DNA from: Alicyclobacillus sp. SO9
Lineage (GTDB): Bacteria > Bacillota > Bacilli > Alicyclobacillales > Alicyclobacillaceae
Assembly: GCF_016406125.1 (NCBI RefSeq)
Contig: NZ_CP066339.1
Location: forward strand, 2,914,001-2,978,000
Reading direction: 5' to 3'
DNA length: 64,000 nt
Of this stretch, positions 1 through 64,000 are shown piece by piece (position 1 is the stretch's first letter; each line of letters starts with the position of its first letter). The notes under the pieces were generated by a model, which worked only from the letters and a program-made list of their open reading frames with translations, made no database searches and was not told where the DNA came from. A program made the position numbers and the translations under genes.

Positions 1-29
1 ACTGAGATCATGCCAGACAGAGTGACAGA

Positions 30-77
30 CGCATTCTGAGCACAGACTCGATACGTCCGTTTTGCAGTCAGAATGCG
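30..77. repeat. Inverted repeat at the left edge
   Basis: A perfect 10-bp inverted repeat (arms 30-39 and 68-77, CGCATTCTGA and its complement) encloses a 28-nt loop. No T-run follows on either strand and the nearest gene end (uvrC stop) is about 135 bases away, so it is not an obvious terminator. The rest of positions 1-212 shows no gene that I can support. Confidence 0.4.
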
Positions 78-212
78 CCCTCGATGCCAGTTGTTAACCG
101 TGCCTCCACTTTCAAGACCCGGACAATGTCCTCAAAACAGGCGGCTTACTGATGAAAAAGTCTATCCTCTGGTTTCATGGGAAGCACGTGTTGTAACACA
201 AGTGACTATTTC

Positions 213-1985
213 TCATAGAGATTCTTGAATTGTACGGGCTAGTTTTTCCCCAATCCCTATCTCTTTAAACGCATCAACATCAGCGGACTTTATGGCGTTG
301 ACGGATTTGAAATGTTTCAACAGTTTTTTCTTTCGCCCTGGCCCGATTCCTGGAATGTCATCGAGAACGGACCCAAGCCCTGTTTTTTTCCGGGTTTGCC
401 GGTGAAACGTCACAGCAAAACGGTGGACTTCGTCCTGAATTCTCTCTAAGAGATAGAACGCAGGTGAATGACGTTCGATTCTCACAGGTTGATCCTCGTC
501 TTTAAAGAATAGTTGACTCGTTCTGTGCCGGTCGTCCTTTGCTAAACCACAAACAGGAATATCTAAATCCAATTCGTTTTCGAGAATGTCCATGGCAGCC
601 GAAAGCTGACCTTTGCCGCCATCAATCACGATTAAATCTGGCAAAGGCAGGTGTTCCCGCAGGGCTCGCAAGTAGCGTCTGCGAATCACTTCCCGCATGG
701 ATTCATAATCATCTGGACCCTGAACAGTCTTAATCTTGTACTTTCTGTACTGGTTCTTAGCAGGCTTCCCGTCAATAAAACAAACCATCGCAGCTACAGC
801 GTCACTGCCCTGTAAATTGGAGTTGTCAAACGACTCGATGCGCCGTGGACGCTCAATGCCGAGAATATCCCCCAAAGATACGACGGCTCCGAGCGTCCGG
901 TCCATATCCTTATCCATAAGCTGCAACTTCTCAGACAAAGCAAGCTGAGCATTCTCCACTGCCATTTGTACAAGTTTGCGCTTTTGTCCGCGCACGGGCT
1001 GTAAGCATTTTGTATCGAGCCAATCCTCCAGTGCACCGCTCGGTACACCCTCTGGCAACAGAATCTCCTTTGGAATATCCGAGTGTTGGAAATAAAACTG
1101 TTCAACGTAAGACATGAAGTCTTCTTCCGGAACGCCGTAATGCGGTACTGTCGTAACCGACCGCTCAATTAGTTTTCCCTCACGCACATAGAACACCTGC
1201 ACACAAAGGTAACCCCTGTCCGCCGCATAACCAAAGACATCCCTGTTGATTCCGTCGGTCACAGTAACCTTTTGCTGTTCCATGACTCTTCCAATATGCT
1301 GGATTAAGTCACGGTATTCTGCAGCCCGCTCAAAGTGCATTTGTTCAGATTCCTGATGCATTTTCTCTTCCAGTTCCTTTTGAACGGCCTTATGACCTCC
1401 GTTCAGGAATTGAGTGATTTCTCCAACAATATCCTTGTAGGCATCCTGAGACACTTCAAATTCACAGGGAGCCAGACATTGCCCAATATGGTAGTAAAGA
1501 CAGACTTTCTTCTTTAGTTTTCGACATTTACGCAGAGGATAGAGCCGTTCCAAAAGTCTGCGCGTCTCTGTGGCTGAACTGGCATTCGGATATGGACCAA
1601 AGTACTTGGCTTTGTCCTTTTTAATCTTTCGAACAATGTCCAAACGCGGATGTTCCTCGTTCGTAATCTTAATATACGGATACGCCTTGTCGTCTCGAAG
1701 CATGATGTTGTACTGAGGGTTGTACTGCTTAATTAGATTGCATTCCAACAGCAGCGCCTCAACGACGGTGTCTGTAACGATGTATTCGAAATCGGCAATA
1801 TTCGAGACAAGCAGTTGCGTCTTGCGGTCGTGGCTGCCGGTAAAATACGAACGGACACGGTTGCGCAAAACCTTTGCCTTACCGACATAAATCACTTCAT
1901 CAAGCCTGTTTTTCATCAGGTAAACACCTGGCTTTGCAGGCAGCAGGGCTAACTTATCCTGAATCGGTTTGACTGTCACTGACAT
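213..1985 (-). CDS. uvrC: Excinuclease ABC subunit C (UvrC)
   Basis: UvrC makes both incisions around bulky DNA lesions in nucleotide excision repair with UvrA and UvrB. The 590-residue length is normal. The N-terminus carries a GIY-YIG nuclease domain (about residues 15-95, with GVYLM and VIYVGKA). A Cys cluster follows (about 150-176, C-x7-C-x7-C-x3-C) that is known in the family to hold an Fe-S cluster. Then come a UVR domain for UvrB contact (about 205-235), an RNase-H-like nuclease domain, and a helix-hairpin-helix end (about 541-590, [13 protein letters not shown]). AGGAGTG sits just upstream of the ATG. uvrA and uvrB are not in the window. No odd features. Confidence 0.97.
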
Positions 1986-2033
1986 TTCACTCCTAGAAAA
2001 GGCTGCTAGAAGGATTACTATCTCACACTCACC

Positions 2034-3581
2034 CTATTCTACCTGAGCGACAACTAGCTGTGGTACCTTTTGCGTATTCTGAATCCATTCCATATAACCG
2101 TTGGCGATGTGAAACCCTTCTACTGTGCCGCTGAGAGACAGTGCCGGCGGTTGGTCTGTTGTGGACGGATCCGTTAAGGTGCCCATCAAAACCTGCAGTG
2201 CATGCTTTGATTTTTTCTGAGAACTTGGTGTAGTTTCCACCCACCACAGGCCGCTCTTGGGACTTTCGACAGCCCAGTGCGGGCGCCCGTCCACGGGCGG
2301 GCCGTTCTGCTTTGACACATTCCCTTGCCAGTCAAGCACATACCAAATGGCATTGAGGCCGTTGGACGATGCACTCTGCCCCACAATGCCTTGCGAGACA
2401 ATTCCGGTCTTGACAACGTCGGGATGAACCAGTTGCCCAGGTACATTGGACAGGGTTTTCCACTTGACCAACGCGTGAGCAGGACTAGTTCCTCTTATCT
2501 CATACACCTTCACAGGAAGGCCGGCAGGGGATGACGATCCCGATGTCGACGGCAACTGCCCCTGAACCGCAACTTTCCCGGCTCCTACCGCCACAGTATA
2601 GGCATTCGCTCCGTCAGCCTGCGGTACCCAGCTTTTTGCAAGAGCATGCATTTTGGTTGGAAGATCAATCAAATACAGTTGCGTCAGGCCCCCGTCAAAT
2701 TCCGGTGTTGACCACGTAGCAGTCACTACGCCCCAATCACCTGTGATTTGAAAGGACCAATTTCGAAGCTTCCAGTCACCCCGAATATGCGGTTGCTTCG
2801 CTGGTGATTGCAAGTCAAATTCCAGATAAGGTACGCCGTCGGTTTTCAACTTCGCACTTTGCAGCAGCGATTGATAAATTGCAATATGCGGTATAGCATT
2901 CTTCGACTTGTAGGTCAACGAGGAGACATATACCGCATCTTTCGTCACACCAACATGTTGAAGTGACGCCCCCGAAGAGACCAGCAACTGTCCTCGTACG
3001 TGTACCGGAAGGTTGGACAACGGCGGTGGAAACGAAGCAGACACGCCTGAAGACTGGATATTGTCTGCGGATGCAGCCACAGCGCCCTCCGGCTTCTGAT
3101 ACGCTCCGAATATGACAGCCGAAACTCCGATGACCAGCGTTAAAGCCACTGCATAAGACGTCCAAACTGGTCCGCGGTGATGTCGACTGGCCTCTGATTC
3201 AATCATGGCAGCACGCAACAGTTGTTCCAAACGAAAGATAAGTCTGGCGTTGTCAAGTTCTCCGTTCTCTGGGGATACCGCACCCGCTTCGTTTGCTGGA
3301 TGCTCTCCCGGCAACGATGGGCTCTCTTCCGCCAGAACACGTTTAACCACTTTCACAGTCGTGGCTTGTATGGTAAACCGCGGGCTCTTTTGCAACTGTT
3401 TTCGGCCATAGCGGCTTTGTAGTTGATTAAAAACAGACAGGAAGGTTCGATAGTAGGCCGATTCAATTTGGCGGTTATCTGAAGTGATCTGCCTTAATTC
3501 AGCCAGGACTTCGTTGCCATAAGCTGCAATCAGTCTATCCATCTCCTGCTTCTTTGCATCCATTGAAGACGACCTTTTCAC
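2034..3581 (-). CDS. Membrane-anchored protein of unknown function with large extracytoplasmic domain
   Basis: I do not recognise this 515-residue protein. Residues 1-135 are charged, cytoplasmic-looking and helical. One membrane segment follows (about 139-160), then about 350 residues rich in Ser, Pro, Trp and beta-prone stretches, consistent with an extracellular beta-propeller-like domain. The layout, a short cytoplasmic helical part, one helix and a large outside domain, is reminiscent of anti-sigma or RsgI-like sensors, but I see no specific motif and no adjacent sigma factor. It ends 48 bases before uvrC, so the two may share a transcript. The GTG at 3581 is assumed; an ATG six codons in, with AAAAGG before it, is an alternative. 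Confidence 0.75.
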   Translation of the reverse strand: MKRSSSMDAKKQEMDRLIAAYGNEVLAELRQITSDNRQIESAYYRTFLSVFNQLQSRYGRKQLQKSPRFTIQATTVKVVKRVLAEESPSLPGEHPANEAGAVSPENGELDNARLIFRLEQLLRAAMIESEASRHHRGPVWTSYAVALTLVIGVSAVIFGAYQKPEGAVAASADNIQSSGVSASFPPPLSNLPVHVRGQLLVSSGASLQHVGVTKDAVYVSSLTYKSKNAIPHIAIYQSLLQSAKLKTDGVPYLEFDLQSPAKQPHIRGDWKLRNWSFQITGDWGVVTATWSTPEFDGGLTQLYLIDLPTKMHALAKSWVPQADGANAYTVAVGAGKVAVQGQLPSTSGSSSPAGLPVKVYEIRGTSPAHALVKWKTLSNVPGQLVHPDVVKTGIVSQGIVGQSASSNGLNAIWYVLDWQGNVSKQNGPPVDGRPHWAVESPKSGLWWVETTPSSQKKSKHALQVLMGTLTDPSTTDQPPALSLSGTVEGFHIANGYMEWIQNTQKVPQLVVAQVE

Positions 3582-3740
3582 TTCCTGTCCCCCTCGACAT
3601 TCATACGTGGACTCCTGTATTCATGATACCTGACCAGAAACGAATCGAAAACAGGAAACTGTTTTCGGTTGGAGTCAATTTGCGGAAATGCTCCATCTTA
3701 GAAGACACGCCACCTACCAGCAATGGGCCGGGCGCACAAG

Positions 3741-3772
3741 TAAAAGAGCGACTTCCGATAGAAGCCGCTCTT
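3741..3772 (-). terminator. Intrinsic terminator of the tRNA cluster
   Basis: Arms 3744-3750 and 3766-3772 (AAGAGCG with its complement) plus an inner CTTC/GAAG pairing form a strong hairpin. Read on the minus strand it runs straight into TTTT, so it ends the gltX-tRNA transcript or the tRNA transcript. Confidence 0.8.
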
Positions 3773-3780
3773 GCTACCTT

Positions 3781-3857
3781 TGGTGGGTCATGAAGGACTC
3801 GAACCTTCAACCTGCCGATTAAGAGTCGGATGCTCTGCCAAATTGAGCTAATGACCC
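3781..3857 (-). tRNA. tRNA-Lys (anticodon CTT)
   Basis: A 77-nt cloverleaf on the minus strand with a 7-bp acceptor (GGGTCAT/ATGACCC), a T-loop with GGTTCGAGTCC, discriminator A and encoded CCA. The anticodon loop reads C-T-CTT-A-A, giving CTT for codon AAG. It is third in a trio of tRNAs that all read NAG codons. Confidence 0.96.
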
Positions 3858-3864
3858 ACAACTA

Positions 3865-3939
3865 TGGTGACCCTACGGGGATTCGAACCCCGATTACCGC
3901 CGTGAGAGGGCGGCGTCCTAACCGTTAGACGATAGGGCC
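3865..3939 (-). tRNA. tRNA-Glu (anticodon CTC)
   Basis: A 75-nt cloverleaf with acceptor GGCCCTA paired to TAGGGTC (one G-U), T-loop GGTTCGAATCC and encoded CCA. The anticodon loop CTCTCAC gives CTC for codon GAG. Seven bases separate it from the Lys gene. Confidence 0.96.
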
Positions 3940-3949
3940 TATTTGCACT

Positions 3950-4023
3950 TGGCTGCCGAACTAGGACTCGAACCTAGACTAACTGATTCAGAGTCAGTCG
4001 TGCTACCATTACACCATTCGGCA
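3950..4023 (-). tRNA. tRNA-Gln (anticodon CTG)
   Basis: A 74-nt cloverleaf with acceptor TGCCGAA/TTCGGCA, discriminator G and encoded CCA. The anticodon loop CTCTGAA gives CTG for codon CAG. It is the first tRNA after gltX on the same strand. In bacteria without GlnRS this tRNA is charged with Glu by GltX and then amidated by GatCAB. Confidence 0.96.
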
Positions 4024-4160
4024 CTGTCCGTGACAAGTTACAATTATACATACGCACCTATACCTTGTCAACGAACTCAAGACGCATTATCAATCAAATC
4101 TCCCCTAGGAACAGACATTTGTCAGAGTTGTGACAAATGTCTGCCTGCGCCAGAGTCAGC

Positions 4161-5696
4161 CTACATCTGTTTGCGAATGTAGGCAGCGGCGTTCTCCATC
4201 CGCGTCTCACATTCTTCCTGACCGAGTAGAGCCATTATGTCGAACAACCCCGGTCCTACCGTCATCCCTGAAAGTGCCAACCGTGTCGGATGAATCAGTT
4301 CTCCACCCTTGATGCCCCACGCCGAAATCAATTTGCGATAGTGCTGCTCAAGAGCAGCAACAGTGAACGGCTGTACTTCAGCGAGACTGTCGGCCGCCTT
4401 TGCAAGCCGGTCTGCAACGACGGTGCCCAGTTTTATGAAGTGCTTCTTTTCGCCCTTCTCGTCATACTCCGACACCGACTCGAAGTAATATGACATGTTG
4501 GCAACGAGATCGTCGAGACTTCGTGCGCGCTGTGCCACGGTCTGAATCACAGTCCGTACCCACGCCAGCCGTTCGCGGCTTTCCGAATTCGTCACCCAAC
4601 CCCTGTGTTGCATTTGCGCCCAGATTCGATTGATGATTTCGTCCGGGTTCATATTCCTGACATGCAGTGCATTTAACCATTCCAGTTTCTTCACATCGTA
4701 AACGGCTGCGTGCTTCGTTACCTTCCCCAAATCAAACAGGTTGACGGCTTCGTCTGCAGCAACAAAATCGTTTCCGTCTCCTGGCGAAAATCCTAACAAC
4801 AACAGGTAATTCAGAAGTGCATCAGGAAGAATCCCGTCATCCCGATACTCCTGTACACTCGTAGCACCATGGCGCTTGCTCAGCTTACTTCTGTCAGGCG
4901 CCAAAATCATGGGTACGTGTGCGAACTTGGGCACCTGAGCCGACAGCGCCTCGAACAACACCACGTGCCGGGGGGTATTGGACAGGTGCTCTTCCGCGCG
5001 GATAATATGGGTGATTTTCATTGCAGCGTCATCCACACAACTCGCAAAATGGTACGTAGGTGTACCGTCTGCCTTCCAGACAATAAAGTCATCCACCTCC
5101 GCGGCTGCAAACGTGACTTCACCGCGAATCTCGTCCTCAATCTTCACTTCTCCTTCAGCGGGTGACCGAAAGCGATAGACAAAGGCTGTTCCTGCGTCCA
5201 GCTTCGCTTTTCGCTGTGCGTCCGACAGGTCTCTGCAACGTCCGGCGTAGCGTGGTGCCCGACCTTCCTTCTGAGCCAACTCCCGGTCTTCCTGAAGCTG
5301 CTCTGTCGAGCAAAAGCAAGGATACACCTTGTCATCTTCCACCAGTCGCGCCAATGACTCCTCGTAAACACTCATGCGTTGAGATTGTCGATACGGACCG
5401 TACGGCCCCCCCACATCTGGACCTTCATCCCAATTCAAGCCTAACCAACGGAAACTATCCAGAATCTGCTGATATGATTCCTCCGTCGATCTCGATGTAT
5501 CAGTGTCATCAATTCTTAACACAAAAGTTCCTTTGTGCTTACGTGCGTACAGCCAGTTGAAGTAAGCAGTTCTTGCTCCTCCAATATGAAGTGCCCCGGT
5601 AGGGCTTGGGGCAAATCGCACCCGGATTGTCTCACCGTCAAACTCGCTGCCGCCCACTTCTGACTCACCGATGGAACTGCCATGCTTTGTAGTCAT
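4161..5696 (-). CDS. gltX: Glutamyl-tRNA synthetase (GltX)
   Basis: This class I synthetase attaches Glu to tRNA-Glu, and in Firmicutes usually also to tRNA-Gln. The 511 residues include an N-terminal extension of about 22 residues, then PSPTG and HIGG (30-40), a C-x-C...Y-x3-C zinc-type motif (C127, C129, Y150, C154) and the KMSKS-equivalent KLSKRHG (271-277), followed by the helical anticodon-binding part. AGGAGA lies 8 bases before the ATG. Directly downstream on the same strand are tRNA-Gln(CTG), tRNA-Glu(CTC) and tRNA-Lys(CTT). Whether it is the only GltX cannot be told from this window. Confidence 0.97.
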   Translation of the reverse strand: MTTKHGSSIGESEVGGSEFDGETIRVRFAPSPTGALHIGGARTAYFNWLYARKHKGTFVLRIDDTDTSRSTEESYQQILDSFRWLGLNWDEGPDVGGPYGPYRQSQRMSVYEESLARLVEDDKVYPCFCSTEQLQEDRELAQKEGRAPRYAGRCRDLSDAQRKAKLDAGTAFVYRFRSPAEGEVKIEDEIRGEVTFAAAEVDDFIVWKADGTPTYHFASCVDDAAMKITHIIRAEEHLSNTPRHVVLFEALSAQVPKFAHVPMILAPDRSKLSKRHGATSVQEYRDDGILPDALLNYLLLLGFSPGDGNDFVAADEAVNLFDLGKVTKHAAVYDVKKLEWLNALHVRNMNPDEIINRIWAQMQHRGWVTNSESRERLAWVRTVIQTVAQRARSLDDLVANMSYYFESVSEYDEKGEKKHFIKLGTVVADRLAKAADSLAEVQPFTVAALEQHYRKLISAWGIKGGELIHPTRLALSGMTVGPGLFDIMALLGQEECETRMENAAAYIRKQM

Positions 5697-5785
5697 TGAT
5701 TCCGTCTCCTATGTAACATGTTGCCGCCTGTTTTTGGCGGATACTAAAGCCTTCATCATGAAACTATAAAACAGAGGTGATTCAT

Positions 5786-6148
5786 ATGTCCAATGAAGGC
5801 AAGGATTCGCTGTACAAATCAAAGCAGCACCGAACACCGAATCCGGCACCCAACCCGCATATAACCAGCAAAAACTCAGGTCGGTACCATCCTGCAGTTT
5901 CTTCTGATGAAATGGAGCTAGAAACAGTACAAGCATATCAACTCGATATTCAAAATGAAGAATTTCCAGAAGGTCCCTACGGGGCAGCCACGAATGAAAC
6001 TGAATTGGGGAAGACATCCCCTTGGCAGGAGGGACAAAGGACCATCTCAGCATTTCGAGATCAAAATCCAGTCAGCAGCAACCGGAAGACAGTAACGGAC
6101 GAACCCGACTGGGAGGATTCGAGAGGTACCATCGAAGGAGAGAATTAG
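5786..6148 (+). CDS. Small hydrophilic protein of unknown function
   Basis: A 120-residue, highly polar protein rich in Asn, Glu, Pro and Ser, with no membrane segment or signal peptide. I do not recognise a family. The ATG at 5786 is preferred because GAGGTGA ends five bases before it; an upstream GTG overlaps that site. The gene is divergent from gltX and convergent with hisC, with a terminator hairpin at its end. Composition suggests a soluble, partly disordered protein, perhaps spore-related, but that is only a guess. Confidence 0.75.
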   Translation: MSNEGKDSLYKSKQHRTPNPAPNPHITSKNSGRYHPAVSSDEMELETVQAYQLDIQNEEFPEGPYGAATNETELGKTSPWQEGQRTISAFRDQNPVSSNRKTVTDEPDWEDSRGTIEGEN

Positions 6149-6159
6149 GACAAAAGACG

Positions 6160-6190
6160 GCGGAGGACATCCATCCTCCGCTCTTCTCTT
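6160..6190. terminator. Bidirectional terminator between convergent genes
   Basis: Perfect 8-bp arms GCGGAGGA (6160-6167) and TCCTCCGC (6174-6181) with a 6-nt loop. A pyrimidine tail TCTTCTCTT follows on the plus strand and TCTTTTG on the minus strand. It separates the small plus-strand gene from the end of hisC. Confidence 0.8.
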
Positions 6191-7289
6191 ACACTGCTGC
6201 AAGAACATGCTGCATGACTTCGAGCCATGCCTGATTCTCGTCTTCCGTTCCAAATGTGACGCGAATCTGGTCTTCCAACCCAAATCCAGCTCTCACCATG
6301 ACACCGTGCTCCATTAACAAGTCGGTAACACGTTTTGCATTTCGTACATTCAATAACGCGAAGTTCGCCTCCGTCGGAGTCAGCCCGATTCCCAGGCCCC
6401 TTGCTGCTTCAGAGAAAAACTCTCTCGACTGGCGTACATGCTCCTGTGACCTTCGTCTGTGAGACTCGTCCTTCAGCGCCGCGACTGCGGCCCTTTGGGC
6501 CACGCGGTTGACGTTAAAGGGCTCCCTTACTCTGTTGACGAACTCCCACAATTCAGTGTGGGCTAAACCGTAACCGACACGCAGACCGGCTAAACCGTAG
6601 AGTTTCGAGAATGTGTGAAGAACCACAACACGAGGGTCCTGAAACAACTCTGGATATTCCACAAATCTCTTGTTTGCCACGGAGTAATCATTATAAGCCA
6701 AATCCATGACAACCACTACGTGCTTTGGCAGTCTCGACAACAGCCAGTCTGCCTGGCTCGCCGTGAGAATGGTGCCAGTCGGATTATTGGGAGTGCACAG
6801 GTACAGCATTTTCGTCCGCTCTGTCACAGCTTCCAACAATCGCTGTACATCGTAACTGAAATCCTCATTCAGAGGAACCTGAATCACATTCGCCCCCATA
6901 ATTGCCGCACCAAAACCATATTGTGAAAACGAGGGTTTGGGAGACACGACTTCATCCCCGGGATTGAGAAAGGTTTCTGAGAGGAGTTTGATAATTTCGT
7001 CCGATCCGTTGCCAACCAGTACATTTTCCAGCTGTAAAGTGTGGTATGCGGCAATGGCTTGACGCACGAGTTCACTTGATCCGTCAGGGTAATGGTGAAG
7101 CGCAGTCAGTTCCTCTTGAATGGCTGCAATTGCCTTTGGGGACGGACCTAAGGCATTCTCGTTGGCGTTCAGCTTAACGACGCGCTTCAATCCATACATT
7201 TTTCTCAATTCGTCATCTGTTATTCCCGGTACATAGGGTTGTATCTCTTCAATCCCAGGACGCACTTGATCTTTAATCCGGGTCATCAC
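6189..7289 (-). CDS. hisC: Histidinol-phosphate aminotransferase (HisC)
   Basis: A PLP-dependent class I/II aminotransferase that makes L-histidinol phosphate in histidine synthesis; the family often also handles aromatic amino acids. The 366 residues show NANENALGPS (41-50), NPTG (169-172), the D196/Y199 cofactor contacts and the Schiff-base Lys229 in HTFSKLYGLAG, then GLRVGYG. The length is normal. It stands alone, away from other his genes. The start is GTG (7289) or the adjacent ATG (7286), both behind AGGGGAG. The minus strand upstream (7290-7497) holds nothing else that I can support. Confidence 0.93.
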   Translation of the reverse strand: MMTRIKDQVRPGIEEIQPYVPGITDDELRKMYGLKRVVKLNANENALGPSPKAIAAIQEELTALHHYPDGSSELVRQAIAAYHTLQLENVLVGNGSDEIIKLLSETFLNPGDEVVSPKPSFSQYGFGAAIMGANVIQVPLNEDFSYDVQRLLEAVTERTKMLYLCTPNNPTGTILTASQADWLLSRLPKHVVVVMDLAYNDYSVANKRFVEYPELFQDPRVVVLHTFSKLYGLAGLRVGYGLAHTELWEFVNRVREPFNVNRVAQRAAVAALKDESHRRRSQEHVRQSREFFSEAARGLGIGLTPTEANFALLNVRNAKRVTDLLMEHGVMVRAGFGLEDQIRVTFGTEDENQAWLEVMQHVLAAV

Positions 7290-7497
7290 CGGTTTCTCTC
7301 CCCTCTCAAGGCCTTTTGCCCATCTTCTTTATCCCTATACAGCGCTAATGCGATAAAGATACGTGAATCTTATCACGCATTGGACACGCCAGACAACGGC
7401 ATGCCCCGACGAGAAGCAAATTGACCAAGGACTTAGAGCGACCTCAAATCGGAAAACACTTCTACGTTACTGAGCCTGTGCTGGCGAGGTGAGGTGA

Positions 7498-8553
7498 TTA
7501 CAGCGTAAAGAAACCGACTGCCATGACAATGTAAGCCCCCACAGCCAAAGTCCCTTCGAGCCAATTTGATTCACCATCCATCAAGAGAACTGCCGTAAGT
7601 GTGACGGCACCTCCCATCGCAGCTAATTCAGGGAGGGAAAAAGACAAGGGCATCGGATGATGAAAAAAGTAGCTTATGGCAAATAAAACCGGTGCTACAA
7701 ACATCGCCACCTGCAAACTGCTGCCCACCGCAATTTCCATCGACAAGTCCATACGGTTTTTCCAAGCCATCAATACGGCAGACATGTGTTCTGCTGCGTT
7801 CCCAATCAAGGCAATGACAACCACCCCAGTAAACAACTCTGACCAATGTAAGTGTGAGCCAGCCACTTCGATGCTCTGAACCAGCCATTCGCTTTCAATC
7901 CCGACCAGCAGTGTCGTTACCAACAGCACTCCCACTGCAGGCAACAGGCGCCAGGGCGGAGACTCTTGTTCGTCTGTAGACAACTGTTCAATCGAATGAA
8001 ATAGGTCTCGATGAGTAAACAACGAGAATAACAGTCCTAGCATATATACTATGAATGATACGAGTGCAGCGGCAATATAAATCGAAACATCAGGTGAATG
8101 AGAACTTCCTCTAATGAAAATGGCTGGAAAAACAAAAGCCAGACCGACCCCCAAGACCAGCATGGACGCGTTGCTTCTCGCTGCTCTTATATTAAACCTC
8201 TGAATCGGGTGGCGAATACCGCCAACAACAAAGCTTAGCCCGAGAACCAACAATAAATTACCCAAAATTGAACCAGTAACGGATGCTTTTACTAACGGGA
8301 GATATCCGTGCTGCAAAGCGATTGCACCAATAATGAGTTCCACTGCGTTACCAAACGTCGCCGATACAAGCCCGCCAACCCTCGAGCCCGCATGTGCAGC
8401 AATTGCTTCTGTGGACCTGCCCATTACCGCGGCCATTGGCACAATCGCCAGGCCGGAACTAATAAATACCAGTGTGGCGCCGCCACCGCTCCATTTTATC
8501 AACGCGCTCAACGCCAGCAGCAATACAACAAGCGGCCAGACCCATCTCCCCAA
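7498..8553 (-). CDS. Ca2+/H+ exchanger, CaCA (CAX) family
   Basis: An integral membrane antiporter that should move Ca2+ out of the cytoplasm in exchange for protons. The 351 residues contain about ten or eleven hydrophobic helices. The two inverted-repeat signature motifs are present: GNAVELIIG in the first half and GNAAEHMSA in the second, each with the acidic residue needed for cation binding. The protein begins at TTG (8553) with AAGGTGG upstream. It is transcribed alone. Confidence 0.93.
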   Translation of the reverse strand: MGRWVWPLVVLLLALSALIKWSGGGATLVFISSGLAIVPMAAVMGRSTEAIAAHAGSRVGGLVSATFGNAVELIIGAIALQHGYLPLVKASVTGSILGNLLLVLGLSFVVGGIRHPIQRFNIRAARSNASMLVLGVGLAFVFPAIFIRGSSHSPDVSIYIAAALVSFIVYMLGLLFSLFTHRDLFHSIEQLSTDEQESPPWRLLPAVGVLLVTTLLVGIESEWLVQSIEVAGSHLHWSELFTGVVVIALIGNAAEHMSAVLMAWKNRMDLSMEIAVGSSLQVAMFVAPVLFAISYFFHHPMPLSFSLPELAAMGGAVTLTAVLLMDGESNWLEGTLAVGAYIVMAVGFFTL

Positions 8554-8857
8554 AACCTATCCCACCTTTATCATTTCTCACTAAATGAATTGGTCAGTGA
8601 TTGATAAGCTCACACTCCAGTTGATACAGTTCTGATCTTACCTGTAATTTCACCCGTACACCAGTACAAGCAAAAGCGCCGTATGATGAAGCTGCGAGCG
8701 CACCAGCAGAATACGCTGTACCGGGATTTTCACTGGCGAAGCCAAAAACCGGATGTTCAGCAAACAAAACGGGTGCTTTCCCATGCCGATTTTTCACCGG
8801 CAAGGAAAGCACCCGCTTCTTTTGGATGAGGTATGCTCATGACACTGTACGGTTGAG
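8554..8857. other. Intergenic region without a gene
   Basis: About 300 bases between the CAX gene and a small membrane-protein gene. It holds the CAX ribosome binding site and presumably its promoter at 8555-8600, and a terminator hairpin at 8771-8814. I see no convincing coding frame in between. Confidence 0.5.
8771..8814 (-). terminator. Intrinsic terminator
   Basis: Perfect 11-bp arms GGGTGCTTTCC (8771-8781) and complement (8804-8814) with an inner GCCG/CGGC stem. On the minus strand the hairpin is followed by GTTTTGTTT, so it ends the transcript of the small membrane-protein genes at 8858-9483. Confidence 0.75.
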
Positions 8858-9130
8858 TCACGAAAATAACGGATAGCCGCGTTTTTTTAACGCTCTGACA
8901 GCCCACGAACTGAGTCCAACGCCTAACCAACCTAAGAAAAATAAAATCCACTCAGGCGTTGTCATTTGCCCACCCACTGCCGCAATTAAGTAAATGGAAA
9001 AGGCCAAATATAAAAGAGGGGCTATCCACCACAGCTTCGTCAGCATATTAAGAGCTGTGCCGACTCCGAAGAGAGTGACAAAGTCAATCAGCCCAAGCAT
9101 AAACCAAAATAAAAAAACACTTGAAGACAT
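8858..9130 (-). CDS. Small integral membrane protein, unknown function
   Basis: A 90-residue protein with three hydrophobic stretches (about 4-22, 28-48 and 54-74) and a basic C-terminal tail. I do not recognise a family. The ATG at 9130 is chosen because the protein then begins with a membrane helix and GGGGATG lies upstream. The frame stays open to 9223, but the extra N-terminal residues look non-coding. The next gene upstream on the same strand is also a small membrane protein, and the pair may be one transcript ending at the 8771-8814 hairpin. Confidence 0.6.
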   Translation of the reverse strand: MSSSVFLFWFMLGLIDFVTLFGVGTALNMLTKLWWIAPLLYLAFSIYLIAAVGGQMTTPEWILFFLGWLGVGLSSWAVRALKKRGYPLFS

Positions 9131-9255
9131 TGCACTACACACATCCCCGCAAGAAAATTGGCGTCGGCAGTCCCATTCGCCGAGCTTTTGAGCATGCAGA
9201 ATGACGCTAGAAATGACTGGCACCTCGGCACACGGTCAAATGGACGACACTCTGT

Positions 9256-9483
9256 CTAGTAGTTCTTCCATTCCTCATCATCTGGTTTGGAACCCTTTTG
9301 CCGCCGTTTCCTTATAAGCCGAGTGATATACCGAATTGCAAGTACCAGAGCACAAACGACCACAATGGCCCAACTGACCCACGTTAGCTGGGGTACGTTA
9401 AACCTCCGCGCTAAGAAATGAAATAGCTCCCATCCCCCAATTGCAAATGCAGCAAACATCCAATCAGGTAAAAAATGATCCAT
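9256..9483 (-). CDS. Small membrane protein, unknown function
   Basis: A 75-residue protein. Residues 5-25 and 34-54 are hydrophobic and the last 20 residues are very basic, then acidic, fitting two helices with a cytoplasmic tail. AGGGGT lies about 12 bases upstream of the ATG. No family recognised. It is followed by another small membrane-protein gene on the same strand. Confidence 0.6.
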   Translation of the reverse strand: MDHFLPDWMFAAFAIGGWELFHFLARRFNVPQLTWVSWAIVVVCALVLAIRYITRLIRKRRQKGSKPDDEEWKNY

Positions 9484-9607
9484 CGTCTAAAATCGACCCC
9501 TTCGGACGCCCGAGAACTTGTCCTGATAAGCAAAGATATTATAGCATGTAATGGTTCACATGTTATTATGAGCTTGACCATAGCTACTACAGGAGAGTGA
9601 AACGGAC

Positions 9608-9817
9608 ATGGCTAATATAGGAAGGAACGTACACGCCTGCCCCGAATGCGAAGGTACGGAGTTCAAAGAAGAAAAAATTGTACAGCTCGATGCTAGCGTC
9701 GTTATCCGGGAGGACCTGCCGGTACCAGCCCAAGTCATCTCGGAGCGATATCGCTACATTTGCACCAATTGCAATCATGTGCTGAATCAGCCGTGGAGCC
9801 GCCACCAAGGGAAATAA
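9608..9817 (+). CDS. Small zinc-ribbon protein
   Basis: A 69-residue protein with two Cys pairs, C11-P-E-C14 and C52-T-N-C55, spaced as a zinc ribbon. The middle is acidic. AGGAGAG lies about 10 bases before the ATG. The fold suggests nucleic-acid or protein binding, but no specific role can be assigned. It precedes the LCP gene by 250 bases with a hairpin in between, so it is probably its own unit. Confidence 0.7.
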   Translation: MANIGRNVHACPECEGTEFKEEKIVQLDASVVIREDLPVPAQVISERYRYICTNCNHVLNQPWSRHQGK

Positions 9818-9827
9818 TGCCCTTCCA

Positions 9828-9878
9828 CGCGTTTCTCTGCGCTTTCACGGCGGCGGCTGTTCTGAAAGCGCAGACGCG
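9828..9878 (+). terminator. Long hairpin after the zinc-ribbon gene
   Basis: Arms CTGCGCTTTCA (9837-9847) and complement (9863-9873) are extended by an outer CGCGT/ACGCG pairing. Only a weak T-tail (GTTTC) follows, so termination is likely but not certain. Confidence 0.5.
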
Positions 9879-10067
9879 GTTTCGCTGCACAATTCTCCCG
9901 AACGACTGCTGGAATCGGACCGCAACGTAAATTTGTCCTCCATCCCATAACTTGGTTTCCGGACCCACAAATTACCCTTGACTCTTTCCCCTTTCCGTAT
10001 TCCGGTGTAAACTATCTTTGATATTTTATGTCCAACAAATTCCGGTATACTCCGTAGAGGTGGTTAT

Positions 10068-11378
10068 TTGAACAGGCTTCGTCGTCATCAGAGGACCTCA
10101 CAACGCAAAACCAAGCGCTATGTCATGGCCGCGGCGGCCATCATCATTGCGTCTTTGTTAATAATTGTTGCAATCAATCCCCAAATGCTATCGGGAGCAC
10201 CTCAGACAGGACGGTCATCACGTGCAGCAAATGCGGCGTCAGACGTGCCTCCTATGATTGCCGTTTTCGGCACAGATGCACAGAGTTCCTACGAGGCTGG
10301 TCAAATCGACTCGTGCGTACTGATTAAATTTGACAAGGCGAACAGGCATCTGGAGGTTCTATCCATCCCTTCCGATACCCTGCTTCAATATCCCGACGGC
10401 CACAAAGGTCTCCTCTCGTCAGCATTTCTTTTTGGCGGTCCGCGGTTGGCAGTACAGTTGATTAGCAAACTCACAAACCAGTCAGTATCATCATATGTCG
10501 TAGTGCATTACAGCGCATTCATCACATTTGTGAACGCAATTGGCGGCGTTCCGGTAACTCTCCACAGAACTGTCAATTATGATACTGGCGGAACCGGTCC
10601 GTACGCTCATATTAATCTGAAACGAGGATTCCAAACCCTAAACGGCTTTGAATCTCTGGAATACGTGCGCTACTTGGACAAACAGACAACAAACAGGGGG
10701 CGGATGGGGCGGCAACAAGCATTTATGAAAGCGGCCCTGAAGAAGTTGGACAGCCCCAAAAACATGGCGGCTCTTCCCCATCTGTTGCAAAGTGGATGGG
10801 ATTCGGTGAATTCAAATCTTACTCTTGGGCAAGTGGCCGATCTCGCGTTGAACGCCAACCGTTTTGCATCCTGGCCGCTTTCAGAATCGCTGCTGCCCGG
10901 TAAGTCTCTAAAAGGCAAGTTACAGCACACAGCTACAACCGAGACCAGTGTCACACACTTGGAGTGGAAAGTCGACACTGCCGCGGCGCCAAGGGTTATC
11001 ACCAACCTGTTTACAAAAGCACGGGGCCAGTCCCTTAAACACGTTGCAACTGTCCAGAACAAGCACACTAAAAACCCAGCAGGAAAGCACAGCTCTGGGT
11101 CAGCGACATTTAGTCAGTCTAACCCCCCCAACAATCAAAATTCCGCAACACAGGTTCACCGCCGCACCATGACTGTAACAACGGCAGCAAACATTCGGTC
11201 AGGTCCTGCCACGTCGTACAATATCGTTGCTTCGGCAAACCAGGGAGACAGCGTCACAGTTGTCGGGAAATCCGGAGGCTGGTATAAAGTCATTATTCGA
11301 GGCACCAAGACAGGCTATATTGCCGGCTGGCTGGTGAAATCTCCCACAGGAGCGTCAACTGGGACCAGCTTCAAATGA
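10068..11378 (+). CDS. LytR-CpsA-Psr (LCP) family protein with C-terminal SH3 domain
   Basis: LCP proteins sit in the membrane and transfer undecaprenyl-linked polymers such as teichoic acids to peptidoglycan. The 436 residues have one N-terminal membrane segment (about 17-37) and an LCP domain (about 62-240) showing FGTDAQ, SIPSDT, IGGVPV and a distal RGRMGRQQ. A Ser/Asn-rich linker follows, then a bacterial SH3 domain (about 365-428, NIRSGPATSYN and GWYKV), likely wall-binding. The usual Arg of SIPRDT is Ser102 here, which may weaken pyrophosphate binding. The start is TTG (10068) with AGAGGTGG five bases upstream. No other wall genes are adjacent. Confidence 0.9.
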   Translation: MNRLRRHQRTSQRKTKRYVMAAAAIIIASLLIIVAINPQMLSGAPQTGRSSRAANAASDVPPMIAVFGTDAQSSYEAGQIDSCVLIKFDKANRHLEVLSIPSDTLLQYPDGHKGLLSSAFLFGGPRLAVQLISKLTNQSVSSYVVVHYSAFITFVNAIGGVPVTLHRTVNYDTGGTGPYAHINLKRGFQTLNGFESLEYVRYLDKQTTNRGRMGRQQAFMKAALKKLDSPKNMAALPHLLQSGWDSVNSNLTLGQVADLALNANRFASWPLSESLLPGKSLKGKLQHTATTETSVTHLEWKVDTAAAPRVITNLFTKARGQSLKHVATVQNKHTKNPAGKHSSGSATFSQSNPPNNQNSATQVHRRTMTVTTAANIRSGPATSYNIVASANQGDSVTVVGKSGGWYKVIIRGTKTGYIAGWLVKSPTGASTGTSFK

Positions 11379-11396
11379 GCCATTTGATTTTCTGCC

Positions 11397-11699
11397 CTAC
11401 GGCCACCAAAAACTGCTGTAGTACGCTTCAGGAAACTGATTCTGCCATAATTCGGCCGAGGGCATTGGATAATATGGACCAAAAACAGGAAATGTGGAAG
11501 TAAACCACCCCCGCCCCGGTCCTCCAGTAGCAGAAACACGGGTGTACAGATGAGCCATCAGATACCAGTTCATCTTCCATTCTTGCGCCTTATTTGACGC
11601 GCGGAACCACCACGGCAGAATTTTCACCGGTTGTCCGTACCAATAGGGATATGACAAACTTGCTGAAAGCTCCTCTTCTTCGCGGTCGGCAAACATCAT
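11397..11699 (-). CDS. Hypothetical aromatic-rich protein
   Basis: About 100 residues, strikingly rich in Trp, Tyr, Pro and Phe, with no membrane helix. I do not recognise it; the composition recalls some spore coat proteins, which is only an impression. The start is uncertain: ATG at 11699 is behind a weak GGGGGT, and the frame remains open to an ATG at 11753. It is convergent with the LCP gene with a gap of only 18 bases. Confidence 0.5.
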   Translation of the reverse strand: MMFADREEEELSASLSYPYWYGQPVKILPWWFRASNKAQEWKMNWYLMAHLYTRVSATGGPGRGWFTSTFPVFGPYYPMPSAELWQNQFPEAYYSSFWWP

Positions 11700-11793
11700 A
11701 GGTGCTACCCCCAAATCTAACGTACAGAGTGCTGTGAAAAGCCCTTGCACCATCTTCTCATATTAATCTATGGCGGCAGGGAAAGGGTTGTGT

Positions 11794-12306
11794 CTAACCA
11801 CTCTGCTTCACAATCCAGTTGGCCGCATCCATCAGACTTGAGACGCTGATATCAGCCTTGGTCTCGGCACTCCCAATGAAGACCGTTCGTAATCCCGCTG
11901 CTTGGCCTGCTTGTACGTCTGTTTCTCGGTCCCCTACCATGTAGCTTTCACTTTTGGTAAAGCCGTATTGGGCATGGAGTGTATTCAACATGCCAGGCTT
12001 CGGTTTGCGGCATGCACAGCCAGCAAAGGGTGCATGCGGGCAGGCAATAATGCCGTCAATTTTTGCACCTTCATGCTCCAGTTCTGAAATCATCTTTTGG
12101 TGAATTTGGTACAGCATTTCTTCAGTGAGGTAGCCAAGTCCAACACCGCCTTGGTTTGTGGCCACAAGGACAAGGAAGCCCGCGTCATGTAAAGTCCGAA
12201 TTGCAAAAGGAACCCCCTCAAACAGAATAAAATCCGCCGGTGTATTTACATACCGGCGGTGGTCATTGATAACTCCATCCCGATCTAACACAACTGCCCT
12301 TGTCAA
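11794..12306 (-). CDS. D-glycero-D-manno-heptose 1,7-bisphosphate phosphatase-like HAD hydrolase (GmhB type)
   Basis: A 170-residue HAD phosphatase of the IIIA / histidinol-phosphatase class. It shows the nucleophile motif LDRDGVIN (about 7-14), TNQGG, a C-x-H...C-x-C zinc loop (CPH...CAC) followed by RKPKPGM, and the metal motif VGDRETD. GmhB dephosphorylates a heptose bisphosphate for surface heptose; related enzymes act on other sugar phosphates, so the substrate is open. Its start overlaps the upstream dehydrogenase stop by 4 bases (ATGA-type coupling). Confidence 0.88.
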   Translation of the reverse strand: MTRAVVLDRDGVINDHRRYVNTPADFILFEGVPFAIRTLHDAGFLVLVATNQGGVGLGYLTEEMLYQIHQKMISELEHEGAKIDGIIACPHAPFAGCACRKPKPGMLNTLHAQYGFTKSESYMVGDRETDVQAGQAAGLRTVFIGSAETKADISVSSLMDAANWIVKQSG

Positions 12307-13184
12307 TCCTTTGACAACTCCTTAATATACTCAGAAACAGCAGCCATATCCTGTTCTCCATACCCCTCCTCACGAGCAGCTACAAACATTGCCATTGCCG
12401 ACATCAGGGCGGGTGCGGAAACCGATATCTCCTGTGCAAAACTGCTGGCAAGTCCCAAGTCTTTAGTCATGTGCTTTAAAGCAAATGCAGCTGGAAATTC
12501 AGCCTGTTCCCACGCCGGTTGCTTGAGTTTTAGGATAGGTGCCCACATCCCGGTTTTCGAGAGTACTTGGAGGAAGGATTCCCGTGTAAGCCCTGCCTTA
12601 TCCGCAATTCCCATGCATTCACCCGCAGCTTCCATCAAGAGCCCCAAAAACGAATTCATGAGCAATTTCATGGCTGCGCCAGAGCCGATTCCGCCTAAGT
12701 GAAACACGTCTTTACCCATGCTCTCGAGAGAAGGACGTACTCGGTCAAAAACGTCTTGACTGCCGCCAGCCAAAATGACCAAAGACCCGTCCTGAGCAGG
12801 CTTTACTGACCCCGATACAGGTGCATCCATGAATAGCAGTCCCTGTTCTGCCAAACGGCCTGCAATTTCCTTTGTTTCATCAACACCGATGGTACTCATA
12901 TTTACCACAATCGTGCCTCTAGACGCATACGTTACAACTCCTGTCTCTGCAAATAGTACTTCGTTTACTGCGTGTCCGTCAGAGACCATCACAAAGACAA
13001 CATCTGCATTCCTTACAGCGACTGAGAGACTGTCGGTCCACACTGCTTTACCGATATCTCCATAAGCATTTTGCGTTCGGTTGTAAGCAGCTACCTCAGC
13101 TGTATTTTCTGCAAGGTTCTTGACCATCGGTACGCCCATGTTGCCAAGACCAATCCAAGCCGCCTTATGTACCAGTTGCGCCAT
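12303..13184 (-). CDS. NAD(P)-dependent beta-hydroxyacid dehydrogenase (3-hydroxyisobutyrate / glyoxylate-reductase family)
   Basis: A 293-residue soluble enzyme. GLGNMGVPM near the N-terminus is the dinucleotide-binding loop, DAPVSGS is the substrate-binding motif, and the catalytic Lys lies in GSGAAMKLLMN. The family reduces or oxidises small beta-hydroxyacids such as 3-hydroxyisobutyrate, tartronate semialdehyde or succinic semialdehyde. The ATG at 13184 is chosen because AGGGAGGA lies 8 bases upstream; an earlier in-frame codon at 13211 overlaps the MarR gene. It sits between marR-like and gmhB-like genes in a tight operon. Confidence 0.88.
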   Translation of the reverse strand: MAQLVHKAAWIGLGNMGVPMVKNLAENTAEVAAYNRTQNAYGDIGKAVWTDSLSVAVRNADVVFVMVSDGHAVNEVLFAETGVVTYASRGTIVVNMSTIGVDETKEIAGRLAEQGLLFMDAPVSGSVKPAQDGSLVILAGGSQDVFDRVRPSLESMGKDVFHLGGIGSGAAMKLLMNSFLGLLMEAAGECMGIADKAGLTRESFLQVLSKTGMWAPILKLKQPAWEQAEFPAAFALKHMTKDLGLASSFAQEISVSAPALMSAMAMFVAAREEGYGEQDMAAVSEYIKELSKD

Positions 13185-13207
13185 CGCGCAGTCCTCCCTT
13201 GCCAATT

Positions 13208-13705
13208 TCACTTGTGTTCACAGTCGGATTCTTTCTCATCGGGCTCAGCGTCTAGGTTTGCCCCCTCTTGATCAATAATATCGACAACTTTCTCAAGAAT
13301 ACGAATAAAGGAATCTGTATCGTCAGGAGGCAATTGCTCCAAAATCGCTAAAAGGCGTTTACTGCCTGCAAGTCGGATACGTTCTACTGTGTCTTTGCCT
13401 TCATCCGTCAGGGAAACGTAGACGACGCGGCGGTCTTCCTCTGAACGAACTCTATCGACCAAGCGAAGACGAATCATTTCATCTGTAACCTGTGTTACAG
13501 CACCGGGGCTCAGACCTACTATCTTGCCAATGTCCGACGATTTGGCTTGTCCGCAACGAGCCAAGTAACGCAGAATGAACATTTGACTCGATGTTAAACC
13601 AAACTTCTTCACCAGAGAGCGAACGTGCATTACACGCTGCAATCTGGCCATCACGTCGTCTAATTTACGCAATGCATCGGGATTTACCTGTTTCAAACCC
13701 ATCAC
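13208..13705 (-). CDS. MarR-family transcriptional regulator
   Basis: A 165-residue winged-helix protein. The region about 38-110 has the MarR pattern, with the LTSSQMFILRYLARCG helix, the recognition helix SPGAVTQVTDEM and the wing DRRVVYVSLTDEG. The C-terminal tail is acidic. As the first gene of the operon with the dehydrogenase and phosphatase, it probably represses that operon. Starts at 13705 (GTG), 13702 (ATG) and 13696 (TTG) are all possible; the TTG has the best spacing from GGGGAG. Confidence 0.88.
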   Translation of the reverse strand: MMGLKQVNPDALRKLDDVMARLQRVMHVRSLVKKFGLTSSQMFILRYLARCGQAKSSDIGKIVGLSPGAVTQVTDEMIRLRLVDRVRSEEDRRVVYVSLTDEGKDTVERIRLAGSKRLLAILEQLPPDDTDSFIRILEKVVDIIDQEGANLDAEPDEKESDCEHK

Positions 13706-13837
13706 TCCCCAGTGAACTGCCGGACATCTTCACATCTGGCCTCATCTCTACTCGCTATTTATTTTAGCAATTGAACTATGCGAAAATCAAGGAGACACGC
13801 CCCGGAACGCTTCTCTACGTGGAAATTGAACGCTTCT

Positions 13838-15058
13838 CTACGTCCGATAATCCCCGTTGATTTTTACGTAGTCATAGCTTAAATCACATCCCCAAGCGGT
13901 GGCAGTACCCAATCCATTTCCAACGGAAATCTGCACACTGATGTCCGTTTCACTGAGGACCTTCTTGGCAAATTCTTCGTCAAAATTCACTGGGCTACCC
14001 TCACTCATAAGGTTGACTAAGCCAACCTTACTTTCGATAGAAATGGACAAGCGGTTCCACTCCAGTTCTGCAGCGGCACCCATTGCAGCCACCATTCTGC
14101 CCCAGTTCGCATCAGCACCAAAGAAAGCGGTCTTTACCAAATTCGAACTAATTACGGCCCTTGCGAACTCTCCCGCTTTGGCTTCCGTGTCCGCACCGCT
14201 CACTTGCACCTCAAGAAACTTTGTAGCGCCTTCTCCGTCACGAATAATCGCTTTCGCCAGATACGTGTTAACAAAATGAATGGCTGCCTCAAATTCACGG
14301 TATGCCGGCGTGTCGAACTCCAGCCGAGCATTTTCAGCCATACCGTTGGCCAAGAAAAGCACTGTGTCATTTGTACTGGTGTCTCCGTCCACAGAAATCA
14401 TATTATACGACTTCTGCACGCTCTTACGAAGGATATGCTCCATCAGTTCCGGCTCAAGCACTGCATCAGTCGTAACATAGGAGAGCATCGTTGCCATGTT
14501 GGGATGAATCATACCTGAGCCTTTTGCCATACCAGCAACTCGTACAGTCCTCCCATTTAGCTCGATTTCGACAGCAATCTGTTTAGGCCTCGTATCCGTA
14601 GTCATAATCGCCGTTGCTGCGGCCATGTCCGCCTCTTCACCCCGTGCAAGTAACGAGGCAGCTGTTTCGATGCCGCGGCAGACGGCGTCAATTGGAAGCG
14701 GAACACCAATGACACCCGTTGAGGAAACAAACACATCCTCGGCTGTGATGTTTAATTTATCCGCTACAGCAGCTGCCATCTGCCGCACATGCGCGTCTCC
14801 TTCGGCCCCTGTACAAGCGTTGGCATTTCCACTGTTGATCACGACCGCTCGCAGAGGTCTTCCGGCCTCCATTCTGTTCAAGTCCCATAGTACCGGAGCG
14901 GCTTTCACAGAATTCGTGGTAAAAGTAGCTTTTGCCACAGCAGGAACGTCGCTGACAAGCAGAGCCACATCCTTTTCACCGTTTTCCTTCAGCCCGGCGC
15001 GAACACCTGCAACTCTGAATCCTATGGGACGTGTTATGCCCCCGTCAATGACTCTCAA
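13838..15058 (-). CDS. argJ: Bifunctional ornithine acetyltransferase / N-acetylglutamate synthase (ArgJ)
   Basis: ArgJ recycles the acetyl group between N-acetylornithine and glutamate in arginine synthesis. The proenzyme cleaves itself before the Thr of the ATML motif, which is present in HPNMATMLSYVTTDA. The frame stays open to 15226, but the N-terminal part there is unlike ArgJ. A TTG at 15058 gives a 406-residue protein beginning at the usual RVIDGGITRPIGF-type start, with GGGAGGA 7 bases upstream. No other arg gene adjoins it. It is divergent from the truncated GH18 gene. Confidence 0.94.
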   Translation of the reverse strand: MRVIDGGITRPIGFRVAGVRAGLKENGEKDVALLVSDVPAVAKATFTTNSVKAAPVLWDLNRMEAGRPLRAVVINSGNANACTGAEGDAHVRQMAAAVADKLNITAEDVFVSSTGVIGVPLPIDAVCRGIETAASLLARGEEADMAAATAIMTTDTRPKQIAVEIELNGRTVRVAGMAKGSGMIHPNMATMLSYVTTDAVLEPELMEHILRKSVQKSYNMISVDGDTSTNDTVLFLANGMAENARLEFDTPAYREFEAAIHFVNTYLAKAIIRDGEGATKFLEVQVSGADTEAKAGEFARAVISSNLVKTAFFGADANWGRMVAAMGAAAELEWNRLSISIESKVGLVNLMSEGSPVNFDEEFAKKVLSETDISVQISVGNGLGTATAWGCDLSYDYVKINGDYRT

Positions 15059-16104
15059 TCTCTGGTCCTCCCAAGCTGTACTTCTTACGCCAGCATTTAC
15101 TATGTACTTTGTCCTCGGTTCCATGATACAACCGAAATGAACATAATCTGCATTACTGAGTGAAAAGGTAGGGGATTCTTTGAAGCTAACATTCTCATAT
15201 ATAAAACTGGTTGTAGCTTCAGCCACCGCACTGTTGACAGCGGCGGTTTGCCTCTTCCTTGTACACCTTATTCACACACAACATACCACGCACATGCCAG
15301 CTCCGCCAACAAATGACGAAACGTCCTTGCATACACCACTTTTATGGCAGCCGTGGCTCTTTCCTCGGACCGGTCATGCTTCATCAGATGTCAGCATCCC
15401 TCATATCGAAGGGACAAGTCATAAGAAGAAAACGAAAAAAAAGGTAGCATCACTGCCAACAAAGACAAGTCCAGGTCAGGGGACTTTGGAACACAAAGTC
15501 GCCGCGCAGCATCAATCTGTACCGCACTCATCGTCACATAATCCAAAGCCAAACACAAGACAACCCCAGAACAGCGCTCCGTCGGCGAAACCTGCAGCGA
15601 AACGCCAACCGGAGCAAACCACACCGAATCCCGTGCGCCTCCCTTCAATTCCTGTCAGAACGGTTTTTGCATATGTACCCTACTACTCAAAATCCATCTC
15701 ACTTCAAGACATCGCACATCACAGCAGTGCGTTTACAGAAACGGCTGACTGGTCATTTTCACTCGAGCAAAATGGTTCTATCCACGGAATGCCAAATCAA
15801 AGCCTCTTAGACTACGCTCACGCTCACGGCATGCACGTTTATGCATCAATCACGAATAACTACAGCAGTGCTCTCGCGGCACACGTGTTGACCAGTGCGC
15901 CGGCCAGAGCAAGGCTCATACAACAGCTTGTCAAACTCTCCACACAATATCATTACAGCGGCGTAAACCTAGACATTGAACACATCACCGCGGCAAACCG
16001 AGGGCAGTTTACTGCATTTGTGTCCAATCTGGCTAAAGCGCTCCACCATCAGGGAAAGCTTCTAACACTAGCTGTTCCGGCCATCGACGCAGCGCCGCAA
16101 GAAC

Positions 16105-16127
16105 GAGGCGTCTTGACACGACGCCTC
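16105..16127. terminator. Hairpin inside the GH18 frame
   Basis: Perfect 8-bp arms GAGGCGTC and GACGCCTC around TTGACAC, followed by ATTTTC on the plus strand and GTTCTTG on the minus strand. It probably terminates transcripts from both sides, and it marks where GH18 similarity stops. Confidence 0.65.
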
Positions 16128-16134
16128 ATTTTCA

Positions 16135-16299
16135 CTAGGAATTCAGTTCATCCTCAATTTCTGAACGGTACTCTTCAATCGCGCTGGCTCGTCGTCTATT
16201 CTTCGCCCGAATATCTGTCATGTCTCTGTCCGACATCACAGTTTCGTGGGAATTTACAAAATCCTCTGCCTCGTGAAGCTTCTTCTTTGTATTGGATCC
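16135..16299 (-). other. In-frame coding-like tail after the UPF0316 stop
   Basis: Directly after the TAA of the UPF0316 gene, the same frame stays open for 54 codons to a TAG at 16135-16137. It encodes a very charged peptide (ending EEYRSEIEDELNS). The first ATG is at 16236 and has no clear ribosome binding site. It could be a former C-terminal extension cut off by a stop, or a small gene of about 33 residues. Confidence 0.35.
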
Positions 16300-16824
16300 T
16301 TAAAACGAGCGGAGACGCTTGGTCCAGAAACCGCCTTGAAAGTAGCGTGGGTCGTGTGAAATCACAAAGGATTTGGGTGCCAACTCGTCAATAGTTCGAA
16401 GTAAGCGACGCTCATTGCTTCTTTTAGCTAAGACTAACATGGCGAGACGAGGCCCTCCCCGTCCTTCAGCGGTCCAACTCGTCACACCAAAGCCTTTCTC
16501 TCTGAGCATCTCAGGCAAATGACTGCGGTCTTCATCAACAATAATCTGGACCGTGACATAACCGAGTGCCAGCCAACTTTCAATTTTACTTCCCAAGTAA
16601 ACACCTGAACCCCACCCGACGCAGTACGCAACTAGGTTGATGGGATTGTGGATGTTCGCCAAGACGATATTCAAGCCAATAACATATGTGAAGACCTCAA
16701 TCATACTTAAAAGACCCGCGGTGACCCTTTGTCCCTTTAACATAATAATCATGCGGACGGTTGCGATGGATACATAGACGATGTTAATGACAACGATGGT
16801 CACGACCATCTGTATGGGGTTCAT
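16300..16824 (-). CDS. UPF0316 / DUF5698-DUF2179 membrane protein (YebE-like)
   Basis: A 174-residue protein of the UPF0316 family. Three hydrophobic helices occupy about residues 5-85 (including the IRMIIMLKGQR-type turn), and a cytoplasmic DUF2179 domain follows (about 90-168, with LREKGFGVT and RNERRLL-like segments) ending in the family's GGFW-KR signature. Function is unknown; DUF2179 domains occur in proteins that may bind nucleotides. GGGGGAG lies 4 bases before the ATG. The frame continues after the stop codon (see 16135-16299). Confidence 0.88.
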   Translation of the reverse strand: MNPIQMVVTIVVINIVYVSIATVRMIIMLKGQRVTAGLLSMIEVFTYVIGLNIVLANIHNPINLVAYCVGWGSGVYLGSKIESWLALGYVTVQIIVDEDRSHLPEMLREKGFGVTSWTAEGRGGPRLAMLVLAKRSNERRLLRTIDELAPKSFVISHDPRYFQGGFWTKRLRSF

Positions 16825-16861
16825 GATACTCCCCCTGTTCTAGTGGCATATGCTTCCTTAG

Positions 16862-17431
16862 CTATTGTTTGTGCGCAACGATGAGGTAATTTGCTTCTGT
16901 TGGGTCTTCCTTGTACACGACATCAAATCCGGCCTTCGACAACGCTTCCTCCATTGCATTGGCGGCAATTCGATGCCACAACGGTGGCCCTTGCTCAGTC
17001 TCTACTTTGGCCCATTCAAGACAGAACAAAGACCCTCCTGGTTTTAAAACACGGTATATTTCAGCAAGCCCTGCTGATAATGGCTCTACCTCATGAAGGA
17101 TCATTGATGCAACAACGTGGTCTGCGGTTTCTGCGGGCAATGGAATGTCTGCCGCTTCGCCTGGAACCAGTTCAACATTAGATACTTTATTTTCTTGCAG
17201 TTTTCGATCCAATTCTTCAAGCATCTTCGGTTCTACGTCCACTGCGATGACCCTTTTCACCCGTTGTGCTACCGGTATAGCAAAGTATCCCGTGCCTGCC
17301 CCAACATCAACCACTGTGTGCTCTTTTTCCATTGGCAGGACACTAAGGAGTTTCTCCGGTGGGAGTTTCTCTCTTCTTTCCGCACTATCCAGTCTATGCA
17401 TGTTTTTCGGATTAAACTTGCGTTCGTGCAT
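16862..17431 (-). CDS. SAM-dependent methyltransferase, class I
   Basis: A 189-residue Rossmann-fold methyltransferase. Motif I VVDVGAGTGYFAIP (about 38-51) binds S-adenosylmethionine; the acidic residue ending beta-2 is in AVDVEPKML, and motif IV is VASMILHEV. The N-terminal FNPKNMHRLDS-type opening is common in Firmicute UbiE-like methyltransferases that act on small molecules. The substrate is unknown. GGAGGGA sits 6 bases before the ATG. It is 37 bases upstream of the UPF0316 gene on the same strand, probably one transcript. Confidence 0.9.
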   Translation of the reverse strand: MHERKFNPKNMHRLDSAERREKLPPEKLLSVLPMEKEHTVVDVGAGTGYFAIPVAQRVKRVIAVDVEPKMLEELDRKLQENKVSNVELVPGEAADIPLPAETADHVVASMILHEVEPLSAGLAEIYRVLKPGGSLFCLEWAKVETEQGPPLWHRIAANAMEEALSKAGFDVVYKEDPTEANYLIVAHKQ

Positions 17432-17681
17432 GAAACATCCCTCCAGCTCTATTTAATTTGAGGACGGCCTGACATGATGTGGCGCATGTCTGTAACGGGT
17501 ACTACTGTCGACAACTCCGGAACCAACTTTTATTAACTATCTTGAAATTGTAGGCTCCGATTTCACCATACACCATACGAGGTTTGAAATCGACTTGCTA
17601 AAGAAAAAAAGTTTGTCTCTAGACTTTGAGCACTAATCTGCGTATCTAATCTATATATCCTCACTTTGGACAGAACATTCG

Positions 17682-18512
17682 TTACTCCTTGCGCATCAAC
17701 ATTCTTTCACTTCGACTTGTCCCGTTTCTCCAAAACAGCCAGATGAAGACGACTAGGAATACAGCATAGACTGACAGCTGCAACGTGGTGGGGCTGTCAG
17801 CGTAACCAAGAAAGGAGTGAAGAATATCCCCAAAAGTGCTGTCTTCGTTTAACAGAGATGCAGTGTTCCACACTGCAGGCTGATGTGGAAGCCAACCCGT
17901 TTCCTGAAAACTTTCAACACCGTTCGCAAGGAGGCCTGCGGCAAACAGCACCAACAGGGTCCCCATTATGTTAAAGAAGTACTTCAAATTAATGCGGCGT
18001 CCCAAAATATAAATGAAATAGCTGAGAACTAAACCAGACACAGTGCCCATCACGCCACCTACTGCCAGGTACAGTGGTCTTGCGTGAAACGCAATGGCAA
18101 TCATAAAGACGACAGTTTCCAGACCTTCACGTCCGACTGTGATAAATGCAATCAGTGCAATGGCGAACACAGAGCCCGACTGAATCGCCGCATCCATCTT
18201 AGAGTGCAACTCCGACTTCAAATGTCGTCCTTGCTTTTTCATCCACAACGTCATATAGGTCAAAACCACACTGGCGACAAAGTATGTAACACCTTCAATC
18301 CGTGCCTGTAGTACCGACCCGTCGTAACTGTGCAAAGTAAAAAAAACAATGATGCCTCCGCCAACGGCAACCAGCACTGCGGCAGCGACACCCAGCCACA
18401 CATCCTTAAATGCGTCGCGCCGCCCTATTTGTTGTAGATACGCCAGCATGATAGAGCAAATCATCGAAGCTTCCAGAGATTCACGAAAGAAGATCAAAAG
18501 GGAGCCGAGCAC
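17682..18512 (-). CDS. FTR1-family high-affinity iron permease
   Basis: An integral membrane permease of the FTR1/EfeU type, about 276 residues with seven hydrophobic helices. Both REXXE iron-binding motifs are seen: RESLE in helix 1 (10-14) and REGLE in helix 4 (128-132). The GTG at 18512 is preferred since GGGGTGA lies 5 bases upstream and the protein then begins LGSLLIFFRESLE like its relatives; a GTG three codons earlier is possible. No EfeO or EfeB partner is adjacent, so it may work with a distant ferroxidase or alone. A strong promoter and a 7-1-7 palindrome precede it. Confidence 0.92.
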   Translation of the reverse strand: MLGSLLIFFRESLEASMICSIMLAYLQQIGRRDAFKDVWLGVAAAVLVAVGGGIIVFFTLHSYDGSVLQARIEGVTYFVASVVLTYMTLWMKKQGRHLKSELHSKMDAAIQSGSVFAIALIAFITVGREGLETVVFMIAIAFHARPLYLAVGGVMGTVSGLVLSYFIYILGRRINLKYFFNIMGTLLVLFAAGLLANGVESFQETGWLPHQPAVWNTASLLNEDSTFGDILHSFLGYADSPTTLQLSVYAVFLVVFIWLFWRNGTSRSERMLMRKE

Positions 18513-18536
18513 CCAATTCACCCCGCTTTTAAATCA

Positions 18537-18551
18537 TGACTAATTTAGTCA
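18537..18551. promoter_or_regulatory. Putative metal-repressor operator (7-1-7 palindrome)
   Basis: TGACTAA-T-TTAGTCA is a perfect 7-1-7 inverted repeat. It lies just downstream of the predicted FTR1 transcription start. Fur-family boxes (Fur, PerR, Zur) share this 7-1-7 layout, though the half-site differs from the classic Fur TGATAAT. Iron control is inferred from position and the gene served. Confidence 0.6.
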
Positions 18552-18563
18552 ACTATTGGCACG

Positions 18564-18592
18564 ATTATATAGTGCCATTCATAGGACGTCAA
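18564..18592 (-). promoter_or_regulatory. SigA-type promoter of the FTR1 gene
   Basis: On the minus strand, TTGACG (18592-18587), a 17-bp spacer and a perfect TATAAT (18569-18564). The expected start point is near 18557, six bases before the palindrome. Confidence 0.8.
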
Positions 18593-18794
18593 TCACTGTC
18601 TCTGGAATCAATGTAGTTTTCTATTGGGCTGTGTTTTCATCTGTACTGTGTTTTTGCGTCGGTAGGAACGAAACAGGTGCTGATGAAAAACACAGCGGCA
18701 TGTTTGCTGTAATTCACGGCTCTAGGACCACGAACGCGCAACCACGCCGCAAACACTACAAAATGTACTGTCCACTTACAACTTGAGAACTGTC

Positions 18795-19214
18795 TTAAAA
18801 CGGCTTGTGAGCCATTAGTGTCTGATGAACTTGACGAAAACACTTGTCTTTCACAACAGTCATACCGGCTTTATGCGCACGTTTCTCCGCCGTCTCATTC
18901 GCAACACCCGGTTGGAGCCACAGTGCCTTTGCATTCTTGTTGGCTGCATCTTCGACAACCTCGTCCAAGTCTGCAGTTTCCGAAAATACGTTCACAAGGT
19001 CTACCGGGTCTTGAATGTCGTTGACAGACTTCGCGCAAGGCATCCCCAAAATTGATGATTCTTGGGGATTCACCGGCGTAACATCGTAACCTTGCGACTG
19101 TTGGTACGACAATACTTCGTAGCCGGAAGATGCCGCGTGATTTGTCACACCAACTGCCGCGATGGAGTGAACATTTGTAAGCAAGTCCGTGAGCTGTGCG
19201 TCCTGAATTGACAC
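18795..19214 (-). CDS. CoA-binding domain protein (YccU-like)
   Basis: A 139-residue Rossmann-like protein of the CoA-binding (succinyl-CoA synthetase alpha-like) family. It shows the opening IAAVGVTN, the VTPVNP turn, DLVNVFS and ALWLQPGVANE, all typical of YccU/YneT proteins, whose role is poorly known. The GTG at 19214 is chosen because AAGGAGG lies 8 bases upstream; the frame extends to 19259 with no support. It stands alone between the FTR1 and CcdC-like genes. Confidence 0.87.
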   Translation of the reverse strand: MSIQDAQLTDLLTNVHSIAAVGVTNHAASSGYEVLSYQQSQGYDVTPVNPQESSILGMPCAKSVNDIQDPVDLVNVFSETADLDEVVEDAANKNAKALWLQPGVANETAEKRAHKAGMTVVKDKCFRQVHQTLMAHKPF

Positions 19215-19393
19215 AAGCGTGCCCTCCTTTATGCCGACCTTTAATCTCAAGGTCAACAAATTGAAGCCAAGAAATTGAAGCGCCCTGACATGACGAATCT
19301 CACAAGAGTACGTCAGGCTTACCGTGTAATATGCACAAAACGGCGAAGATTACCCGGGTTTCGTAGACAACAGAGTAAGACCCACTGTTCGCT

Positions 19394-19939
19394 CTAGTTT
19401 GCTTCACTTTCGGACACGTGACCTTGCAACCGTACTCGACGAATGACAAAAGCGTAGTATGCAATGTAATACGTGATGATGGTGAACAGTACGATGCTGG
19501 TAAAGGGATCGTGCGCATAAGCCGCCATTTGTGCCTGCTGATTGGACTGTGCAACCGTTCCAACGCCGTTTTTGAATAATTTATAGTCCATAAACATGCG
19601 ATCTACGATTCTTCCGAAAAACAGCACAATTAAAACGACTCCAATCCACGGATTGGGGCGGTATCTGATAACGTCGCCAGTCGATTCAAATGCCGTGGTC
19701 CGCATTGCGTAATACGCCAGAACAGCGCCGGCCACAACCCCAACCGCATCATAGACGTATACATAAGGATGGATGATACCCCCAAGGAGAATCAGTACTC
19801 CCACGACAACGAAAATCGTCATCCTGGTAATCATTCGTTTCTTCGCGAACCGCTGGTAGCCAATCGTTCGCCGGGTACGACGGTATAACCCGAACAGAAT
19901 TATTGCTGCAAAAATTGCAAGTGATACCCCATGTTGCAA
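19394..19939 (-). CDS. CcdC/DUF1453-like integral membrane protein
   Basis: A 181-residue membrane protein with five hydrophobic segments and conserved polar turns (YYAMRTTAFE, RYRPNPWIG) that resemble the CcdC / DUF1453 family. CcdC was linked to cytochrome c maturation in Bacillus, though its role is unclear. The start is TTG (19939) behind GGAGGG at 8 bases. Assignment rests on overall pattern rather than a catalytic motif. Confidence 0.7.
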   Translation of the reverse strand: MQHGVSLAIFAAIILFGLYRRTRRTIGYQRFAKKRMITRMTIFVVVGVLILLGGIIHPYVYVYDAVGVVAGAVLAYYAMRTTAFESTGDVIRYRPNPWIGVVLIVLFFGRIVDRMFMDYKLFKNGVGTVAQSNQQAQMAAYAHDPFTSIVLFTIITYYIAYYAFVIRRVRLQGHVSESEAN

Positions 19940-20099
19940 ATCATTCGCCCTCCACTCGCTCCATTGTTTTCATCTCGCCACGGTTTCATATGCATATTCT
20001 ACATGCAATTGTGAATCTCTTCCAGAGTATCTGTGTAATTTTCATCTTCTTGCGCTACCTATACCAATCGGACTCTGCCTTTGCCCTGTACCAAGATAC

Positions 20100-20126
20100 A
20101 AAAAGACAGCGGCATACACCGCTGTC
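20100..20126 (-). terminator. Intrinsic terminator of the cold-shock gene
   Basis: Perfect arms GACAGCGG (20105-20112) and CCGCTGTC (20119-20126) with a 6-nt loop. On the minus strand a TTTTT run follows (20104-20100). Confidence 0.85.
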
Positions 20127-20166
20127 CTTTCAATCTTACACTATGATCTTTCCGCAGTAGTCCAAT

Positions 20167-20361
20167 TTATCGAACGTTTGCAGCTTGCAGACCTTTTGGT
20201 CCTTCCACAATGTCAAATGTCACGCGTTGACCTTCATCAAGGGTCTTAAATCCATCGTTTTGGATAGCGCTATAATGTACAAATACATCGTCTCCGCCTT
20301 CAACTTCAATGAATCCAAAGCCTTTTTCGGGGTTGAACCACTTAACCGTACCTTCGTTCAT
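20167..20361 (-). CDS. Cold-shock protein (CspA family)
   Basis: A 64-residue single-domain RNA chaperone of the CspA family. RNP1 KGFGFIE (13-19) and RNP2 VFVHY (26-30) carry the aromatic residues that stack on single-stranded nucleic acid. AGGAGG lies 8 bases before the ATG. A consensus promoter about 150 bases upstream leaves a long leader with a stable stem (20432-20476), as is usual for cold-shock mRNAs, and a strong terminator follows the stop. Confidence 0.97.
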
Positions 20362-20431
20362 TCAAAATGCCTCCTGGTGCTCATCAAGCACAATAATTGT
20401 TCATACCGCACTCACCTACTGCAATATATAA

Positions 20432-20476
20432 AGCCGTTCATTTCTGCTCCCATAGAAGCTTCGAAAAGAACGGCTT
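20432..20476 (-). promoter_or_regulatory. Stem in the csp 5' leader
   Basis: Arms AAGCCGTTC (20432-20440) and GAACGGCTT (20468-20476) pair across a 27-nt loop in the untranslated leader of the cold-shock mRNA. Known csp leaders switch structure with temperature; this stem is a candidate part of such a switch, but no second fold was worked out. Confidence 0.55.
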
Positions 20477-20512
20477 ACTATGTTAACCAGCATGATAGGG
20501 TTGAACATCCTT

Positions 20513-20541
20513 ATTATACCCAAAGCAGAAGCAAAAGTCAA
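20513..20541 (-). promoter_or_regulatory. SigA-type promoter of the cold-shock gene
   Basis: On the minus strand, TTGACT (20541-20536), a 17-bp spacer and perfect TATAAT (20518-20513). The predicted start near 20506 gives a leader of about 145 bases. The promoter begins only 8 bases after the upstream oxidoreductase stop. Confidence 0.85.
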
Positions 20542-20548
20542 TCCACAC

Positions 20549-21679
20549 TTAAATTCCGCCAGTGATTGCCGCCTCGTTAGAATACCCTCTTTCTTCCCAA
20601 TAGCCCTCAAGTGGTTTGTCGCTGAATGCAATCCTTCCCACCCATTTAATAGACTTGTACCCGTACTTCTTAGGAACCACCAGCCGGAGTGGATAACCCT
20701 GCTTGGTTTTTAAGGGTTGCCCGTTCATGCGAACCGCAAGCATGACTGTTGGGTCGAGCGCGTCAGCCACAGATAATGACTCTGTGTATACGCCATCCAA
20801 AGAATAAAAATGTACGAATTTGGCAGCCGGCATCGGATGCACCAGATTTGCGACAGAGTGAACGCGAACGCCTTCCCATTTTACATTGGCAACACTCCAC
20901 CCTGTGACGCAGTGAAAGTCAGCAGTCTCATGTACATGGGCAAGGGCCATAACCTGGCCCAAAGACAGACTTACTGGCCGTTCCACAAGTCCATCAATTT
21001 TCAACTGATACGTCGACTCACCGACGGCAGGGTAACTCCCTGTCACAGTATAAAAAGCAGGGAACCCAGGTGATATGGAACTTGCTGTTGAGTTAGACAC
21101 ATTCGCCGTCAACTTCCCAATCTGAGCAATCGGCTCAAATACCGTAATTATCACGGTGCTGGCCGTGCCAGCACCTAGCCACTTTAGAAACATGCGTCTG
21201 TCTGGATTGACACGAGGGTTCACTCCCGATGGAGATGGTCTATAGCTGAGAGATTTGTACACTGCGTGAATCAAAATCCACGCCGCGAAACTATATGAGA
21301 CATAGCCGTGCCAACGAAAGGCAATGCTGCTCCAAGTGGTTGGAAACCAGTGTTGACGACAAACCAACAATCCTGTGACAACAATAGAGACACCGAATAG
21401 CACCGGGAACAACCAGTCGAGACGTCGGACCCGTTTAGCTGCCTCCCATCTTATTAGGAGAGGAGTGAGTAGGGTGATTGCAAAAGTGAGACCCAGAAAA
21501 ATGTGAACGTAGTAGATAAACGGTAAATATGGGATTAGCACAGTATGCATCGGCGGCCAGAAGAGGGCTATTCCACTCGCAAGAAGGAGCCCAAATGAGA
21601 CAATGGTGTAGTAGTGCAACCATACCATTCGTCTTGACCATTTCCCGTGCTTCAACCAGGTCCGCCCCATCGTCCTCAC
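20549..21679 (-). CDS. Fusion of a b-type cytochrome membrane domain to an MsrP/YedY-like molybdopterin domain
   Basis: A 376-residue two-part protein. Residues 1-150 form about four to five hydrophobic helices with spaced His residues (LHYY, YVHIFLG, RWHGYVS, LIHAVYK), suiting heme b. At about 161-171 a twin-arginine-like motif DRRMFLKWLG precedes a further hydrophobic segment. Residues about 200-370 resemble the sulfite-oxidase fold, with the Mo-ligand Cys in DFHCVTGWSV and the C-terminal KYGYKSIKWV segment typical of MsrP/YedY. MsrP reduces protein methionine sulfoxide outside the cytoplasm, taking electrons from the separate membrane heme protein MsrQ; here both parts are one chain. It follows a Met-repeat lipoprotein gene by 39 bases. 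Confidence 0.85.
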   Translation of the reverse strand: MRTMGRTWLKHGKWSRRMVWLHYYTIVSFGLLLASGIALFWPPMHTVLIPYLPFIYYVHIFLGLTFAITLLTPLLIRWEAAKRVRRLDWLFPVLFGVSIVVTGLLVCRQHWFPTTWSSIAFRWHGYVSYSFAAWILIHAVYKSLSYRPSPSGVNPRVNPDRRMFLKWLGAGTASTVIITVFEPIAQIGKLTANVSNSTASSISPGFPAFYTVTGSYPAVGESTYQLKIDGLVERPVSLSLGQVMALAHVHETADFHCVTGWSVANVKWEGVRVHSVANLVHPMPAAKFVHFYSLDGVYTESLSVADALDPTVMLAVRMNGQPLKTKQGYPLRLVVPKKYGYKSIKWVGRIAFSDKPLEGYWEERGYSNEAAITGGI

Positions 21680-21718
21680 GCCTTTCTTGGTGGCCTGTCT
21701 GTCGAAAACGGCGCCATC

Positions 21719-22102
21719 CTAGCTGCTCGTGTTGCTCATGTTGCCTGTGCTATTGCTCATACTGCCTGTGCCGTTGCTCATACTGCCTGTGCCGTTGCTC
21801 ATACTGCCTGTGCTGTTGCTCATGTTGCCTGTGCCGTTGCTCATACTGCCTGTGCCGTTGCTCATACCGCCTGTGCCGTTGCTCGTGTTGCCTGTGCCGT
21901 TACTCATGTTCCCTGTGCCGTTGCTCATACCGCCTGTGCCGTTGCTCGTGTTGCCTGTGCCGTTACTCATGTTCCCTGTGCCGTTGCTCATGTTTGTCGA
22001 ATGACTTCCCCCGCCGGCGGCGGGATGACCACAGCCAACGACTCCAAACATCGTTGCTGTCACTGCAAGAATAGTAACAAATTGCCAAACGCTCTTTTTC
22101 AC
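21719..22102 (-). CDS. Methionine-repeat lipoprotein
   Basis: A 127-residue lipoprotein. The signal peptide ends in a GVVGC lipobox (Cys at about 24). After HPAAGGG the mature part is about 13 tandem heptads of the type N/S/G-M-S-N-G-T-G, of which 11 carry Met and two carry Thr (ATG to ACG). It is otherwise Ser, Asn, Gly and Thr, with no charge. The start is GTG behind GGAGG at 7 bases. The next gene downstream is the MsrP-like fusion, so a role as an oxidant-scavenging Met substrate is attractive; a plain spacer or surface peptide is the alternative. Confidence 0.8.
   Translation of the reverse strand: MKKSVWQFVTILAVTATMFGVVGCGHPAAGGGSHSTNMSNGTGNMSNGTGNTSNGTGGMSNGTGNMSNGTGNTSNGTGGMSNGTGSMSNGTGNMSNSTGSMSNGTGSMSNGTGSMSNSTGNMSNTSS
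21725..22000 (-). repeat. 21-bp tandem repeat array
   Basis: About 13 copies of a 21-bp unit encode the heptads of the lipoprotein. Units fall in blocks: the order Met-Thr-Gly/Met recurs twice in a row, which suggests block duplication by slippage. Copy number is likely to vary between strains. Confidence 0.85.
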
Positions 22103-22173
22103 AAAAAAACCTCCCTATACATACAGTGATGGACCACTACCGTTTTGGACACTTCGGTCTGAGTCGGCCTGAC

Positions 22174-22228
22174 GGTCTCTCAGCCGCCATGCGAGCGGCA
22201 CTCGTGACCGCGAGCATAGGTTGAGACC
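22174..22228 (-). ncRNA. Candidate structured leader (three-way junction)
   Basis: Pairings GGTCTC/GAGACC (22174-22179 with 22223-22228), GCCGC/GCGGC (22183-22187 with 22195-22199) and CTCG/CGAG (22201-22204 with 22211-22214) form a compact three-way junction 70-130 bases upstream of the lipoprotein gene. I could not match it to a known riboswitch class. It could instead be the terminator of the kinase transcript or a DNA-level element. Confidence 0.35.
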
Positions 22229-22330
22229 CCGTCTTCCAAGTGGTTCACTAAGTATGTTAAGGAGGAAAAGTTACATCCTTAGAACTAAATTCTTTCATAA
22301 ACCTTACAAATTGCATTATTGTTACGATTC

Positions 22331-23392
22331 TCAGAGGCCGCTTACCGGCAGCGTGAACCAGAACTCACTCCCGGAGGATCCATTATTTCTCGGTCGCACT
22401 CCAATCCGTCCTCCGTGCAACTCCACAAGTGACTTTGCCACCGCCAGCCCGAGACCCGCTCCACCGGAATTGCGACTCCGCGATTTGTCTACTCTGTAGA
22501 ACCTCTCGAAAATCTGTTCCGTTTCACTACTCTGGATGCCTGGACCTTCGTCGCGAATCCTGACTTCTACTTCCCTTGTTTCGTCGAGAAAAATGGCTGT
22601 GACCTCAATCTCGGATTGCCTAGGCGCGTATTGAATCGCATTGTCCAGCAGGTTGTGAATGACGCGTGAAATTTTGGCGGGCATCATCTGCAGGGGCGGA
22701 ACTTCGTCTTCCACTGACACCAGCACACGAATCTGCTTCTCTTGCAATTTCACGGAGGAACTCTCAAGCAGCCCTACCAAAATCTCGTCAACATAGCCCG
22801 TTTCCGGATCGTACGCCTGTTGACCAGCTTCGACCTTGGAGAGTTCAAACAAGTCGTCTATCAGTAAGCTGAGTCTTCTGGCTTCTCGATGAATCGTATT
22901 TAAATATCGTGTAGAGGTCTCATGGTCATCAATGACACCGTCTTCGAGGGCTTCGACGAAGGCTTGAATCGAGGCAATAGGAGTTCGTAAATCGTGCGAT
23001 ACGTTTGCGACCAGATGTCTGCGTGTACGTTCCAATGCCTCCAATTGAAGCACATTCTCATGCATGCGCTCTTTCATTTCATGAACCGATCTCGTTAGTT
23101 GACGCACTTCGACAGGCCCCTTAGCAGGTGCGTCATTTGGTGTACCCCCCTGAGACATGTCCGCTCCCTCTTCGTCGGCGAATTCAATCAGGCGATTGAC
23201 CGAATTGATAATAGGTTTAGTCATCAACCAGTAGGCTAGTGTAGAAAGCACGCCTGCCACTACGGCAATGATAGTTAACAGACCTGCCTGTTTCAGGTTT
23301 AGCAGCATCTGAATATAACTGTAGACAACCGCGGCCACAATAATTAAGGTGCTGGCGACGTTAATCAAAAGAAGCTCTGTGCGAAGCTTCAT
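22331..23392 (-). CDS. Sensor histidine kinase
   Basis: A 353-residue membrane histidine kinase. Two hydrophobic helices (about 8-30 and 37-58) are separated by only about six residues, so there is almost no external sensor. A HAMP-like stretch leads to the phospho-acceptor His133 in SHDLRTP, then HNLLDNAIQYAP (N box), DEGPGI (G1) and GAGLGLAV (G2). Its start overlaps the response-regulator stop by 4 bases. The tiny loop is typical of intramembrane-sensing kinases responding to envelope stress. The Met-repeat lipoprotein gene begins 229 bases downstream. Confidence 0.93.
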   Translation of the reverse strand: MKLRTELLLINVASTLIIVAAVVYSYIQMLLNLKQAGLLTIIAVVAGVLSTLAYWLMTKPIINSVNRLIEFADEEGADMSQGGTPNDAPAKGPVEVRQLTRSVHEMKERMHENVLQLEALERTRRHLVANVSHDLRTPIASIQAFVEALEDGVIDDHETSTRYLNTIHREARRLSLLIDDLFELSKVEAGQQAYDPETGYVDEILVGLLESSSVKLQEKQIRVLVSVEDEVPPLQMMPAKISRVIHNLLDNAIQYAPRQSEIEVTAIFLDETREVEVRIRDEGPGIQSSETEQIFERFYRVDKSRSRNSGGAGLGLAVAKSLVELHGGRIGVRPRNNGSSGSEFWFTLPVSGL

Positions 23393-24117
23393 ACTCTGCG
23401 CTTCCTTGTTTTGGGCTCGAACCTATAGCCAATTCCCCAAACGGTCTGCAAAAGCTCAGGACGGGATGGATTTGTTTCGATTTTCTCACGAAGTCGACGC
23501 ATTAGTACTGTGACCGCGCTGGTGTCGGCCGGTGTGTCGATACCCCAAACGAGATTTAGCAGTTGACCCTTGGAGAACACCTGTCCGGGTCGCTTTGCCA
23601 TGAGCAACAATACGTCGAATTCCTTCACTGTTAGGTCTGCGGCTTGATTGGATATTTCCACTCTGCGCCGCGCAGGATCAATCATCATGTCATCAAAGTG
23701 AAGGGTATCGTCGTGCTGCTCACTTGTCTCTGCAACACCGTCTCGGTTTACACGCCGTAAAATGTTATGCACGCGAAGCATTAGTTCCCGCGGAGAAAAC
23801 GGCTTTGTCAGATAATCGTCCGCCCCCAGAGTCAATCCCATGACCCTGTCACGCTCATCGCCTCGCGCAGTCAGCATCATAACGGGGACGTCAGACTCAT
23901 GGCGTATATCCTGACAAATTTGATAGCCATCTTTTCCTGGCAACATCACATCCAAAACTACCAGGTCTGGAGAAGAACGGAGAAACTCCTCCCACCCAAC
24001 TTGTCCATCGGCAGCGAGCACCACTTCAAAACCGTCACGCTCCATATAGCGACGACAAACATCTCTGATGTTTTCATCATCCTCGACTAACAGAATTCTC
24101 CGCGTTTCCCGCATCAC
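23389..24117 (-). CDS. OmpR-family response regulator
   Basis: A 242-residue two-domain regulator. The receiver domain (about 7-120) has the acidic pair in VEDDEN, phospho-acceptor Asp56 in VVLDVMLPG and Lys in TKPFSPREL. The C-terminal winged helix (about 140-235) ends in VWGIGYRF. GGAGG lies 6 bases before the ATG at 24114, with a GTG one codon earlier. It is the first gene of the pair with the kinase, and a possible regulator of the downstream lipoprotein-oxidoreductase genes. Confidence 0.94.
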   Translation of the reverse strand: MMRETRRILLVEDDENIRDVCRRYMERDGFEVVLAADGQVGWEEFLRSSPDLVVLDVMLPGKDGYQICQDIRHESDVPVMMLTARGDERDRVMGLTLGADDYLTKPFSPRELMLRVHNILRRVNRDGVAETSEQHDDTLHFDDMMIDPARRRVEISNQAADLTVKEFDVLLLMAKRPGQVFSKGQLLNLVWGIDTPADTSAVTVLMRRLREKIETNPSRPELLQTVWGIGYRFEPKTRKRRV

Positions 24118-24209
24118 GGGCCTCCATTCTCAGGCAATACCGCGAACCACTCAAATGACGAACCAGCGAACACAAGTCCGGATTCATGCCACGAAGCCCA
24201 CAATCGACC

Positions 24210-24911
24210 TCAACTTCCTTCCGAACTTAAGCTAGCGTCCAAAGCATACTGAACATGAATGGATGTGGTATCAAAAATGGGCAGATTAACATGTTGCTGT
24301 TCCAGAATCATAGCGAGCTCAGTACAGCCTAAAATCACACCCTCGATGCCCTTGTTTTCATTCCGTAAAATGATGCTCAGTAGTTTCTCACGAGACGGTT
24401 CTGTGACAACTCCAAGGCACAACTCTTCATAAATAACGTCATTGACAGTCAATATATCTTCAGACGCTGGAATAACAATTTCGAGTCCCAGTTGTTCAAG
24501 GTGATTTCGCAGAAATGGATGCTCCAGCGTGTACCGAGTCCCGAGCAGAAGCACCTTCTTGATATTCGATGCATGAACTGCCTTTGCCGTAGCATCTCCA
24601 ATGTGTAAAACGGGAATAGAAACCGCCTTTGCTACCGCTTGCGCGACAATGTGCATTGTGTTTGCGGCAATCAGAATTGAGTCTGCACCAGCCGCTTCCA
24701 GACGTCTTGCTATGTCGACAAAAATCTCAGCCGCACGGGCCCAATCCCCTTGACTTTGCAATTCTTCAATCTCTGCAAAGTCAACGCTCCACAATAAAAG
24801 CTTGGCCGAGTGAAGTCCACCCAACCGCGCCTTCACGCCTTCGTTTAGTTCACTGTAGTAGTGAGATGTGGATTCCCAACTTGTCCCGCCAATCATTCCG
24901 ATTGTTTTCAT
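24210..24911 (-). CDS. Aspartate/glutamate racemase family protein (RacX/YgeA type)
   Basis: A 233-residue cofactor-independent racemase of the Asp/Glu superfamily. The two catalytic-thiol regions are seen: IAANTMH, where the usual first Cys is replaced by Thr as in the YgeA/RacX group, and LGCTELAMI with the second Cys. The opening MIGGTSWESTSHYY is typical of this group. Such enzymes make D-amino acids for wall or biofilm remodelling. AAGGTGA sits 6 bases before the ATG. The stop of the upstream kinase-like gene lies 6 bases away, so the two are co-transcribed. Confidence 0.9.
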   Translation of the reverse strand: MKTIGMIGGTSWESTSHYYSELNEGVKARLGGLHSAKLLLWSVDFAEIEELQSQGDWARAAEIFVDIARRLEAAGADSILIAANTMHIVAQAVAKAVSIPVLHIGDATAKAVHASNIKKVLLLGTRYTLEHPFLRNHLEQLGLEIVIPASEDILTVNDVIYEELCLGVVTEPSREKLLSIILRNENKGIEGVILGCTELAMILEQQHVNLPIFDTTSIHVQYALDASLSSEGS

Positions 24912-24917
24912 TTTGCA

Positions 24918-25904
24918 TCACCTTTCACTCGTTAACCGCTTAAACCGTTCGAAGATCTGCAGACCTTCCATGGAGTTTTGGCCACTTTCAATACTCCAAC
25001 AAGCTTCAAGTACACCGCGAACCATGCCCCAGGATGCAATGCGATTGGCATCCAAGTTCAGTTCACCTGCCATGATATCTACTCGTCGCTTCAGTACTTC
25101 ATCTGGCACACCATTACGGCTTGTGTAATTCAATAAGTACTGAATCGTTTCAAAATGAATATCGCCGATAATTCCTTTCGGGTCAATTACAGTCCAGTTA
25201 CAGTTATTCTGGAGGATGTTACCATGATGCAAGTCCCCGTGGAGCAGTACACTTGATGGTGTGCTGCAAATCAGGTCATTCAGTAGCTCAACTGCCCCGC
25301 GAACCAGATTTACATCAAGCGGGCACTCGCCATTTGGCATGTGGTTGCTCTCGCACCGATTCAAGTACCTCTGTAGGGAGGAAAAATGGTCCCGCATCGG
25401 AAGATATCCTGAAGCAGACCCTGTCAGAGGTTTCGAGGCTGAGAGATTTGGAGACGAAGACGTATGCAAATTCTGAAATACAGAGCAAAAAATCTCCGTG
25501 GCACGGTTGTCGTCCTCAATCTCAGACAAGGGTATACCCGGAAATACGCGTTCCAAAATCATGGCACCAAGCTGTTCATCGAAATCGATGACATCAACCG
25601 CGCAGATTGATGGAAAGGCCTGCAATGCACCTAATTCACGAACAAATTCATCTATTTCAATGCTAACTTTCAAGACCACTGGCACGCCATTGCGGGTGGC
25701 TCTCAACAGCAGGTTCCAGGAAAGATTGGCAAAGGCTCCCTCGATGCGCAAACCGAATCGAACAGTACATTTTTCAATTAGACCTGGCAACTCTGTGAGC
25801 CACTTGACACCACGGGCACCATAATGTGCAGAGACTCGTTTCTTAAACGTGACTAAAGCGCAATCCATTTCTGAGCTAACTTTTGCATGAAACCTGGCAT
25901 CCAC
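24918..25904 (-). CDS. Aminoglycoside/hydroxyurea phosphotransferase-like kinase (APH(6)/Hur family)
   Basis: A 328-residue protein-kinase-fold enzyme. The catalytic loop HGDLHHGNIL and the metal-binding VIDPKGIIGD are those of the streptomycin-6-phosphotransferase / hydroxyurea kinase family. The N-lobe Lys lies in VPVVLKVSIE. Members may inactivate antibiotics or act on unknown metabolites, so resistance should not be assumed. GAGGTGA lies 8 bases before the ATG. The racemase follows after 6 bases. Confidence 0.85.
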   Translation of the reverse strand: MDARFHAKVSSEMDCALVTFKKRVSAHYGARGVKWLTELPGLIEKCTVRFGLRIEGAFANLSWNLLLRATRNGVPVVLKVSIEIDEFVRELGALQAFPSICAVDVIDFDEQLGAMILERVFPGIPLSEIEDDNRATEIFCSVFQNLHTSSSPNLSASKPLTGSASGYLPMRDHFSSLQRYLNRCESNHMPNGECPLDVNLVRGAVELLNDLICSTPSSVLLHGDLHHGNILQNNCNWTVIDPKGIIGDIHFETIQYLLNYTSRNGVPDEVLKRRVDIMAGELNLDANRIASWGMVRGVLEACWSIESGQNSMEGLQIFERFKRLTSER

Positions 25905-25980
25905 CGCTTCACCTCACAGTCGGAGCATCCATTTTGCTTCATGTTTATGCCGTATCACTCCCATCTTGCTTTTATAGTAG

Positions 25981-26008
25981 GACGGCTGTCCACAAATAGA
26001 CAGCCGTC
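25981..26008 (-). terminator. Hairpin after a GNAT gene
   Basis: Perfect 10-bp arms GACGGCTGTC (25981-25990) and GACAGCCGTC (25999-26008) with an 8-nt loop, just past the stop of the GNAT gene. The tail is AT-rich but not a T-run. Confidence 0.65.
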
Positions 26009-26014
26009 AACACA

Positions 26015-26578
26015 TCACCCTTCTGAATCGGCGGAGACGATGTGTTCAAACTCCGATTGAAGCAGTCCCATTACGACCTCATCAGTCGGCACCCCTTTCA
26101 CTAGCGTCGACTTTCTTAGTACACCTTCAATTTGAAAGCCTACCTTCTTATACGAACGAATCGCGCGCTCGTTGCCGACCCAGGTATCCAACTGTATCCG
26201 CCTTAATTGGAATCTTTGGAACAAGAAGCTGCACATTGCACGTACTGCTTCCGTCCCATAACCTTTGCCCCAATAGGCCTTATCACCTATCATAATGCCT
26301 AGAACGCAGGTTCCCTTGACAACGTCCATGTCCCGGTAACTAACCTCACCGATGAATTTGTCTACCTCTGCAAAAACGCCAAACATCCCGGATTCGCGAA
26401 CATCACCTTTCAAATACGTCTCATACCGTTCTATAAATACCTGTTCCGGTATGAGACTCGACATGTAAGGTTCCCCAGTAGCCCAATACATCACTTCGTC
26501 ATCCTGACGCCATCGGTAGTAGGTTCGCAACATTTCTCCTGAAAATGGCTTCAGAGTTATCCTCTTTCCGTGAATCAA
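26015..26578 (-). CDS. GNAT acetyltransferase (RimJ/RimL-like)
   Basis: A 187-residue N-acetyltransferase of the RimJ/RimL group. RITLKPF opens the fold, GIMIGDKAYWGKGYGTEA is the acetyl-CoA pyrophosphate loop, and RSYKKVGFQIEG is the closing motif. The TTG at 26578 is chosen because GGAGG lies 7 bases upstream and the protein then starts at the fold; the frame is open to 26626. The target (a protein N-terminus or a small amine) is unknown. Confidence 0.85.
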   Translation of the reverse strand: MIHGKRITLKPFSGEMLRTYYRWRQDDEVMYWATGEPYMSSLIPEQVFIERYETYLKGDVRESGMFGVFAEVDKFIGEVSYRDMDVVKGTCVLGIMIGDKAYWGKGYGTEAVRAMCSFLFQRFQLRRIQLDTWVGNERAIRSYKKVGFQIEGVLRKSTLVKGVPTDEVVMGLLQSEFEHIVSADSEG

Positions 26579-26869
26579 TCGTCGTCCTCCAGTGGAAGTT
26601 AGAAGGACATCAACCACACTGGTCAATTGGCAGCATGATGCTCACCTGGTGACAGCCTCAAGACTTCCCGTTAGTGAACCGCATCACTGTTTTACACGAT
26701 ATGTTACTTGTCTTACAGAAATTGAACTCCGAACATGCTCTTATCGTCTTCATACCTGCCATAAGCGTCGCCCCCTAACCCAGTCCTCTCAAGTTTACAG
26801 GTTTATCTGATATTAGGGAATACATGGCTTCGTACCAACAACTCAGCGCCTCGTCAGGCAGGAGACCAT

Positions 26870-28096
26870 CTAGGTTACATCTTGGACAACAGGTTTCTTT
26901 TTCAGAAACACCAACGAGGATGCTATTCCCGCAAGCGAGAGAACGGACAGCACAAACCACGTAATGCGGCCTCCCCAAAAGCTAAGCAGACCCCCAACAA
27001 CAAGGTATCCGATAGCTCCCATTCCCTGTGTTGCAGTAGAGGTGATTGAATAGACGCGGCCAACCACGTTATCCGGAACTCTGCTCACTCGATATGTCAG
27101 GTAGATAACCAGGAGCACTCCCTCACCTAAGCCTAGAATCGCCGAACAAGCAAAAAGTACAGAAACAGAGTTGATTGCAGTAAGTGTTAACGCACTAACT
27201 AGCATCAATCCTTGTCCAATAAACGCGGTCACCATGCCGAAGCGCACTGGTATTTTTGATGCAAAGAGTGTTCCTGCCAAAGAACCTACAGCATATACAC
27301 TCACTGCGACTCCAACCTGCTGTGCTGTACCGTGAAGTGTTTTCAGCACGAAAAATGTCAAGGTGGGGATTAATGCGGCAAACACAAATCGGTTGCTGCC
27401 CCACAACAAGGTGACTGACTTCAATACGGAATCCTTCAAAACGGTTCGGAAACCAACCTTCATATCCGCATAAAAATTCTTCTTCTCACTGGAACTGTCT
27501 ACCGGCGTGGCTCGTTCACGTCTCAGAGTCATTATTGATAGTGCCGAAACAAAGAAAGAAAGTCCGTCTAAGCCCATTGTATAGAAAGGCCCAATGCTAG
27601 TGGTTAACAGACCGGCTATGGAGGGGCCAACGGCATAGGCTAGACTTTCAATTGCTTCGAAATAGCCATTAGCACGACCCAGTTTCTCGGCCGGAACCAT
27701 ATGCGGAATCATTCCGGTGTATCCAGCGCCAAAAAACACTGCCAATGTGCCACTGGCAGCCGCAACAATAAAAACAACGGGCATCACGGCAATGTGTGCT
27801 AGAAATGCGAATGGAATCAGAGCCACCAAGACGGCCCTGCCAAAGTCAGCTGTTAGCATCACTCTAGTACGACTCCATCGGTCTACCCATACACCTGCTG
27901 GCAAACCCACTATGAACAGTGGAGCTACCTCCAACGCTCCGACCAAGCCCATAAGGAATCCCGATTTCGTCAGAGTCAGAATTAAGATGGGCAGCGCTAC
28001 GGAGGCAATTGAATCTCCGAGGTAGGAAACACCTTGACCGCTTAACAATGCTAGAAAGCGCGTATTCGAAAAAACTGACCTTTTAAGTTGACTCAT
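26870..28096 (-). CDS. MFS transporter (MFS_3 / macrolide-efflux-like)
   Basis: A 408-residue major facilitator with 12 hydrophobic helices. The loop 2-3 signature is GVWVDRWSRTRVM, and the opening FLALLSGQGVSYLGDSIA is typical of MefA/MFS_3 exporters. It probably exports a drug or metabolite by proton antiport. AGGGGA lies 6 bases before the ATG. A uridine-kinase-like gene is next upstream on the same strand. Nothing here fixes the substrate. Confidence 0.9.
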   Translation of the reverse strand: MSQLKRSVFSNTRFLALLSGQGVSYLGDSIASVALPILILTLTKSGFLMGLVGALEVAPLFIVGLPAGVWVDRWSRTRVMLTADFGRAVLVALIPFAFLAHIAVMPVVFIVAAASGTLAVFFGAGYTGMIPHMVPAEKLGRANGYFEAIESLAYAVGPSIAGLLTTSIGPFYTMGLDGLSFFVSALSIMTLRRERATPVDSSSEKKNFYADMKVGFRTVLKDSVLKSVTLLWGSNRFVFAALIPTLTFFVLKTLHGTAQQVGVAVSVYAVGSLAGTLFASKIPVRFGMVTAFIGQGLMLVSALTLTAINSVSVLFACSAILGLGEGVLLVIYLTYRVSRVPDNVVGRVYSITSTATQGMGAIGYLVVGGLLSFWGGRITWFVLSVLSLAGIASSLVFLKKKPVVQDVT

Positions 28097-28186
28097 TCCA
28101 CGTCCCCTTGAACTTTATCAAACTGGCAATTGTTGTTGCATGCTTTTCAAATACCCATTTAGAGACAGAACGTCAAAAGGAGAAAT

Positions 28187-28780
28187 TCAGCAGCTAACCA
28201 CTAGATCCGCAGTGGAAATGGGACTGACCGTCTTCAAATAATGGTCTTCTGCTTTCCAGTATCTCTTCACAAACTTCTCTATCTGTACGGCGGTTCTCGG
28301 CGATTCACGTTCAAAACGGGTTGTTCGCGGGCAATCCACATAAATGACAAAATCAAAGAACCGCCGCCACTCTTCACGTTGAAGGAATACGCCTTCTATC
28401 ATCACGATGGCGTCACTCTGTATAACCACACTCTTAGTAACAGTTTCATCACGTTCTACATCGTAAAACGGAAGACGTATTTCCTCCGCATGCTGCACTT
28501 TTTCAAACAACCGTTGTCGCAAATATCTGACATCCCACTGCAACTCGTAGTACTCATACCATTCTTCAAATCCGGTATGATATCTATTTCTTGATTCCAC
28601 AATGTAATGATCCAGATGAAAAACGCAGACTGGTAAGCGCTTCTCTACTAGCTTTTTCTGAGTCTCATTGACCATCGTCGTTTTTCCTGCCCGACTTAAT
28701 CCGTCCACACCAACGACCAGGCGTGCATTACAGTATGTCCTTTCAATGGCGTTCACCAATTTATCAGCATTAGTCTCCAA
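28187..28780 (-). CDS. Uridine-kinase-like P-loop protein
   Basis: A 197-residue P-loop NTPase. GVDGLSRAGKTTM (about 24-36) is the Walker A motif, HLDHYIVESRNRYH matches the phosphate-acceptor region of uridine kinase/phosphoribulokinase folds, and IVMIEGVFLQ is the Walker-B-like strand. Many Bacillus relatives are annotated as uridine kinase family without tested activity. The start is TTG behind GAGGTGA. It probably shares a transcript with the downstream MFS gene. Confidence 0.82.
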   Translation of the reverse strand: METNADKLVNAIERTYCNARLVVGVDGLSRAGKTTMVNETQKKLVEKRLPVCVFHLDHYIVESRNRYHTGFEEWYEYYELQWDVRYLRQRLFEKVQHAEEIRLPFYDVERDETVTKSVVIQSDAIVMIEGVFLQREEWRRFFDFVIYVDCPRTTRFERESPRTAVQIEKFVKRYWKAEDHYLKTVSPISTADLVVSC

Positions 28781-28929
28781 AGCATCACCTCTGTTGTCGA
28801 AAAGTCCCTATGAAAATGACTCTGCCACTTGTTTGTATCTTTGTCTGCATGAGCGCTTGGGTCACAGTAGTTTAAGACGCATCAATACCACCTCTGCACC
28901 ACTATACCATTTATACCCTTAAGTGGCGG

Positions 28930-28958
28930 TTGACAGATGAATTCACCCTTGCTATATT
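28930..28958 (+). promoter_or_regulatory. SigA-type promoter of thrS
   Basis: TTGACA (28930-28935), a 17-bp spacer and TATATT (28953-28958), about 30 bases ahead of the T-box stem I. Confidence 0.8.
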
Positions 28959-28989
28959 GTATCGAAATACTTGGATAAAATAGTAATCA

Positions 28990-29252
28990 GCGAAGCGGAA
29001 AGACGAGCCAATATCGTTCGTTGTAGTACAGAGAAGAGTCGCCACCGGCTGAAAGCGATTCGTACCGTAAATATTGGACACCACTTTCCAAGCTGTCTTG
29101 AGGATGCGTGAGCTGAAACAAGACCGGAGGCGTTCGTTACACGCTGCGAGGATGCGAAGGTCTTCTGAATTGGGACCAATCGCATTGAACTTGGGTGGAA
29201 CCACGGGAATCACGTTCTCGTCCCTGACAACAGGGATGAGGGCGTTTTTTTA
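28990..29252 (+). promoter_or_regulatory. T-box riboswitch (Thr) of thrS
   Basis: Stem I has base pairs 28997-29002 with 29084-29089 and an inner CCAATAT/ATATTGG stem. The loop between them holds specifier ACC (29080-29082) followed by A, matching Thr. The distal GGCTGAAAG loop and AG-rich bulge are present. The T-box core GGGTGGAACCACG is at 29193-29205 and is followed by a terminator. Uncharged tRNA-Thr(GGT) should stabilise the antiterminator and allow thrS transcription. Confidence 0.92.
29217..29251 (+). terminator. Conditional terminator of the thrS T-box
   Basis: Ten-base arms 29217-29226 and 29231-29240 (CTCGTCCCTG with CAGGGATGAG, one G-T pair) with loop ACAA, then GGCG and TTTTTTT. 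It competes with the antiterminator that uses the T-box core. Confidence 0.88.
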
Positions 29253-29372
29253 TTTTTCATCAGCTGTAGTCGCTTGGATTTGCTTGAAAGCGCCTCGATG
29301 CCGCGGCGGCGGACAATGAAGTTGATTTCTACAAAACGGCACCAAAAAAAGATTGTAAAGGAGAGTCGCGAG

Positions 29373-31295
29373 ATGGCAGACTGCGTTGTGAAACTCAAAG
29401 ACGGTACAAGAAGGACGGTGATAGCTGGCACAACTTACGCTGCAATCGCTGCAAAGATTCATCCGCGTTTGGGTAAAGAAGCTGTAGCGGCTAAAGTGAA
29501 CGGCAGTCTTGCAGACCTCTCCTCTCAAGTGGTGCCAGAGGCCCAAGTGGAACTCGTTACGCTTGACGACGAAGACGGTCTACAGGTGATGCGGCACACA
29601 GCAGCACACGTTCTGGCTCAGGCAGTTGCAAGAGTGTTTCCTGAGACCAAGTTTGCTATTGGTCCTGTTGTTGAGAACGGCTTCTACTATGACTTTGCTG
29701 ACCATGCTTTCAGTCCTGATGAATTGCTTCAAATTGAGTCGGAAATGTCTGCGATTGTCAAGGAAAATCACCCTGTGATTCGAGAAGTCATTTCTCGAGA
29801 CGAGGCCCTGCATCTTTTTCAAGACCGGGGAGAGCGATTCAAGGTAGAAATCCTTCAGGACCTTCTGGAGACGGAGACCATTTCGGTTTACCGCCAGGGA
29901 GAATTCATCGATCTCTGTCGAGGACCACACTTACCCTCCACAGGCCGCATCAAGGCGTTCAAGCTGATGTCCATAGCAGGCGCTTATTGGCGGGGGGATT
30001 CGTCCCGTGAGCAGCTCACCCGCATCTACGCCATCGCCTTTGCGAAAAAGTCTCATCTCGACGAGTATCTGCGTCGCGTTGACGAGGCAAAACGACGCGA
30101 TCACCGGAAGTTAGGACGTGAACTGGAACTATTCATGTTCTCGGAAGATGCACCGGGTATGCCTATCCTCCTCAAGAATGGGATGCATATCCAAAATGAG
30201 TTGGAGCAATTCGAACGTTCCCTGCAATCTATCCGCGGCTACAAGGAAGTAAAAACCCCGGTCATCCTCAACAAACGCTTGTGGGAGCAGTCGGGGCATT
30301 GGTTTCATTACAAAGAGAATATGTACGTTACACAAGTGGATAATGAGGAGTTCGCGCTGAAGCCGATGAATTGTCCAGGGCACATGCTGGTCTATAAACA
30401 CAAGCAGCGCTCCTATCGTGATTTGCCGATTCGAATCGCCGAGTATGGGTATGTGCATCGGCATGAACTGAGCGGATCGTTGGGAGGAATGATGCGCGTT
30501 CGTTCCTTTACACAGGACGATGCCCACATCTTTTGCCAGCCCAATCAACTTGAAACCGAACTGACAGCAGTCCTGAAACTGATTCATCAGATCTACAGTG
30601 TATTTGGATTCTCCTATCGCATCGAGTTGTCCACGCGTCCGGACGACTCAATGGGGGCAGACGGTTTGTGGGAACTGGCAGAGGGCGCATTGCAGAAGGT
30701 GCTGGATGCGTCTGGAATAGAATACCGGATTAACCCTGGCGACGGCGCATTCTATGGTCCGAAGATTGACTTTCACATTCAAGATGCAATTGGCCGCATG
30801 TGGCAGTGTGGAACAGTCCAACTGGATTTCCAGCTTCCGGAGCGATTTGAATTAGAGTATGTGGGTGAGCAAAACGAGAGGCTGCGCCCAGTGGTGATTC
30901 ATCGAGCTGTTTTTGGTTCTGTCGATCGCTTTATTGGCATCCTCACTGAACACTTTGCGGGCGCTTTCCCCTACTGGCTGGCTCCCATCCAGGTCCGCGT
31001 TGTCGCCGTATCTGATGCCTTTGTGTCGTATGGAAACTCTGTGCAATCAAAACTGCAATCCCGGGGCTTTCGCGTTGAACTCGATGCGAGGTCTGAGAAA
31101 ATCGGCTACAAAATTCGTGAAGCACAGATGAAAAAGATTCCCTATACGCTCGTCATTGGAGCGAAAGAACAGTCTAGTCAACAAGTCAGTGTTCGCAGGT
31201 ATGGAACGGGAGACCTTGGTCAAATGGACATGGATGCGTTTATGGAGATGTTCTCAAACCAAGTCAAGAACAAGGACCTGCTGGCGGGAGATTAA
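29373..31295 (+). CDS. thrS: Threonyl-tRNA synthetase (ThrS)
   Basis: A class II synthetase, 640 residues. The N-terminal TGS domain (about 1-62) is followed by an editing domain with HTAAH (H-x3-H) and CRGPH. The catalytic core shows the zinc ligand Cys in MNCPGHMLVYK, motif 2 RVRSFTQDDAH and motif 3 with HRAVFGSVDRFIGIL. The C-terminal anticodon domain ends near SVRRYGTGDLG. The ATG at 29373 has AAGGAGA 8 bases upstream; the frame is open to 29274, inside the leader, so the longer start is rejected. Controlled by the upstream T-box. Confidence 0.97.
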   Translation: MADCVVKLKDGTRRTVIAGTTYAAIAAKIHPRLGKEAVAAKVNGSLADLSSQVVPEAQVELVTLDDEDGLQVMRHTAAHVLAQAVARVFPETKFAIGPVVENGFYYDFADHAFSPDELLQIESEMSAIVKENHPVIREVISRDEALHLFQDRGERFKVEILQDLLETETISVYRQGEFIDLCRGPHLPSTGRIKAFKLMSIAGAYWRGDSSREQLTRIYAIAFAKKSHLDEYLRRVDEAKRRDHRKLGRELELFMFSEDAPGMPILLKNGMHIQNELEQFERSLQSIRGYKEVKTPVILNKRLWEQSGHWFHYKENMYVTQVDNEEFALKPMNCPGHMLVYKHKQRSYRDLPIRIAEYGYVHRHELSGSLGGMMRVRSFTQDDAHIFCQPNQLETELTAVLKLIHQIYSVFGFSYRIELSTRPDDSMGADGLWELAEGALQKVLDASGIEYRINPGDGAFYGPKIDFHIQDAIGRMWQCGTVQLDFQLPERFELEYVGEQNERLRPVVIHRAVFGSVDRFIGILTEHFAGAFPYWLAPIQVRVVAVSDAFVSYGNSVQSKLQSRGFRVELDARSEKIGYKIREAQMKKIPYTLVIGAKEQSSQQVSVRRYGTGDLGQMDMDAFMEMFSNQVKNKDLLAGD

Positions 31296-31309
31296 CCGCT
31301 GACACCAGG

Positions 31310-31453
31310 TATGCTGACGGGCGGTATAAGATAGTACCATGTCCACCTCTGGTAACAGAGTAATGCACCAAGGTGGGTAACACAGGTGGAGATTCACATG
31401 TGCGATCCCGCAACTAGGACTCATTGTCCGTAGCGGGATCGCAAGATGTGAAA
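31310..31453 (+). other. Orphan T-box-like segment with long hairpin
   Basis: At 31370-31390 the plus strand carries a stretch resembling a T-box core (AAGGTGGGTAACAC, compare proS AAGGTGGTAACACG). A long hairpin follows: perfect arms GCGATCCCGC (31402-31411) and GCGGGATCGC (31433-31442), an inner GGAC/GTCC stem and an outer CACAT/ATGTG pairing (31395-31399 with 31446-31450). No T-run and no plus-strand gene follows. It may be the thrS terminator region or a leader remnant. Confidence 0.35.
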
Positions 31454-31536
31454 TTCATCGTAACCACGCCCTACTTGACTGACAGCATGAGCGTCCCACT
31501 TCATACTGCCTCCTCCATTCTCTGCTCTTGCACTTC

Positions 31537-32118
31537 CTACCACCTGATGGTGTACACTGCGTAGTCGTTGTTGCTAGCCATGGGATTAAGGCGTAATCCG
31601 ACTTTCGCAGCAACTTTAATGGATGGACTATTCGCCGGGTTGATGCGGGCAATGACCGGAAGGTCAGGAAGATGCTCTGCCGCCAACTGCACAGCCGTAC
31701 GGGCAATTTCTGTCGCATAACCGCGGCCCCAACTGCCATTGTCGAATCTGTAGTAGAGATTCAATGCTTCACGTCCAACCCAAAAAATGCGACTAATCCC
31801 GCCGAACCCAATTATCTCAGAGCCCTCCGCCGCAAAAATACTCCAATAGCCAAAGCCATCGTTGGCCCAGCTCTTCTGCCAGTCGTTCAGACGTTCTGCT
31901 GCCTCGTCGTTATTCGTCATGGGGCCGTGGGGATTGTATCGATTCGTGGCAGGATTCCCGTGAATCCGTAAAATATCTGTGACATCTTGATTCTCTGGCT
32001 TCCGTAGAAACAATCGCTCTGTGTGAACATGTTGAAAGGTTGACACAACAGCCCCACTTGAACCCTCCTCATCGTCCAAGCTGTCGTTCCAAACTTTCTT
32101 TATCATACGGTCACTCAA
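31537..32118 (-). CDS. GNAT acetyltransferase (RimJ/RimL-like)
   Basis: A 193-residue acetyltransferase. It opens the fold at HTERLFLRKPE and has the cofactor loop RFDNGSWGRGYATEIA and the closing NSPSIKVAAKVGLRL. The TTG at 32118 is chosen because GGAGGGA lies 5 bases upstream; the frame is open to 32148, overlapping the divergent LysR region. It is divergent from the LysR gene, which may regulate it. The substrate is unknown. Confidence 0.83.
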   Translation of the reverse strand: MSDRMIKKVWNDSLDDEEGSSGAVVSTFQHVHTERLFLRKPENQDVTDILRIHGNPATNRYNPHGPMTNNDEAAERLNDWQKSWANDGFGYWSIFAAEGSEIIGFGGISRIFWVGREALNLYYRFDNGSWGRGYATEIARTAVQLAAEHLPDLPVIARINPANSPSIKVAAKVGLRLNPMASNNDYAVYTIRW

Positions 32119-32293
32119 TTGTCTCCCTCCAAAAGTCAGCTTGCACAACCGTCAACGTGTGTTCCTGAAGACCGCCTTCGTCACCAACAACACTACAAAC
32201 ATTATCTTCGAGCACACAACTAGTGTGAAGTATGATATCTTGTCTAAGAACTATTGCAAATTGAAATACCAAAACGAAGAAGGAAGCTGTTCT

Positions 32294-33184
32294 ATGGAAC
32301 TCATCGATTTACGTGTTTTCATTGAGGTATCGCGCAGTGGTTCCATGTCTCAGGCTGCTGCAGCTTTGCACATGGGACAACCTGCAGTAAGTCAGCATGT
32401 TCGCGCATTAGAGAGTACAGTGGGGCAACAGTTGTTTATCCGTCAACACCGCGGCGTCGCATTGACTGATGCAGGAGAGGAGTTTCGCGGTTTTGCTGAA
32501 CGAGCTCTTGCAGTACTTGAAGAGGGATTATCATCGGTGCAAAACATGGAAAACCAGAGACTTCATATCCGCGTCGCTGCTCCTCCTTCAGTGAATTCCT
32601 ATTTTCTCATGCCGTTTATACAGCGCATGGAAAGTCTTGGATACAACATTACGTCACTCGATGAACATTCTCACAATGTCATCCAGCACGTCTATGATGG
32701 GACCGTTGATGCAGGTTTTGTCCTTAACAAATCCTCGTTTCCCGGCATTGAATTCATGGATGTTTGGACAGACCCGCTCGTGTGCGTCTTATCACCAAAA
32801 CACCGATTGGCCAATATGGCACACCAGGCATCCGCTGAAGTATCCGATTTGAAGGGAGAACAAATGGTGTGGTTCGATTACTCAAGTTCTGCTTCAACGT
32901 TTCGCGAGGAAGTTGAACAGATTCTTGGCGACGATTATCAGTGGATTGAGACTGCACCGGCAGATATTGTAAAGAAACTGGTCAAAGCAAACTTAGGCGT
33001 ATCGTTTGTTCCATTCCTGACCGTTCAACATGAGTTGGAGTGTGGAGAACTTGTCCAATTACCTTTCGAGAACCTGCCGCAAGAGGCTTGGAAAATCAGT
33101 CTCGTCTACCGCCGCCGAAAGCGAACTTCGGAAGCATTACAAATCATACAATCGGTGACAAGAGACCTTTGGCCAGTCCGTTAA
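32294..33184 (+). CDS. LysR-family transcriptional regulator
   Basis: A 296-residue LysR regulator. The winged helix at the N-terminus (1-60) shows GSMSQAAAALHMGQPAVSQHVRALE, and a periplasmic-binding-protein-like effector domain follows (about 90-290). The ATG at 32294 has AAGGAAG upstream and matches the family start ELIDLRVFIEV; the frame is open to 32141 without support. It is divergent from a GNAT gene, the common arrangement for a LysR target. Confidence 0.93.
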   Translation: MELIDLRVFIEVSRSGSMSQAAAALHMGQPAVSQHVRALESTVGQQLFIRQHRGVALTDAGEEFRGFAERALAVLEEGLSSVQNMENQRLHIRVAAPPSVNSYFLMPFIQRMESLGYNITSLDEHSHNVIQHVYDGTVDAGFVLNKSSFPGIEFMDVWTDPLVCVLSPKHRLANMAHQASAEVSDLKGEQMVWFDYSSSASTFREEVEQILGDDYQWIETAPADIVKKLVKANLGVSFVPFLTVQHELECGELVQLPFENLPQEAWKISLVYRRRKRTSEALQIIQSVTRDLWPVR

Positions 33185-33320
33185 CAAAAAAGCGGACTAC
33201 TCTCTTTCCGACATGAATTGTTCGCTTCATCTCCCCATTGTGACGACGATTATTCCGGGAATATAGACCTCCACAAATTAACATCCTAAGGGTATCTCGA
33301 GGATGGAGGGATTCCTTGCC

Positions 33321-33743
33321 ATGATGTACAATCTGGTGCTGGGAATTGTACTGCCATGGACCGTCGCCCTTTTCTTGGTACGCAAGTCTGAGCGATACGT
33401 TGTCGTAGTCATGTCTCCGTTTGCCACCACGTTAGGGTATACACTGAACACCCTTTGGACCTATTAGGGGTTTGGTTACATGCTGCCGAAATTTCAACAC
33501 AACTGGACCCTTGCAGGTATGCCGTGTGAACTTGGTATGTTTCCCGTCACCGTCTCACTATTCATCATCATGTACCGAAGGACCGACAAACTATTGTTGC
33601 TTGGACTCCTCACAGGAAAGCTCCTCTACTTGAACGGCTGGAACCTGTTCGAGACCTACATCGAATACGTTGTGGGTTTTATCGTAAACCTTCTCTACTG
33701 GCAGTTGATTTTGCGAGTCAGCCGCATCTCCTCCAGGACATAG
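33321..33743 (+). pseudogene. CBO0543-like membrane protein gene split by an in-frame TAG
   Basis: Translation from ATG 33321 (GGAGGG about 10 bases upstream) gives 48 residues, then TAG at 33465-33467. The same frame continues for 92 codons to a stop ending at 33743. The joined 140-residue product resembles a family of small Firmicute membrane proteins (CBO0543 type), with VLPWTVALFLVRK, the LWTY/GFGYMLP junction, MPCELGMFPV and KLLYLNGWN in the order I recall. The parts have no frameshift between them, only one amber codon. The second part has its own ATG at 33480 but no ribosome binding site. Probably a recent nonsense mutation. Confidence 0.65.
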
Positions 33744-33778
33744 AAACGTGGTCCATGCCAATCCGGTACACGGCTGTT

Positions 33779-35031
33779 CTAGGAATTCAATTGTGGATGA
33801 ATCACCGCCCAAGTCCGGCCTCCATCTTGGGTGTGTAGTATTACCGGCGCACCTTTTCCCTGATATTTAGGAACCCATAGCATCCATCCGGCAGAACCGG
33901 AAATCATTTGGATTTGCCGAAATACATGTTTTCGCAGTGCGCTAAGTTTTTGTAATTGAGTCGCGGAGACTCTGGTCCAAGACTTTCCCCTATTGTCTGA
34001 TTTATAGAGCGAGTTGTTGACTAAAAACCAATCCTTAGGCCCCACGAATGAAACGTTATTGACGAGCGAGTACACCGTGCTTATTTTTCTCTCCGCTGTC
34101 TTGTTCCACTTCTGTCCGCCATCATGAGTAGTATAGAGTGCTTCCAGTTGACTGCCAGACTTGGTACCGGATACTGCAGTGACTTCGCCATTTTGGCGGT
34201 TACTGGTGTCAAACTTTGGAACATCCAAGCGGCGTGTCTGCGTCTGTTTCGTACTTGTCGGCGTCCCTAGTGATACCTTTCTCCATGTCTTTCCCCATTC
34301 GTCGTATGGTAGAGCTCCATCGGGCAGGTGGTACACGTCGGACTTCCAACCAACCATCCATCGTCTTTTGTAAGAAAGCGCATACGTCCTCCAGTAGGGA
34401 GGTTCCGCTCAGCAGTCGTCGCTACCTTCTTCCATGTATGACCTCCGTCACTCGTGGCGAGCAATTGCCCTGGCTCACTCTGCATTCCATGTTGGGGTGT
34501 AACCATAAGAAATCCGCACCTCTTGTCAACGAAATCCACTTGTACACTCTGTACCGGCGATGGAGATGTGAAATGAATTGGTACAGATGCCACCCGTGTC
34601 CAGTTACGTCCTTGGTTGTGGCTGGATAACAAGGATACGGAGGTCGTTCGGCTCTTAAAGGGCGGAACAGCAACCCACAGTTGATTCGAGGTCTTGAATT
34701 GACTGCCAAAGTGGTGTTCTTGGTTTAGACCCTTAGGAGAAATATCTTTCCAAGTAGACCCGCCGTCTGTTGTGCGAAAGATACCGGATGAACTCGTACC
34801 GTATCCATCATGAGGATTGGTCATATGAATGAAATCAACTTGTACGGGCTTTGTCGATGACGACTGCTGAACAGGCTCAGAGTTAGATGCTGAACCTGAT
34901 GAGGTTTGATTCACTGCTCTACTTGACCCTTGGGTCGAATTGGTGAAGGTTGACTTGCTGGAAGCGCACCCCGTGATGAGACTGCTAATTGCTAATCCAA
35001 TGGTACTCGCATATGTAATCGACTTGTTCAT
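33779..35031 (-). pseudogene. Asp-box (BNR) repeat lipoprotein gene with a frameshift
   Basis: The first frame begins at ATG 35031 (AAGGAGA 8 bases upstream) with a lipoprotein signal ending LITGC. It carries three Asp-boxes (TTDGGSTWKD, SHNQGRNWTR, TSDGGHTWKK) and runs out near 34267. The reading continues one frame over to 33779 with three more (THDGGQKWNK, SDNRGKSWTR, TQDGGRTWAV). At 34293-34296 a run of four G (minus strand) sits where five would restore the box TTNGGKTWRKV. The joined product is about 415 residues, an extracellular beta-propeller of the Ycf48/sialidase-like type without a known substrate. Confidence 0.75.
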
Positions 35032-35271
35032 AAAACAACTCTCCTTCGATCCCGCTACACACACGACGGATCCACAAGCCGAATTGTTTCACACCTGTAC
35101 CAGACCGACACACGGACAATTTGATTGACATTTCCTCCGTGTAGTACTTCTTCATCTGAACCCATTAAGTCTATCCTCACTTCTGCCAAGGGATTTTTTG
35201 TGACATTCTTTGCTAAATCCCGTCTACGATCTCAATATCTTCTCTGGATACCCACGCATATCTAGCAGGTC

Positions 35272-35448
35272 TCACCAATTCCTATAGAACTTCTTATGCT
35301 CACTCTCCATCTCAAGGGCTTTCTCCTGTTCTGATTTCTCGCGATACTGCGAATTGCGGTTCCCTGTCTTGCGTCGCTTCACTTCCTGATACACGACAAA
35401 GCTTACGATGGCCACAGCTATAACAGCAGCAACAATATTGCGAATCAT
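35272..35448 (-). CDS. Small single-helix membrane protein
   Basis: A 58-residue protein. Residues 3-20 form one hydrophobic helix and the rest is a very charged tail (ending HKKFYRNW). GGAGG lies 7 bases before the ATG at 35448. The frame, start signal and helix-plus-charged-tail design are typical of small Firmicute membrane proteins. No function can be assigned. Confidence 0.65.
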   Translation of the reverse strand: MIRNIVAAVIAVAIVSFVVYQEVKRRKTGNRNSQYREKSEQEKALEMESEHKKFYRNW

Positions 35449-35483
35449 GACGAAACCTCCTTGCTAAACTCCAGTATTCATAC

Positions 35484-36035
35484 CTAGCATCCCAATGATT
35501 CCCACTCGCGTCGCAAAATGCCCATTTTGATTGCATCAAAATACTTCCCTGCTACAATTCTCGCATCCCTTATCCTCGCCTCTGGCTTCATTCCGAGTTT
35601 CTCTGCCACTCGCATCATTCTTACATTCCCTGACCAGGTCGACATGCCTAACCTGTGTAATTCTGTCGACTCAAACAAAAAGTCAATCCACAACTTATAC
35701 GCTTCAGTACCGTAGCCGCCGTTCCAATAGTGTATATCGTAAATGACAATTCCCGTCTCAAGCCAATTCGTGTTTTTGTCGATCCAATACGCCACCACAT
35801 CCCCCACCGCTTTGTCATCAGCTCGAATCACAAGAGAAGACGGGACATTCGGCAAAACCTCCTGGAACCAAAGCCGTCTATATTCTTCCTTTGTAATGTG
35901 GTTTTGCTGGATGTACGGCCCGTTCCATTTCTTCGCTTCCTGTTTCTTTTCTTCATACTTCCAAAAATACAACTCGTCGATGTCTTCATCTGTCGGCTTA
36001 CGGAGAACGACCTTCTCTCCAACTATCTCAATCAT
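35484..36035 (-). CDS. GNAT acetyltransferase
   Basis: A 183-residue acetyltransferase of the RimJ/RimL group. EKVVLRKPTDEDIDELYFW opens the fold, IYDIHYWNGGYGTEAYKLW is the acetyl-CoA loop, and VRMMRVAEKLGMK is the closing motif. GGAGG lies about 11 bases before the ATG. The substrate is unknown. It is separated by 35 bases from the small membrane-protein gene downstream. Confidence 0.87.
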   Translation of the reverse strand: MIEIVGEKVVLRKPTDEDIDELYFWKYEEKKQEAKKWNGPYIQQNHITKEEYRRLWFQEVLPNVPSSLVIRADDKAVGDVVAYWIDKNTNWLETGIVIYDIHYWNGGYGTEAYKLWIDFLFESTELHRLGMSTWSGNVRMMRVAEKLGMKPEARIRDARIVAGKYFDAIKMGILRREWESLGC

Positions 36036-36131
36036 ATTTCAAGATACCTCCTCATGACTCCATCCCAAACACCGTTTTATGATGGTTGCATCTGTTTCGT
36101 CACAATTGTCTCATTCCCCCTCTAACTGCTT

Positions 36132-36956
36132 TCACGTGTTGAAAAGTCTTCCTTCCAACGCAGCAATATATCTGTCGACTGACCTCTTCACTGCCTCATC
36201 CGCCTCGTCGCGAATCACTCGATGGAAGGCATTATATATTCGTTTGAATTTGAGCGCCGACACACGATTGCCAATCTCCGCGACTTTTCTTGCAGGCAGT
36301 GGAATCAGATTAGGATAACTGTACATAAAGCTGACCCATCGCATGTCCGCAACCACCTGAATGATGTCTCCAGTAAGAAGGATGCCGTTGTCATTGTAGC
36401 CATGCTCCCAATGAAGGACAGTTCCACCTTCAAAATGCCCGCCAAGACGATGCAGTGTCAAGCCTTCCGACAGCTTCAGCACATCTCCTGACCAAAACTG
36501 GATGTGCCAATTGGGGCGCATGACCCATTTCCGGTCTGCTTCATGTATGTAGATGGGAACGTCTAGTGTCTCAGCCCATTCAACTTGCGTAGAGTAGTAA
36601 TGGGGATGGGACAGAGCCATCGCGTTGATCCCGCCTTCTCGCCGAACCGCACGCAGTGTTTCGTCATCCATGTATGTAATACAGTCCCACAGCAGACTGA
36701 AATCGTTTGTTTTGACAACATAAGCAGTCTGTCCAATGGCGAATCTCGGTGTGGTTGTGACGCTGTACAGGCCGTCTTCTTCGTACAGAAATTCATTTCT
36801 GAAGGTCCCGCTATGCGTCATTTCCTCTAACGTCGTCCAAGATTGTCCGTTCGGATTCACATACTGCCGTTCCTCATTACAGATTTGACACTCATCCGGC
36901 GGACTCTCAGACTCTGTATATTGAGTTCCGCAGGTAGTACAGATAAACTTGGACAC
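36132..36956 (-). CDS. Metallo-beta-lactamase-fold hydrolase with N-terminal zinc ribbon
   Basis: A 274-residue protein. Residues 1-30 hold two Cys pairs (C6-x2-C9 and C23-x2-C26), a rubredoxin-like zinc ribbon. The rest follows the MBL fold: the metal motif appears as SHPHYYS in place of the usual H-x-H-x-D-H, followed by HRLGGHFEGG and LLTGDIIQV, so some metal ligands are kept and others changed. Relatives of unknown substrate exist in Bacilli. Transcribed alone. Confidence 0.85.
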   Translation of the reverse strand: MSKFICTTCGTQYTESESPPDECQICNEERQYVNPNGQSWTTLEEMTHSGTFRNEFLYEEDGLYSVTTTPRFAIGQTAYVVKTNDFSLLWDCITYMDDETLRAVRREGGINAMALSHPHYYSTQVEWAETLDVPIYIHEADRKWVMRPNWHIQFWSGDVLKLSEGLTLHRLGGHFEGGTVLHWEHGYNDNGILLTGDIIQVVADMRWVSFMYSYPNLIPLPARKVAEIGNRVSALKFKRIYNAFHRVIRDEADEAVKRSVDRYIAALEGRLFNT

Positions 36957-37067
36957 TTAAATGCCTCCTCTTCACTTCTTCATCGTTATATAGATCATAA
37001 TGAAACAACCTAATATTCTTTGACTTTCTCACAATCTAAACAAAGTTACGGTTTGCAATGTAAAGCA

Positions 37068-37688
37068 TTATTCTATCTCTAAACGCAACTGCTGTATGTA
37101 TTCCTTAATAAATTGTGTTCGTCTCATCGCCATTTCTCTGGCAACACGGGTATGCATTGAGTCTGTGAGTCGAAACAGCTTTATGTATACGTGATCGATC
37201 CCATACTTTTTATCATCAGGCTCACGATTCTGAGCAAAAGGGTCCGCTAAATCATAGAACGGTGTCTTCATTTGCTGGCACGTTGCAAACAATCTTGCAA
37301 TCCCAATTGCCCCCAATGCATCGAGCCTATCGGCATCTTGTAGGACTTTCCCTTCAATGTGGTCCGGAACCACACCTCTGGAAAATGAATGAAAGCGGAT
37401 GCTATCCAGCACCTTTTCACGCTTGCTGCCGGGGGAATCAAATCTATCAAGAACTTCACTAGCATGTTCCGCGCAAATATCGCCGGAAAGGTGAGAAAGC
37501 GGATGACCCTTCGGGTAATTAAAAAGTTCATGGAGTAATACAGCGGGTATCACAACATCAGCGTCTGCGGGAACCTCCTCCATGATGGACTGTGCGTTCT
37601 TTAAAACACGTTCAACATGAAGGAAATCGTGTGCCGCGTCATCCGACGATCTCTCTCTTGCAACCAGCAACAATTCTTCATACTTCAT
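37068..37688 (-). CDS. HD-domain phosphohydrolase (YedJ-like)
   Basis: A 206-residue HD-superfamily protein. HDFLHVERV gives the first His, and the paired motif reads LLHELFNYPKGHP, with Glu where the family has Asp. HSFS and LQDADRLDALGAIGIAR follow the YedJ pattern closely. Such enzymes hydrolyse nucleotide or other phosphates. The His-Asp to His-Glu change may alter metal binding but Glu can still ligate. GGAGGAA lies 10 bases upstream of the ATG. Confidence 0.87.
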   Translation of the reverse strand: MKYEELLLVARERSSDDAAHDFLHVERVLKNAQSIMEEVPADADVVIPAVLLHELFNYPKGHPLSHLSGDICAEHASEVLDRFDSPGSKREKVLDSIRFHSFSRGVVPDHIEGKVLQDADRLDALGAIGIARLFATCQQMKTPFYDLADPFAQNREPDDKKYGIDHVYIKLFRLTDSMHTRVAREMAMRRTQFIKEYIQQLRLEIE

Positions 37689-37772
37689 AGGGCAAGTTCC
37701 TCCGTTTCAGGCTGCCGGACAAATGCTGGACAGTAGCTCTAGAAGATAACCTCTTCTCAATGAGGAACCGAA

Positions 37773-38219
37773 TCAGAGCGGCAAATAGTGCGTTGTGTTT
37801 TCGTACCTGTCATCTGCTAGGAACCCCATCTTTCTATAGAACTGGTCTGCAACTGGATTGTCCGTCCGCAGTGTTAACATATCATACGAAGATCGAGCTT
37901 CTTGGATAATCGCCTCAACTAATAATCTACCAAAACCCATCTTCCGAAAGTCTGGATGTACGTACAGGCGACGAACTCTTCCAACACGGCCAGCCCGTAC
38001 ATACGGGTCTTGATTCAGACCGCCGACGGCAACCATCCTCGCGCCTGTCTGTACAGTAAACAAGGCTGCTCCATCGGAATCAAAGCGATTGTCTCCACTG
38101 CCGTAATCCTCATAGAGCCTCCTCACAAAGCGGAAGCCTTCCGTTTCGCTTGCGAGCACTAAAGGATACACGTCATTTAGATTGAGTTGATAAGTCCGGG
38201 TTATGCGGGACTTCGGCAA
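37773..38219 (-). CDS. GNAT acetyltransferase
   Basis: A 148-residue single-domain acetyltransferase. VRRLYVHPDFRKMGFGRLLVEAI is the acetyl-CoA loop (split by the G-x-G turn) and NPVADQFYRKMGF the closing motif. The start is TTG behind AGAGGTG at 5 bases. An acetyltransferase remnant lies just upstream. The substrate is unknown. Confidence 0.87.
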   Translation of the reverse strand: MPKSRITRTYQLNLNDVYPLVLASETEGFRFVRRLYEDYGSGDNRFDSDGAALFTVQTGARMVAVGGLNQDPYVRAGRVGRVRRLYVHPDFRKMGFGRLLVEAIIQEARSSYDMLTLRTDNPVADQFYRKMGFLADDRYENTTHYLPL

Positions 38220-38248
38220 GTGGACACCTCTTTGCGTTCGCTCTTCGT

Positions 38249-38422
38249 TTACGGTGACTCATACTCCATGAACATCCACATCCACTCAGGCGACATGTCG
38301 TCTGTCAAATGCTGCACATTGGTAAATCCCACTGACCGATAACAGCTCAATGCTGCAACGTTTTCCGGATAGATTCTTAAAAAAGCTGATGAAAAGCCGT
38401 ATTGACCTTCAAAAGGATAATT
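38249..38422 (-). pseudogene. C-terminal remnant of a GNAT acetyltransferase
   Basis: A 57-codon open stretch without a start codon, bounded upstream by an in-frame TGA. It encodes the closing part of a GNAT fold (NVAALSCYRSVGF) and an acidic end. The N-terminal two-thirds, including the cofactor loop, is missing. It lies beside an intact GNAT gene, but the sequences differ, so it is not a simple tandem copy. Confidence 0.6.
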
Positions 38423-38628
38423 TCAATCGAATGTGATTCACTAATTATACCATTCCTTCCTTTACTACATCTGTCAGAGAACTGTCGACAATCTACCAAG
38501 CCCAGTCAGGCAATGGTGTCGACGGACATCAGCCTTAGGACTGACGTGACCGTCATTCCTAAGCTGGATACAGACAGGCGTATATTCCGATATACTTAGC
38601 GATATCAAGGAATGTGGAGGTGCAGTCA

Positions 38629-40389
38629 ATGTCAGAGAGTAATAGAGATGCTTTGTCTTCCCTGTCAAATCAAGACAAGGAGAAGCTTGACGAGATTCAG
38701 GCGTATTTGCAAAACAGCCTTGACGAGTTGCACATCGCGGGTACAGCAGTAGCGATTGTAAAGGACGGCAACGTGATTTTACAGGAAGGTTTTGGCTTAC
38801 GGGACGTCGAGCAGGGATTACCTGTCACCAAGGACACCTTGTTCGCCATTGGATCGAGCACGAAAGCATTCACCACAACGTCTTTGGCAATGCTGGTTGA
38901 CGACGGGAAGCTGGAGTGGGATGCACCCGTTTCGTCCTATTTACCAGAGTTCGAGTTGCACGACAAGTACGCCAGTGAACATGCCACACTGAGGGATTTA
39001 GCGACGCACCGAGTAGGGCTTCCCCGCCACGATCTCGTTTGGTACAAGGCCCCGATTTCCCGCCAGGAGATTCTAAAGCGTCTGCGTTACCTCCCATTCA
39101 CAAAGCCGTTTCGCACCACTTTCCAATACCAGAACATGATGTACATGACACTTGGATACCTAGTGGGCAAAGTGTCAGGGGAGGGCTGGGAGCATTTTGT
39201 GAAGTCCCGTGTACTCACACCCCTTGGCATGCACAGAACCAATTTCTCAGTCAACCAGTCCCAACAAGACGCTGACTTTGCGAAACCATACAAGTTTGTG
39301 GATGAAGAGATTCAAGAGATGCCGTTTGCCAATCTTGACGCCCTCGGACCTGCGGGATCCATCAACTCGTCCGTGTCTGAGATGATAGAGTGGGTGAAGT
39401 TGCACCTGGGAAAGGGCAAACACAATGGTTCCCAGTTGGTGAGTGAAAACAATGTAGTACAAATGCATACACCTCATATTCCCGCCGCAAACGAGAATCT
39501 CGACAATCGTGTTCTATTTCAAAGCTACGCCCTCGGCTGGTTCACCGAAGTTTACGGCGGCCGACACATTGTACATCACGGCGGCAATATCGATGGGTTC
39601 AGTGCTATCGTAGCCATGGTTCCGGAGGAGCAACTAGGCGTTGTCGTGTTAACCAATCAGCAGCAAAGCCTCCTGCCCCGGGCCGCAGCCTATACGATAT
39701 TTGATAAATTTCTTGGTCTTACAGCCGTCGACTGGAACGGAAAAGGAAAGGAGTACATGGAAAAGATTGCGGCTTCCATGCGAGAAGGCTCAAACAGCGA
39801 TGAGGAGAATCGAGTCAAAGCGACGCACCCCTCTCACACTCTGACTGATTATGTTGGAGAATTCGCTCATCCTGCGTATGGTGTCGTTTCCGTCACTTTG
39901 GACAACGAGACACTGCTCCTCAGCCATCATTCACAGGAGAAACCTCTTCTACTTGAACACTTTCACTATGATGTCTTCGCTATGACCATCGGTGACGGAG
40001 ACACGGCTCAACAATACAAAGTTCAGTTTCACACAGATGTCCGCGGAACAATTGCAAGTCTCTACATCCAGTTTGAACTGCTGCTCGACGCTTTCGAGTT
40101 TGTTCGAAAGCCTTCAGTCGAGTCGCTGTCCAGAGAGGTCCTTAATCAATACGTTGGCACCTACGACTTAAATGGTGCGGACGTCACGGTTGCCCTTCGT
40201 AAAGACGACACGCTGGTGGTCACTGTACCCGGTCAGCCCGCCTATGAGTTGGTGCCCGTAGCCAATGCAGAATTTGATATTAAAGCCCTGCCAGGCTTCT
40301 CAGTTCAATTTGTCATGGACGACAGCGGAGTCTGTTCTGAGGTGAATTTTAAACAGCCAAATGGAACGTTTGTCCTGAAACGGCGCTGA
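38629..40389 (+). CDS. Serine hydrolase, beta-lactamase / penicillin-binding class C family
   Basis: A 586-residue enzyme. The class C motifs are complete: S-x-x-K in GSSTKAFT (about 83-86), Y-x-N in FQYQNMMY, and H-x-G in HHGGNIDGF. A C-terminal DUF3471-like region (about 400-586) follows. No signal peptide is seen, so the protein may be cytoplasmic. Relatives act as esterases or D-aminopeptidases rather than beta-lactamases. The ATG at 38629 has GGAGGTG six bases upstream. Transcribed alone, with a terminator-like hairpin after it. Confidence 0.9.
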   Translation: MSESNRDALSSLSNQDKEKLDEIQAYLQNSLDELHIAGTAVAIVKDGNVILQEGFGLRDVEQGLPVTKDTLFAIGSSTKAFTTTSLAMLVDDGKLEWDAPVSSYLPEFELHDKYASEHATLRDLATHRVGLPRHDLVWYKAPISRQEILKRLRYLPFTKPFRTTFQYQNMMYMTLGYLVGKVSGEGWEHFVKSRVLTPLGMHRTNFSVNQSQQDADFAKPYKFVDEEIQEMPFANLDALGPAGSINSSVSEMIEWVKLHLGKGKHNGSQLVSENNVVQMHTPHIPAANENLDNRVLFQSYALGWFTEVYGGRHIVHHGGNIDGFSAIVAMVPEEQLGVVVLTNQQQSLLPRAAAYTIFDKFLGLTAVDWNGKGKEYMEKIAASMREGSNSDEENRVKATHPSHTLTDYVGEFAHPAYGVVSVTLDNETLLLSHHSQEKPLLLEHFHYDVFAMTIGDGDTAQQYKVQFHTDVRGTIASLYIQFELLLDAFEFVRKPSVESLSREVLNQYVGTYDLNGADVTVALRKDDTLVVTVPGQPAYELVPVANAEFDIKALPGFSVQFVMDDSGVCSEVNFKQPNGTFVLKRR

Positions 40390-40427
40390 CGATGTACCTT
40401 AAAGTATAGAGGGGGACATAACCTGAA

Positions 40428-40481
40428 GGGGCTCAACGGAATCTGACAGGACCAACGGAATGCCCGCGAGCCCTTTTAAAG
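40428..40481 (+). terminator. Hairpin after the serine hydrolase
   Basis: GGGCTC and GAGCCC arms close a long loop and are followed by TTTTAAAG. The loop contains two direct copies of CAACGGAAT. Probably the terminator of the serine hydrolase gene. Confidence 0.5.
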
Positions 40482-40484
40482 AAG

Positions 40485-41357
40485 TTATGCATCAACTGAA
40501 GATGCGGGGATGCACCGGTCAATAAAACGAAAACACCTTTCGATATATTCTTCGGGATGACTTTGGAATGCGCCTTCATGGTCTGTGCCAGAGACTTCCC
40601 AATATTCCGTTTGCGTCCACTGAGACAGCCACCTACCATTTGCGACGGGAATCGAGGAATCTTCTGAACCATGAATTACGAGCAGAGGCCTGTTTGCGAC
40701 ACTGCGTATCCGTTTTGGAAAGTACCCAGTAAACAACCAAAAGAACGCTGGCACAAGGACAAAAAATAACTTTGGAAGATGCAGCATTTGTTGATACATA
40801 GTCGCAAAGGAATCAAATGCGCTCACAAACGCACTGTCAGTGATAGCGCAGTCAATTCGATTCCCGGTCTCACCCAATGCCGACAAGGTTGCGTGCCCGC
40901 CCGCGGAGAATCCCCAGACAATGATAGGACCATCCCCCCAAGACCGCACCCAATCCACTACAGTTAGTACGTCATTAGATTCGGCGGAGCCGCCGGTATA
41001 AGGCCTGCTGCCGCTTACATACCCCAAATCAAACAAGACAGTATTCATTTTGCGTTGATAGACTTCCTTTGCCAATCCCAGAAATGGTACCCAGGGTTCT
41101 TCCCTGGACCCTGCCCATCCGTGGACAAATATCACAGTTGGGCGAGCCCGGTTGGTAGGAATGAGCCATCCTGAAAGTCTTCCAGCAATCTTCACGTCTT
41201 CAAAGGGAAGCCCGTACTCAGCTGGCGTTGTCGTCATGGCTGCTCGACTAGGATAGTGACGCGCCGGCCGGGTCGGGTACCATCCCAGCACAGCATTACC
41301 TGCTATCCAAGCCAATAGTATCAGGACAACAGCGACGACAACTATCGCCCATATCAC
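40485..41357 (-). CDS. Alpha/beta hydrolase
   Basis: A 290-residue hydrolase with one N-terminal membrane helix (about 1-23). FVHGWAGSREE is the oxyanion region, GFSAGGHATL the nucleophile elbow (Ser), LVIHGSEDSSIP supplies the Asp and GTDHEGAF the His. The triad is complete. The substrate may be a lipid or ester at the membrane face. The start is GTG behind AAAGGAA. Relatives are annotated as YqkD/FrsA-like hydrolases. Confidence 0.88.
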   Translation of the reverse strand: MIWAIVVVAVVLILLAWIAGNAVLGWYPTRPARHYPSRAAMTTTPAEYGLPFEDVKIAGRLSGWLIPTNRARPTVIFVHGWAGSREEPWVPFLGLAKEVYQRKMNTVLFDLGYVSGSRPYTGGSAESNDVLTVVDWVRSWGDGPIIVWGFSAGGHATLSALGETGNRIDCAITDSAFVSAFDSFATMYQQMLHLPKLFFVLVPAFFWLFTGYFPKRIRSVANRPLLVIHGSEDSSIPVANGRWLSQWTQTEYWEVSGTDHEGAFQSHPEEYIERCFRFIDRCIPASSVDA

Positions 41358-41396
41358 GAGAGTTCCTTTCTTTTCGTAGGTTTGAATGCTTGAGAC

Positions 41397-41798
41397 TCAG
41401 TACATACGCGGAATACCATAGGCCCTGTCCACCTTTTCAAATCCAATTTTCGGGTAGTACTCCTCTGCCGTTTCGGCAGCTACAAGCAGAAGTTTCACAC
41501 CTGGTCCAATTTCTTCTCGGACTTGCCGCATCAGTTCTTTCCCTATTCCCATGCGCTGAAACTGCTTGTCCACCGCCAAATCAGACAGGTAGCAGCACCA
41601 CGCAAAGTCTGTCAGCCCTCTTGCTATCCCAACGAGTCTTCCATTCAATCTCGCAGTGACAATCAAGTTCGAATTGTCTATCATGCTTTGAATCCGCTGT
41701 GTGTCATCGACAGGACGACGAATACCAGCGTTTCGAAACACATCTGCAACCTCGGCTGCATTCAAGTCTGTGACAAACTCATATCTGACTTGCTCCAT
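41397..41798 (-). CDS. GNAT acetyltransferase
   Basis: A 133-residue acetyltransferase. LSDLAVDKQFQRMGIGKEL is the cofactor loop, and the end EEYYPKIGFEKVDRAYGI is typical of the small GNAT group. The ATG at 41798 fits the family start; GGGAGG lies 12 bases upstream, rather far. The frame is open to 41915, which I consider unlikely. Confidence 0.82.
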   Translation of the reverse strand: MEQVRYEFVTDLNAAEVADVFRNAGIRRPVDDTQRIQSMIDNSNLIVTARLNGRLVGIARGLTDFAWCCYLSDLAVDKQFQRMGIGKELMRQVREEIGPGVKLLLVAAETAEEYYPKIGFEKVDRAYGIPRMY

Positions 41799-41914
41799 GA
41801 CTCTTTTGTGCCTCCCGTAAGCTGATTTCGAGACAAATGGAAAACAAAATGAATCTGTTTGAAGGTATATGTATTTCCTCTGATACGGCACTGCAAAATT
41901 CATGTACTCAATCA

Positions 41915-41948
41915 TGGCTTCTGCCAGACGAAAATCTGGCAGAAGCCA
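41915..41948 (-). terminator. Strong hairpin downstream of ppaC
   Basis: A perfect 14-bp stem (41915-41928 with 41935-41948) and a CGAAAA loop. No T-run follows, but its position after the ppaC stop suggests termination or mRNA 3'-end protection. Confidence 0.65.
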
Positions 41949-41986
41949 CTAGAGCTATTCTCTGGAACGACTGCGAATACATATCG

Positions 41987-42916
41987 CTAGGTCAAGGCTT
42001 TTGTCAAAGCAGGTACAATTTGCTTTTTACGCGAGACGATACCGTCAAGCGGAACTTGATTGTCTTCAAAGGCGGCATTGAAGGCCTGCTCGACAGCAGC
42101 CTTTTGCGAACCACTGGCCAATCCGACAGAGTTATTGTCAAGAATATTGGTCACGGTCACAAGGAACAAATCAAGCTCTCTTTCTGCCACGCGCGACTCC
42201 ATCTGCTTCAAAACCTCTGCCTTTCGACTGAGCACATCTTGAACATCCACTACGTTCACTTGGGCAACTTCAACCTTGTGTGCCCCCATCTGAAACTCTT
42301 TGACATCTCGTGAAATTAGCTGTTCTGCGCTGGTTTTACTCACGTCAGCACCAGCTTTTAGCATCTTCATTCCATATTCATTCAGGTCAACCTCTGCAAT
42401 GTCTGCCAATTCACGGGCAGCTTCCACATCTTCAGAAGTGCAGGTGGGTGACTTTAGTAACAAGGTGTCAGAAATGATGGCGGACAACATAAGACCGGCA
42501 ATCTGTTTGGGAATAGTCTTTCCATTTTCCTTGTACATTTTGGTTAATATAGTGGCCGTGCAACCGACCGGCTCCGCCCGATAGTATAAGGGACCGGAGG
42601 TCTCGAAATTCGAAATGCGATGGTGGTCAATCACCTCTATTACCGATACTGCGTCTCTGTCTTCGACGCTCTGCTGTTTTTCATTGTGATCGACCAGTAT
42701 GACCTGGCTCACTTCGTTGCCAACGGTTTCTACGAGCCTAGGCGCTTCCTGTTTAAAGTAGTCGAGAACATATTGAGTTTCGTCATTAACTTGACCTAAC
42801 CGTACTGCTTCGACCGATGTACCCAACTGGGTTTTCAAATCAGCGTACGCTACAGCCGAGCATATGGCGTCTGTGTCAGGACTCTTGTGACCAAAAATTA
42901 GTGTTTTCTCCAACAC
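41987..42916 (-). CDS. ppaC: Manganese-dependent inorganic pyrophosphatase (family II)
   Basis: A 309-residue DHH-family pyrophosphatase that splits pyrophosphate and drives biosynthesis. [13 protein letters not shown] (8-20) gives the first metal ligands, VDHNE and the DHH motif IDHHRISNF the next, and the C-terminal DHHA2 domain has SRKKQIVP with the catalytic Arg-Lys-Lys. There is no CBS insert. The start is TTG behind GGAGGAT at 6 bases. Confidence 0.96.
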
Positions 42917-43193
42917 ACATCCTCCTTTAATTCACCAATCTACACATTGTACCTTGTAAGCGGGCCAGTCAAACCAGCCGAGCCATACATGTGATCCATA
43001 CACTAAGATAACACGAGTAAAATATAATAGAATAGATCAGTCAATCCTGTGGACTGGCTGGCCTCTATTATACGGCTTTTATTCAACGTCGTACCACAAC
43101 CAGATGGACCTGGACTCTATTTGTAATGTTTCCGTGGTAAGAATCGTCTATTTAGGTGTCAGAAACAACAGGGTCTTACAGGAGGGGGATTAC

Positions 43194-44519
43194 TTGGAGT
43201 ACCGCGTAAAATGGGTACATGGTCGTTCCTATGCTTCCTGGATATTGATTACAATGAATGTTCTCTGGTACCTGGTGGTTGAAGGCAAGACAGGTCGCTC
43301 ACCCTTAGGATTGATAGCGGCTGGAGCCGTTGACTACCACGATGTTGTAATCGGACATGAGTGGTGGAGGCTGATTTCAGCAGACTTTGTCCACCTGAAT
43401 CTTACGCACATCGGTTTTAACATGGTTGCGCTGGCTTTTGTTGCAGGAATTGAAGTGGTAGCGCAATCGTGGACATTCATTACAGTCTATGTCCTCTCTG
43501 GCATCATCGGCAATCTCGCCCAAGTGTTGTTATATCCTCATAACACGGTTTCTGCAGGAGCCTCCGGGGCTATTATGGGGCTTTATGGGATGGCCTTGTA
43601 TATGGGGATAAAGGGAATACTTCCTGTCGCAGTCAGAAATCAAGTCATTGTTCTATTTGTAGTCAATGTCGTGTATGGTTTCTCCACACCGCATATCGGG
43701 AATGGCGCGCATATCGGCGGCTTCTTTACTGGGTTGCTGCTCGCGGGGCCGCTATTACAAATGAAGCGTATTTCATATCGACATGTAGTAAATGTCACAG
43801 GATTTATTGCAGCAATTCTATCAGTAATCGCGTTATTTTTAGCTTATCATAACGGGCAGCATACCGAGACCCGGCTGCGTAGTAATCCACTTAGTATTCT
43901 AAGCAAACTTTCAAAGGCTAATTCATCTCAACTAAACTCTACCTCGGGACCGAGGATTTCAGCAGGTACCACCGCTGCAGATGGCCGCCACAACGCAGGC
44001 ACAACTTCGAACGCCCCAAGCGGGATGTCGCAGCCGTCTTCAACGGCAACTTCTAAGTCACCGTCGAGTGCAGTATCGGATGCCCACTCGAGCACAGGTA
44101 CTTTTACCTCTCCTCGTCGCCCCAACCCTGTGCAGGAGTTTAAGACAGAGTTCAATAAGACATTGCAAAATTATACTGAGATACGAGCACAGTACACGCG
44201 GTATCATAGCCAATATGATACGAAGGCGATTACAGAATCCAAGTATTACAGCGATATAAGCCGTCTGGTTTCTCCTCTGGAGGCCGATGGAAACCAACTG
44301 AGGTATCTCCAGATGGTTGCACCTGCCAACGCAAAGAAAATGACGACAGAATTGAATCACAGTGCAACGTATTTTTATGGGTACATCGAGGTGTTAGCGT
44401 ACAGCCTCAAGATCTCAAAACCGTCGGAGGCAAAGAGAAGTTTGACATATCTTACAAAAAGCAACCAAGCCTTCAAACAGTTTCAAACCCTGCATAGAAC
44501 GTACCTTAAAGAGAACTAG
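43194..44519 (+). CDS. Rhomboid-family intramembrane serine protease with C-terminal extension
   Basis: A 441-residue protein. The rhomboid core (about 10-210) has six hydrophobic helices, HLNLTHIGFN, the catalytic Ser124 in GASGAIMGLYG and His173 in NGAHIGGFF. A Ser/Thr-rich linker (about 235-300) and a helical, charged C-terminal region of about 130 residues follow. The core cuts membrane proteins within helices; the C-terminal part has no recognised domain. The TTG at 43194 is chosen because AGGAGGGGG lies 5 bases upstream; the frame is open to 43104. Confidence 0.9.
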   Translation: MEYRVKWVHGRSYASWILITMNVLWYLVVEGKTGRSPLGLIAAGAVDYHDVVIGHEWWRLISADFVHLNLTHIGFNMVALAFVAGIEVVAQSWTFITVYVLSGIIGNLAQVLLYPHNTVSAGASGAIMGLYGMALYMGIKGILPVAVRNQVIVLFVVNVVYGFSTPHIGNGAHIGGFFTGLLLAGPLLQMKRISYRHVVNVTGFIAAILSVIALFLAYHNGQHTETRLRSNPLSILSKLSKANSSQLNSTSGPRISAGTTAADGRHNAGTTSNAPSGMSQPSSTATSKSPSSAVSDAHSSTGTFTSPRRPNPVQEFKTEFNKTLQNYTEIRAQYTRYHSQYDTKAITESKYYSDISRLVSPLEADGNQLRYLQMVAPANAKKMTTELNHSATYFYGYIEVLAYSLKISKPSEAKRSLTYLTKSNQAFKQFQTLHRTYLKEN

Positions 44520-44538
44520 CCTATCCTGCAGTTGCTGC

Positions 44539-44567
44539 TTGACAGAAAAAGTAAGGCTGTGTATAGT
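44539..44567 (+). promoter_or_regulatory. SigA-type promoter of proS
   Basis: TTGACA (44539-44544), a 17-bp spacer and TATAGT (44562-44567), 20 bases after the rhomboid stop and about 30 bases ahead of the T-box. Confidence 0.8.
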
Positions 44568-44595
44568 ACACAAAACTGAACCTGTCCTACTGCAT

Positions 44596-44822
44596 TGAGA
44601 AGGCCAGTACAAATGAGTGCGGATGTACAGAGAACCGACCGCTTGGTGAAAGGTTGGTCTTTCAAGTCATTTGGAACCCACCTTTGAGCAGATGATGATA
44701 AATCATCCGGATCCCCCCGTTACAAGGGAGCCTCACGGCGATTTGAGCGGGTCACGTTTGTGACCAATGAAGGTGGTAACACGAGGGTATGCCCCCGTCC
44801 TTTACGGACGGGGGTTATTTTA
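44596..44822 (+). promoter_or_regulatory. T-box riboswitch (Pro) of proS
   Basis: A stem CAAATGA/TCATTTG closes above a loop with specifier CCC (44677-44679) followed by A, matching Pro. The distal GGTGAAAG loop and AGAGA bulge are present. The T-box core GGTGGTAACACG is at 44772-44783, then a terminator. Charging state of tRNA-Pro(GGG) should set proS transcription. Confidence 0.9.
44792..44821 (+). terminator. Conditional terminator of the proS T-box
   Basis: Perfect 9-bp arms CCCCCGTCC (44792-44800) and GGACGGGGG (44806-44814) with loop TTTAC, then TTATTTT. Confidence 0.9.
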
Positions 44823-44841
44823 TTATCACGAGGTGATGAAG

Positions 44842-46410
44842 ATGCGACTGTCACATTCACTGTTCAAAACGGAGCGTCAGGTGCCAAGTGATGCTGAATT
44901 GAAGAGCCATCAACTACTAATCAGAGCGGGCTTTGTTCGGCAAATTGCGGCGGGAATTTACAGCCTAACCCCATTGGCCTGGAGAACCATTTCCAACATA
45001 TCACAAATCGCCAGGGAGGAGATGTCAAAAGTAGGAGGAGAAGAAGTTCTGCTTCCAGTCACGCAACCAGCGTCCTTATGGAAGCAAAGCGGTCGTTATG
45101 AAGACATCGATTCGTCCTTGGTACGATGGACAGACCGCAATGAGCACAAGATGGTACTAGCAATGACACATGAAGAGGCTGTTACAGACCTTGTCCGTCA
45201 CTTTGTAAGCTCTTACCGGCAGTTACCCCTTATCCTGTATCAAATTCAAACAAAGTTTCGAGATGAAGCGCGCCCTCGAGGGGGACTTGTACGGCTTCGT
45301 GAATTCCTGATGAAAGATGCATACAGCTTTCATGCAGACACAAAGAGTTTGGATGTGTTCTATGACAAGATGATAGAAGCTTATGAAGCATTTTACGCCC
45401 GATGCGGGGTTTCTGTTCTTCGCGTCGAGGCAGACACCGGGATGATGGGCGGAGGTGCGTCTCATGAATTCATGGTCCTATCTGACGGAGGTGAGGACAC
45501 ACTTGTTACTTGCCGCGGTTGCGGCTACGCGGCCAATAACGAAGTAGCGGTCTCAAAAAAACCGAGTCTTGGCTCTAAAGAGATGGCCTCTTGGACACTT
45601 TACAAGGGTTCTGACGGACGTCGTATCGTTGCAGGTGCACCTGAATCCTCCCAAATCAGCGCTGTGAAACTCGCGCATACACTAGGCGAAAGAGAAATTC
45701 AGGAGTTAGACGTACATGAATTGGAGCAACTTGGACTATCCTCTAGCGGTTGGTTGGACGGAGAAAAAATCCGGCATACCGAACTTACTGTGATACTTGA
45801 TGACTCCTTCTCCTCGCACTCGATGAGCCAAACTGGAGTCTACCAATTTGCAGACATTATTACAGTCGAGGAGGGCGACCCATGCCTGCATTGCGGAGAA
45901 TCCCTAAGCACCGTCAGAAGCATCGAAGTTGGGAACATTTTTAAACTAGGAACGCGCTACTCATCTCCTATGGGAGCGACTTTCACACAAAAGGACGGTT
46001 CGGTCAGTCCACTCACCATGGCTTCCTATGGAATTGGCATCACAAGAATGCTTGCCTGCATTGTCGAAGACAACCACGATGAGGACGGAATTGTGTTCCC
46101 AAAATCCATTGCTCCGTTCACATACCATTTAGTCCGCATCGGACAGGATGAAGAGGTCATGAGGACGGCCGAGCAAATTTACAATGAGCTTGGGACCAAT
46201 CAAGTCCTGTACGACGACAGACACGAAACCCCAGGTGTGAAGTTCGCAGATGCCGATCTCGTAGGTCTCCCCTACCGCCTAACCGTCAGCACCACATCCT
46301 TGAAACGCGGCGGTATAGAACTAAAAGACCGAAAGACGGGACATGTAACGGTCGTTCCTATTCAAAACTTACAACAAACCTTATCGACAGCCTTGTCTGA
46401 CCGCCATTGA
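44842..46410 (+). CDS. proS: Prolyl-tRNA synthetase (ProS), shortened insertion domain
   Basis: A class II synthetase of 522 residues. It has motif 1 around VGGEEVLLPVTQP, motif 2 RPRGGLVRLREFLMKDAYSFH and motif 3 GIGITRML. Two Cys pairs (CRGCGYAAN and PCLHCGE) flank the insertion region, which spans only about 120 residues where usual bacterial ProRS has about 180, so the Ala-editing domain looks reduced. The ATG at 44842 has GAGGTG six bases upstream; the frame is open to 44767 inside the T-box. Controlled by the upstream Pro T-box. Confidence 0.95.
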   Translation: MRLSHSLFKTERQVPSDAELKSHQLLIRAGFVRQIAAGIYSLTPLAWRTISNISQIAREEMSKVGGEEVLLPVTQPASLWKQSGRYEDIDSSLVRWTDRNEHKMVLAMTHEEAVTDLVRHFVSSYRQLPLILYQIQTKFRDEARPRGGLVRLREFLMKDAYSFHADTKSLDVFYDKMIEAYEAFYARCGVSVLRVEADTGMMGGGASHEFMVLSDGGEDTLVTCRGCGYAANNEVAVSKKPSLGSKEMASWTLYKGSDGRRIVAGAPESSQISAVKLAHTLGEREIQELDVHELEQLGLSSSGWLDGEKIRHTELTVILDDSFSSHSMSQTGVYQFADIITVEEGDPCLHCGESLSTVRSIEVGNIFKLGTRYSSPMGATFTQKDGSVSPLTMASYGIGITRMLACIVEDNHDEDGIVFPKSIAPFTYHLVRIGQDEEVMRTAEQIYNELGTNQVLYDDRHETPGVKFADADLVGLPYRLTVSTTSLKRGGIELKDRKTGHVTVVPIQNLQQTLSTALSDRH

Positions 46411-46424
46411 TGATTTAAGCTGAG

Positions 46425-46607
46425 CCAATTGAGGTCCTGTACAGTCGGGTCGACATCCATCATGACTGGCTTTTAGAGTTTGTCTTCGGAGCGGTAATAG
46501 AAAGTATTTTCGAATGGTTAGGGAAATCCTCCATGTGGTTGCTTGCTAGCCTATACCGTTTGCTTCGCTTTGTACTTCGTTTTCTGGTTTGGAAAGGTGA
46601 AAGGTGA
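46425..46607 (+). other. Coding-like small membrane ORF without a standard start
   Basis: The plus strand stays open from a TAA near 46413 to TGA 46605-46607. The peptide (DWLLEFVFGAVIESIFEWLG, then MWLLASLYRLLRFVLRFLV) looks like an amphipathic or membrane protein. No ATG, GTG or TTG precedes it in frame until the internal ATG, so the true start may be ATT or CTG, or the 5' end is lost. Confidence 0.3.
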
Positions 46608-46629
46608 ATTCATTTGACCAAACAACGGT

Positions 46630-46669
46630 TTCGCGCAACTTCCGTCAATCGCTGCGGAAGTGGCGCGAA
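46630..46669. terminator. Palindromic hairpin between convergent genes
   Basis: Nested perfect arms TTCGCGC/GCGCGAA (46630-46636, 46663-46669) and ACTTCCG/CGGAAGT (46638-46644, 46655-46661). It lies 10 bases after the aminopeptidase stop on the minus strand and probably terminates from both sides. Confidence 0.7.
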
Positions 46670-46678
46670 ATTTCGTAG

Positions 46679-47917
46679 CTAAAATGCCCATTTTCCATTT
46701 CGGAAGAGCGGCTCGATAACTCCGTCTGCAGTAATGCCATCTATATCCAACTCGTCTGAGCCAATCATGAAATCCACGTGCGCAAGACTGTAGTTACATC
46801 CGTGTTCAGCTAACTGGTCTGCGCTCATTTGCGTACCGCCCTCGACACACATCGGATAAGCACGTCCAATGGCGAGATGGCACGATGCATTTTCATCGTA
46901 CAACGTGTGTAAAAATACCATGTTGCTCTGTGAAACTGGCGAGTCGTGAGGCACCAGTGCCACTTCACCGAGGAAGTGGGAGCCCTCATCCATTCCTATG
47001 ATTGACTTCAATACTTCGTATCCTTTCTCTGCTTCAAAGTCGACGATACGTCCACTTTCGAATGTAAGAGAGAAATTATCAACAGTCGCTCCATTGTAGT
47101 TTAGCGGTTTCGTACTCCTTACGACACCATTCACACCTGTCTGGAGCGGAGCCGTAAATACCTCCTCAGTAGGGATGTTCGGAACTATCGGTACCCCGCG
47201 TGAATTCTTGCCTCCGGCAGAAATCCAACGGTGCTTTTTGTGCAACTCAATCGTTAGGTTTGTGCCTGTGCTTCGGTAATGAAGCTTTCGGTAGTTTTTC
47301 TGATTCAGATAGTCCGCTCGAAATGTCAGATCCTCGACGTGTGCCTTCCACGCGGCTACGGCATCGGGTTGGTCAGCACGCGTTATCTTAAGGACGAGAT
47401 GCCAAAGCCGATTCAATCGCTCGGTCTCAGGTAGTTCTGGAAACAAAAGTGAGGCCCAGGTCTCCGTAGGAAACCCCATCCCAGACCAAGTTATATCCCC
47501 AATTCTGGCGTTGAAGAAACTCAATGCTTCTGCCGTTGCTCTAGAGTTTATTGCAATCCTCTCCGGATGGACATTTTGTAACAGACTAGGATTCACCGTA
47601 AAGATAGCCAGTCTCGCCGCATCTTCGTCCAGAATAGATTGATACCATTCCACATTCCATTTTCCGACTTCAACTAATGCTGCTTCATCACTGTGCATGA
47701 GACGCATGCGTCTTAGTTCTCCATCGCTGTAACGGAAGTGGACGTTGTGAGCCCCTGCCTCATACGCTTTCTTCGCAACAATTCGAACGAAATCTGCGGC
47801 TTCCACATCCGCTTCTATGTACAAATTCTGACCAGCCTGCAAATTCACTCCGACTTTGACCGCGACATCTGCATACGATTCCAATTTATTCAGTAATGCA
47901 CTATCAGCACTACCCAT
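46679..47917 (-). CDS. Aminopeptidase, family M29 (AmpS/PepS type)
   Basis: A 412-residue metallo-aminopeptidase. It shows the family features: NIPTEEVFTAPL (metal-ligand Glu), ESGRIVDFEAEKG, the EVALVPHDSPVS segment with Glu, SNMVFLHTLYDENASCHLAIG (His/Asp/Glu ligands around HTLYDEN) and HVDFMIGS near the end. It releases N-terminal residues from peptides in the cytoplasm and uses Co, Zn or Mn. GGGGGAG lies 8 bases before the ATG. Transcribed alone. Confidence 0.94.
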   Translation of the reverse strand: MGSADSALLNKLESYADVAVKVGVNLQAGQNLYIEADVEAADFVRIVAKKAYEAGAHNVHFRYSDGELRRMRLMHSDEAALVEVGKWNVEWYQSILDEDAARLAIFTVNPSLLQNVHPERIAINSRATAEALSFFNARIGDITWSGMGFPTETWASLLFPELPETERLNRLWHLVLKITRADQPDAVAAWKAHVEDLTFRADYLNQKNYRKLHYRSTGTNLTIELHKKHRWISAGGKNSRGVPIVPNIPTEEVFTAPLQTGVNGVVRSTKPLNYNGATVDNFSLTFESGRIVDFEAEKGYEVLKSIIGMDEGSHFLGEVALVPHDSPVSQSNMVFLHTLYDENASCHLAIGRAYPMCVEGGTQMSADQLAEHGCNYSLAHVDFMIGSDELDIDGITADGVIEPLFRNGKWAF

Positions 47918-47963
47918 TTGTACAACTCCCCCTTCGCGCTAAAGCACTCAGCGTCACTCTGTT

Positions 47964-48428
47964 TTAAAGCACTTTGGACATGAGAATGTTGGTAGCAACG
48001 TATCCCGAAGACCTGTACAACTTGATTGCAACCTCGTTATAGCCAAATACATGGAGCGATATTTTGGGGATACCCATCTGCTTTACAAAGGCTTCGAGAG
48101 ATTGCATCGTTTGTTTTCCATAGCCTTTGCCTCTTGCGTCCTCGTTTATTTCAAGACCGTAAATAAACATTTCTTTCCCTTCATCACGTACCTTTAGCCA
48201 TAAGGATCCCACCACTTGGTCACAGTCTTCATCTTTGACGTTAAAGAGATAGGTGTCCAAGGTGGCTAATCCCTCAGGCATTATCTGCTCAAACTCTCGC
48301 TCTGCAACCTGCATCGCTTCCTCAGCCGATACGTTACCGGCTTGGACCTTTTCTTCAGCATAATGCTTAACGCTAGCTTTAAGCCACGATTCATACCGTT
48401 CATGTCCCATTGATTCTAACTTGACCAT
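47964..48428 (-). CDS. GNAT acetyltransferase
   Basis: A 154-residue acetyltransferase. An N-terminal helical part is followed by the cofactor loop EINEDARGKGYGKQTMQSL and closing motif VAIKLYRSSGYVATNILM. The ATG at 48428 has GGGGGA 5 bases upstream; the frame is open to 48497. The substrate is unknown. Confidence 0.86.
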   Translation of the reverse strand: MVKLESMGHERYESWLKASVKHYAEEKVQAGNVSAEEAMQVAEREFEQIMPEGLATLDTYLFNVKDEDCDQVVGSLWLKVRDEGKEMFIYGLEINEDARGKGYGKQTMQSLEAFVKQMGIPKISLHVFGYNEVAIKLYRSSGYVATNILMSKVL

Positions 48429-48537
48429 AGCAATCCCCCTATTCCTTGTCGTAATATTTAGTATAGCACTCCTTGTATAAGTGAGGCTTAATTTCATATT
48501 TCTTACAAGCTTATACTACGCCTTTTGACAACCACAA

Positions 48538-48566
48538 ACAGGGAGCCAGCTGTGCTGGCTCCCTGT
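48538..48566 (-). terminator. Terminator of the antiporter transcript
   Basis: Perfect 13-bp arms (48538-48550 and 48554-48566, ACAGGGAGCCAGC and complement) with loop TGT. The minus strand continues TTTGTGG, so it terminates the antiporter-Trk transcript. Confidence 0.8.
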
Positions 48567-48724
48567 TTCTTTGCTCGACCATTCGAACGACTGAACTGTG
48601 CCTCATCCCCGACCAGCATCCCAACTCACGCAGTTGCTGGCTTCTGCACTAACCCCCACACAGTCCCGAAGGGTACATACGCATCACGTATCTATACTTA
48701 TACAAGTTCTCTGGTTGGAGTTGC

Positions 48725-49969
48725 TCAGATTTCTTCCATTTCAAATGCTTGTAGTACACGCAATCGCGTTGCGACCCATCCAGTCGTACTTGCTTGTACC
48801 AAAATCGTCAAAAGGATAGCCATGAAAGTAATGGAACTAATCAGCGGCGCACCAGGAACTTTTTCAGCGACAATCATTCCGGATAAAGCGGCTGGGATGA
48901 CTCCAGTTTCTCTTACCCAACACATAAAAGTCACTTGTCTGCGGTTCCATTTCGCCCGCCGGTCTATCAGGACTGAACTTAAGACAGTTAACGGTCTTGC
49001 AATGACCATGAAGATGGCAACAACAACCAACCCCATCCACAAGTGCTCGTAGATGAGCTTAAAGTCTACCTGTGTACCTAATAAGACAAAAATTAACATG
49101 CGCATAATCAGAGTGATCCCGTTTCCAAAGTGATCGACATTGTCCCGAGTGTGTTGTGCCATGCTCAGCCTAAAGCTTTCTCCATTTCCAGTCATCATTC
49201 CGGCGGCAAACGCAGCCATGAACCCGCTCGAGTGAAGAAGCGTGGCAACTTCAAAGGAAGACAATGCAGTTGCCAGCATGACAATAGAACCATATTCGTG
49301 AAAAATTCCCCAGCCGCGGCGGGAAACCAGCCACAAACAGACGAGTCCAAAAAATGCGCCTGTCGCCATCCCCACAATTGAAGAATGAAGAAAGGAGAGT
49401 ATCGGAGGAGCTAAGGAGAATTGCTTGTGCGAAACAATCAAAGAAATTATCGTGAACACTAATACTGAGCCTGTGGCATCATTAAAGGCAGACTCAGCTT
49501 CCACAGTTTGCTGAAGTTTAGGAATAAGGGATACACGTTTGAAGACAGGAATCAGTGTGGCGGGATCGGTAGATGCAAGGATAGACCCCAATAAAATCGC
49601 CCAAGTCCACGGCATAGCCAACAGATAATGAGCTGCTATCCCCACCACGAGCGCCGTTAGCAAAACGCCCGCAGTAACTAACATGAGAATACTAATCCAG
49701 ACCTTTTTCAGTACCGAAAACTGGACACCGCGTCCTCCATCAAATAAGATCAACAGGGCTCCAACGTTCAAAATCCATTGATTCAATTGAGCTTGATTGG
49801 GTTCGCTGACCCAATTTAAAATCGCTGGACCAATGAGGATACCAAACAGCAGGAATGCTGCAACATCAGGTATACGGGGACGCTCCGTTAGCTTGGCCAC
49901 AGACAGTCCTCCGACAAGAATGATAATCAACACCTGTATGGAACTTTCCCATGAATTTAAATGTAACAA
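48725..49969 (-). CDS. Cation:proton antiporter (CPA1/NhaP-like)
   Basis: A 414-residue antiporter with 11 to 12 hydrophobic helices. ASTDPATLIPVF and the following AESAFNDATGSVL carry the Thr-Asp-Pro and Asn-Asp residues of CPA1 sodium/proton or potassium/proton exchangers. No C-terminal TrkA domain is attached. The start is TTG with GAGG at 8 bases. The gene follows the TrkH operon with a gap of 71 bases and may be co-transcribed, linking K+ uptake to Na+/H+ balance. Confidence 0.92.
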   Translation of the reverse strand: MLHLNSWESSIQVLIIILVGGLSVAKLTERPRIPDVAAFLLFGILIGPAILNWVSEPNQAQLNQWILNVGALLILFDGGRGVQFSVLKKVWISILMLVTAGVLLTALVVGIAAHYLLAMPWTWAILLGSILASTDPATLIPVFKRVSLIPKLQQTVEAESAFNDATGSVLVFTIISLIVSHKQFSLAPPILSFLHSSIVGMATGAFFGLVCLWLVSRRGWGIFHEYGSIVMLATALSSFEVATLLHSSGFMAAFAAGMMTGNGESFRLSMAQHTRDNVDHFGNGITLIMRMLIFVLLGTQVDFKLIYEHLWMGLVVVAIFMVIARPLTVLSSVLIDRRAKWNRRQVTFMCWVRETGVIPAALSGMIVAEKVPGAPLISSITFMAILLTILVQASTTGWVATRLRVLQAFEMEEI

Positions 49970-50040
49970 GCCAATCGCCTCTTCGAAGCCTAGGAATAAG
50001 TACTCATGACTAACGGCCGGTTTACTTTTTCTTTAGCAAT

Positions 50041-51528
50041 CTATTTGACCTTGCTTTTTACAGATGCTCTGAGGTCTTTTGAAGCTTTGATAACCGCCAC
50101 AAAAATCACATAAATCTCCAGGCGGCCGAAAAGCATACCTGCAATTTGAGTCCACAGTACAACAGCAGGTGAGTGAGGAGATGTCACTCCAATGGATAAT
50201 CCCACAGTCCCTATAGTGGAAGCAAACTCAAACAGTGAATCCTCCAGAGAATAACCGTACGCAGTCATCACGGCTGTCCCGATAAAGAAAAGAACCAGAT
50301 ATATGAACGCATACATGGATACTTCAGAAATTCGCTTTGCATCGATGTACACTTTCCCTTCAGGGCGACATACGTACGTCTCATTCACCGTGTTTTCAGG
50401 TAAGAAATTCTTCTTAATATTCCAAATCAGTGCTTTGAACAACACGTGTACTCGATAAAGCTTGATGGCTCCTGCAGTCGATCCAATACCTCCGCCAATT
50501 AGCATGAGAACTACCATGATTAAAATTGCCAACGGACCCCAATTATTATAGCTCACCGTTGAAAAGCCGGTTGTACTGAGAGCCGACACAGCGTTAAAAC
50601 CCGCTGCCTGCAGTGCTTGAGGAATGCTTCGATAGACTTTGGCCAGGGAGAAAAAGGCTAAGACCGGAGTAGCAATCGCCAGCACCAGAAACATAAATCG
50701 AATTTCTCCAATCCGAAAAAACGCCTTGAATTTGCCTCTGATTAAGAGGAGGTGAGCTGCAAAATTGGTGGTACCAAGCAGCATTAAAACAATGGTTACA
50801 ATGTCTATTGGGGTGCTTTTATACGCCCCTATACTGTCTGCTCTTGTCGAAAATCCTCCTGTCGAAAGCGCCGCAATGGAGTGGTTAATTGCATCAAACC
50901 AGGACATTCCAAAAACTACGTATAGAATGCTTCCTGCAACAATATATCCAGAGTAGATAGAGATGACGATGCGCGCGGACTTGGCCAGATTCGGCAACAA
51001 CTTGTCAGAATGTCCTTCTGCACTGTATAACTGCATACCATAGGTGCTTGATAGAGCTGATACCATAACCAGGACAATACCTATCCCGCCAAAAAACTGC
51101 ATGATACTGCGATGCATCAAAAAAATTTTAGGAGTAACCGTGACATTAACCACAGACAATCCCGTTGTGGTCCAACCGCTCACCGCTTCAAACATAGCTT
51201 GGGTGAAATTTAACTGCCCTGATAACAGGAACGGTAACCCCGAAAAAAAAGCCGCAACCATCCAGGCAAGAACAATAACAATCGTATCTTGGCGCAGCGA
51301 TAATTTCACGTCGCGTCGGCCACGAATCAAGAGGCTTAATAAACCTCCAACTAAAAGCGCAGTAAACGCTGGAATGAGGAAATCGGCAGCATATCGCGTT
51401 TCCGAAGGATAGAAGACGAGAACCAGCAAAGGCGTTAGCAATATGACGCCAGTTATCATGGTTAACACACCAATGTATCCCCATACCGTTTTGTACCCGT
51501 CAATGACATTACGGTTGACCATCATCAA
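50041..51528 (-). CDS. TrkH-family potassium uptake protein
   Basis: A 495-residue Trk/Ktr/HKT channel-like transporter with about ten hydrophobic helices and four selectivity-filter loops, seen as SGWTTTGLS, STGGFSTR, STTGFSTV and STIGTVGLS-type segments. It takes up K+ and is gated by cytoplasmic TrkA (KtrA-like) RCK proteins. Its start overlaps the upstream TrkA stop by 4 bases (TTGATGATG). It ends the TrkA-TrkA-TrkH operon. Confidence 0.94.
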   Translation of the reverse strand: MMMVNRNVIDGYKTVWGYIGVLTMITGVILLTPLLVLVFYPSETRYAADFLIPAFTALLVGGLLSLLIRGRRDVKLSLRQDTIVIVLAWMVAAFFSGLPFLLSGQLNFTQAMFEAVSGWTTTGLSVVNVTVTPKIFLMHRSIMQFFGGIGIVLVMVSALSSTYGMQLYSAEGHSDKLLPNLAKSARIVISIYSGYIVAGSILYVVFGMSWFDAINHSIAALSTGGFSTRADSIGAYKSTPIDIVTIVLMLLGTTNFAAHLLLIRGKFKAFFRIGEIRFMFLVLAIATPVLAFFSLAKVYRSIPQALQAAGFNAVSALSTTGFSTVSYNNWGPLAILIMVVLMLIGGGIGSTAGAIKLYRVHVLFKALIWNIKKNFLPENTVNETYVCRPEGKVYIDAKRISEVSMYAFIYLVLFFIGTAVMTAYGYSLEDSLFEFASTIGTVGLSIGVTSPHSPAVVLWTQIAGMLFGRLEIYVIFVAVIKASKDLRASVKSKVK

Positions 51529-52196
51529 CTGCTGCGTCTCCCAACAACTCTCTGAATTACTTTTTCTTGTAGTCTTAGCGGAGACAGAATGATTAATTTG
51601 TCCCCGGAACGCAACTCCGTGTTCCCTCTAGGAATGATGCTTTGCACACCTCGAATGATGCAACCAATAAGGCTTTGTTCTGGGATGTCAATTTCAGCCA
51701 CGGTTGTGTTGCAGACCGGAGAATCTTTGTTAAGGCGGACCTCCATTGCAACGACTGTTCCGTGTTCAAAGGAAATGAGGTTTTCAATTTCCTCCACTGA
51801 CGCCATTTGCTCAATCATATCGGACACAATATGCGTCGCACTAATGACCGAGTTGATACCAAGGTGCCTAAACACCTCTACATTTTTCGGGTTACTGACT
51901 GTTGTAAATACTCGTCTGACACCGTAAATTCTCTTTGCAAGCTGACAAATAACGAGATTGTCAGCATCTTGAGGAGTTAAGGAAATCACAAGATGGGTGT
52001 CTTCAATGTTGGCATCTTCAAGTACATCCGGTTCACTTCCATCTCCACAGATCACCAACGCTTCGTCATGCTTCTCTGCCAAAGCCTTGGCATAGCTTTC
52101 ATCATCTTGAATGATTGTCACCGCATGTCCTTTAGACAACAATGAAGAGGCAAGAAAGTCCGCTTTTTTACGACCGCCAACAATCATAATCTTCAT
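51525..52196 (-). CDS. TrkA-type K+ regulator, RCK_N + TrkA_C (223 aa)
   Basis: A 223-residue nucleotide-binding regulator of the TrkH channel. The Rossmann domain (1-125) opens MKIMIVGGRKKADFLA, with an IIQDDE strand and HLVISLTPQDADN. A TrkA_C domain follows (about 140-220) for ligand binding, with IIRGVQSIIPRGNTELRSGD. It is coupled by 4-base overlaps to a second TrkA upstream and TrkH downstream. GGAGG is at 12 bases. Confidence 0.93.
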   Translation of the reverse strand: MKIMIVGGRKKADFLASSLLSKGHAVTIIQDDESYAKALAEKHDEALVICGDGSEPDVLEDANIEDTHLVISLTPQDADNLVICQLAKRIYGVRRVFTTVSNPKNVEVFRHLGINSVISATHIVSDMIEQMASVEEIENLISFEHGTVVAMEVRLNKDSPVCNTTVAEIDIPEQSLIGCIIRGVQSIIPRGNTELRSGDKLIILSPLRLQEKVIQRVVGRRSS

Positions 52197-52654
52197 TTCC
52201 CAGTGACCTCCAAAACGTCCTGTGAAAGCAAGCTTTCAAACCGAAGCAAAGTCAAATTCGTCGGATGAATTGTTTGTATTGTATAGTCTCTGTACAGCAC
52301 TTCTTTGTCATTATTGAACAGCCGTGTGATGACTTTTGGAACGCCGAACAGCTGACTGGCAATCTGTGAAATCATAATATTGACATTGTCATTCTCCGTC
52401 GCCGCGAAAACCACGTCAGCTCTACCAATGTTGGCACCTTTGAGTACATCAACGTCCGTGGCATCCGCCTCTATCGTAAAGCCGGCGTAGTCACGTGATA
52501 ATTTCCGAAATCCCAAGTTGTTTTTGTCAATGATAACTACATCTTTTCCGCGTGATGACAAGGTCGATGCAATCTTGGCCCCGGCCCGACTGCATCCCGC
52601 TATGATAATATAGTCGTCGTGATTGTCTCTGCGTTTGCGCAGTCCATTCCCCAT
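52193..52654 (-). CDS. TrkA-type K+ regulator, RCK_N only (153 aa)
   Basis: A 153-residue RCK domain without a TrkA_C part. IIAGCSRAGAKIASTLS is the dinucleotide loop (canonical GxGxxG altered to GCSRAG), followed by VVIIDKNN and VVFAATENDNVN. The pairing of one full and one short RCK gene with TrkH suggests a hetero-assembly. The ATG at 52654 has GAGGTGA 5 bases upstream. First gene of the operon and divergent from the KdpD-like kinase. Confidence 0.9.
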   Translation of the reverse strand: MGNGLRKRRDNHDDYIIIAGCSRAGAKIASTLSSRGKDVVIIDKNNLGFRKLSRDYAGFTIEADATDVDVLKGANIGRADVVFAATENDNVNIMISQIASQLFGVPKVITRLFNNDKEVLYRDYTIQTIHPTNLTLLRFESLLSQDVLEVTGK

Positions 52655-52817
52655 AGATATCACCTCAAGAGATTCAAAGTCAATTGTAGAAACCGTACGC
52701 TTGATAAATACTTATCGCTATCCACGCGGCTGGAACCTGATATTCTTTAAGGTCCCCCATGTCCGCTTACTCTTGCGGAACACAGGATGATTGTAAGCTC
52801 TTGTTGTGTCAAAATGC

Positions 52818-52855
52818 TGTAAAGAAATAGACGTGCAGTGTAAAAAAACTGTAAA
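52818..52855. promoter_or_regulatory. TGTAAA direct repeats in the trk-kdpD intergenic region
   Basis: Three TGTAAA hexamers start at 52818, 52839 and 52850, spaced 21 and 11 bp, that is two and one helical turns. OmpR-family regulators bind such direct repeats at 10-11 bp spacing. The site lies between the Trk operon and the KdpD/KdpE genes. Confidence 0.45.
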
Positions 52856-52926
52856 AATATACACGAAGCATGTGAATTAGAGGTATATAGAGGATAATCT
52901 GTGTGTAGAGAACGGAGTTAGAAGTG

Positions 52927-54540
52927 ATGAAAACAACAACATTCCAGCGACCGAAATGGCGTATTCTATCCTATCTCATATCCTTTCCGACCCCTGAAGA
53001 CACGTTCCATGGAAGCGAGAAGCAGAAAGCAAAACTCTTGCCTTATGTCATCACGACACTTGTCGTTTTTGGGTTAACTATGATTCTTTCGGAAATTGGA
53101 CATTTCTTTACACTAGTCAACATCGCACTGCTGTATCTTTTGCCAGTCCTTATCACAGCTGTTCGTTGGGGCCTTTGGACCTCATTTTATGCAGCAAGCA
53201 TTGGGGTAGTGGCGTTTGATTTCTTCTTTGTACCGCCTCTGTACACTTACACCGTTTCTGACGCACGGTATTTGATTTCGTTCGCAGTCTATTTAGCAGT
53301 TGCCACATTCACTGCAACTCTGGCGTCTCAGTTACGTCAGGATTTTCGAGAGGCCAGAGAGCGAGCGGCCGTTACATCAGCTCTCTTTTTACTGAGCACA
53401 CAAGTAGCCGCTTCTGGGAATCTAGACTCCATACTCGCAGCGATTGTTCGACAGGCGTTTGGAACCTTTGGACTTTGCGCAACGGTTTTACTTCCCAACG
53501 CCAAAGGTCAACTCAACGCACGTGCCTCAGATGGGTTTCATGATGCCAACACGTTCGAGAGAGTGGCACCCAGAATCGTACAATGGGTGTACAACCACGG
53601 TGAACTGGCGGGGCGTGGAACGGATACTGACGGCAGTGCACCCATCGTCTACGTACCACTAAAAACAGAAACCAAAGTTCATGGGGTGATGTGCTTTTTA
53701 GACAAGCATCCTGGAACCACACGTGCTATTAGTAATACCTCTCACGTTATCGACGCATTGGCAGGGCTTGCCGCCGTATCAATTGCTCGTGTACGCTTTG
53801 AAGAAGAAGCTCAAATTGCGCATCTGACAGCAGAATCCGAGCACATACGTACCGTCTTGCTAGATTCTATTTCGCACGAGTTGCGTACACCGCTTGCAAC
53901 AATTATTGGATCGGCAACTTCGCTGATAGAGAACAAAACAGTGCTATCCACCACAGCTCAAGACGAACTGCTTGGAACCGTTCTTGAAGGTTCCATGCGA
54001 ATGAATCGTTTGGTGACAAACCTCCTGGGAATGGTACGGCTCGAGAGCGGGATGCTGCAACTCAACAAGTCATGGTGCGATGTTGCCGATATTGTCGGTG
54101 TCGCCTTGAGACAAACGCAAGATGCATTGAATGCAAGAGAAGTCACCGTGCAGATCCCTGAAGACTTACCAGTTATCTCCGTCGACGAATTGCTTTTGGA
54201 GCAGGTTCTCGTCAACTTGCTCAGTAATGCCAACAAGTATTCCCCAGAAGGAAGTCCCATTGAGATAGAGATCAAAGAAGACCATGGAGTGATATCGCTG
54301 AGTGTTCAGGATTGGGGTGACGGCATTTCGCCGGACGACGCAGAAAAGATCTTTGATAAGTTTTATCGTTCGAGTACCCAACGCAGTATTCCAGGTACCG
54401 GGTTAGGCCTCGCCATTTGCAAAGGTATCATTCAGGCACACGGAGGGAAGATTTTTGCAAGAAACAGAGTCGAAAGCGGCCTCGCCGTAACCATTGAGTT
54501 GCGGGTTTGTGAGGAACAGCCCAGCAACATCAACCTATAA
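52927..54540 (+). CDS. KdpD-like sensor kinase lacking the N-terminal KdpD/Usp domain
   Basis: A 537-residue histidine kinase. Four closely spaced hydrophobic helices (about 40-135) match the DUF4118 domain of KdpD, including FDFFFVPPLYTYTV. A GAF-like domain (about 150-285) leads to the phospho-acceptor in SHELRTPLATI (about 317), VNLLSNANKYSP, DWGDGISP and GTGLGLAI. Full KdpD proteins are near 900 residues and start with a cytoplasmic KdpD domain and Usp domain, both absent here. KdpE-like regulator gene follows after 17 bases. No kdpFABC is present; Trk genes are divergent. Confidence 0.92.
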   Translation: MKTTTFQRPKWRILSYLISFPTPEDTFHGSEKQKAKLLPYVITTLVVFGLTMILSEIGHFFTLVNIALLYLLPVLITAVRWGLWTSFYAASIGVVAFDFFFVPPLYTYTVSDARYLISFAVYLAVATFTATLASQLRQDFREARERAAVTSALFLLSTQVAASGNLDSILAAIVRQAFGTFGLCATVLLPNAKGQLNARASDGFHDANTFERVAPRIVQWVYNHGELAGRGTDTDGSAPIVYVPLKTETKVHGVMCFLDKHPGTTRAISNTSHVIDALAGLAAVSIARVRFEEEAQIAHLTAESEHIRTVLLDSISHELRTPLATIIGSATSLIENKTVLSTTAQDELLGTVLEGSMRMNRLVTNLLGMVRLESGMLQLNKSWCDVADIVGVALRQTQDALNAREVTVQIPEDLPVISVDELLLEQVLVNLLSNANKYSPEGSPIEIEIKEDHGVISLSVQDWGDGISPDDAEKIFDKFYRSSTQRSIPGTGLGLAICKGIIQAHGGKIFARNRVESGLAVTIELRVCEEQPSNINL

Positions 54541-54557
54541 AGCAAGGAGGTCTCCGG

Positions 54558-55244
54558 ATGGGAGCAAAGCTCTTAATCATTGACGACGAATCTTCAATTC
54601 GAAAGTTTCTCCGCGTGACCCTAGAAGCACACGGTTATTCTGTCAGCGAAGCAGTAAGCGGTAAGGACGGTATTCTCCAGTCAGCGATGGTACGCCCCGA
54701 CCTCATTATCCTTGATGTTGGATTACCCGATATGGATGGTACGACGGTTTTGTCTCAACTGCGCGAGTGGTATACCAATCCCATTCTTGTTCTGACAGTG
54801 CGTGATGACGAGTCCGGAAAGGTATTTGCGCTCGATCATGGAGCGGACGATTACATCACCAAACCCTTCGGTATGGGTGAATTCATGGCGAGAATCCGTG
54901 TCGCACTGCGCCATATGGCAAACCAGCCAGATAACCCCATCGTGACAGTAGGTCCGTTGACTGTCGATCTCGCTGCAAGAACAGTAACACGCGACGGGAC
55001 CTCCATTCGCCTTACGCCAATTGAATACGACCTTTTGAAGGTACTCGTCACAAATGCGGGACGAGTTGTAACTCATCGGCACTTGCTGCAACAAGTTTGG
55101 GGAGAACACAGCTACGAAACGACCGGTCATTACTTGAGAATATACATAGGACACTTACGGAAAAAAATCGAGATTGATAGAACGCGTCCGAAGTTCATTA
55201 TCACGGAACCAGGGGTGGGTTATCGGCTTGTAGCTCCGTCATGA
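54558..55244 (+). CDS. KdpE-like response regulator (OmpR family)
   Basis: A 228-residue regulator. The receiver has the acidic pair IIDDES (8-13), phospho-acceptor Asp53 in IILDVGLPD and Lys in TKPFGMGEF. The winged helix (about 130-225) includes LTPIEYDLLKVL and ends GVGYRL. AAGGAGG lies 7 bases before the ATG. Cognate partner of the upstream KdpD-like kinase by spacing and order; target probably the divergent Trk genes. Confidence 0.93.
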   Translation: MGAKLLIIDDESSIRKFLRVTLEAHGYSVSEAVSGKDGILQSAMVRPDLIILDVGLPDMDGTTVLSQLREWYTNPILVLTVRDDESGKVFALDHGADDYITKPFGMGEFMARIRVALRHMANQPDNPIVTVGPLTVDLAARTVTRDGTSIRLTPIEYDLLKVLVTNAGRVVTHRHLLQQVWGEHSYETTGHYLRIYIGHLRKKIEIDRTRPKFIITEPGVGYRLVAPS

Positions 55245-55255
55245 TTCTACATCAG

Positions 55256-56233
55256 TCAGTCTGCCGTCAAAACTACTTTCCCCACACTCTTCCTGCTCTC
55301 GACCATTCTATGTGCCTCCGCTGCATTTTCCAATTTGAATCTTTGTCCAATTTTGATATCCAGTTGACCATCAGATAGATACCGAAGAACGTGATTTGCG
55401 GTATCATGAAGGAGATAGGGTCTTTCCTTACGTGTGGTTCCTAGGCTAAAGCCTAAAACCGACCTGCAACTAGAGTGTAGGTCCATTGTTTTAAAGTATC
55501 CGACGTCACCACTTGAATTGCCAAAATGAACTAACCGCCCGTACTTGGCAAGGCACTGCATACTCTTTTCCGAGACAACTCCCGAAATTGAGTCTAAGAT
55601 AACATCGGCCCCTTTTCCTCCTGTAATACTCAGCACTTCCTTTGAAAAGTCGCTTGTCTTATAACTAATTACATGGTCACACCCAGCATCCATGGCTGTT
55701 TGTACCTTTGATTCGTCACCGACCGTACCGATGACAAGACCGGCTCCCAGAATTTTGGCCAGTTGGGATGCGGTGGTTCCCACACCACCAGCCGCCGCAT
55801 GAATTAGAACGGATTCCCCTTGCACGACTCTTCCGACATCTGCTAGCAACTTATAAGCTGTAAAGGATACAATAGGACACGCAGCAGCAACTGTCATATC
55901 TAAACCATCTGGAACAACAAATGTGAGCGCCTCATTTGCAACGACAAATTCGGCATAGGAGCCATCCAAAGGAAAAGCGATAACGCGTTGTCCAATTTTG
56001 AGGTCTTGAACGCCGTCACCAACCGCTTCTATGACTCCCGCAACATCTAATCCTGGGATAAAAGGAGGATGACTTCCATTTTTATTACCATAGCGCGCCT
56101 TAATATCAGCAAAGTTCACGCTGGTTGCAAAGGTGCGAATTAAGACTTGGTTTGGCCCGTAAACTGGCGCATCTACTGTGATGTAGTGCATGACATCAGG
56201 CGGCCCATAAGCGGTTACAACCACTGCTTTCAC
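55256..56233 (-). CDS. Zinc-independent quinone oxidoreductase / MDR family
   Basis: A 325-residue medium-chain dehydrogenase of the quinone oxidoreductase (QOR) type. GLDVAGVIEAVGDGV is the N-terminal GroES-like part and HAAAGGVGTTASQLAKILGA the NADPH-binding Rossmann loop. The Cys ligands of the zinc-dependent ADHs are absent. GTG 56233 is chosen because AAGGAGT lies 7 bases upstream and KAVVVTAYGPPD is the family start. The frame is open to 56251. Confidence 0.9.
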   Translation of the reverse strand: MKAVVVTAYGPPDVMHYITVDAPVYGPNQVLIRTFATSVNFADIKARYGNKNGSHPPFIPGLDVAGVIEAVGDGVQDLKIGQRVIAFPLDGSYAEFVVANEALTFVVPDGLDMTVAAACPIVSFTAYKLLADVGRVVQGESVLIHAAAGGVGTTASQLAKILGAGLVIGTVGDESKVQTAMDAGCDHVISYKTSDFSKEVLSITGGKGADVILDSISGVVSEKSMQCLAKYGRLVHFGNSSGDVGYFKTMDLHSSCRSVLGFSLGTTRKERPYLLHDTANHVLRYLSDGQLDIKIGQRFKLENAAEAHRMVESRKSVGKVVLTAD

Positions 56234-56349
56234 GTAAAATACTCCTTCCATACGCCGTCATGATAGTCTGACATTACCATACAACTGACAGTACAGTTCA
56301 CCATTCGTTTCAGCAACCACCACGTATTTTGGCGTCAGACACCGCGCGT

Positions 56350-56805
56350 TCAGCCGGCGATATCATACTTAATACCAAGTCCTGACAGATAGACACTGAC
56401 AATGCCCTGGTGGGTACATTCAAAGTGCGTCAACAAGTCTAAACAGGCTTCAATATCCAAGTTCTCCCCCATTCCCTTCCATGGTACCGCCTTACTCCAT
56501 TCAATCTCGCTATGAAAAAAATCTCTAAAACGCCGGTCAAGTTCGTCATAGAAAGCCCGCAGTTTCTCCACGCTCACGGCCATCTCAGGGTCCATCCGCT
56601 TTTCTTTCCACGAAGGCCCAGTCCCGTCAACCATTGCCCTCAGATAAATCTCACGGGCATCGGCGATATGACGAAGTTCTTCACCCAAGGTCTTTAATGA
56701 CTCATATGGACGATACTGTAACTGCTCATCGACAAGGTGCTCTAATAAACCCTGGGTCAGCCCAGAATAATACTGATAGAACTCGGTGCTGGATATACTA
56801 CTCAT
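56350..56805 (-). CDS. DinB-family protein
   Basis: A 151-residue four-helix-bundle protein of the DinB superfamily (thiol-transferase-like fold). Metal-ligand His candidates are in ELRHIADAREIYL and LLTHFECTHQGIV, with the family's spacing. Functions vary, from bacillithiol transferases to unknown. The ATG at 56805 has GGAGG 8 bases upstream; the frame is open to 56820. Confidence 0.87.
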   Translation of the reverse strand: MSSISSTEFYQYYSGLTQGLLEHLVDEQLQYRPYESLKTLGEELRHIADAREIYLRAMVDGTGPSWKEKRMDPEMAVSVEKLRAFYDELDRRFRDFFHSEIEWSKAVPWKGMGENLDIEACLDLLTHFECTHQGIVSVYLSGLGIKYDIAG

Positions 56806-56941
56806 AGTGATAACCTCCAATTTCGGTATTTACAATAACAATAGGGACCTTTTGCTGTTCTATCTTGTTCCCACACCCTTCACCTGTTGGGTCATCTTAC
56901 AAAATAAGGATCCAATTAGACTGTAAGTCAAGTCCGTTCTC

Positions 56942-57571
56942 TTAATCTAGAGCGGGCTTACGTATACTGGGATGAAATGCGGTGTCTGCGCCCTGAAATT
57001 GCTTCGGATAAGGTTTGTTAGGAACCAATTTTGAACCATTCCAAGTATATGTAATTGTTATAGGCTTGCCAGTTGGGTCAGCAAGCGCATCATTTTTCTT
57101 GTAGACGGGATAAGTAACAATAATGGCATTTCCTGCGGACGAAACACTGGTAATTTCTACACTCGGTTTTGCAGTATCGGTTCCCAGATACCTCCCATTG
57201 AGAAAGAAGAAAACAAACTGATTATATCCGTCTGCTCCAGACACTCCGAGCCACGCAGACACTGTTCCACCAGATGTAGTCCTAATACTCGCATTTGGAG
57301 CAGCTTTGTTCACCGAATACCCTTTACTCTTAACTACAGCGATTTCCTCATTATATCTAGATTGTGAAGTTGTTGGTGCTGTGCCCTTACGAGAATCCGC
57401 ACTGTTTGTCACATTCGTGACACTGGATGCAACATTCGTCTCAGACGTATTTGTTGTTGAAATTGCGTGCCCAGCAGCGTTAGCACCAGTGCCATGGGAG
57501 TTAGTCGTACATCCCGCTAAAGTCAACAACATCAGTCCCGAGAGCGGGAGCAATGTGAGCCGCCTGTTCAT
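56942..57571 (-). CDS. Putative lipoprotein of unknown function
   Basis: A 209-residue secreted lipoprotein. The signal peptide ends in a LAGC lipobox (Cys about 21). A Ser/Thr/Asn-rich linker (about 22-75) and a beta-rich C-terminal domain (about 80-209) follow. No family was recognised. GGGGGG lies 6 bases before the ATG. It is separate from both neighbours. Confidence 0.8.
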   Translation of the reverse strand: MNRRLTLLPLSGLMLLTLAGCTTNSHGTGANAAGHAISTTNTSETNVASSVTNVTNSADSRKGTAPTTSQSRYNEEIAVVKSKGYSVNKAAPNASIRTTSGGTVSAWLGVSGADGYNQFVFFFLNGRYLGTDTAKPSVEITSVSSAGNAIIVTYPVYKKNDALADPTGKPITITYTWNGSKLVPNKPYPKQFQGADTAFHPSIRKPALD

Positions 57572-57747
57572 GATAAGCCCCCCTCGTCTTTGCTTACAGT
57601 ATTCAGACGAGACAACACGATTTGGAGTTACAAATCAAATGCAAAATCTCGTTGCACTACCAAATAAATCATTGTGAAACTCCCCTGTTAAAGGAGCCGC
57701 AAGGCAGGTGTTAGACTGCCTTGCCTAGCAACGGAACTGGGTTGACA

Positions 57748-58968
57748 CTAGATTTCACGGAAACCACGCCGAGTTAGTAAGACCACCCCAATGGCAGCAA
57801 CAGCGACACCGGTCATTCCAATGGCGTTGGATGCCGAGACCCAGTTCCCCAATAGTCCACCCATGTAAGCACCGATTGGCGGCCCAACTGCAATAAGGGA
57901 TCCCCTAATTCCCATTATCCGCCCGTGGTAATTCTTTGGAACCATCTTTTGTACAGCGGTTCGAGCCAATAGAGGATACCCGCCGAACAGGAATCCACTG
58001 AAGGCCATACACATATACACTACCAATTCCGACTTGAGATAGAACAACGGCACAAAACTTAGTCCCCAGCCAACAAAAGCCATTGACATAACGAATGCTT
58101 GCCCCTGATTTTTCAAACGAAGAAGTCCAGCTATCACTGCGCCAAGGAGAGACAGTCCGAAGTAGACGCCCCAAAAGCTGCCAAGCACTATCGCACTCAT
58201 CGAAAATTCACGATGCGTGAGTAGAGGCAGTGATACCTCAAGTTGGCCCTCTGCCAAATTTATAGCAAGTGCCGCTAGCGTGATCCACCACACGCCCTGC
58301 ATTTCATAAAGCAGTTTCAAACCACTCCATGTATCCTGCCAGAAGGAACCTTGCCTAGTTGTCATGCCTGATAGTTCGTTCACAGAAGGCGTGTATCGGA
58401 TAAAAGCGATAAACACCGCAGCCAGCCAAAACGAGACTCCATCAAACAAAACGGCAACTTGTGCTCCCCACTTTGCAATCATTAATCCGCTCAGAAGCGG
58501 CCCAAGAAGCATCGCTGCGTTCCAAACCGTTTCACCGACGGCGTTGGCGGATCCAAGTTCTCTATCGTTTACCAAATTGGGTAAAAGGACCATCCAGCCA
58601 ACAGTGGTAAAAGAACTGATTCCCCCTACCAGGAGAACAAGCATAAGCAGAACAAACATCGACAAGGCATGGAGTGCATATAACAGCGGAATGAACATAA
58701 ACACAACGCCAAGAAGCAGATTTGCGGTCAGTAATGCTGCCTTATGAGAAACAGTATCGAGAACGTTCCCAACTACAGGTCCGAGGAACACTCCCGGCAC
58801 GCCAAAGGCGAGAGCAAGCAGTCCCATATCTGCTGGGTGTTTGACTGTGACCATCGCAAACCAAAGCAGTGCAACCCATCCAATTTGATTACCCAGAACA
58901 GAAACTGCATCGGCAAACATCATCAGTGAGAAATTGCGCTGATGAAACAAATTTATATAAACTTGCAT
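57748..58968 (-). CDS. MFS transporter
   Basis: A 406-residue major facilitator with 12 hydrophobic helices. The N-terminal opening FSLMMFADAVSVLGNQIGWVA and the loop GNVLDTVSHKAALL place it with MFS_1/MFS_3 drug exporters, and AVQKMVPKNYHGRIMGIRGS is the second-half signature. The substrate is unknown. GAGGTGA lies 7 bases before the ATG. The divergent TetR gene is about 530 bases away. Confidence 0.9.
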   Translation of the reverse strand: MQVYINLFHQRNFSLMMFADAVSVLGNQIGWVALLWFAMVTVKHPADMGLLALAFGVPGVFLGPVVGNVLDTVSHKAALLTANLLLGVVFMFIPLLYALHALSMFVLLMLVLLVGGISSFTTVGWMVLLPNLVNDRELGSANAVGETVWNAAMLLGPLLSGLMIAKWGAQVAVLFDGVSFWLAAVFIAFIRYTPSVNELSGMTTRQGSFWQDTWSGLKLLYEMQGVWWITLAALAINLAEGQLEVSLPLLTHREFSMSAIVLGSFWGVYFGLSLLGAVIAGLLRLKNQGQAFVMSMAFVGWGLSFVPLFYLKSELVVYMCMAFSGFLFGGYPLLARTAVQKMVPKNYHGRIMGIRGSLIAVGPPIGAYMGGLLGNWVSASNAIGMTGVAVAAIGVVLLTRRGFREI

Positions 58969-59499
58969 GTTCGATTCACCTCGTTAGGAGCCCCTCAAAA
59001 GCGGCTCAGCTTTGTCACTATGGGAGTTCCCCCAACGAGATGAATTAAATTGGAAGATTCATGGACATTATCTTACCTCCAGAGGTGGAACGGCTTAAAC
59101 GGAAGCGTACGTTCAGCGCTATATCTGCAAAGCGGTCTGTGCCGTCCCTTTCCTTGGATAATTATACCGCATTCTGTTTAGTTCCCGGTAACAAAACCGA
59201 AAGTATAATTGCCATTGAGTGTTCATGAATGGGAGTTTTTCTTCACCAAAGCAGACTCCGACATACCCCGGGCCGCAGCCGACTGTTGTCCTATCTAGGC
59301 CAATTTGAGTGAGAGCCACGGCTGGACAGTGCCCGTCAACCGTGGCTTCTCTAAGTTTAGTGAATATCTTCCCTGCAGTAAAACTAGGGCTAGAACTTAG
59401 GTGTTGTATACACGTGTTCTCTATAGTAAGATAAGTGGGGAATTCTCCACTTTTTCGAACTCATCACATTCATTGAGTGGCGTCGGGAGTGGTGCTGAC
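58969..59499. other. Intergenic region with a hairpin
   Basis: About 530 bases between the MFS and TetR genes. A hairpin at 59311-59351 (GAGAGCCACGG with CCGTGGCTTCTC, one bulge) is followed by weak TAAGTTT. A 55-codon frame at 59061-59228 exists but lacks a good start site. Promoters of the two divergent genes are presumably here; none was clear. Confidence 0.4.
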
Positions 59500-60111
59500 A
59501 TGGGAGATTGGAACATTCAATATCCGCACAATGAACGCAGAGATGCTGCTATCAATCGCCAACGGCTGCTGGATACCGCTTTAAAGCTGTTTGAGCAGCA
59601 CGGAGTCGAGCATGTCAGTATGAATCAAATTGCACTTGAAGCGGAGATTGGCTCAGCCACCCTCTACCGCCGTTTCAGCAACAAGAGTGAGCTGTGCTTA
59701 GAACTCATTCGGGACAATGTCATTCAAGTGTTCGAGCAAATTGAAGCATACTTGCAGGCTAATCAGGGCGAACCTGCCAGTAACAGATTGAAAGAAGTGT
59801 TACGCTTATTCATCCGTTTCCGTGAAAGGAGAGCAGAGTTGCTCACAGGTGTTGAGGACTCCAACTCCGGCGGTAAGACTTATAACAACCAACAAACAAG
59901 AAGTCCGCTATATAACCAGTTGCATGAAATCGTGACAGGACTGCTAGACGAAATGTATAGCGCAAAGAGCACAAATCGTGACAGCATCTTTGTCGCAGAC
60001 ATGTTGTTAACTGCCATACAGAGTCCTTCGTACCGATTTCAACGTCAAATAAGAGGATATTCCCCGGAACATTTTTTGGAACACCTCTACTGCACCTTTA
60101 TATCGGGGTAA
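59500..60111 (+). CDS. TetR-family transcriptional regulator
   Basis: A 203-residue repressor. The N-terminal helix-turn-helix (about 18-62) has LLDTALKLFEQHG and IGSATLYRRFSNKSEL. The ligand domain follows. ATG 59500 is chosen because the fold begins 15 residues later and GGGAGTGG lies upstream; the frame is open to 59401. It probably controls one of the nearby MFS genes or an unseen target. Confidence 0.9.
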   Translation: MGDWNIQYPHNERRDAAINRQRLLDTALKLFEQHGVEHVSMNQIALEAEIGSATLYRRFSNKSELCLELIRDNVIQVFEQIEAYLQANQGEPASNRLKEVLRLFIRFRERRAELLTGVEDSNSGGKTYNNQQTRSPLYNQLHEIVTGLLDEMYSAKSTNRDSIFVADMLLTAIQSPSYRFQRQIRGYSPEHFLEHLYCTFISG

Positions 60112-60278
60112 CAATGTATAGAATCTCCACCGGTTCCCTACAAACTTGTCATTGAACTGACAGCACTCGGCTGGTTGTCCATATCGAATCCATGGAGTAG
60201 AAATGCACCTGCGTCCCGACTACGATTGCTTCTATTACTATAGTCCATTCACACATATTAACTGTGGGGGTTCTCCAA

Positions 60279-61262
60279 GTGAGTGTTCATAACGAAATGA
60301 AAATCTTTGCTGGATCAAGCGGAAAACAGTTTGCAGAGCGTATTTGTAGCTATCTTCATATGAGTCTGGGAAGTTCAGAAGCGATAACCTTCTCGGATGG
60401 AAACACCTTCGTCAGAATCAAGGAGAACGTACGGGGTACGGACGTCTACCTTGTCCAACCCATAGGGCTGTCTCCCAACAACGAGTTTGTGGAAATTTTG
60501 TTCTGGATTGATGCTTTCAAACGAGCCAGCGCAAATTCTGTAACGGTTGTTATACCGTACTTCGGCTACGCGAAAGGTGACAAGAAGGACGAGCCTCGAG
60601 TGTCGATTAGGGCCAGAGTATGTGCCGATGCGATTGAGACGGCAGGGGTCGACCGTATCATTATGATGGATTTGCATGCGCCGCAAATCCAAGGATTTTT
60701 TAAGAAACCCGTGGACCACCTCATTGCTCTTCCACTTCTCAGTGAATACATTAAGGCACAAGGAATAGAGAATTTTGTGATAGTGTCTCCAGACGCTGGG
60801 TTCGCGAAACAGGCACGCAAGTTTTCTTCATACCTTGGCGTGTCAACGGTCATTGGCGACAAAAGAAGAACTGGACATGATGAAAATCCGGAGACGTTGG
60901 AACTAATTGGAGAAGTCAACGGCAAGAACGCCATTATAGTTGACGATTTTTCCACCTCAGGCGGTACTTTAATCGATCTCTCTCATCTGCTGAAACGAAA
61001 AGGTGCTTTGTCCATCTTTGCATGTCTGTCACACCTTCTGTTATCTCCTCAAGCCGTAGAACGCATTGAAGCTAGTCCGATTGAATATGTAATCTCAACG
61101 GACTCCGTAGAAAATCACGCTGTGAACCATACTGCAAAGATCCGCATCATTTCGGCAGCACCACTTTTTGGGGAAGCCATCAGACGAATCTACATGCATC
61201 AATCCGTCAGTGGACTCTTTGAGGGTTTACCACCCGAAGTATTGGAATTTGACGGTCTCTAA
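60279..61262 (+). CDS. Ribose-phosphate pyrophosphokinase (PRPP synthetase), divergent paralogue
   Basis: A 327-residue PRPP synthetase-like enzyme that would make PRPP from ribose 5-phosphate and ATP. DLHAPQIQGFF, IPYFGYAKGDKK and the flexible-loop KRR in IGDKRRTGH are conserved. The PRPP loop reads DDFSTSGGT instead of DDIIDTAGT, and SPDHGG reads SPDAGF. The usual Prs has 315-320 residues and sits beside glmU; neither applies here. The start is uncertain: GTG 60279 or 60264, or ATG 60297. Probably a second PRPP synthetase. Confidence 0.85.
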   Translation: MSVHNEMKIFAGSSGKQFAERICSYLHMSLGSSEAITFSDGNTFVRIKENVRGTDVYLVQPIGLSPNNEFVEILFWIDAFKRASANSVTVVIPYFGYAKGDKKDEPRVSIRARVCADAIETAGVDRIIMMDLHAPQIQGFFKKPVDHLIALPLLSEYIKAQGIENFVIVSPDAGFAKQARKFSSYLGVSTVIGDKRRTGHDENPETLELIGEVNGKNAIIVDDFSTSGGTLIDLSHLLKRKGALSIFACLSHLLLSPQAVERIEASPIEYVISTDSVENHAVNHTAKIRIISAAPLFGEAIRRIYMHQSVSGLFEGLPPEVLEFDGL

Positions 61263-61293
61263 TCAGCGACTCTTGTTTAGTACAGGTCCACCC

Positions 61294-62547
61294 CTAGCTA
61301 TTATCGTCGATACTTGCTCTCATGGATGACAGGTCTTGCGATCTCATATTTCGAACTAACGGTTCTGCCAAAGGAAGGAGAGCAGCAACAATGAAAATAA
61401 CGCCACCCGCGGTCGCAATCGTCTGATATCCGAAGGTTTGAGCAAGGGGTACCGCGAGTGACACGCCAATAGGGATGGTGATATACGAACCAAAGTCGTC
61501 AAAGGAACATACTCGTGAAAGTTTGTCTTTGGGCACCGCCTGCTGGAGTGTGGCATCCCATCCTATTCCGGAAATGGTGGAACCGACTCCACCCAACGCA
61601 GCTGCAATTATTAAATATGGCAAAGCATACTCCTGACCAAGGACAATCATTTGTATGCCGCCAACCGCCACTGCCATCATACTGGCACGCAAAGGGTATC
61701 GCAGCGAGAGCCTCAACATGAATAAACTTGCTATTAGCAGTCCGATTGACCTTGCACTCAGTGTCAGCCCCCACCCACTTGAGCCAAAAGTGTTCTTGGC
61801 TATGATAGGCCCAAGAACCCGCCACACTCCCATCTGTACGGCGTTCATAAAAGCAAAGGCCGCAGTGATTGACCAAATCCAGCGGCGACTTCGGAAATAG
61901 GACCATCCTGCACGCATGTCCTGAAGAATCGACGTACCGGTATCCGGAGGATGTGAAGGAATGCGAACACGACTCAGAGTAAAGCTAGCTATAAAAAAGC
62001 TTACAGCATCCCACAAGATGGCCCACCCGCCATTCAGAGTCGCAACTAACACCCCGGCAACTGCTGGACCGACAATCTTGGCAGCACTTTTCGATGTATT
62101 GAGCAGCGCATTAGCCTGCCTGATATCCTCCCTGGAAACGACCTCAGGAACAATTCCGCGCATAGCAGGAGATGTGAAGGCACTCATCACACCACTTATC
62201 AGAGCAAAGAGAAGAATCCAACGCGGATTGAAACCCATCAGAACAATCAGCGCAATGACTGCCTGAGAGAACCCAGAACCTAAATTGCTTAAGACCATCA
62301 ACCTATCCCGGCGATAGCGGTCGGCAACTCCGCCCCCTACAAGCACCATTAGAACATGTGGGAGAATTTCCGCAGCCAAAATGTATCCCAATAGATTGCG
62401 ACCATGCGGCGTGTCGAGAACAGCAAAGGCAAGAACCAACGGTGTCATCCCACTGCCAAATAGCGAAACGGACTGCCCCAAGTAGAACCATCGGAACTGA
62501 GGGCTGTGGAGCGCACCTTTGAGCAACCTTGACTTAAACTTCAGCAT
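61294..62547 (-). CDS. MFS transporter
   Basis: A 417-residue major facilitator with 12 hydrophobic helices. QFRWFYLGQSVSLFGSGMTPLVLA opens it (read in two parts), GGGVADRYRRDRLMVLSN is the loop 2-3 signature, and MRGIVPEVVSREDIRQANAL is the region after helix 4. It belongs to the MFS_3/TCR1-like exporters. The ATG at 62547 has GGAGGTG about 12 bases upstream; an in-frame ATG at 62568 overlaps it. The substrate is unknown. Confidence 0.9.
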   Translation of the reverse strand: MLKFKSRLLKGALHSPQFRWFYLGQSVSLFGSGMTPLVLAFAVLDTPHGRNLLGYILAAEILPHVLMVLVGGGVADRYRRDRLMVLSNLGSGFSQAVIALIVLMGFNPRWILLFALISGVMSAFTSPAMRGIVPEVVSREDIRQANALLNTSKSAAKIVGPAVAGVLVATLNGGWAILWDAVSFFIASFTLSRVRIPSHPPDTGTSILQDMRAGWSYFRSRRWIWSITAAFAFMNAVQMGVWRVLGPIIAKNTFGSSGWGLTLSARSIGLLIASLFMLRLSLRYPLRASMMAVAVGGIQMIVLGQEYALPYLIIAAALGGVGSTISGIGWDATLQQAVPKDKLSRVCSFDDFGSYITIPIGVSLAVPLAQTFGYQTIATAGGVIFIVAALLPLAEPLVRNMRSQDLSSMRASIDDNS

Positions 62548-62648
62548 GAATCTTGTGGGCACCTCCATCCCAGTGATACGGCACTGTACACAACACGGAC
62601 ATCCACTCAGGCATCCTCGGTTGTTTCATAGACGTACTATTCAAATCG

Positions 62649-63050
62649 CTATCGGATTCTGCGATTGTCCTCCTGTTTAAGCCAATAGCGAAGTCCTTTG
62701 CCCGCGTATGGCTCGTCTGTGTAACGAGGAACAACGTGAAAATGGGCATGGGGAATCGTTTGATTCGATACCAGTCCAACATTCCATCCCAGAGTGTATC
62801 CATCCGGATGAAACCGCTCATCTAGATTACTTTTTACTTGGTGCAAGAGTTCATAGATTCCGGTCCATTCATTTAGCGACAGGTCAAACGTTGTTTGCCT
62901 ATGCTCCTTTGGAACAATAACGCCACTGCCTTCCAAAACGTCTTGGTGACCATCGTGTTGTAGAAAGTAACACGTGTCATTTTCAAACACGATGTGTTGG
63001 TGCGAATCTTGCTGCGGGTGACAAAAAGGACATTTCGATATTTTTTCCAA
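62649..63050 (-). CDS. HIT-family nucleotide hydrolase
   Basis: A 133-residue histidine-triad protein. C-P-F-C near the N-terminus and HAHFHVVPRY (H-x-H-x-H) near residue 105 are typical; GVIVPKEHRQT is the expected strand. It hydrolyses or transfers nucleotidyl groups such as AMP-amides or Ap4A. The start is TTG with GGGGGTG 5 bases upstream. It is transcribed upstream of the MFS gene. Confidence 0.92.
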   Translation of the reverse strand: MEKISKCPFCHPQQDSHQHIVFENDTCYFLQHDGHQDVLEGSGVIVPKEHRQTTFDLSLNEWTGIYELLHQVKSNLDERFHPDGYTLGWNVGLVSNQTIPHAHFHVVPRYTDEPYAGKGLRYWLKQEDNRRIR

Positions 63051-63185
63051 TCAAACACCCCCTGTATTCATCCATATATTCCAGTTCGAACCATGAACAA
63101 TACTCCAAGAGTTCGTCAATTGCTTCAATGATAAGGTCTGGTTTTCATCCCATTTATGTATAATGACACCAGGCTCTCCTTTGTG

Positions 63186-63719
63186 TCACAACATGAATTG
63201 CTGACGTTTGATGCTATAGACTCGTACCCTGCGGTTACAGGACTGGTCTACAGTTTCCCGCTCCAAATGCATTCCAAGTTTGTACATGATGCGTTCGGAC
63301 CCGGTGTTACCTATTTGACAAATACTCAGTATCTCACTCAAGTCACAATTTTCGAATCCGAAGCGTAAAGCCTCTCTTGCAGCTTCCGTGGCAATTCCTC
63401 TTCCCCAGAATGACCTACCTAACCGCCAGCCAATTTCCACAGCAGGCATGATTTCAGGCAAAAAAGCAGGCACAGACAGTCCAACAAATCCAGCTAACTC
63501 ACCGGTGGCAACAATCTCTACTGCAAATAAGCCAAAGCCAAGTTCCTCCCACGTCTCTTCACACCGCCTGACAAATATTCTAGTCTGCTCCTCCGTCCGT
63601 GTGTCCCCTCCACCAATCCACTGCATTACCTCTGGGTCAGCGTTTATGCGTGACATGGACACAATGTCCTTTTCAGTCCATCGTCGTAACAGCAGTCGTG
63701 TTGTCTCTAGTCTTGGCAC
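63186..63719 (-). CDS. GNAT acetyltransferase (RimJ/RimL-like)
   Basis: A 177-residue acetyltransferase. LETTRLLLRRWTEKDIVSM opens the fold, IGWRLGRSFWGRGIATEAA is the cofactor loop, and GSERIMYKLGMHLE closes it. The start is GTG with GGGGAGG upstream. The gene resembles the cell's other RimJ/RimL-type GNATs in layout. The substrate is unknown. Confidence 0.87.
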   Translation of the reverse strand: MPRLETTRLLLRRWTEKDIVSMSRINADPEVMQWIGGGDTRTEEQTRIFVRRCEETWEELGFGLFAVEIVATGELAGFVGLSVPAFLPEIMPAVEIGWRLGRSFWGRGIATEAAREALRFGFENCDLSEILSICQIGNTGSERIMYKLGMHLERETVDQSCNRRVRVYSIKRQQFML

Positions 63720-63924
63720 TTGTCTGTCCCTCCCCTGGCAATATCACGTCCTTAATCGAAATCCGTATATGGAGGCTCTCAACCAAGATGACGAGTCATT
63801 GAGACGATTCATCCCGTATGAATGAGGAAACTCATGTGTCTGTGCATAAGTTAACAGAACATCAATTCTCGTCCTCTCGCAACAGAGATCGATATGGACT
63901 TTGAATCAACGATGTCGATACTTG

Positions 63925-63953
63925 TTGACATTCACACTCGTGCTCTCTATTAT
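63925..63953 (+). promoter_or_regulatory. SigA-type promoter at the right edge
   Basis: TTGACA (63925-63930), a 17-bp spacer and TATTAT (63948-63953). It drives a gene beyond the window. Confidence 0.75.
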
Positions 63954-63982
63954 ATTACCGCATTTACAAAATGCAGATTTTG

Positions 63983-64000
63983 ATTAACCAAATGGTTAAT
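63983..64000. promoter_or_regulatory. Palindrome downstream of the edge promoter
   Basis: A perfect 18-bp palindrome, ATTAACCA-AA-TGGTTAAT, near +25 from the -10 region and reaching the last base of the window. Its size and position suit a repressor operator, for example of the TetR or MarR type. Confidence 0.55.

Follow-up and report, generated by a model that had tools for sequence, protein, structure and literature searches.

In Alicyclobacillus sp. SO9, a two-component system, a lipoprotein built of methionine-bearing heptads and a one-piece membrane-bound molybdoenzyme are encoded one behind the other, in the order response regulator, histidine kinase, lipoprotein, enzyme. The whole stretch analysed, 64,000 nucleotides (64 kb) and hereafter referred to as the window, is part of a 5.29 Mb genome whose family takes in named Alicyclobacillus species, and all window features described below lie on its minus strand. 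By analogy with Gram-negative systems, the reading which we prefer, and to which we give about an even chance, is that the Met residues of the lipoprotein serve as a sacrificial sink which an MsrP-like reductase recharges, the two working like MrpX or BcrX with MsrPQ. The two-component system would sense envelope stress and, via a conserved box behind the kinase gene, switch on the lipoprotein and the enzyme, which are presumably co-transcribed. On the outer side of the membrane, oxidants such as peroxide or hypochlorite-like compounds would turn the exposed Met residues of the surface-anchored lipoprotein into Met sulfoxide. Electrons drawn from the quinone pool would pass by way of the enzyme's di-haem b561/FdnI-like domain to its MsrP-like Mo site, where Met sulfoxide would be reduced back, so that the lipoprotein would act as a rechargeable sink.

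Somewhat short of even, in our estimate, is the case for a Gram-positive "methionine battery", in which oxidants, or copper together with oxygen, discharge a membrane-anchored Met-repeat lipoprotein, a single polypeptide recharges it from quinol, and a two-component system of its own is in control. If this were true, it would provide the first natural substrate for enzymes of the Sco3746 type, and, with the neighbouring gene suggesting a substrate, the function of this fusion would be open to direct test. It would also mean that a monoderm uses a Met-sink strategy in which anchor, repeat and electron-delivery module are all different, and would suggest repeated invention of rechargeable Met sinks.

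The preliminary description of this locus, made from the sequence, had pointed to a proteobacterial Met-rich peptide that works with a YedY, and Gram-negative precedents exist. One of them, MrpX-YedYZ of Azospira, was reportedly described by Melnyk et al. in 2015 and is taken here from citing papers. According to the accessible text on the Brucella BcrXQP system, a Met-rich peptide with MXKDX repeats occurs with MsrP and MsrQ; HOCl induces the system, and an ECF sigma factor is its direct activator (PMC8315932). In uropathogenic E. coli, again from the accessible text, OrhKR directly activates the reductase genes of C3566-C3568, of which C3568 is the peptide, in response to peroxide (PMC8550376). 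The window resembles these systems in combining a Met-rich peptide, an adjacent MsrP-type molybdoenzyme and a regulator, which in the case of OrhKR is also a two-component system. In contrast to their separate MsrP and MsrQ, it encodes a one-piece enzyme with a b561/FdnI-type half in a Gram-positive host, and its [NSG]MSNGTG heptads, unlike the BcrX repeats, are without Lys or Asp and are carried on a lipoprotein. Since its repeat belongs to a different family and an MsrQ half is lacking, we do not regard it as a member of the Gram-negative systems, though going by its anatomy it would work like them. A search of open-licence full texts found no earlier description of the exact pair, to which the preliminary description likewise knew of none, and no paper with both "methionine-rich" and "Alicyclobacillus".

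The repeat lipoprotein and its regulatory genes

The lipoprotein gene (21719..22102), defined from the list of open reading frames and the DNA, has a GTG start preceded by AGGGAGG and encodes 127 aa. A signal peptide and lipobox (22031..22102) can be read from the sequence, with the lipobox Cys (VVG-C) as residue 24. The mature protein would comprise 104 aa including 11 Met, and 99 of these 104 residues are Gly, Ser, Asn, Thr, Met or Cys. Residues 37-127 (21722..21994) form 13 heptads of the type [N/S/G]-[M/T]-S-N-[G/S]-T-G, the final one being NMSNTSS; Met is present in 11 of them and is replaced by Thr in the other two. The about 13 heptads, 11 with Met, first reported in this lipoprotein are therefore confirmed with an exact span, as is the position of the enzyme gene 39 bases downstream on the same strand, measured from the lipoprotein stop to a GTG at 21679. 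This gap becomes 48 bases if translation starts at the ATG at 21670, which suits the N-termini of relatives better. The two Thr heptads belong to a stretch of three heptads that is present twice, and a single change followed by duplication may therefore explain them.

The heptad array is the sole tandem repeat reported by Tandem Repeats Finder in the window (21731-21994, period 21, 12.6 copies, score 367). The lipoprotein has no Pfam or NCBIfam family match at E<=1 and its leader shows no unusual RNA fold (z -0.65). A sigma-70 scan of positions 20300-24300 found no site on the minus strand in the interval from the kinase gene to the lipoprotein gene.

The two regulatory genes, which the preliminary description did not include, encode an OmpR-type response regulator (23389..24117; PF00072, PF00486) and a histidine kinase (22331..23392; PF00512, PF02518; also followed by ortholog search), in which two membrane helices and a very short outside loop can be recognised by eye. 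Behind the kinase gene is a conserved 20-bp box, TGTAAGRTTNRTGAAAGAAW (22289..22308), likewise absent from the preliminary description. It is probably a response-regulator site, since it includes two TGWAAG half-sites 11 bases apart to which the regulator would bind. A search allowing up to two mismatches gave one exact site each in the window genome (G000), A. acidiphilus (G001), A. contaminans (G016) and genome G031, always behind the kinase at this locus; the pattern was built from these four sites, so that their recovery is by construction and the result is that there is no other close match. One extra site with two mismatches occurs in the window genome, and G042 has no site with up to two mismatches. 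Within the window, one site with up to three mismatches was found where 0.10 were expected.

The fused enzyme

The enzyme gene (20549..21679) encodes 376 aa. An AlphaFold2 model (mean pLDDT 82.3, pTM 0.77) predicts four membrane helices (residues 15-39, 48-74, 85-106 and 113-142; 21251..21634), a fifth helix after a twin-arginine pair (21194..21199) and then the Mo domain. This corresponds to the Oxidored_molyb domain PF00174 (20597..21037; 145.7 bits, cut-off 24) and carries the Mo-ligand Cys in DFHCVTGW (20909..20911), so that the YedY/MsrP-like domain and its Cys in the preliminary description are both borne out. In a 37-row alignment of the enzyme, the Cys and its CVTGW motif, the twin Arg and three His are invariant (37/37 rows). 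These His are H58 in helix 2 (21503..21505) and, in helix 4, H123 (21308..21310) and H137 (21266..21268). A fourth, H21 in helix 1 (21614..21616), is conserved in all 33 rows which reach its column, the other 4 having gaps. Numbers are those of alignment A1, one below the full-protein numbers. All four His are haem-ligand candidates. The twin Arg may belong to an internal Tat signal; PF10518 gives only 13.6 bits on the enzyme, below its cut-off, and a TatC gene is present in the window genome.

The membrane half is b561/FdnI-like and not MsrQ-like. A profile of 23 membrane parts found FdnI in the PDB at 2.3e-5, and the four invariant His align to FdnI His which we take to be haem ligands. Fold comparison by VIA-align matched the membrane part to E. 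coli superoxide oxidase (Z 11.6), hydrogenase-1 cytochrome b (11.2) and FdnI (10.4), matches which by themselves would be weak evidence in the case of a helical bundle. PF01292 gives 13.2 bits for the window enzyme and 26.3 for a paralogue, both below the cut-off of 30.1. There is no match at E<=1 to the ferric-reductase-type family PF01794 of MsrQ, for which E. coli MsrQ as a control scores 60.5 bits; this, together with the b561/FdnI-type matches, sets the membrane half apart from MsrQ. The preliminary description was thus right in assigning a His-bearing membrane domain, which has four membrane His, and wrong in its MsrQ label. Comparison by hhalign of A1 with the single sequence of E. coli MsrQ (probability 0.3%) and with that of the b561 protein YodB (0.9%) was not decisive in either case.

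By fold and sequence the Mo domain is about equally near MsrP and SorA/SoxC. Identity to E. coli MsrP is 28% over 187 aligned positions. The best NCBIfam match is the MsrP model NF003767 at 95.1 bits, under its cut-off of 207, followed by SorA (77.2) and SoxC (70.0). VIA-align places SoxC (Z 21.8) and SorA (21.3) slightly above MsrP (20.1) and a PDB profile search puts SorA (2.9e-22) just ahead of MsrP (4.5e-22), whereas Foldseek ranks MsrP first. Such scores, together with the fact that no substrate was tested for the Sco3746 type in the accessible parts of the two papers that name it, are what an enzyme acting as another S- or N-oxide reductase, or as a sulfite-type dehydrogenase, could produce, and the lipoprotein would then serve something else. 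The active site argues against this alternative. Arg55 of SorA is its catalytic/substrate arginine. The corresponding column is occupied by Y, F, L, P or I, and never by Arg, in 37/37 rows, and both the window enzyme and E. coli MsrP have F-Y where SorA has Arg55-Tyr. The preceding column has Arg in 5/37 rows, so that an alignment shift is possible in that subgroup. The Mo motif is CVTGW in the window enzyme and CVEAW in E. coli MsrP. Judged by the Cys motif and the absent SorA Arg, the Mo site leans to MsrP, and we consider a different enzyme activity improbable, the least probable of the alternatives weighed here.

Besides the CVxxW Mo motif in a PF00174 domain, the window enzyme has in common with E. 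coli MsrPQ that two-component genes are nearby: msrPQ lies near hprRS, with hiuH between. The closest described architecture is that of Streptomyces Sco3746, which the accessible text presents as a five-TM haem b/MoCo fusion with homologues noted in firmicutes, characterised by conserved His to hold two haems, a twin-Arg pair ahead of helix 5 and a C-terminal MoCo domain (eLife 2017, PMC5449189). The window enzyme shares all these features, so the one-piece type of enzyme is one already described. It differs in that three conserved His are given for the Sco3746 type in that text and four are found in our A1/A2 alignments. The window has in addition a Met-repeat partner and a two-component system, neither of which the accessible part of that paper mentions for Sco3746.

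Some other features of the enzyme and its surroundings may be recorded. Just ahead of the invariant YGYKSIKW, the window enzyme has Lys (20666-20668) at a position which is Met in 36/37 aligned rows. The window genome includes a second fused enzyme, which is 53% identical and has no adjoining lipoprotein; an MsrB gene is found about 4 kb off on the other strand with genes between, a weak sign (L217; G000:C1:4394662-4395765 and 4399654-4400001). An FTR1-family iron permease gene (17682-18521; 173.5 bits) lies about 2 kb beyond the enzyme.

Occurrence of the pair in the family

The lipoprotein-enzyme pair is rare in this family. A full-length enzyme, defined by a match covering both halves, is present in 24 of the 41 family genomes searched, and a Met-repeat frame occurs within 700 bases upstream of it in only two, the window genome and A. 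contaminans. The upstream sequence is short at some loci (less than 700 bases in L004, L038 and L067; 296 in L085 and in A. contaminans). Counted by locus, such a frame precedes the enzyme at one of 40 loci, that of A. contaminans; these 40 are the loci, among 80 found, whose match reaches the membrane half, partial or cut ones having been left out. A looser measure, four Met in 24 codons upstream, applies to 6/40 loci and 8/24 genomes, with true repeats confined to A. contaminans and the window, which was examined in addition to the 40 loci. As the other 22 genomes with the enzyme have no Met-repeat frame in these 700 bases, the lipoprotein appears as an optional partner. The co-occurrence expected in the preliminary description is therefore not absent from relatives but nearly so. 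Its interpretation is partly supported, in that a Met-repeat lipobox protein is paired with an enzyme of MsrP-like motif.

An orthologous kinase is intact in 4/41 family genomes (E<=1e-80), the same four in which the box is found. It directly precedes the enzyme in A. acidiphilus and G031, precedes lipoprotein and enzyme in the window, and is at a contig end in A. contaminans. In A. acidiphilus and G031 the kinase, the box and the enzyme are present but the lipoprotein gene is missing from the interval, and the enzyme must accordingly have a role that does not depend on the lipoprotein. In A. pomorum (L007 3688-6083) the start of the kinase frame leads straight into that of the enzyme, and the regulator is broken into two frames; the locus looks as though the intervening part had been deleted, or as though it had decayed.

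The A. contaminans locus was found through the kinase search. A scan for Met-rich open reading frames round 113 loci, in which 43 passed and five had a lipobox-like and signal-like start, missed it because its frame is cut by the contig end, and an earlier upstream scan of the 40 loci had also missed it. Three of those five frames were kept by eye (the window copy L083, L147 and L162), and L056 and L028 were dropped as probable overlapping frames.

A. contaminans belongs to genus grouping g3, and the window genome to g1. On its contig C87, regulator, kinase and box are followed by MKGKVLSCCMALCAFGLIMAVTACGHSDSGMVDQSNMNGAAQNSMDNSMDNSM, which runs to the edge of the contig; the mature part of this lipobox protein starts with CGH and carries NSM(D) units. 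At the end of contig C62 a frame reads through four SMSN units into ETGH and a stop, with the enzyme 46 bases further on. Because place and composition match, we infer that the two ends, read separately, are parts of one gene, which would give a second pairing of kinase, lipoprotein and enzyme in this order. Met is present in all seven units seen, and recurs every four residues; the SMSN tetrads differ from the window heptad but have the core S-M-S-N in common with it. That Met is kept while the unit changes is the best sign here that Met matters, although repeat homogenisation could mimic it. The preliminary description had singled out a repeat without Met in relatives as telling against its proposal; the A. 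contaminans repeat has Met, and only the outer end of the C62 frame, which reads SLSN, departs from this. That end abuts what looks to us like an insertion-sequence end, and the strain may accordingly have a disrupted gene, unless the break stems from the assembly.

These observations bear on a second alternative, in which tandem duplication has produced a near-neutral spacer of low complexity, the place of this lipoprotein being incidental and the enzyme acting on envelope proteins generally. Many short tandem repeats, for example of 7 or 12 bases, occur in these Alicyclobacillaceae genomes among the matches listed, and homogenisation without selection on each unit could have kept the Met, which counts against the sink reading. 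The two Thr heptads and the rarity of the pair are also in its favour, as is an Asn/Gly-repeat lipoprotein in G020 (L122 1483-1761), which has a single Met behind its lipobox and is not beside the enzyme. Against a spacer, a lipobox and Met units are found in A. contaminans by the same kinase and enzyme, although the enzyme is only 56-57% identical to that of the window. We judge a spacer rather improbable, and prefer the rechargeable sink.

Relatives of the lipoprotein and the possible involvement of copper

A search of the 41 genomes with the lipoprotein gave, besides the window, one convincing match, in A. acidiphilus (54%). The other matches listed range from 18 to 46% identity, and most of them fall within long reading frames; among five places inspected (L114, L122, L120, L135 and L148), L114 alone was kept. 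The A. acidiphilus protein is a Met-heptad lipoprotein of 76 aa encoded away from the enzyme locus (L147 15516-15746), and genome G042 encodes another of 62 aa (L162 9241-9429). Both end in NGTMDMGNQTNSTK, share MDMSNGTMN and have MxM motifs. Both lie near thioredoxin-like genes, and in G042 a PF02683 (DsbD/CcdA-type) membrane protein was confirmed; neither adjoins the fused enzyme, which counts against the sink reading. The A. acidiphilus island includes a heavy-metal P-type ATPase, a PF02583 metal-sensitive repressor and two multicopper-oxidase genes, and the G042 surroundings include a Cys-rich DUF326 protein. With no further close box match in A. acidiphilus and none in G042, these lipoproteins seem not to share the box.

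The copper surroundings, which had no place in the preliminary description, provide the main rival to the sink reading. The lipoprotein might bind Cu(I) or Ag(I) at the surface, the enzyme keeping its Met reduced for metal binding. The accessible text on E. coli MsrPQ gives a model for this, since the system is copper-induced through CusSR and keeps its proposed substrate, CusF, reduced (PMC9302797). As in our proposal, the Met of an extracytoplasmic protein would be restored by an MsrP enzyme, but CusF serves a Gram-negative efflux pump as its metallochaperone and the window protein is a repeat lipoprotein. The MxM motifs and metal genes of the two closest Met-heptad lipoproteins, and the Met at every fourth residue in A. 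contaminans, would suit metal binding. In the window, however, Met residues are single and seven apart, with no MxM, and no copper gene was recognised by eye among the listed open reading frames (Pfam was run on six neighbours); the A. acidiphilus lipoprotein, moreover, is without a copy of the box. We regard metal binding as unlikely, though less so than the other two alternatives. Equally, the copper and thioredoxin surroundings would fit a general connection between Met-repeat lipoproteins and redox repair outside the cytoplasm.

Pattern searches were carried out more widely. An NGT pattern gave 13 places in 7/398 genomes and led to the G042 relative; those in G209, G324, G371 and G411 (four) read NGTW.MTNGT. 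A tighter heptad pattern matched in the window genome alone (1/59). With patterns that place Met at each fourth or seventh codon, the matches listed are dominated by simple repeats and by other reading frames. Heptads are also found in proteins of quite another kind, such as a long protein of FDQ[MV]DAR units in G007 (L135 716-2026).
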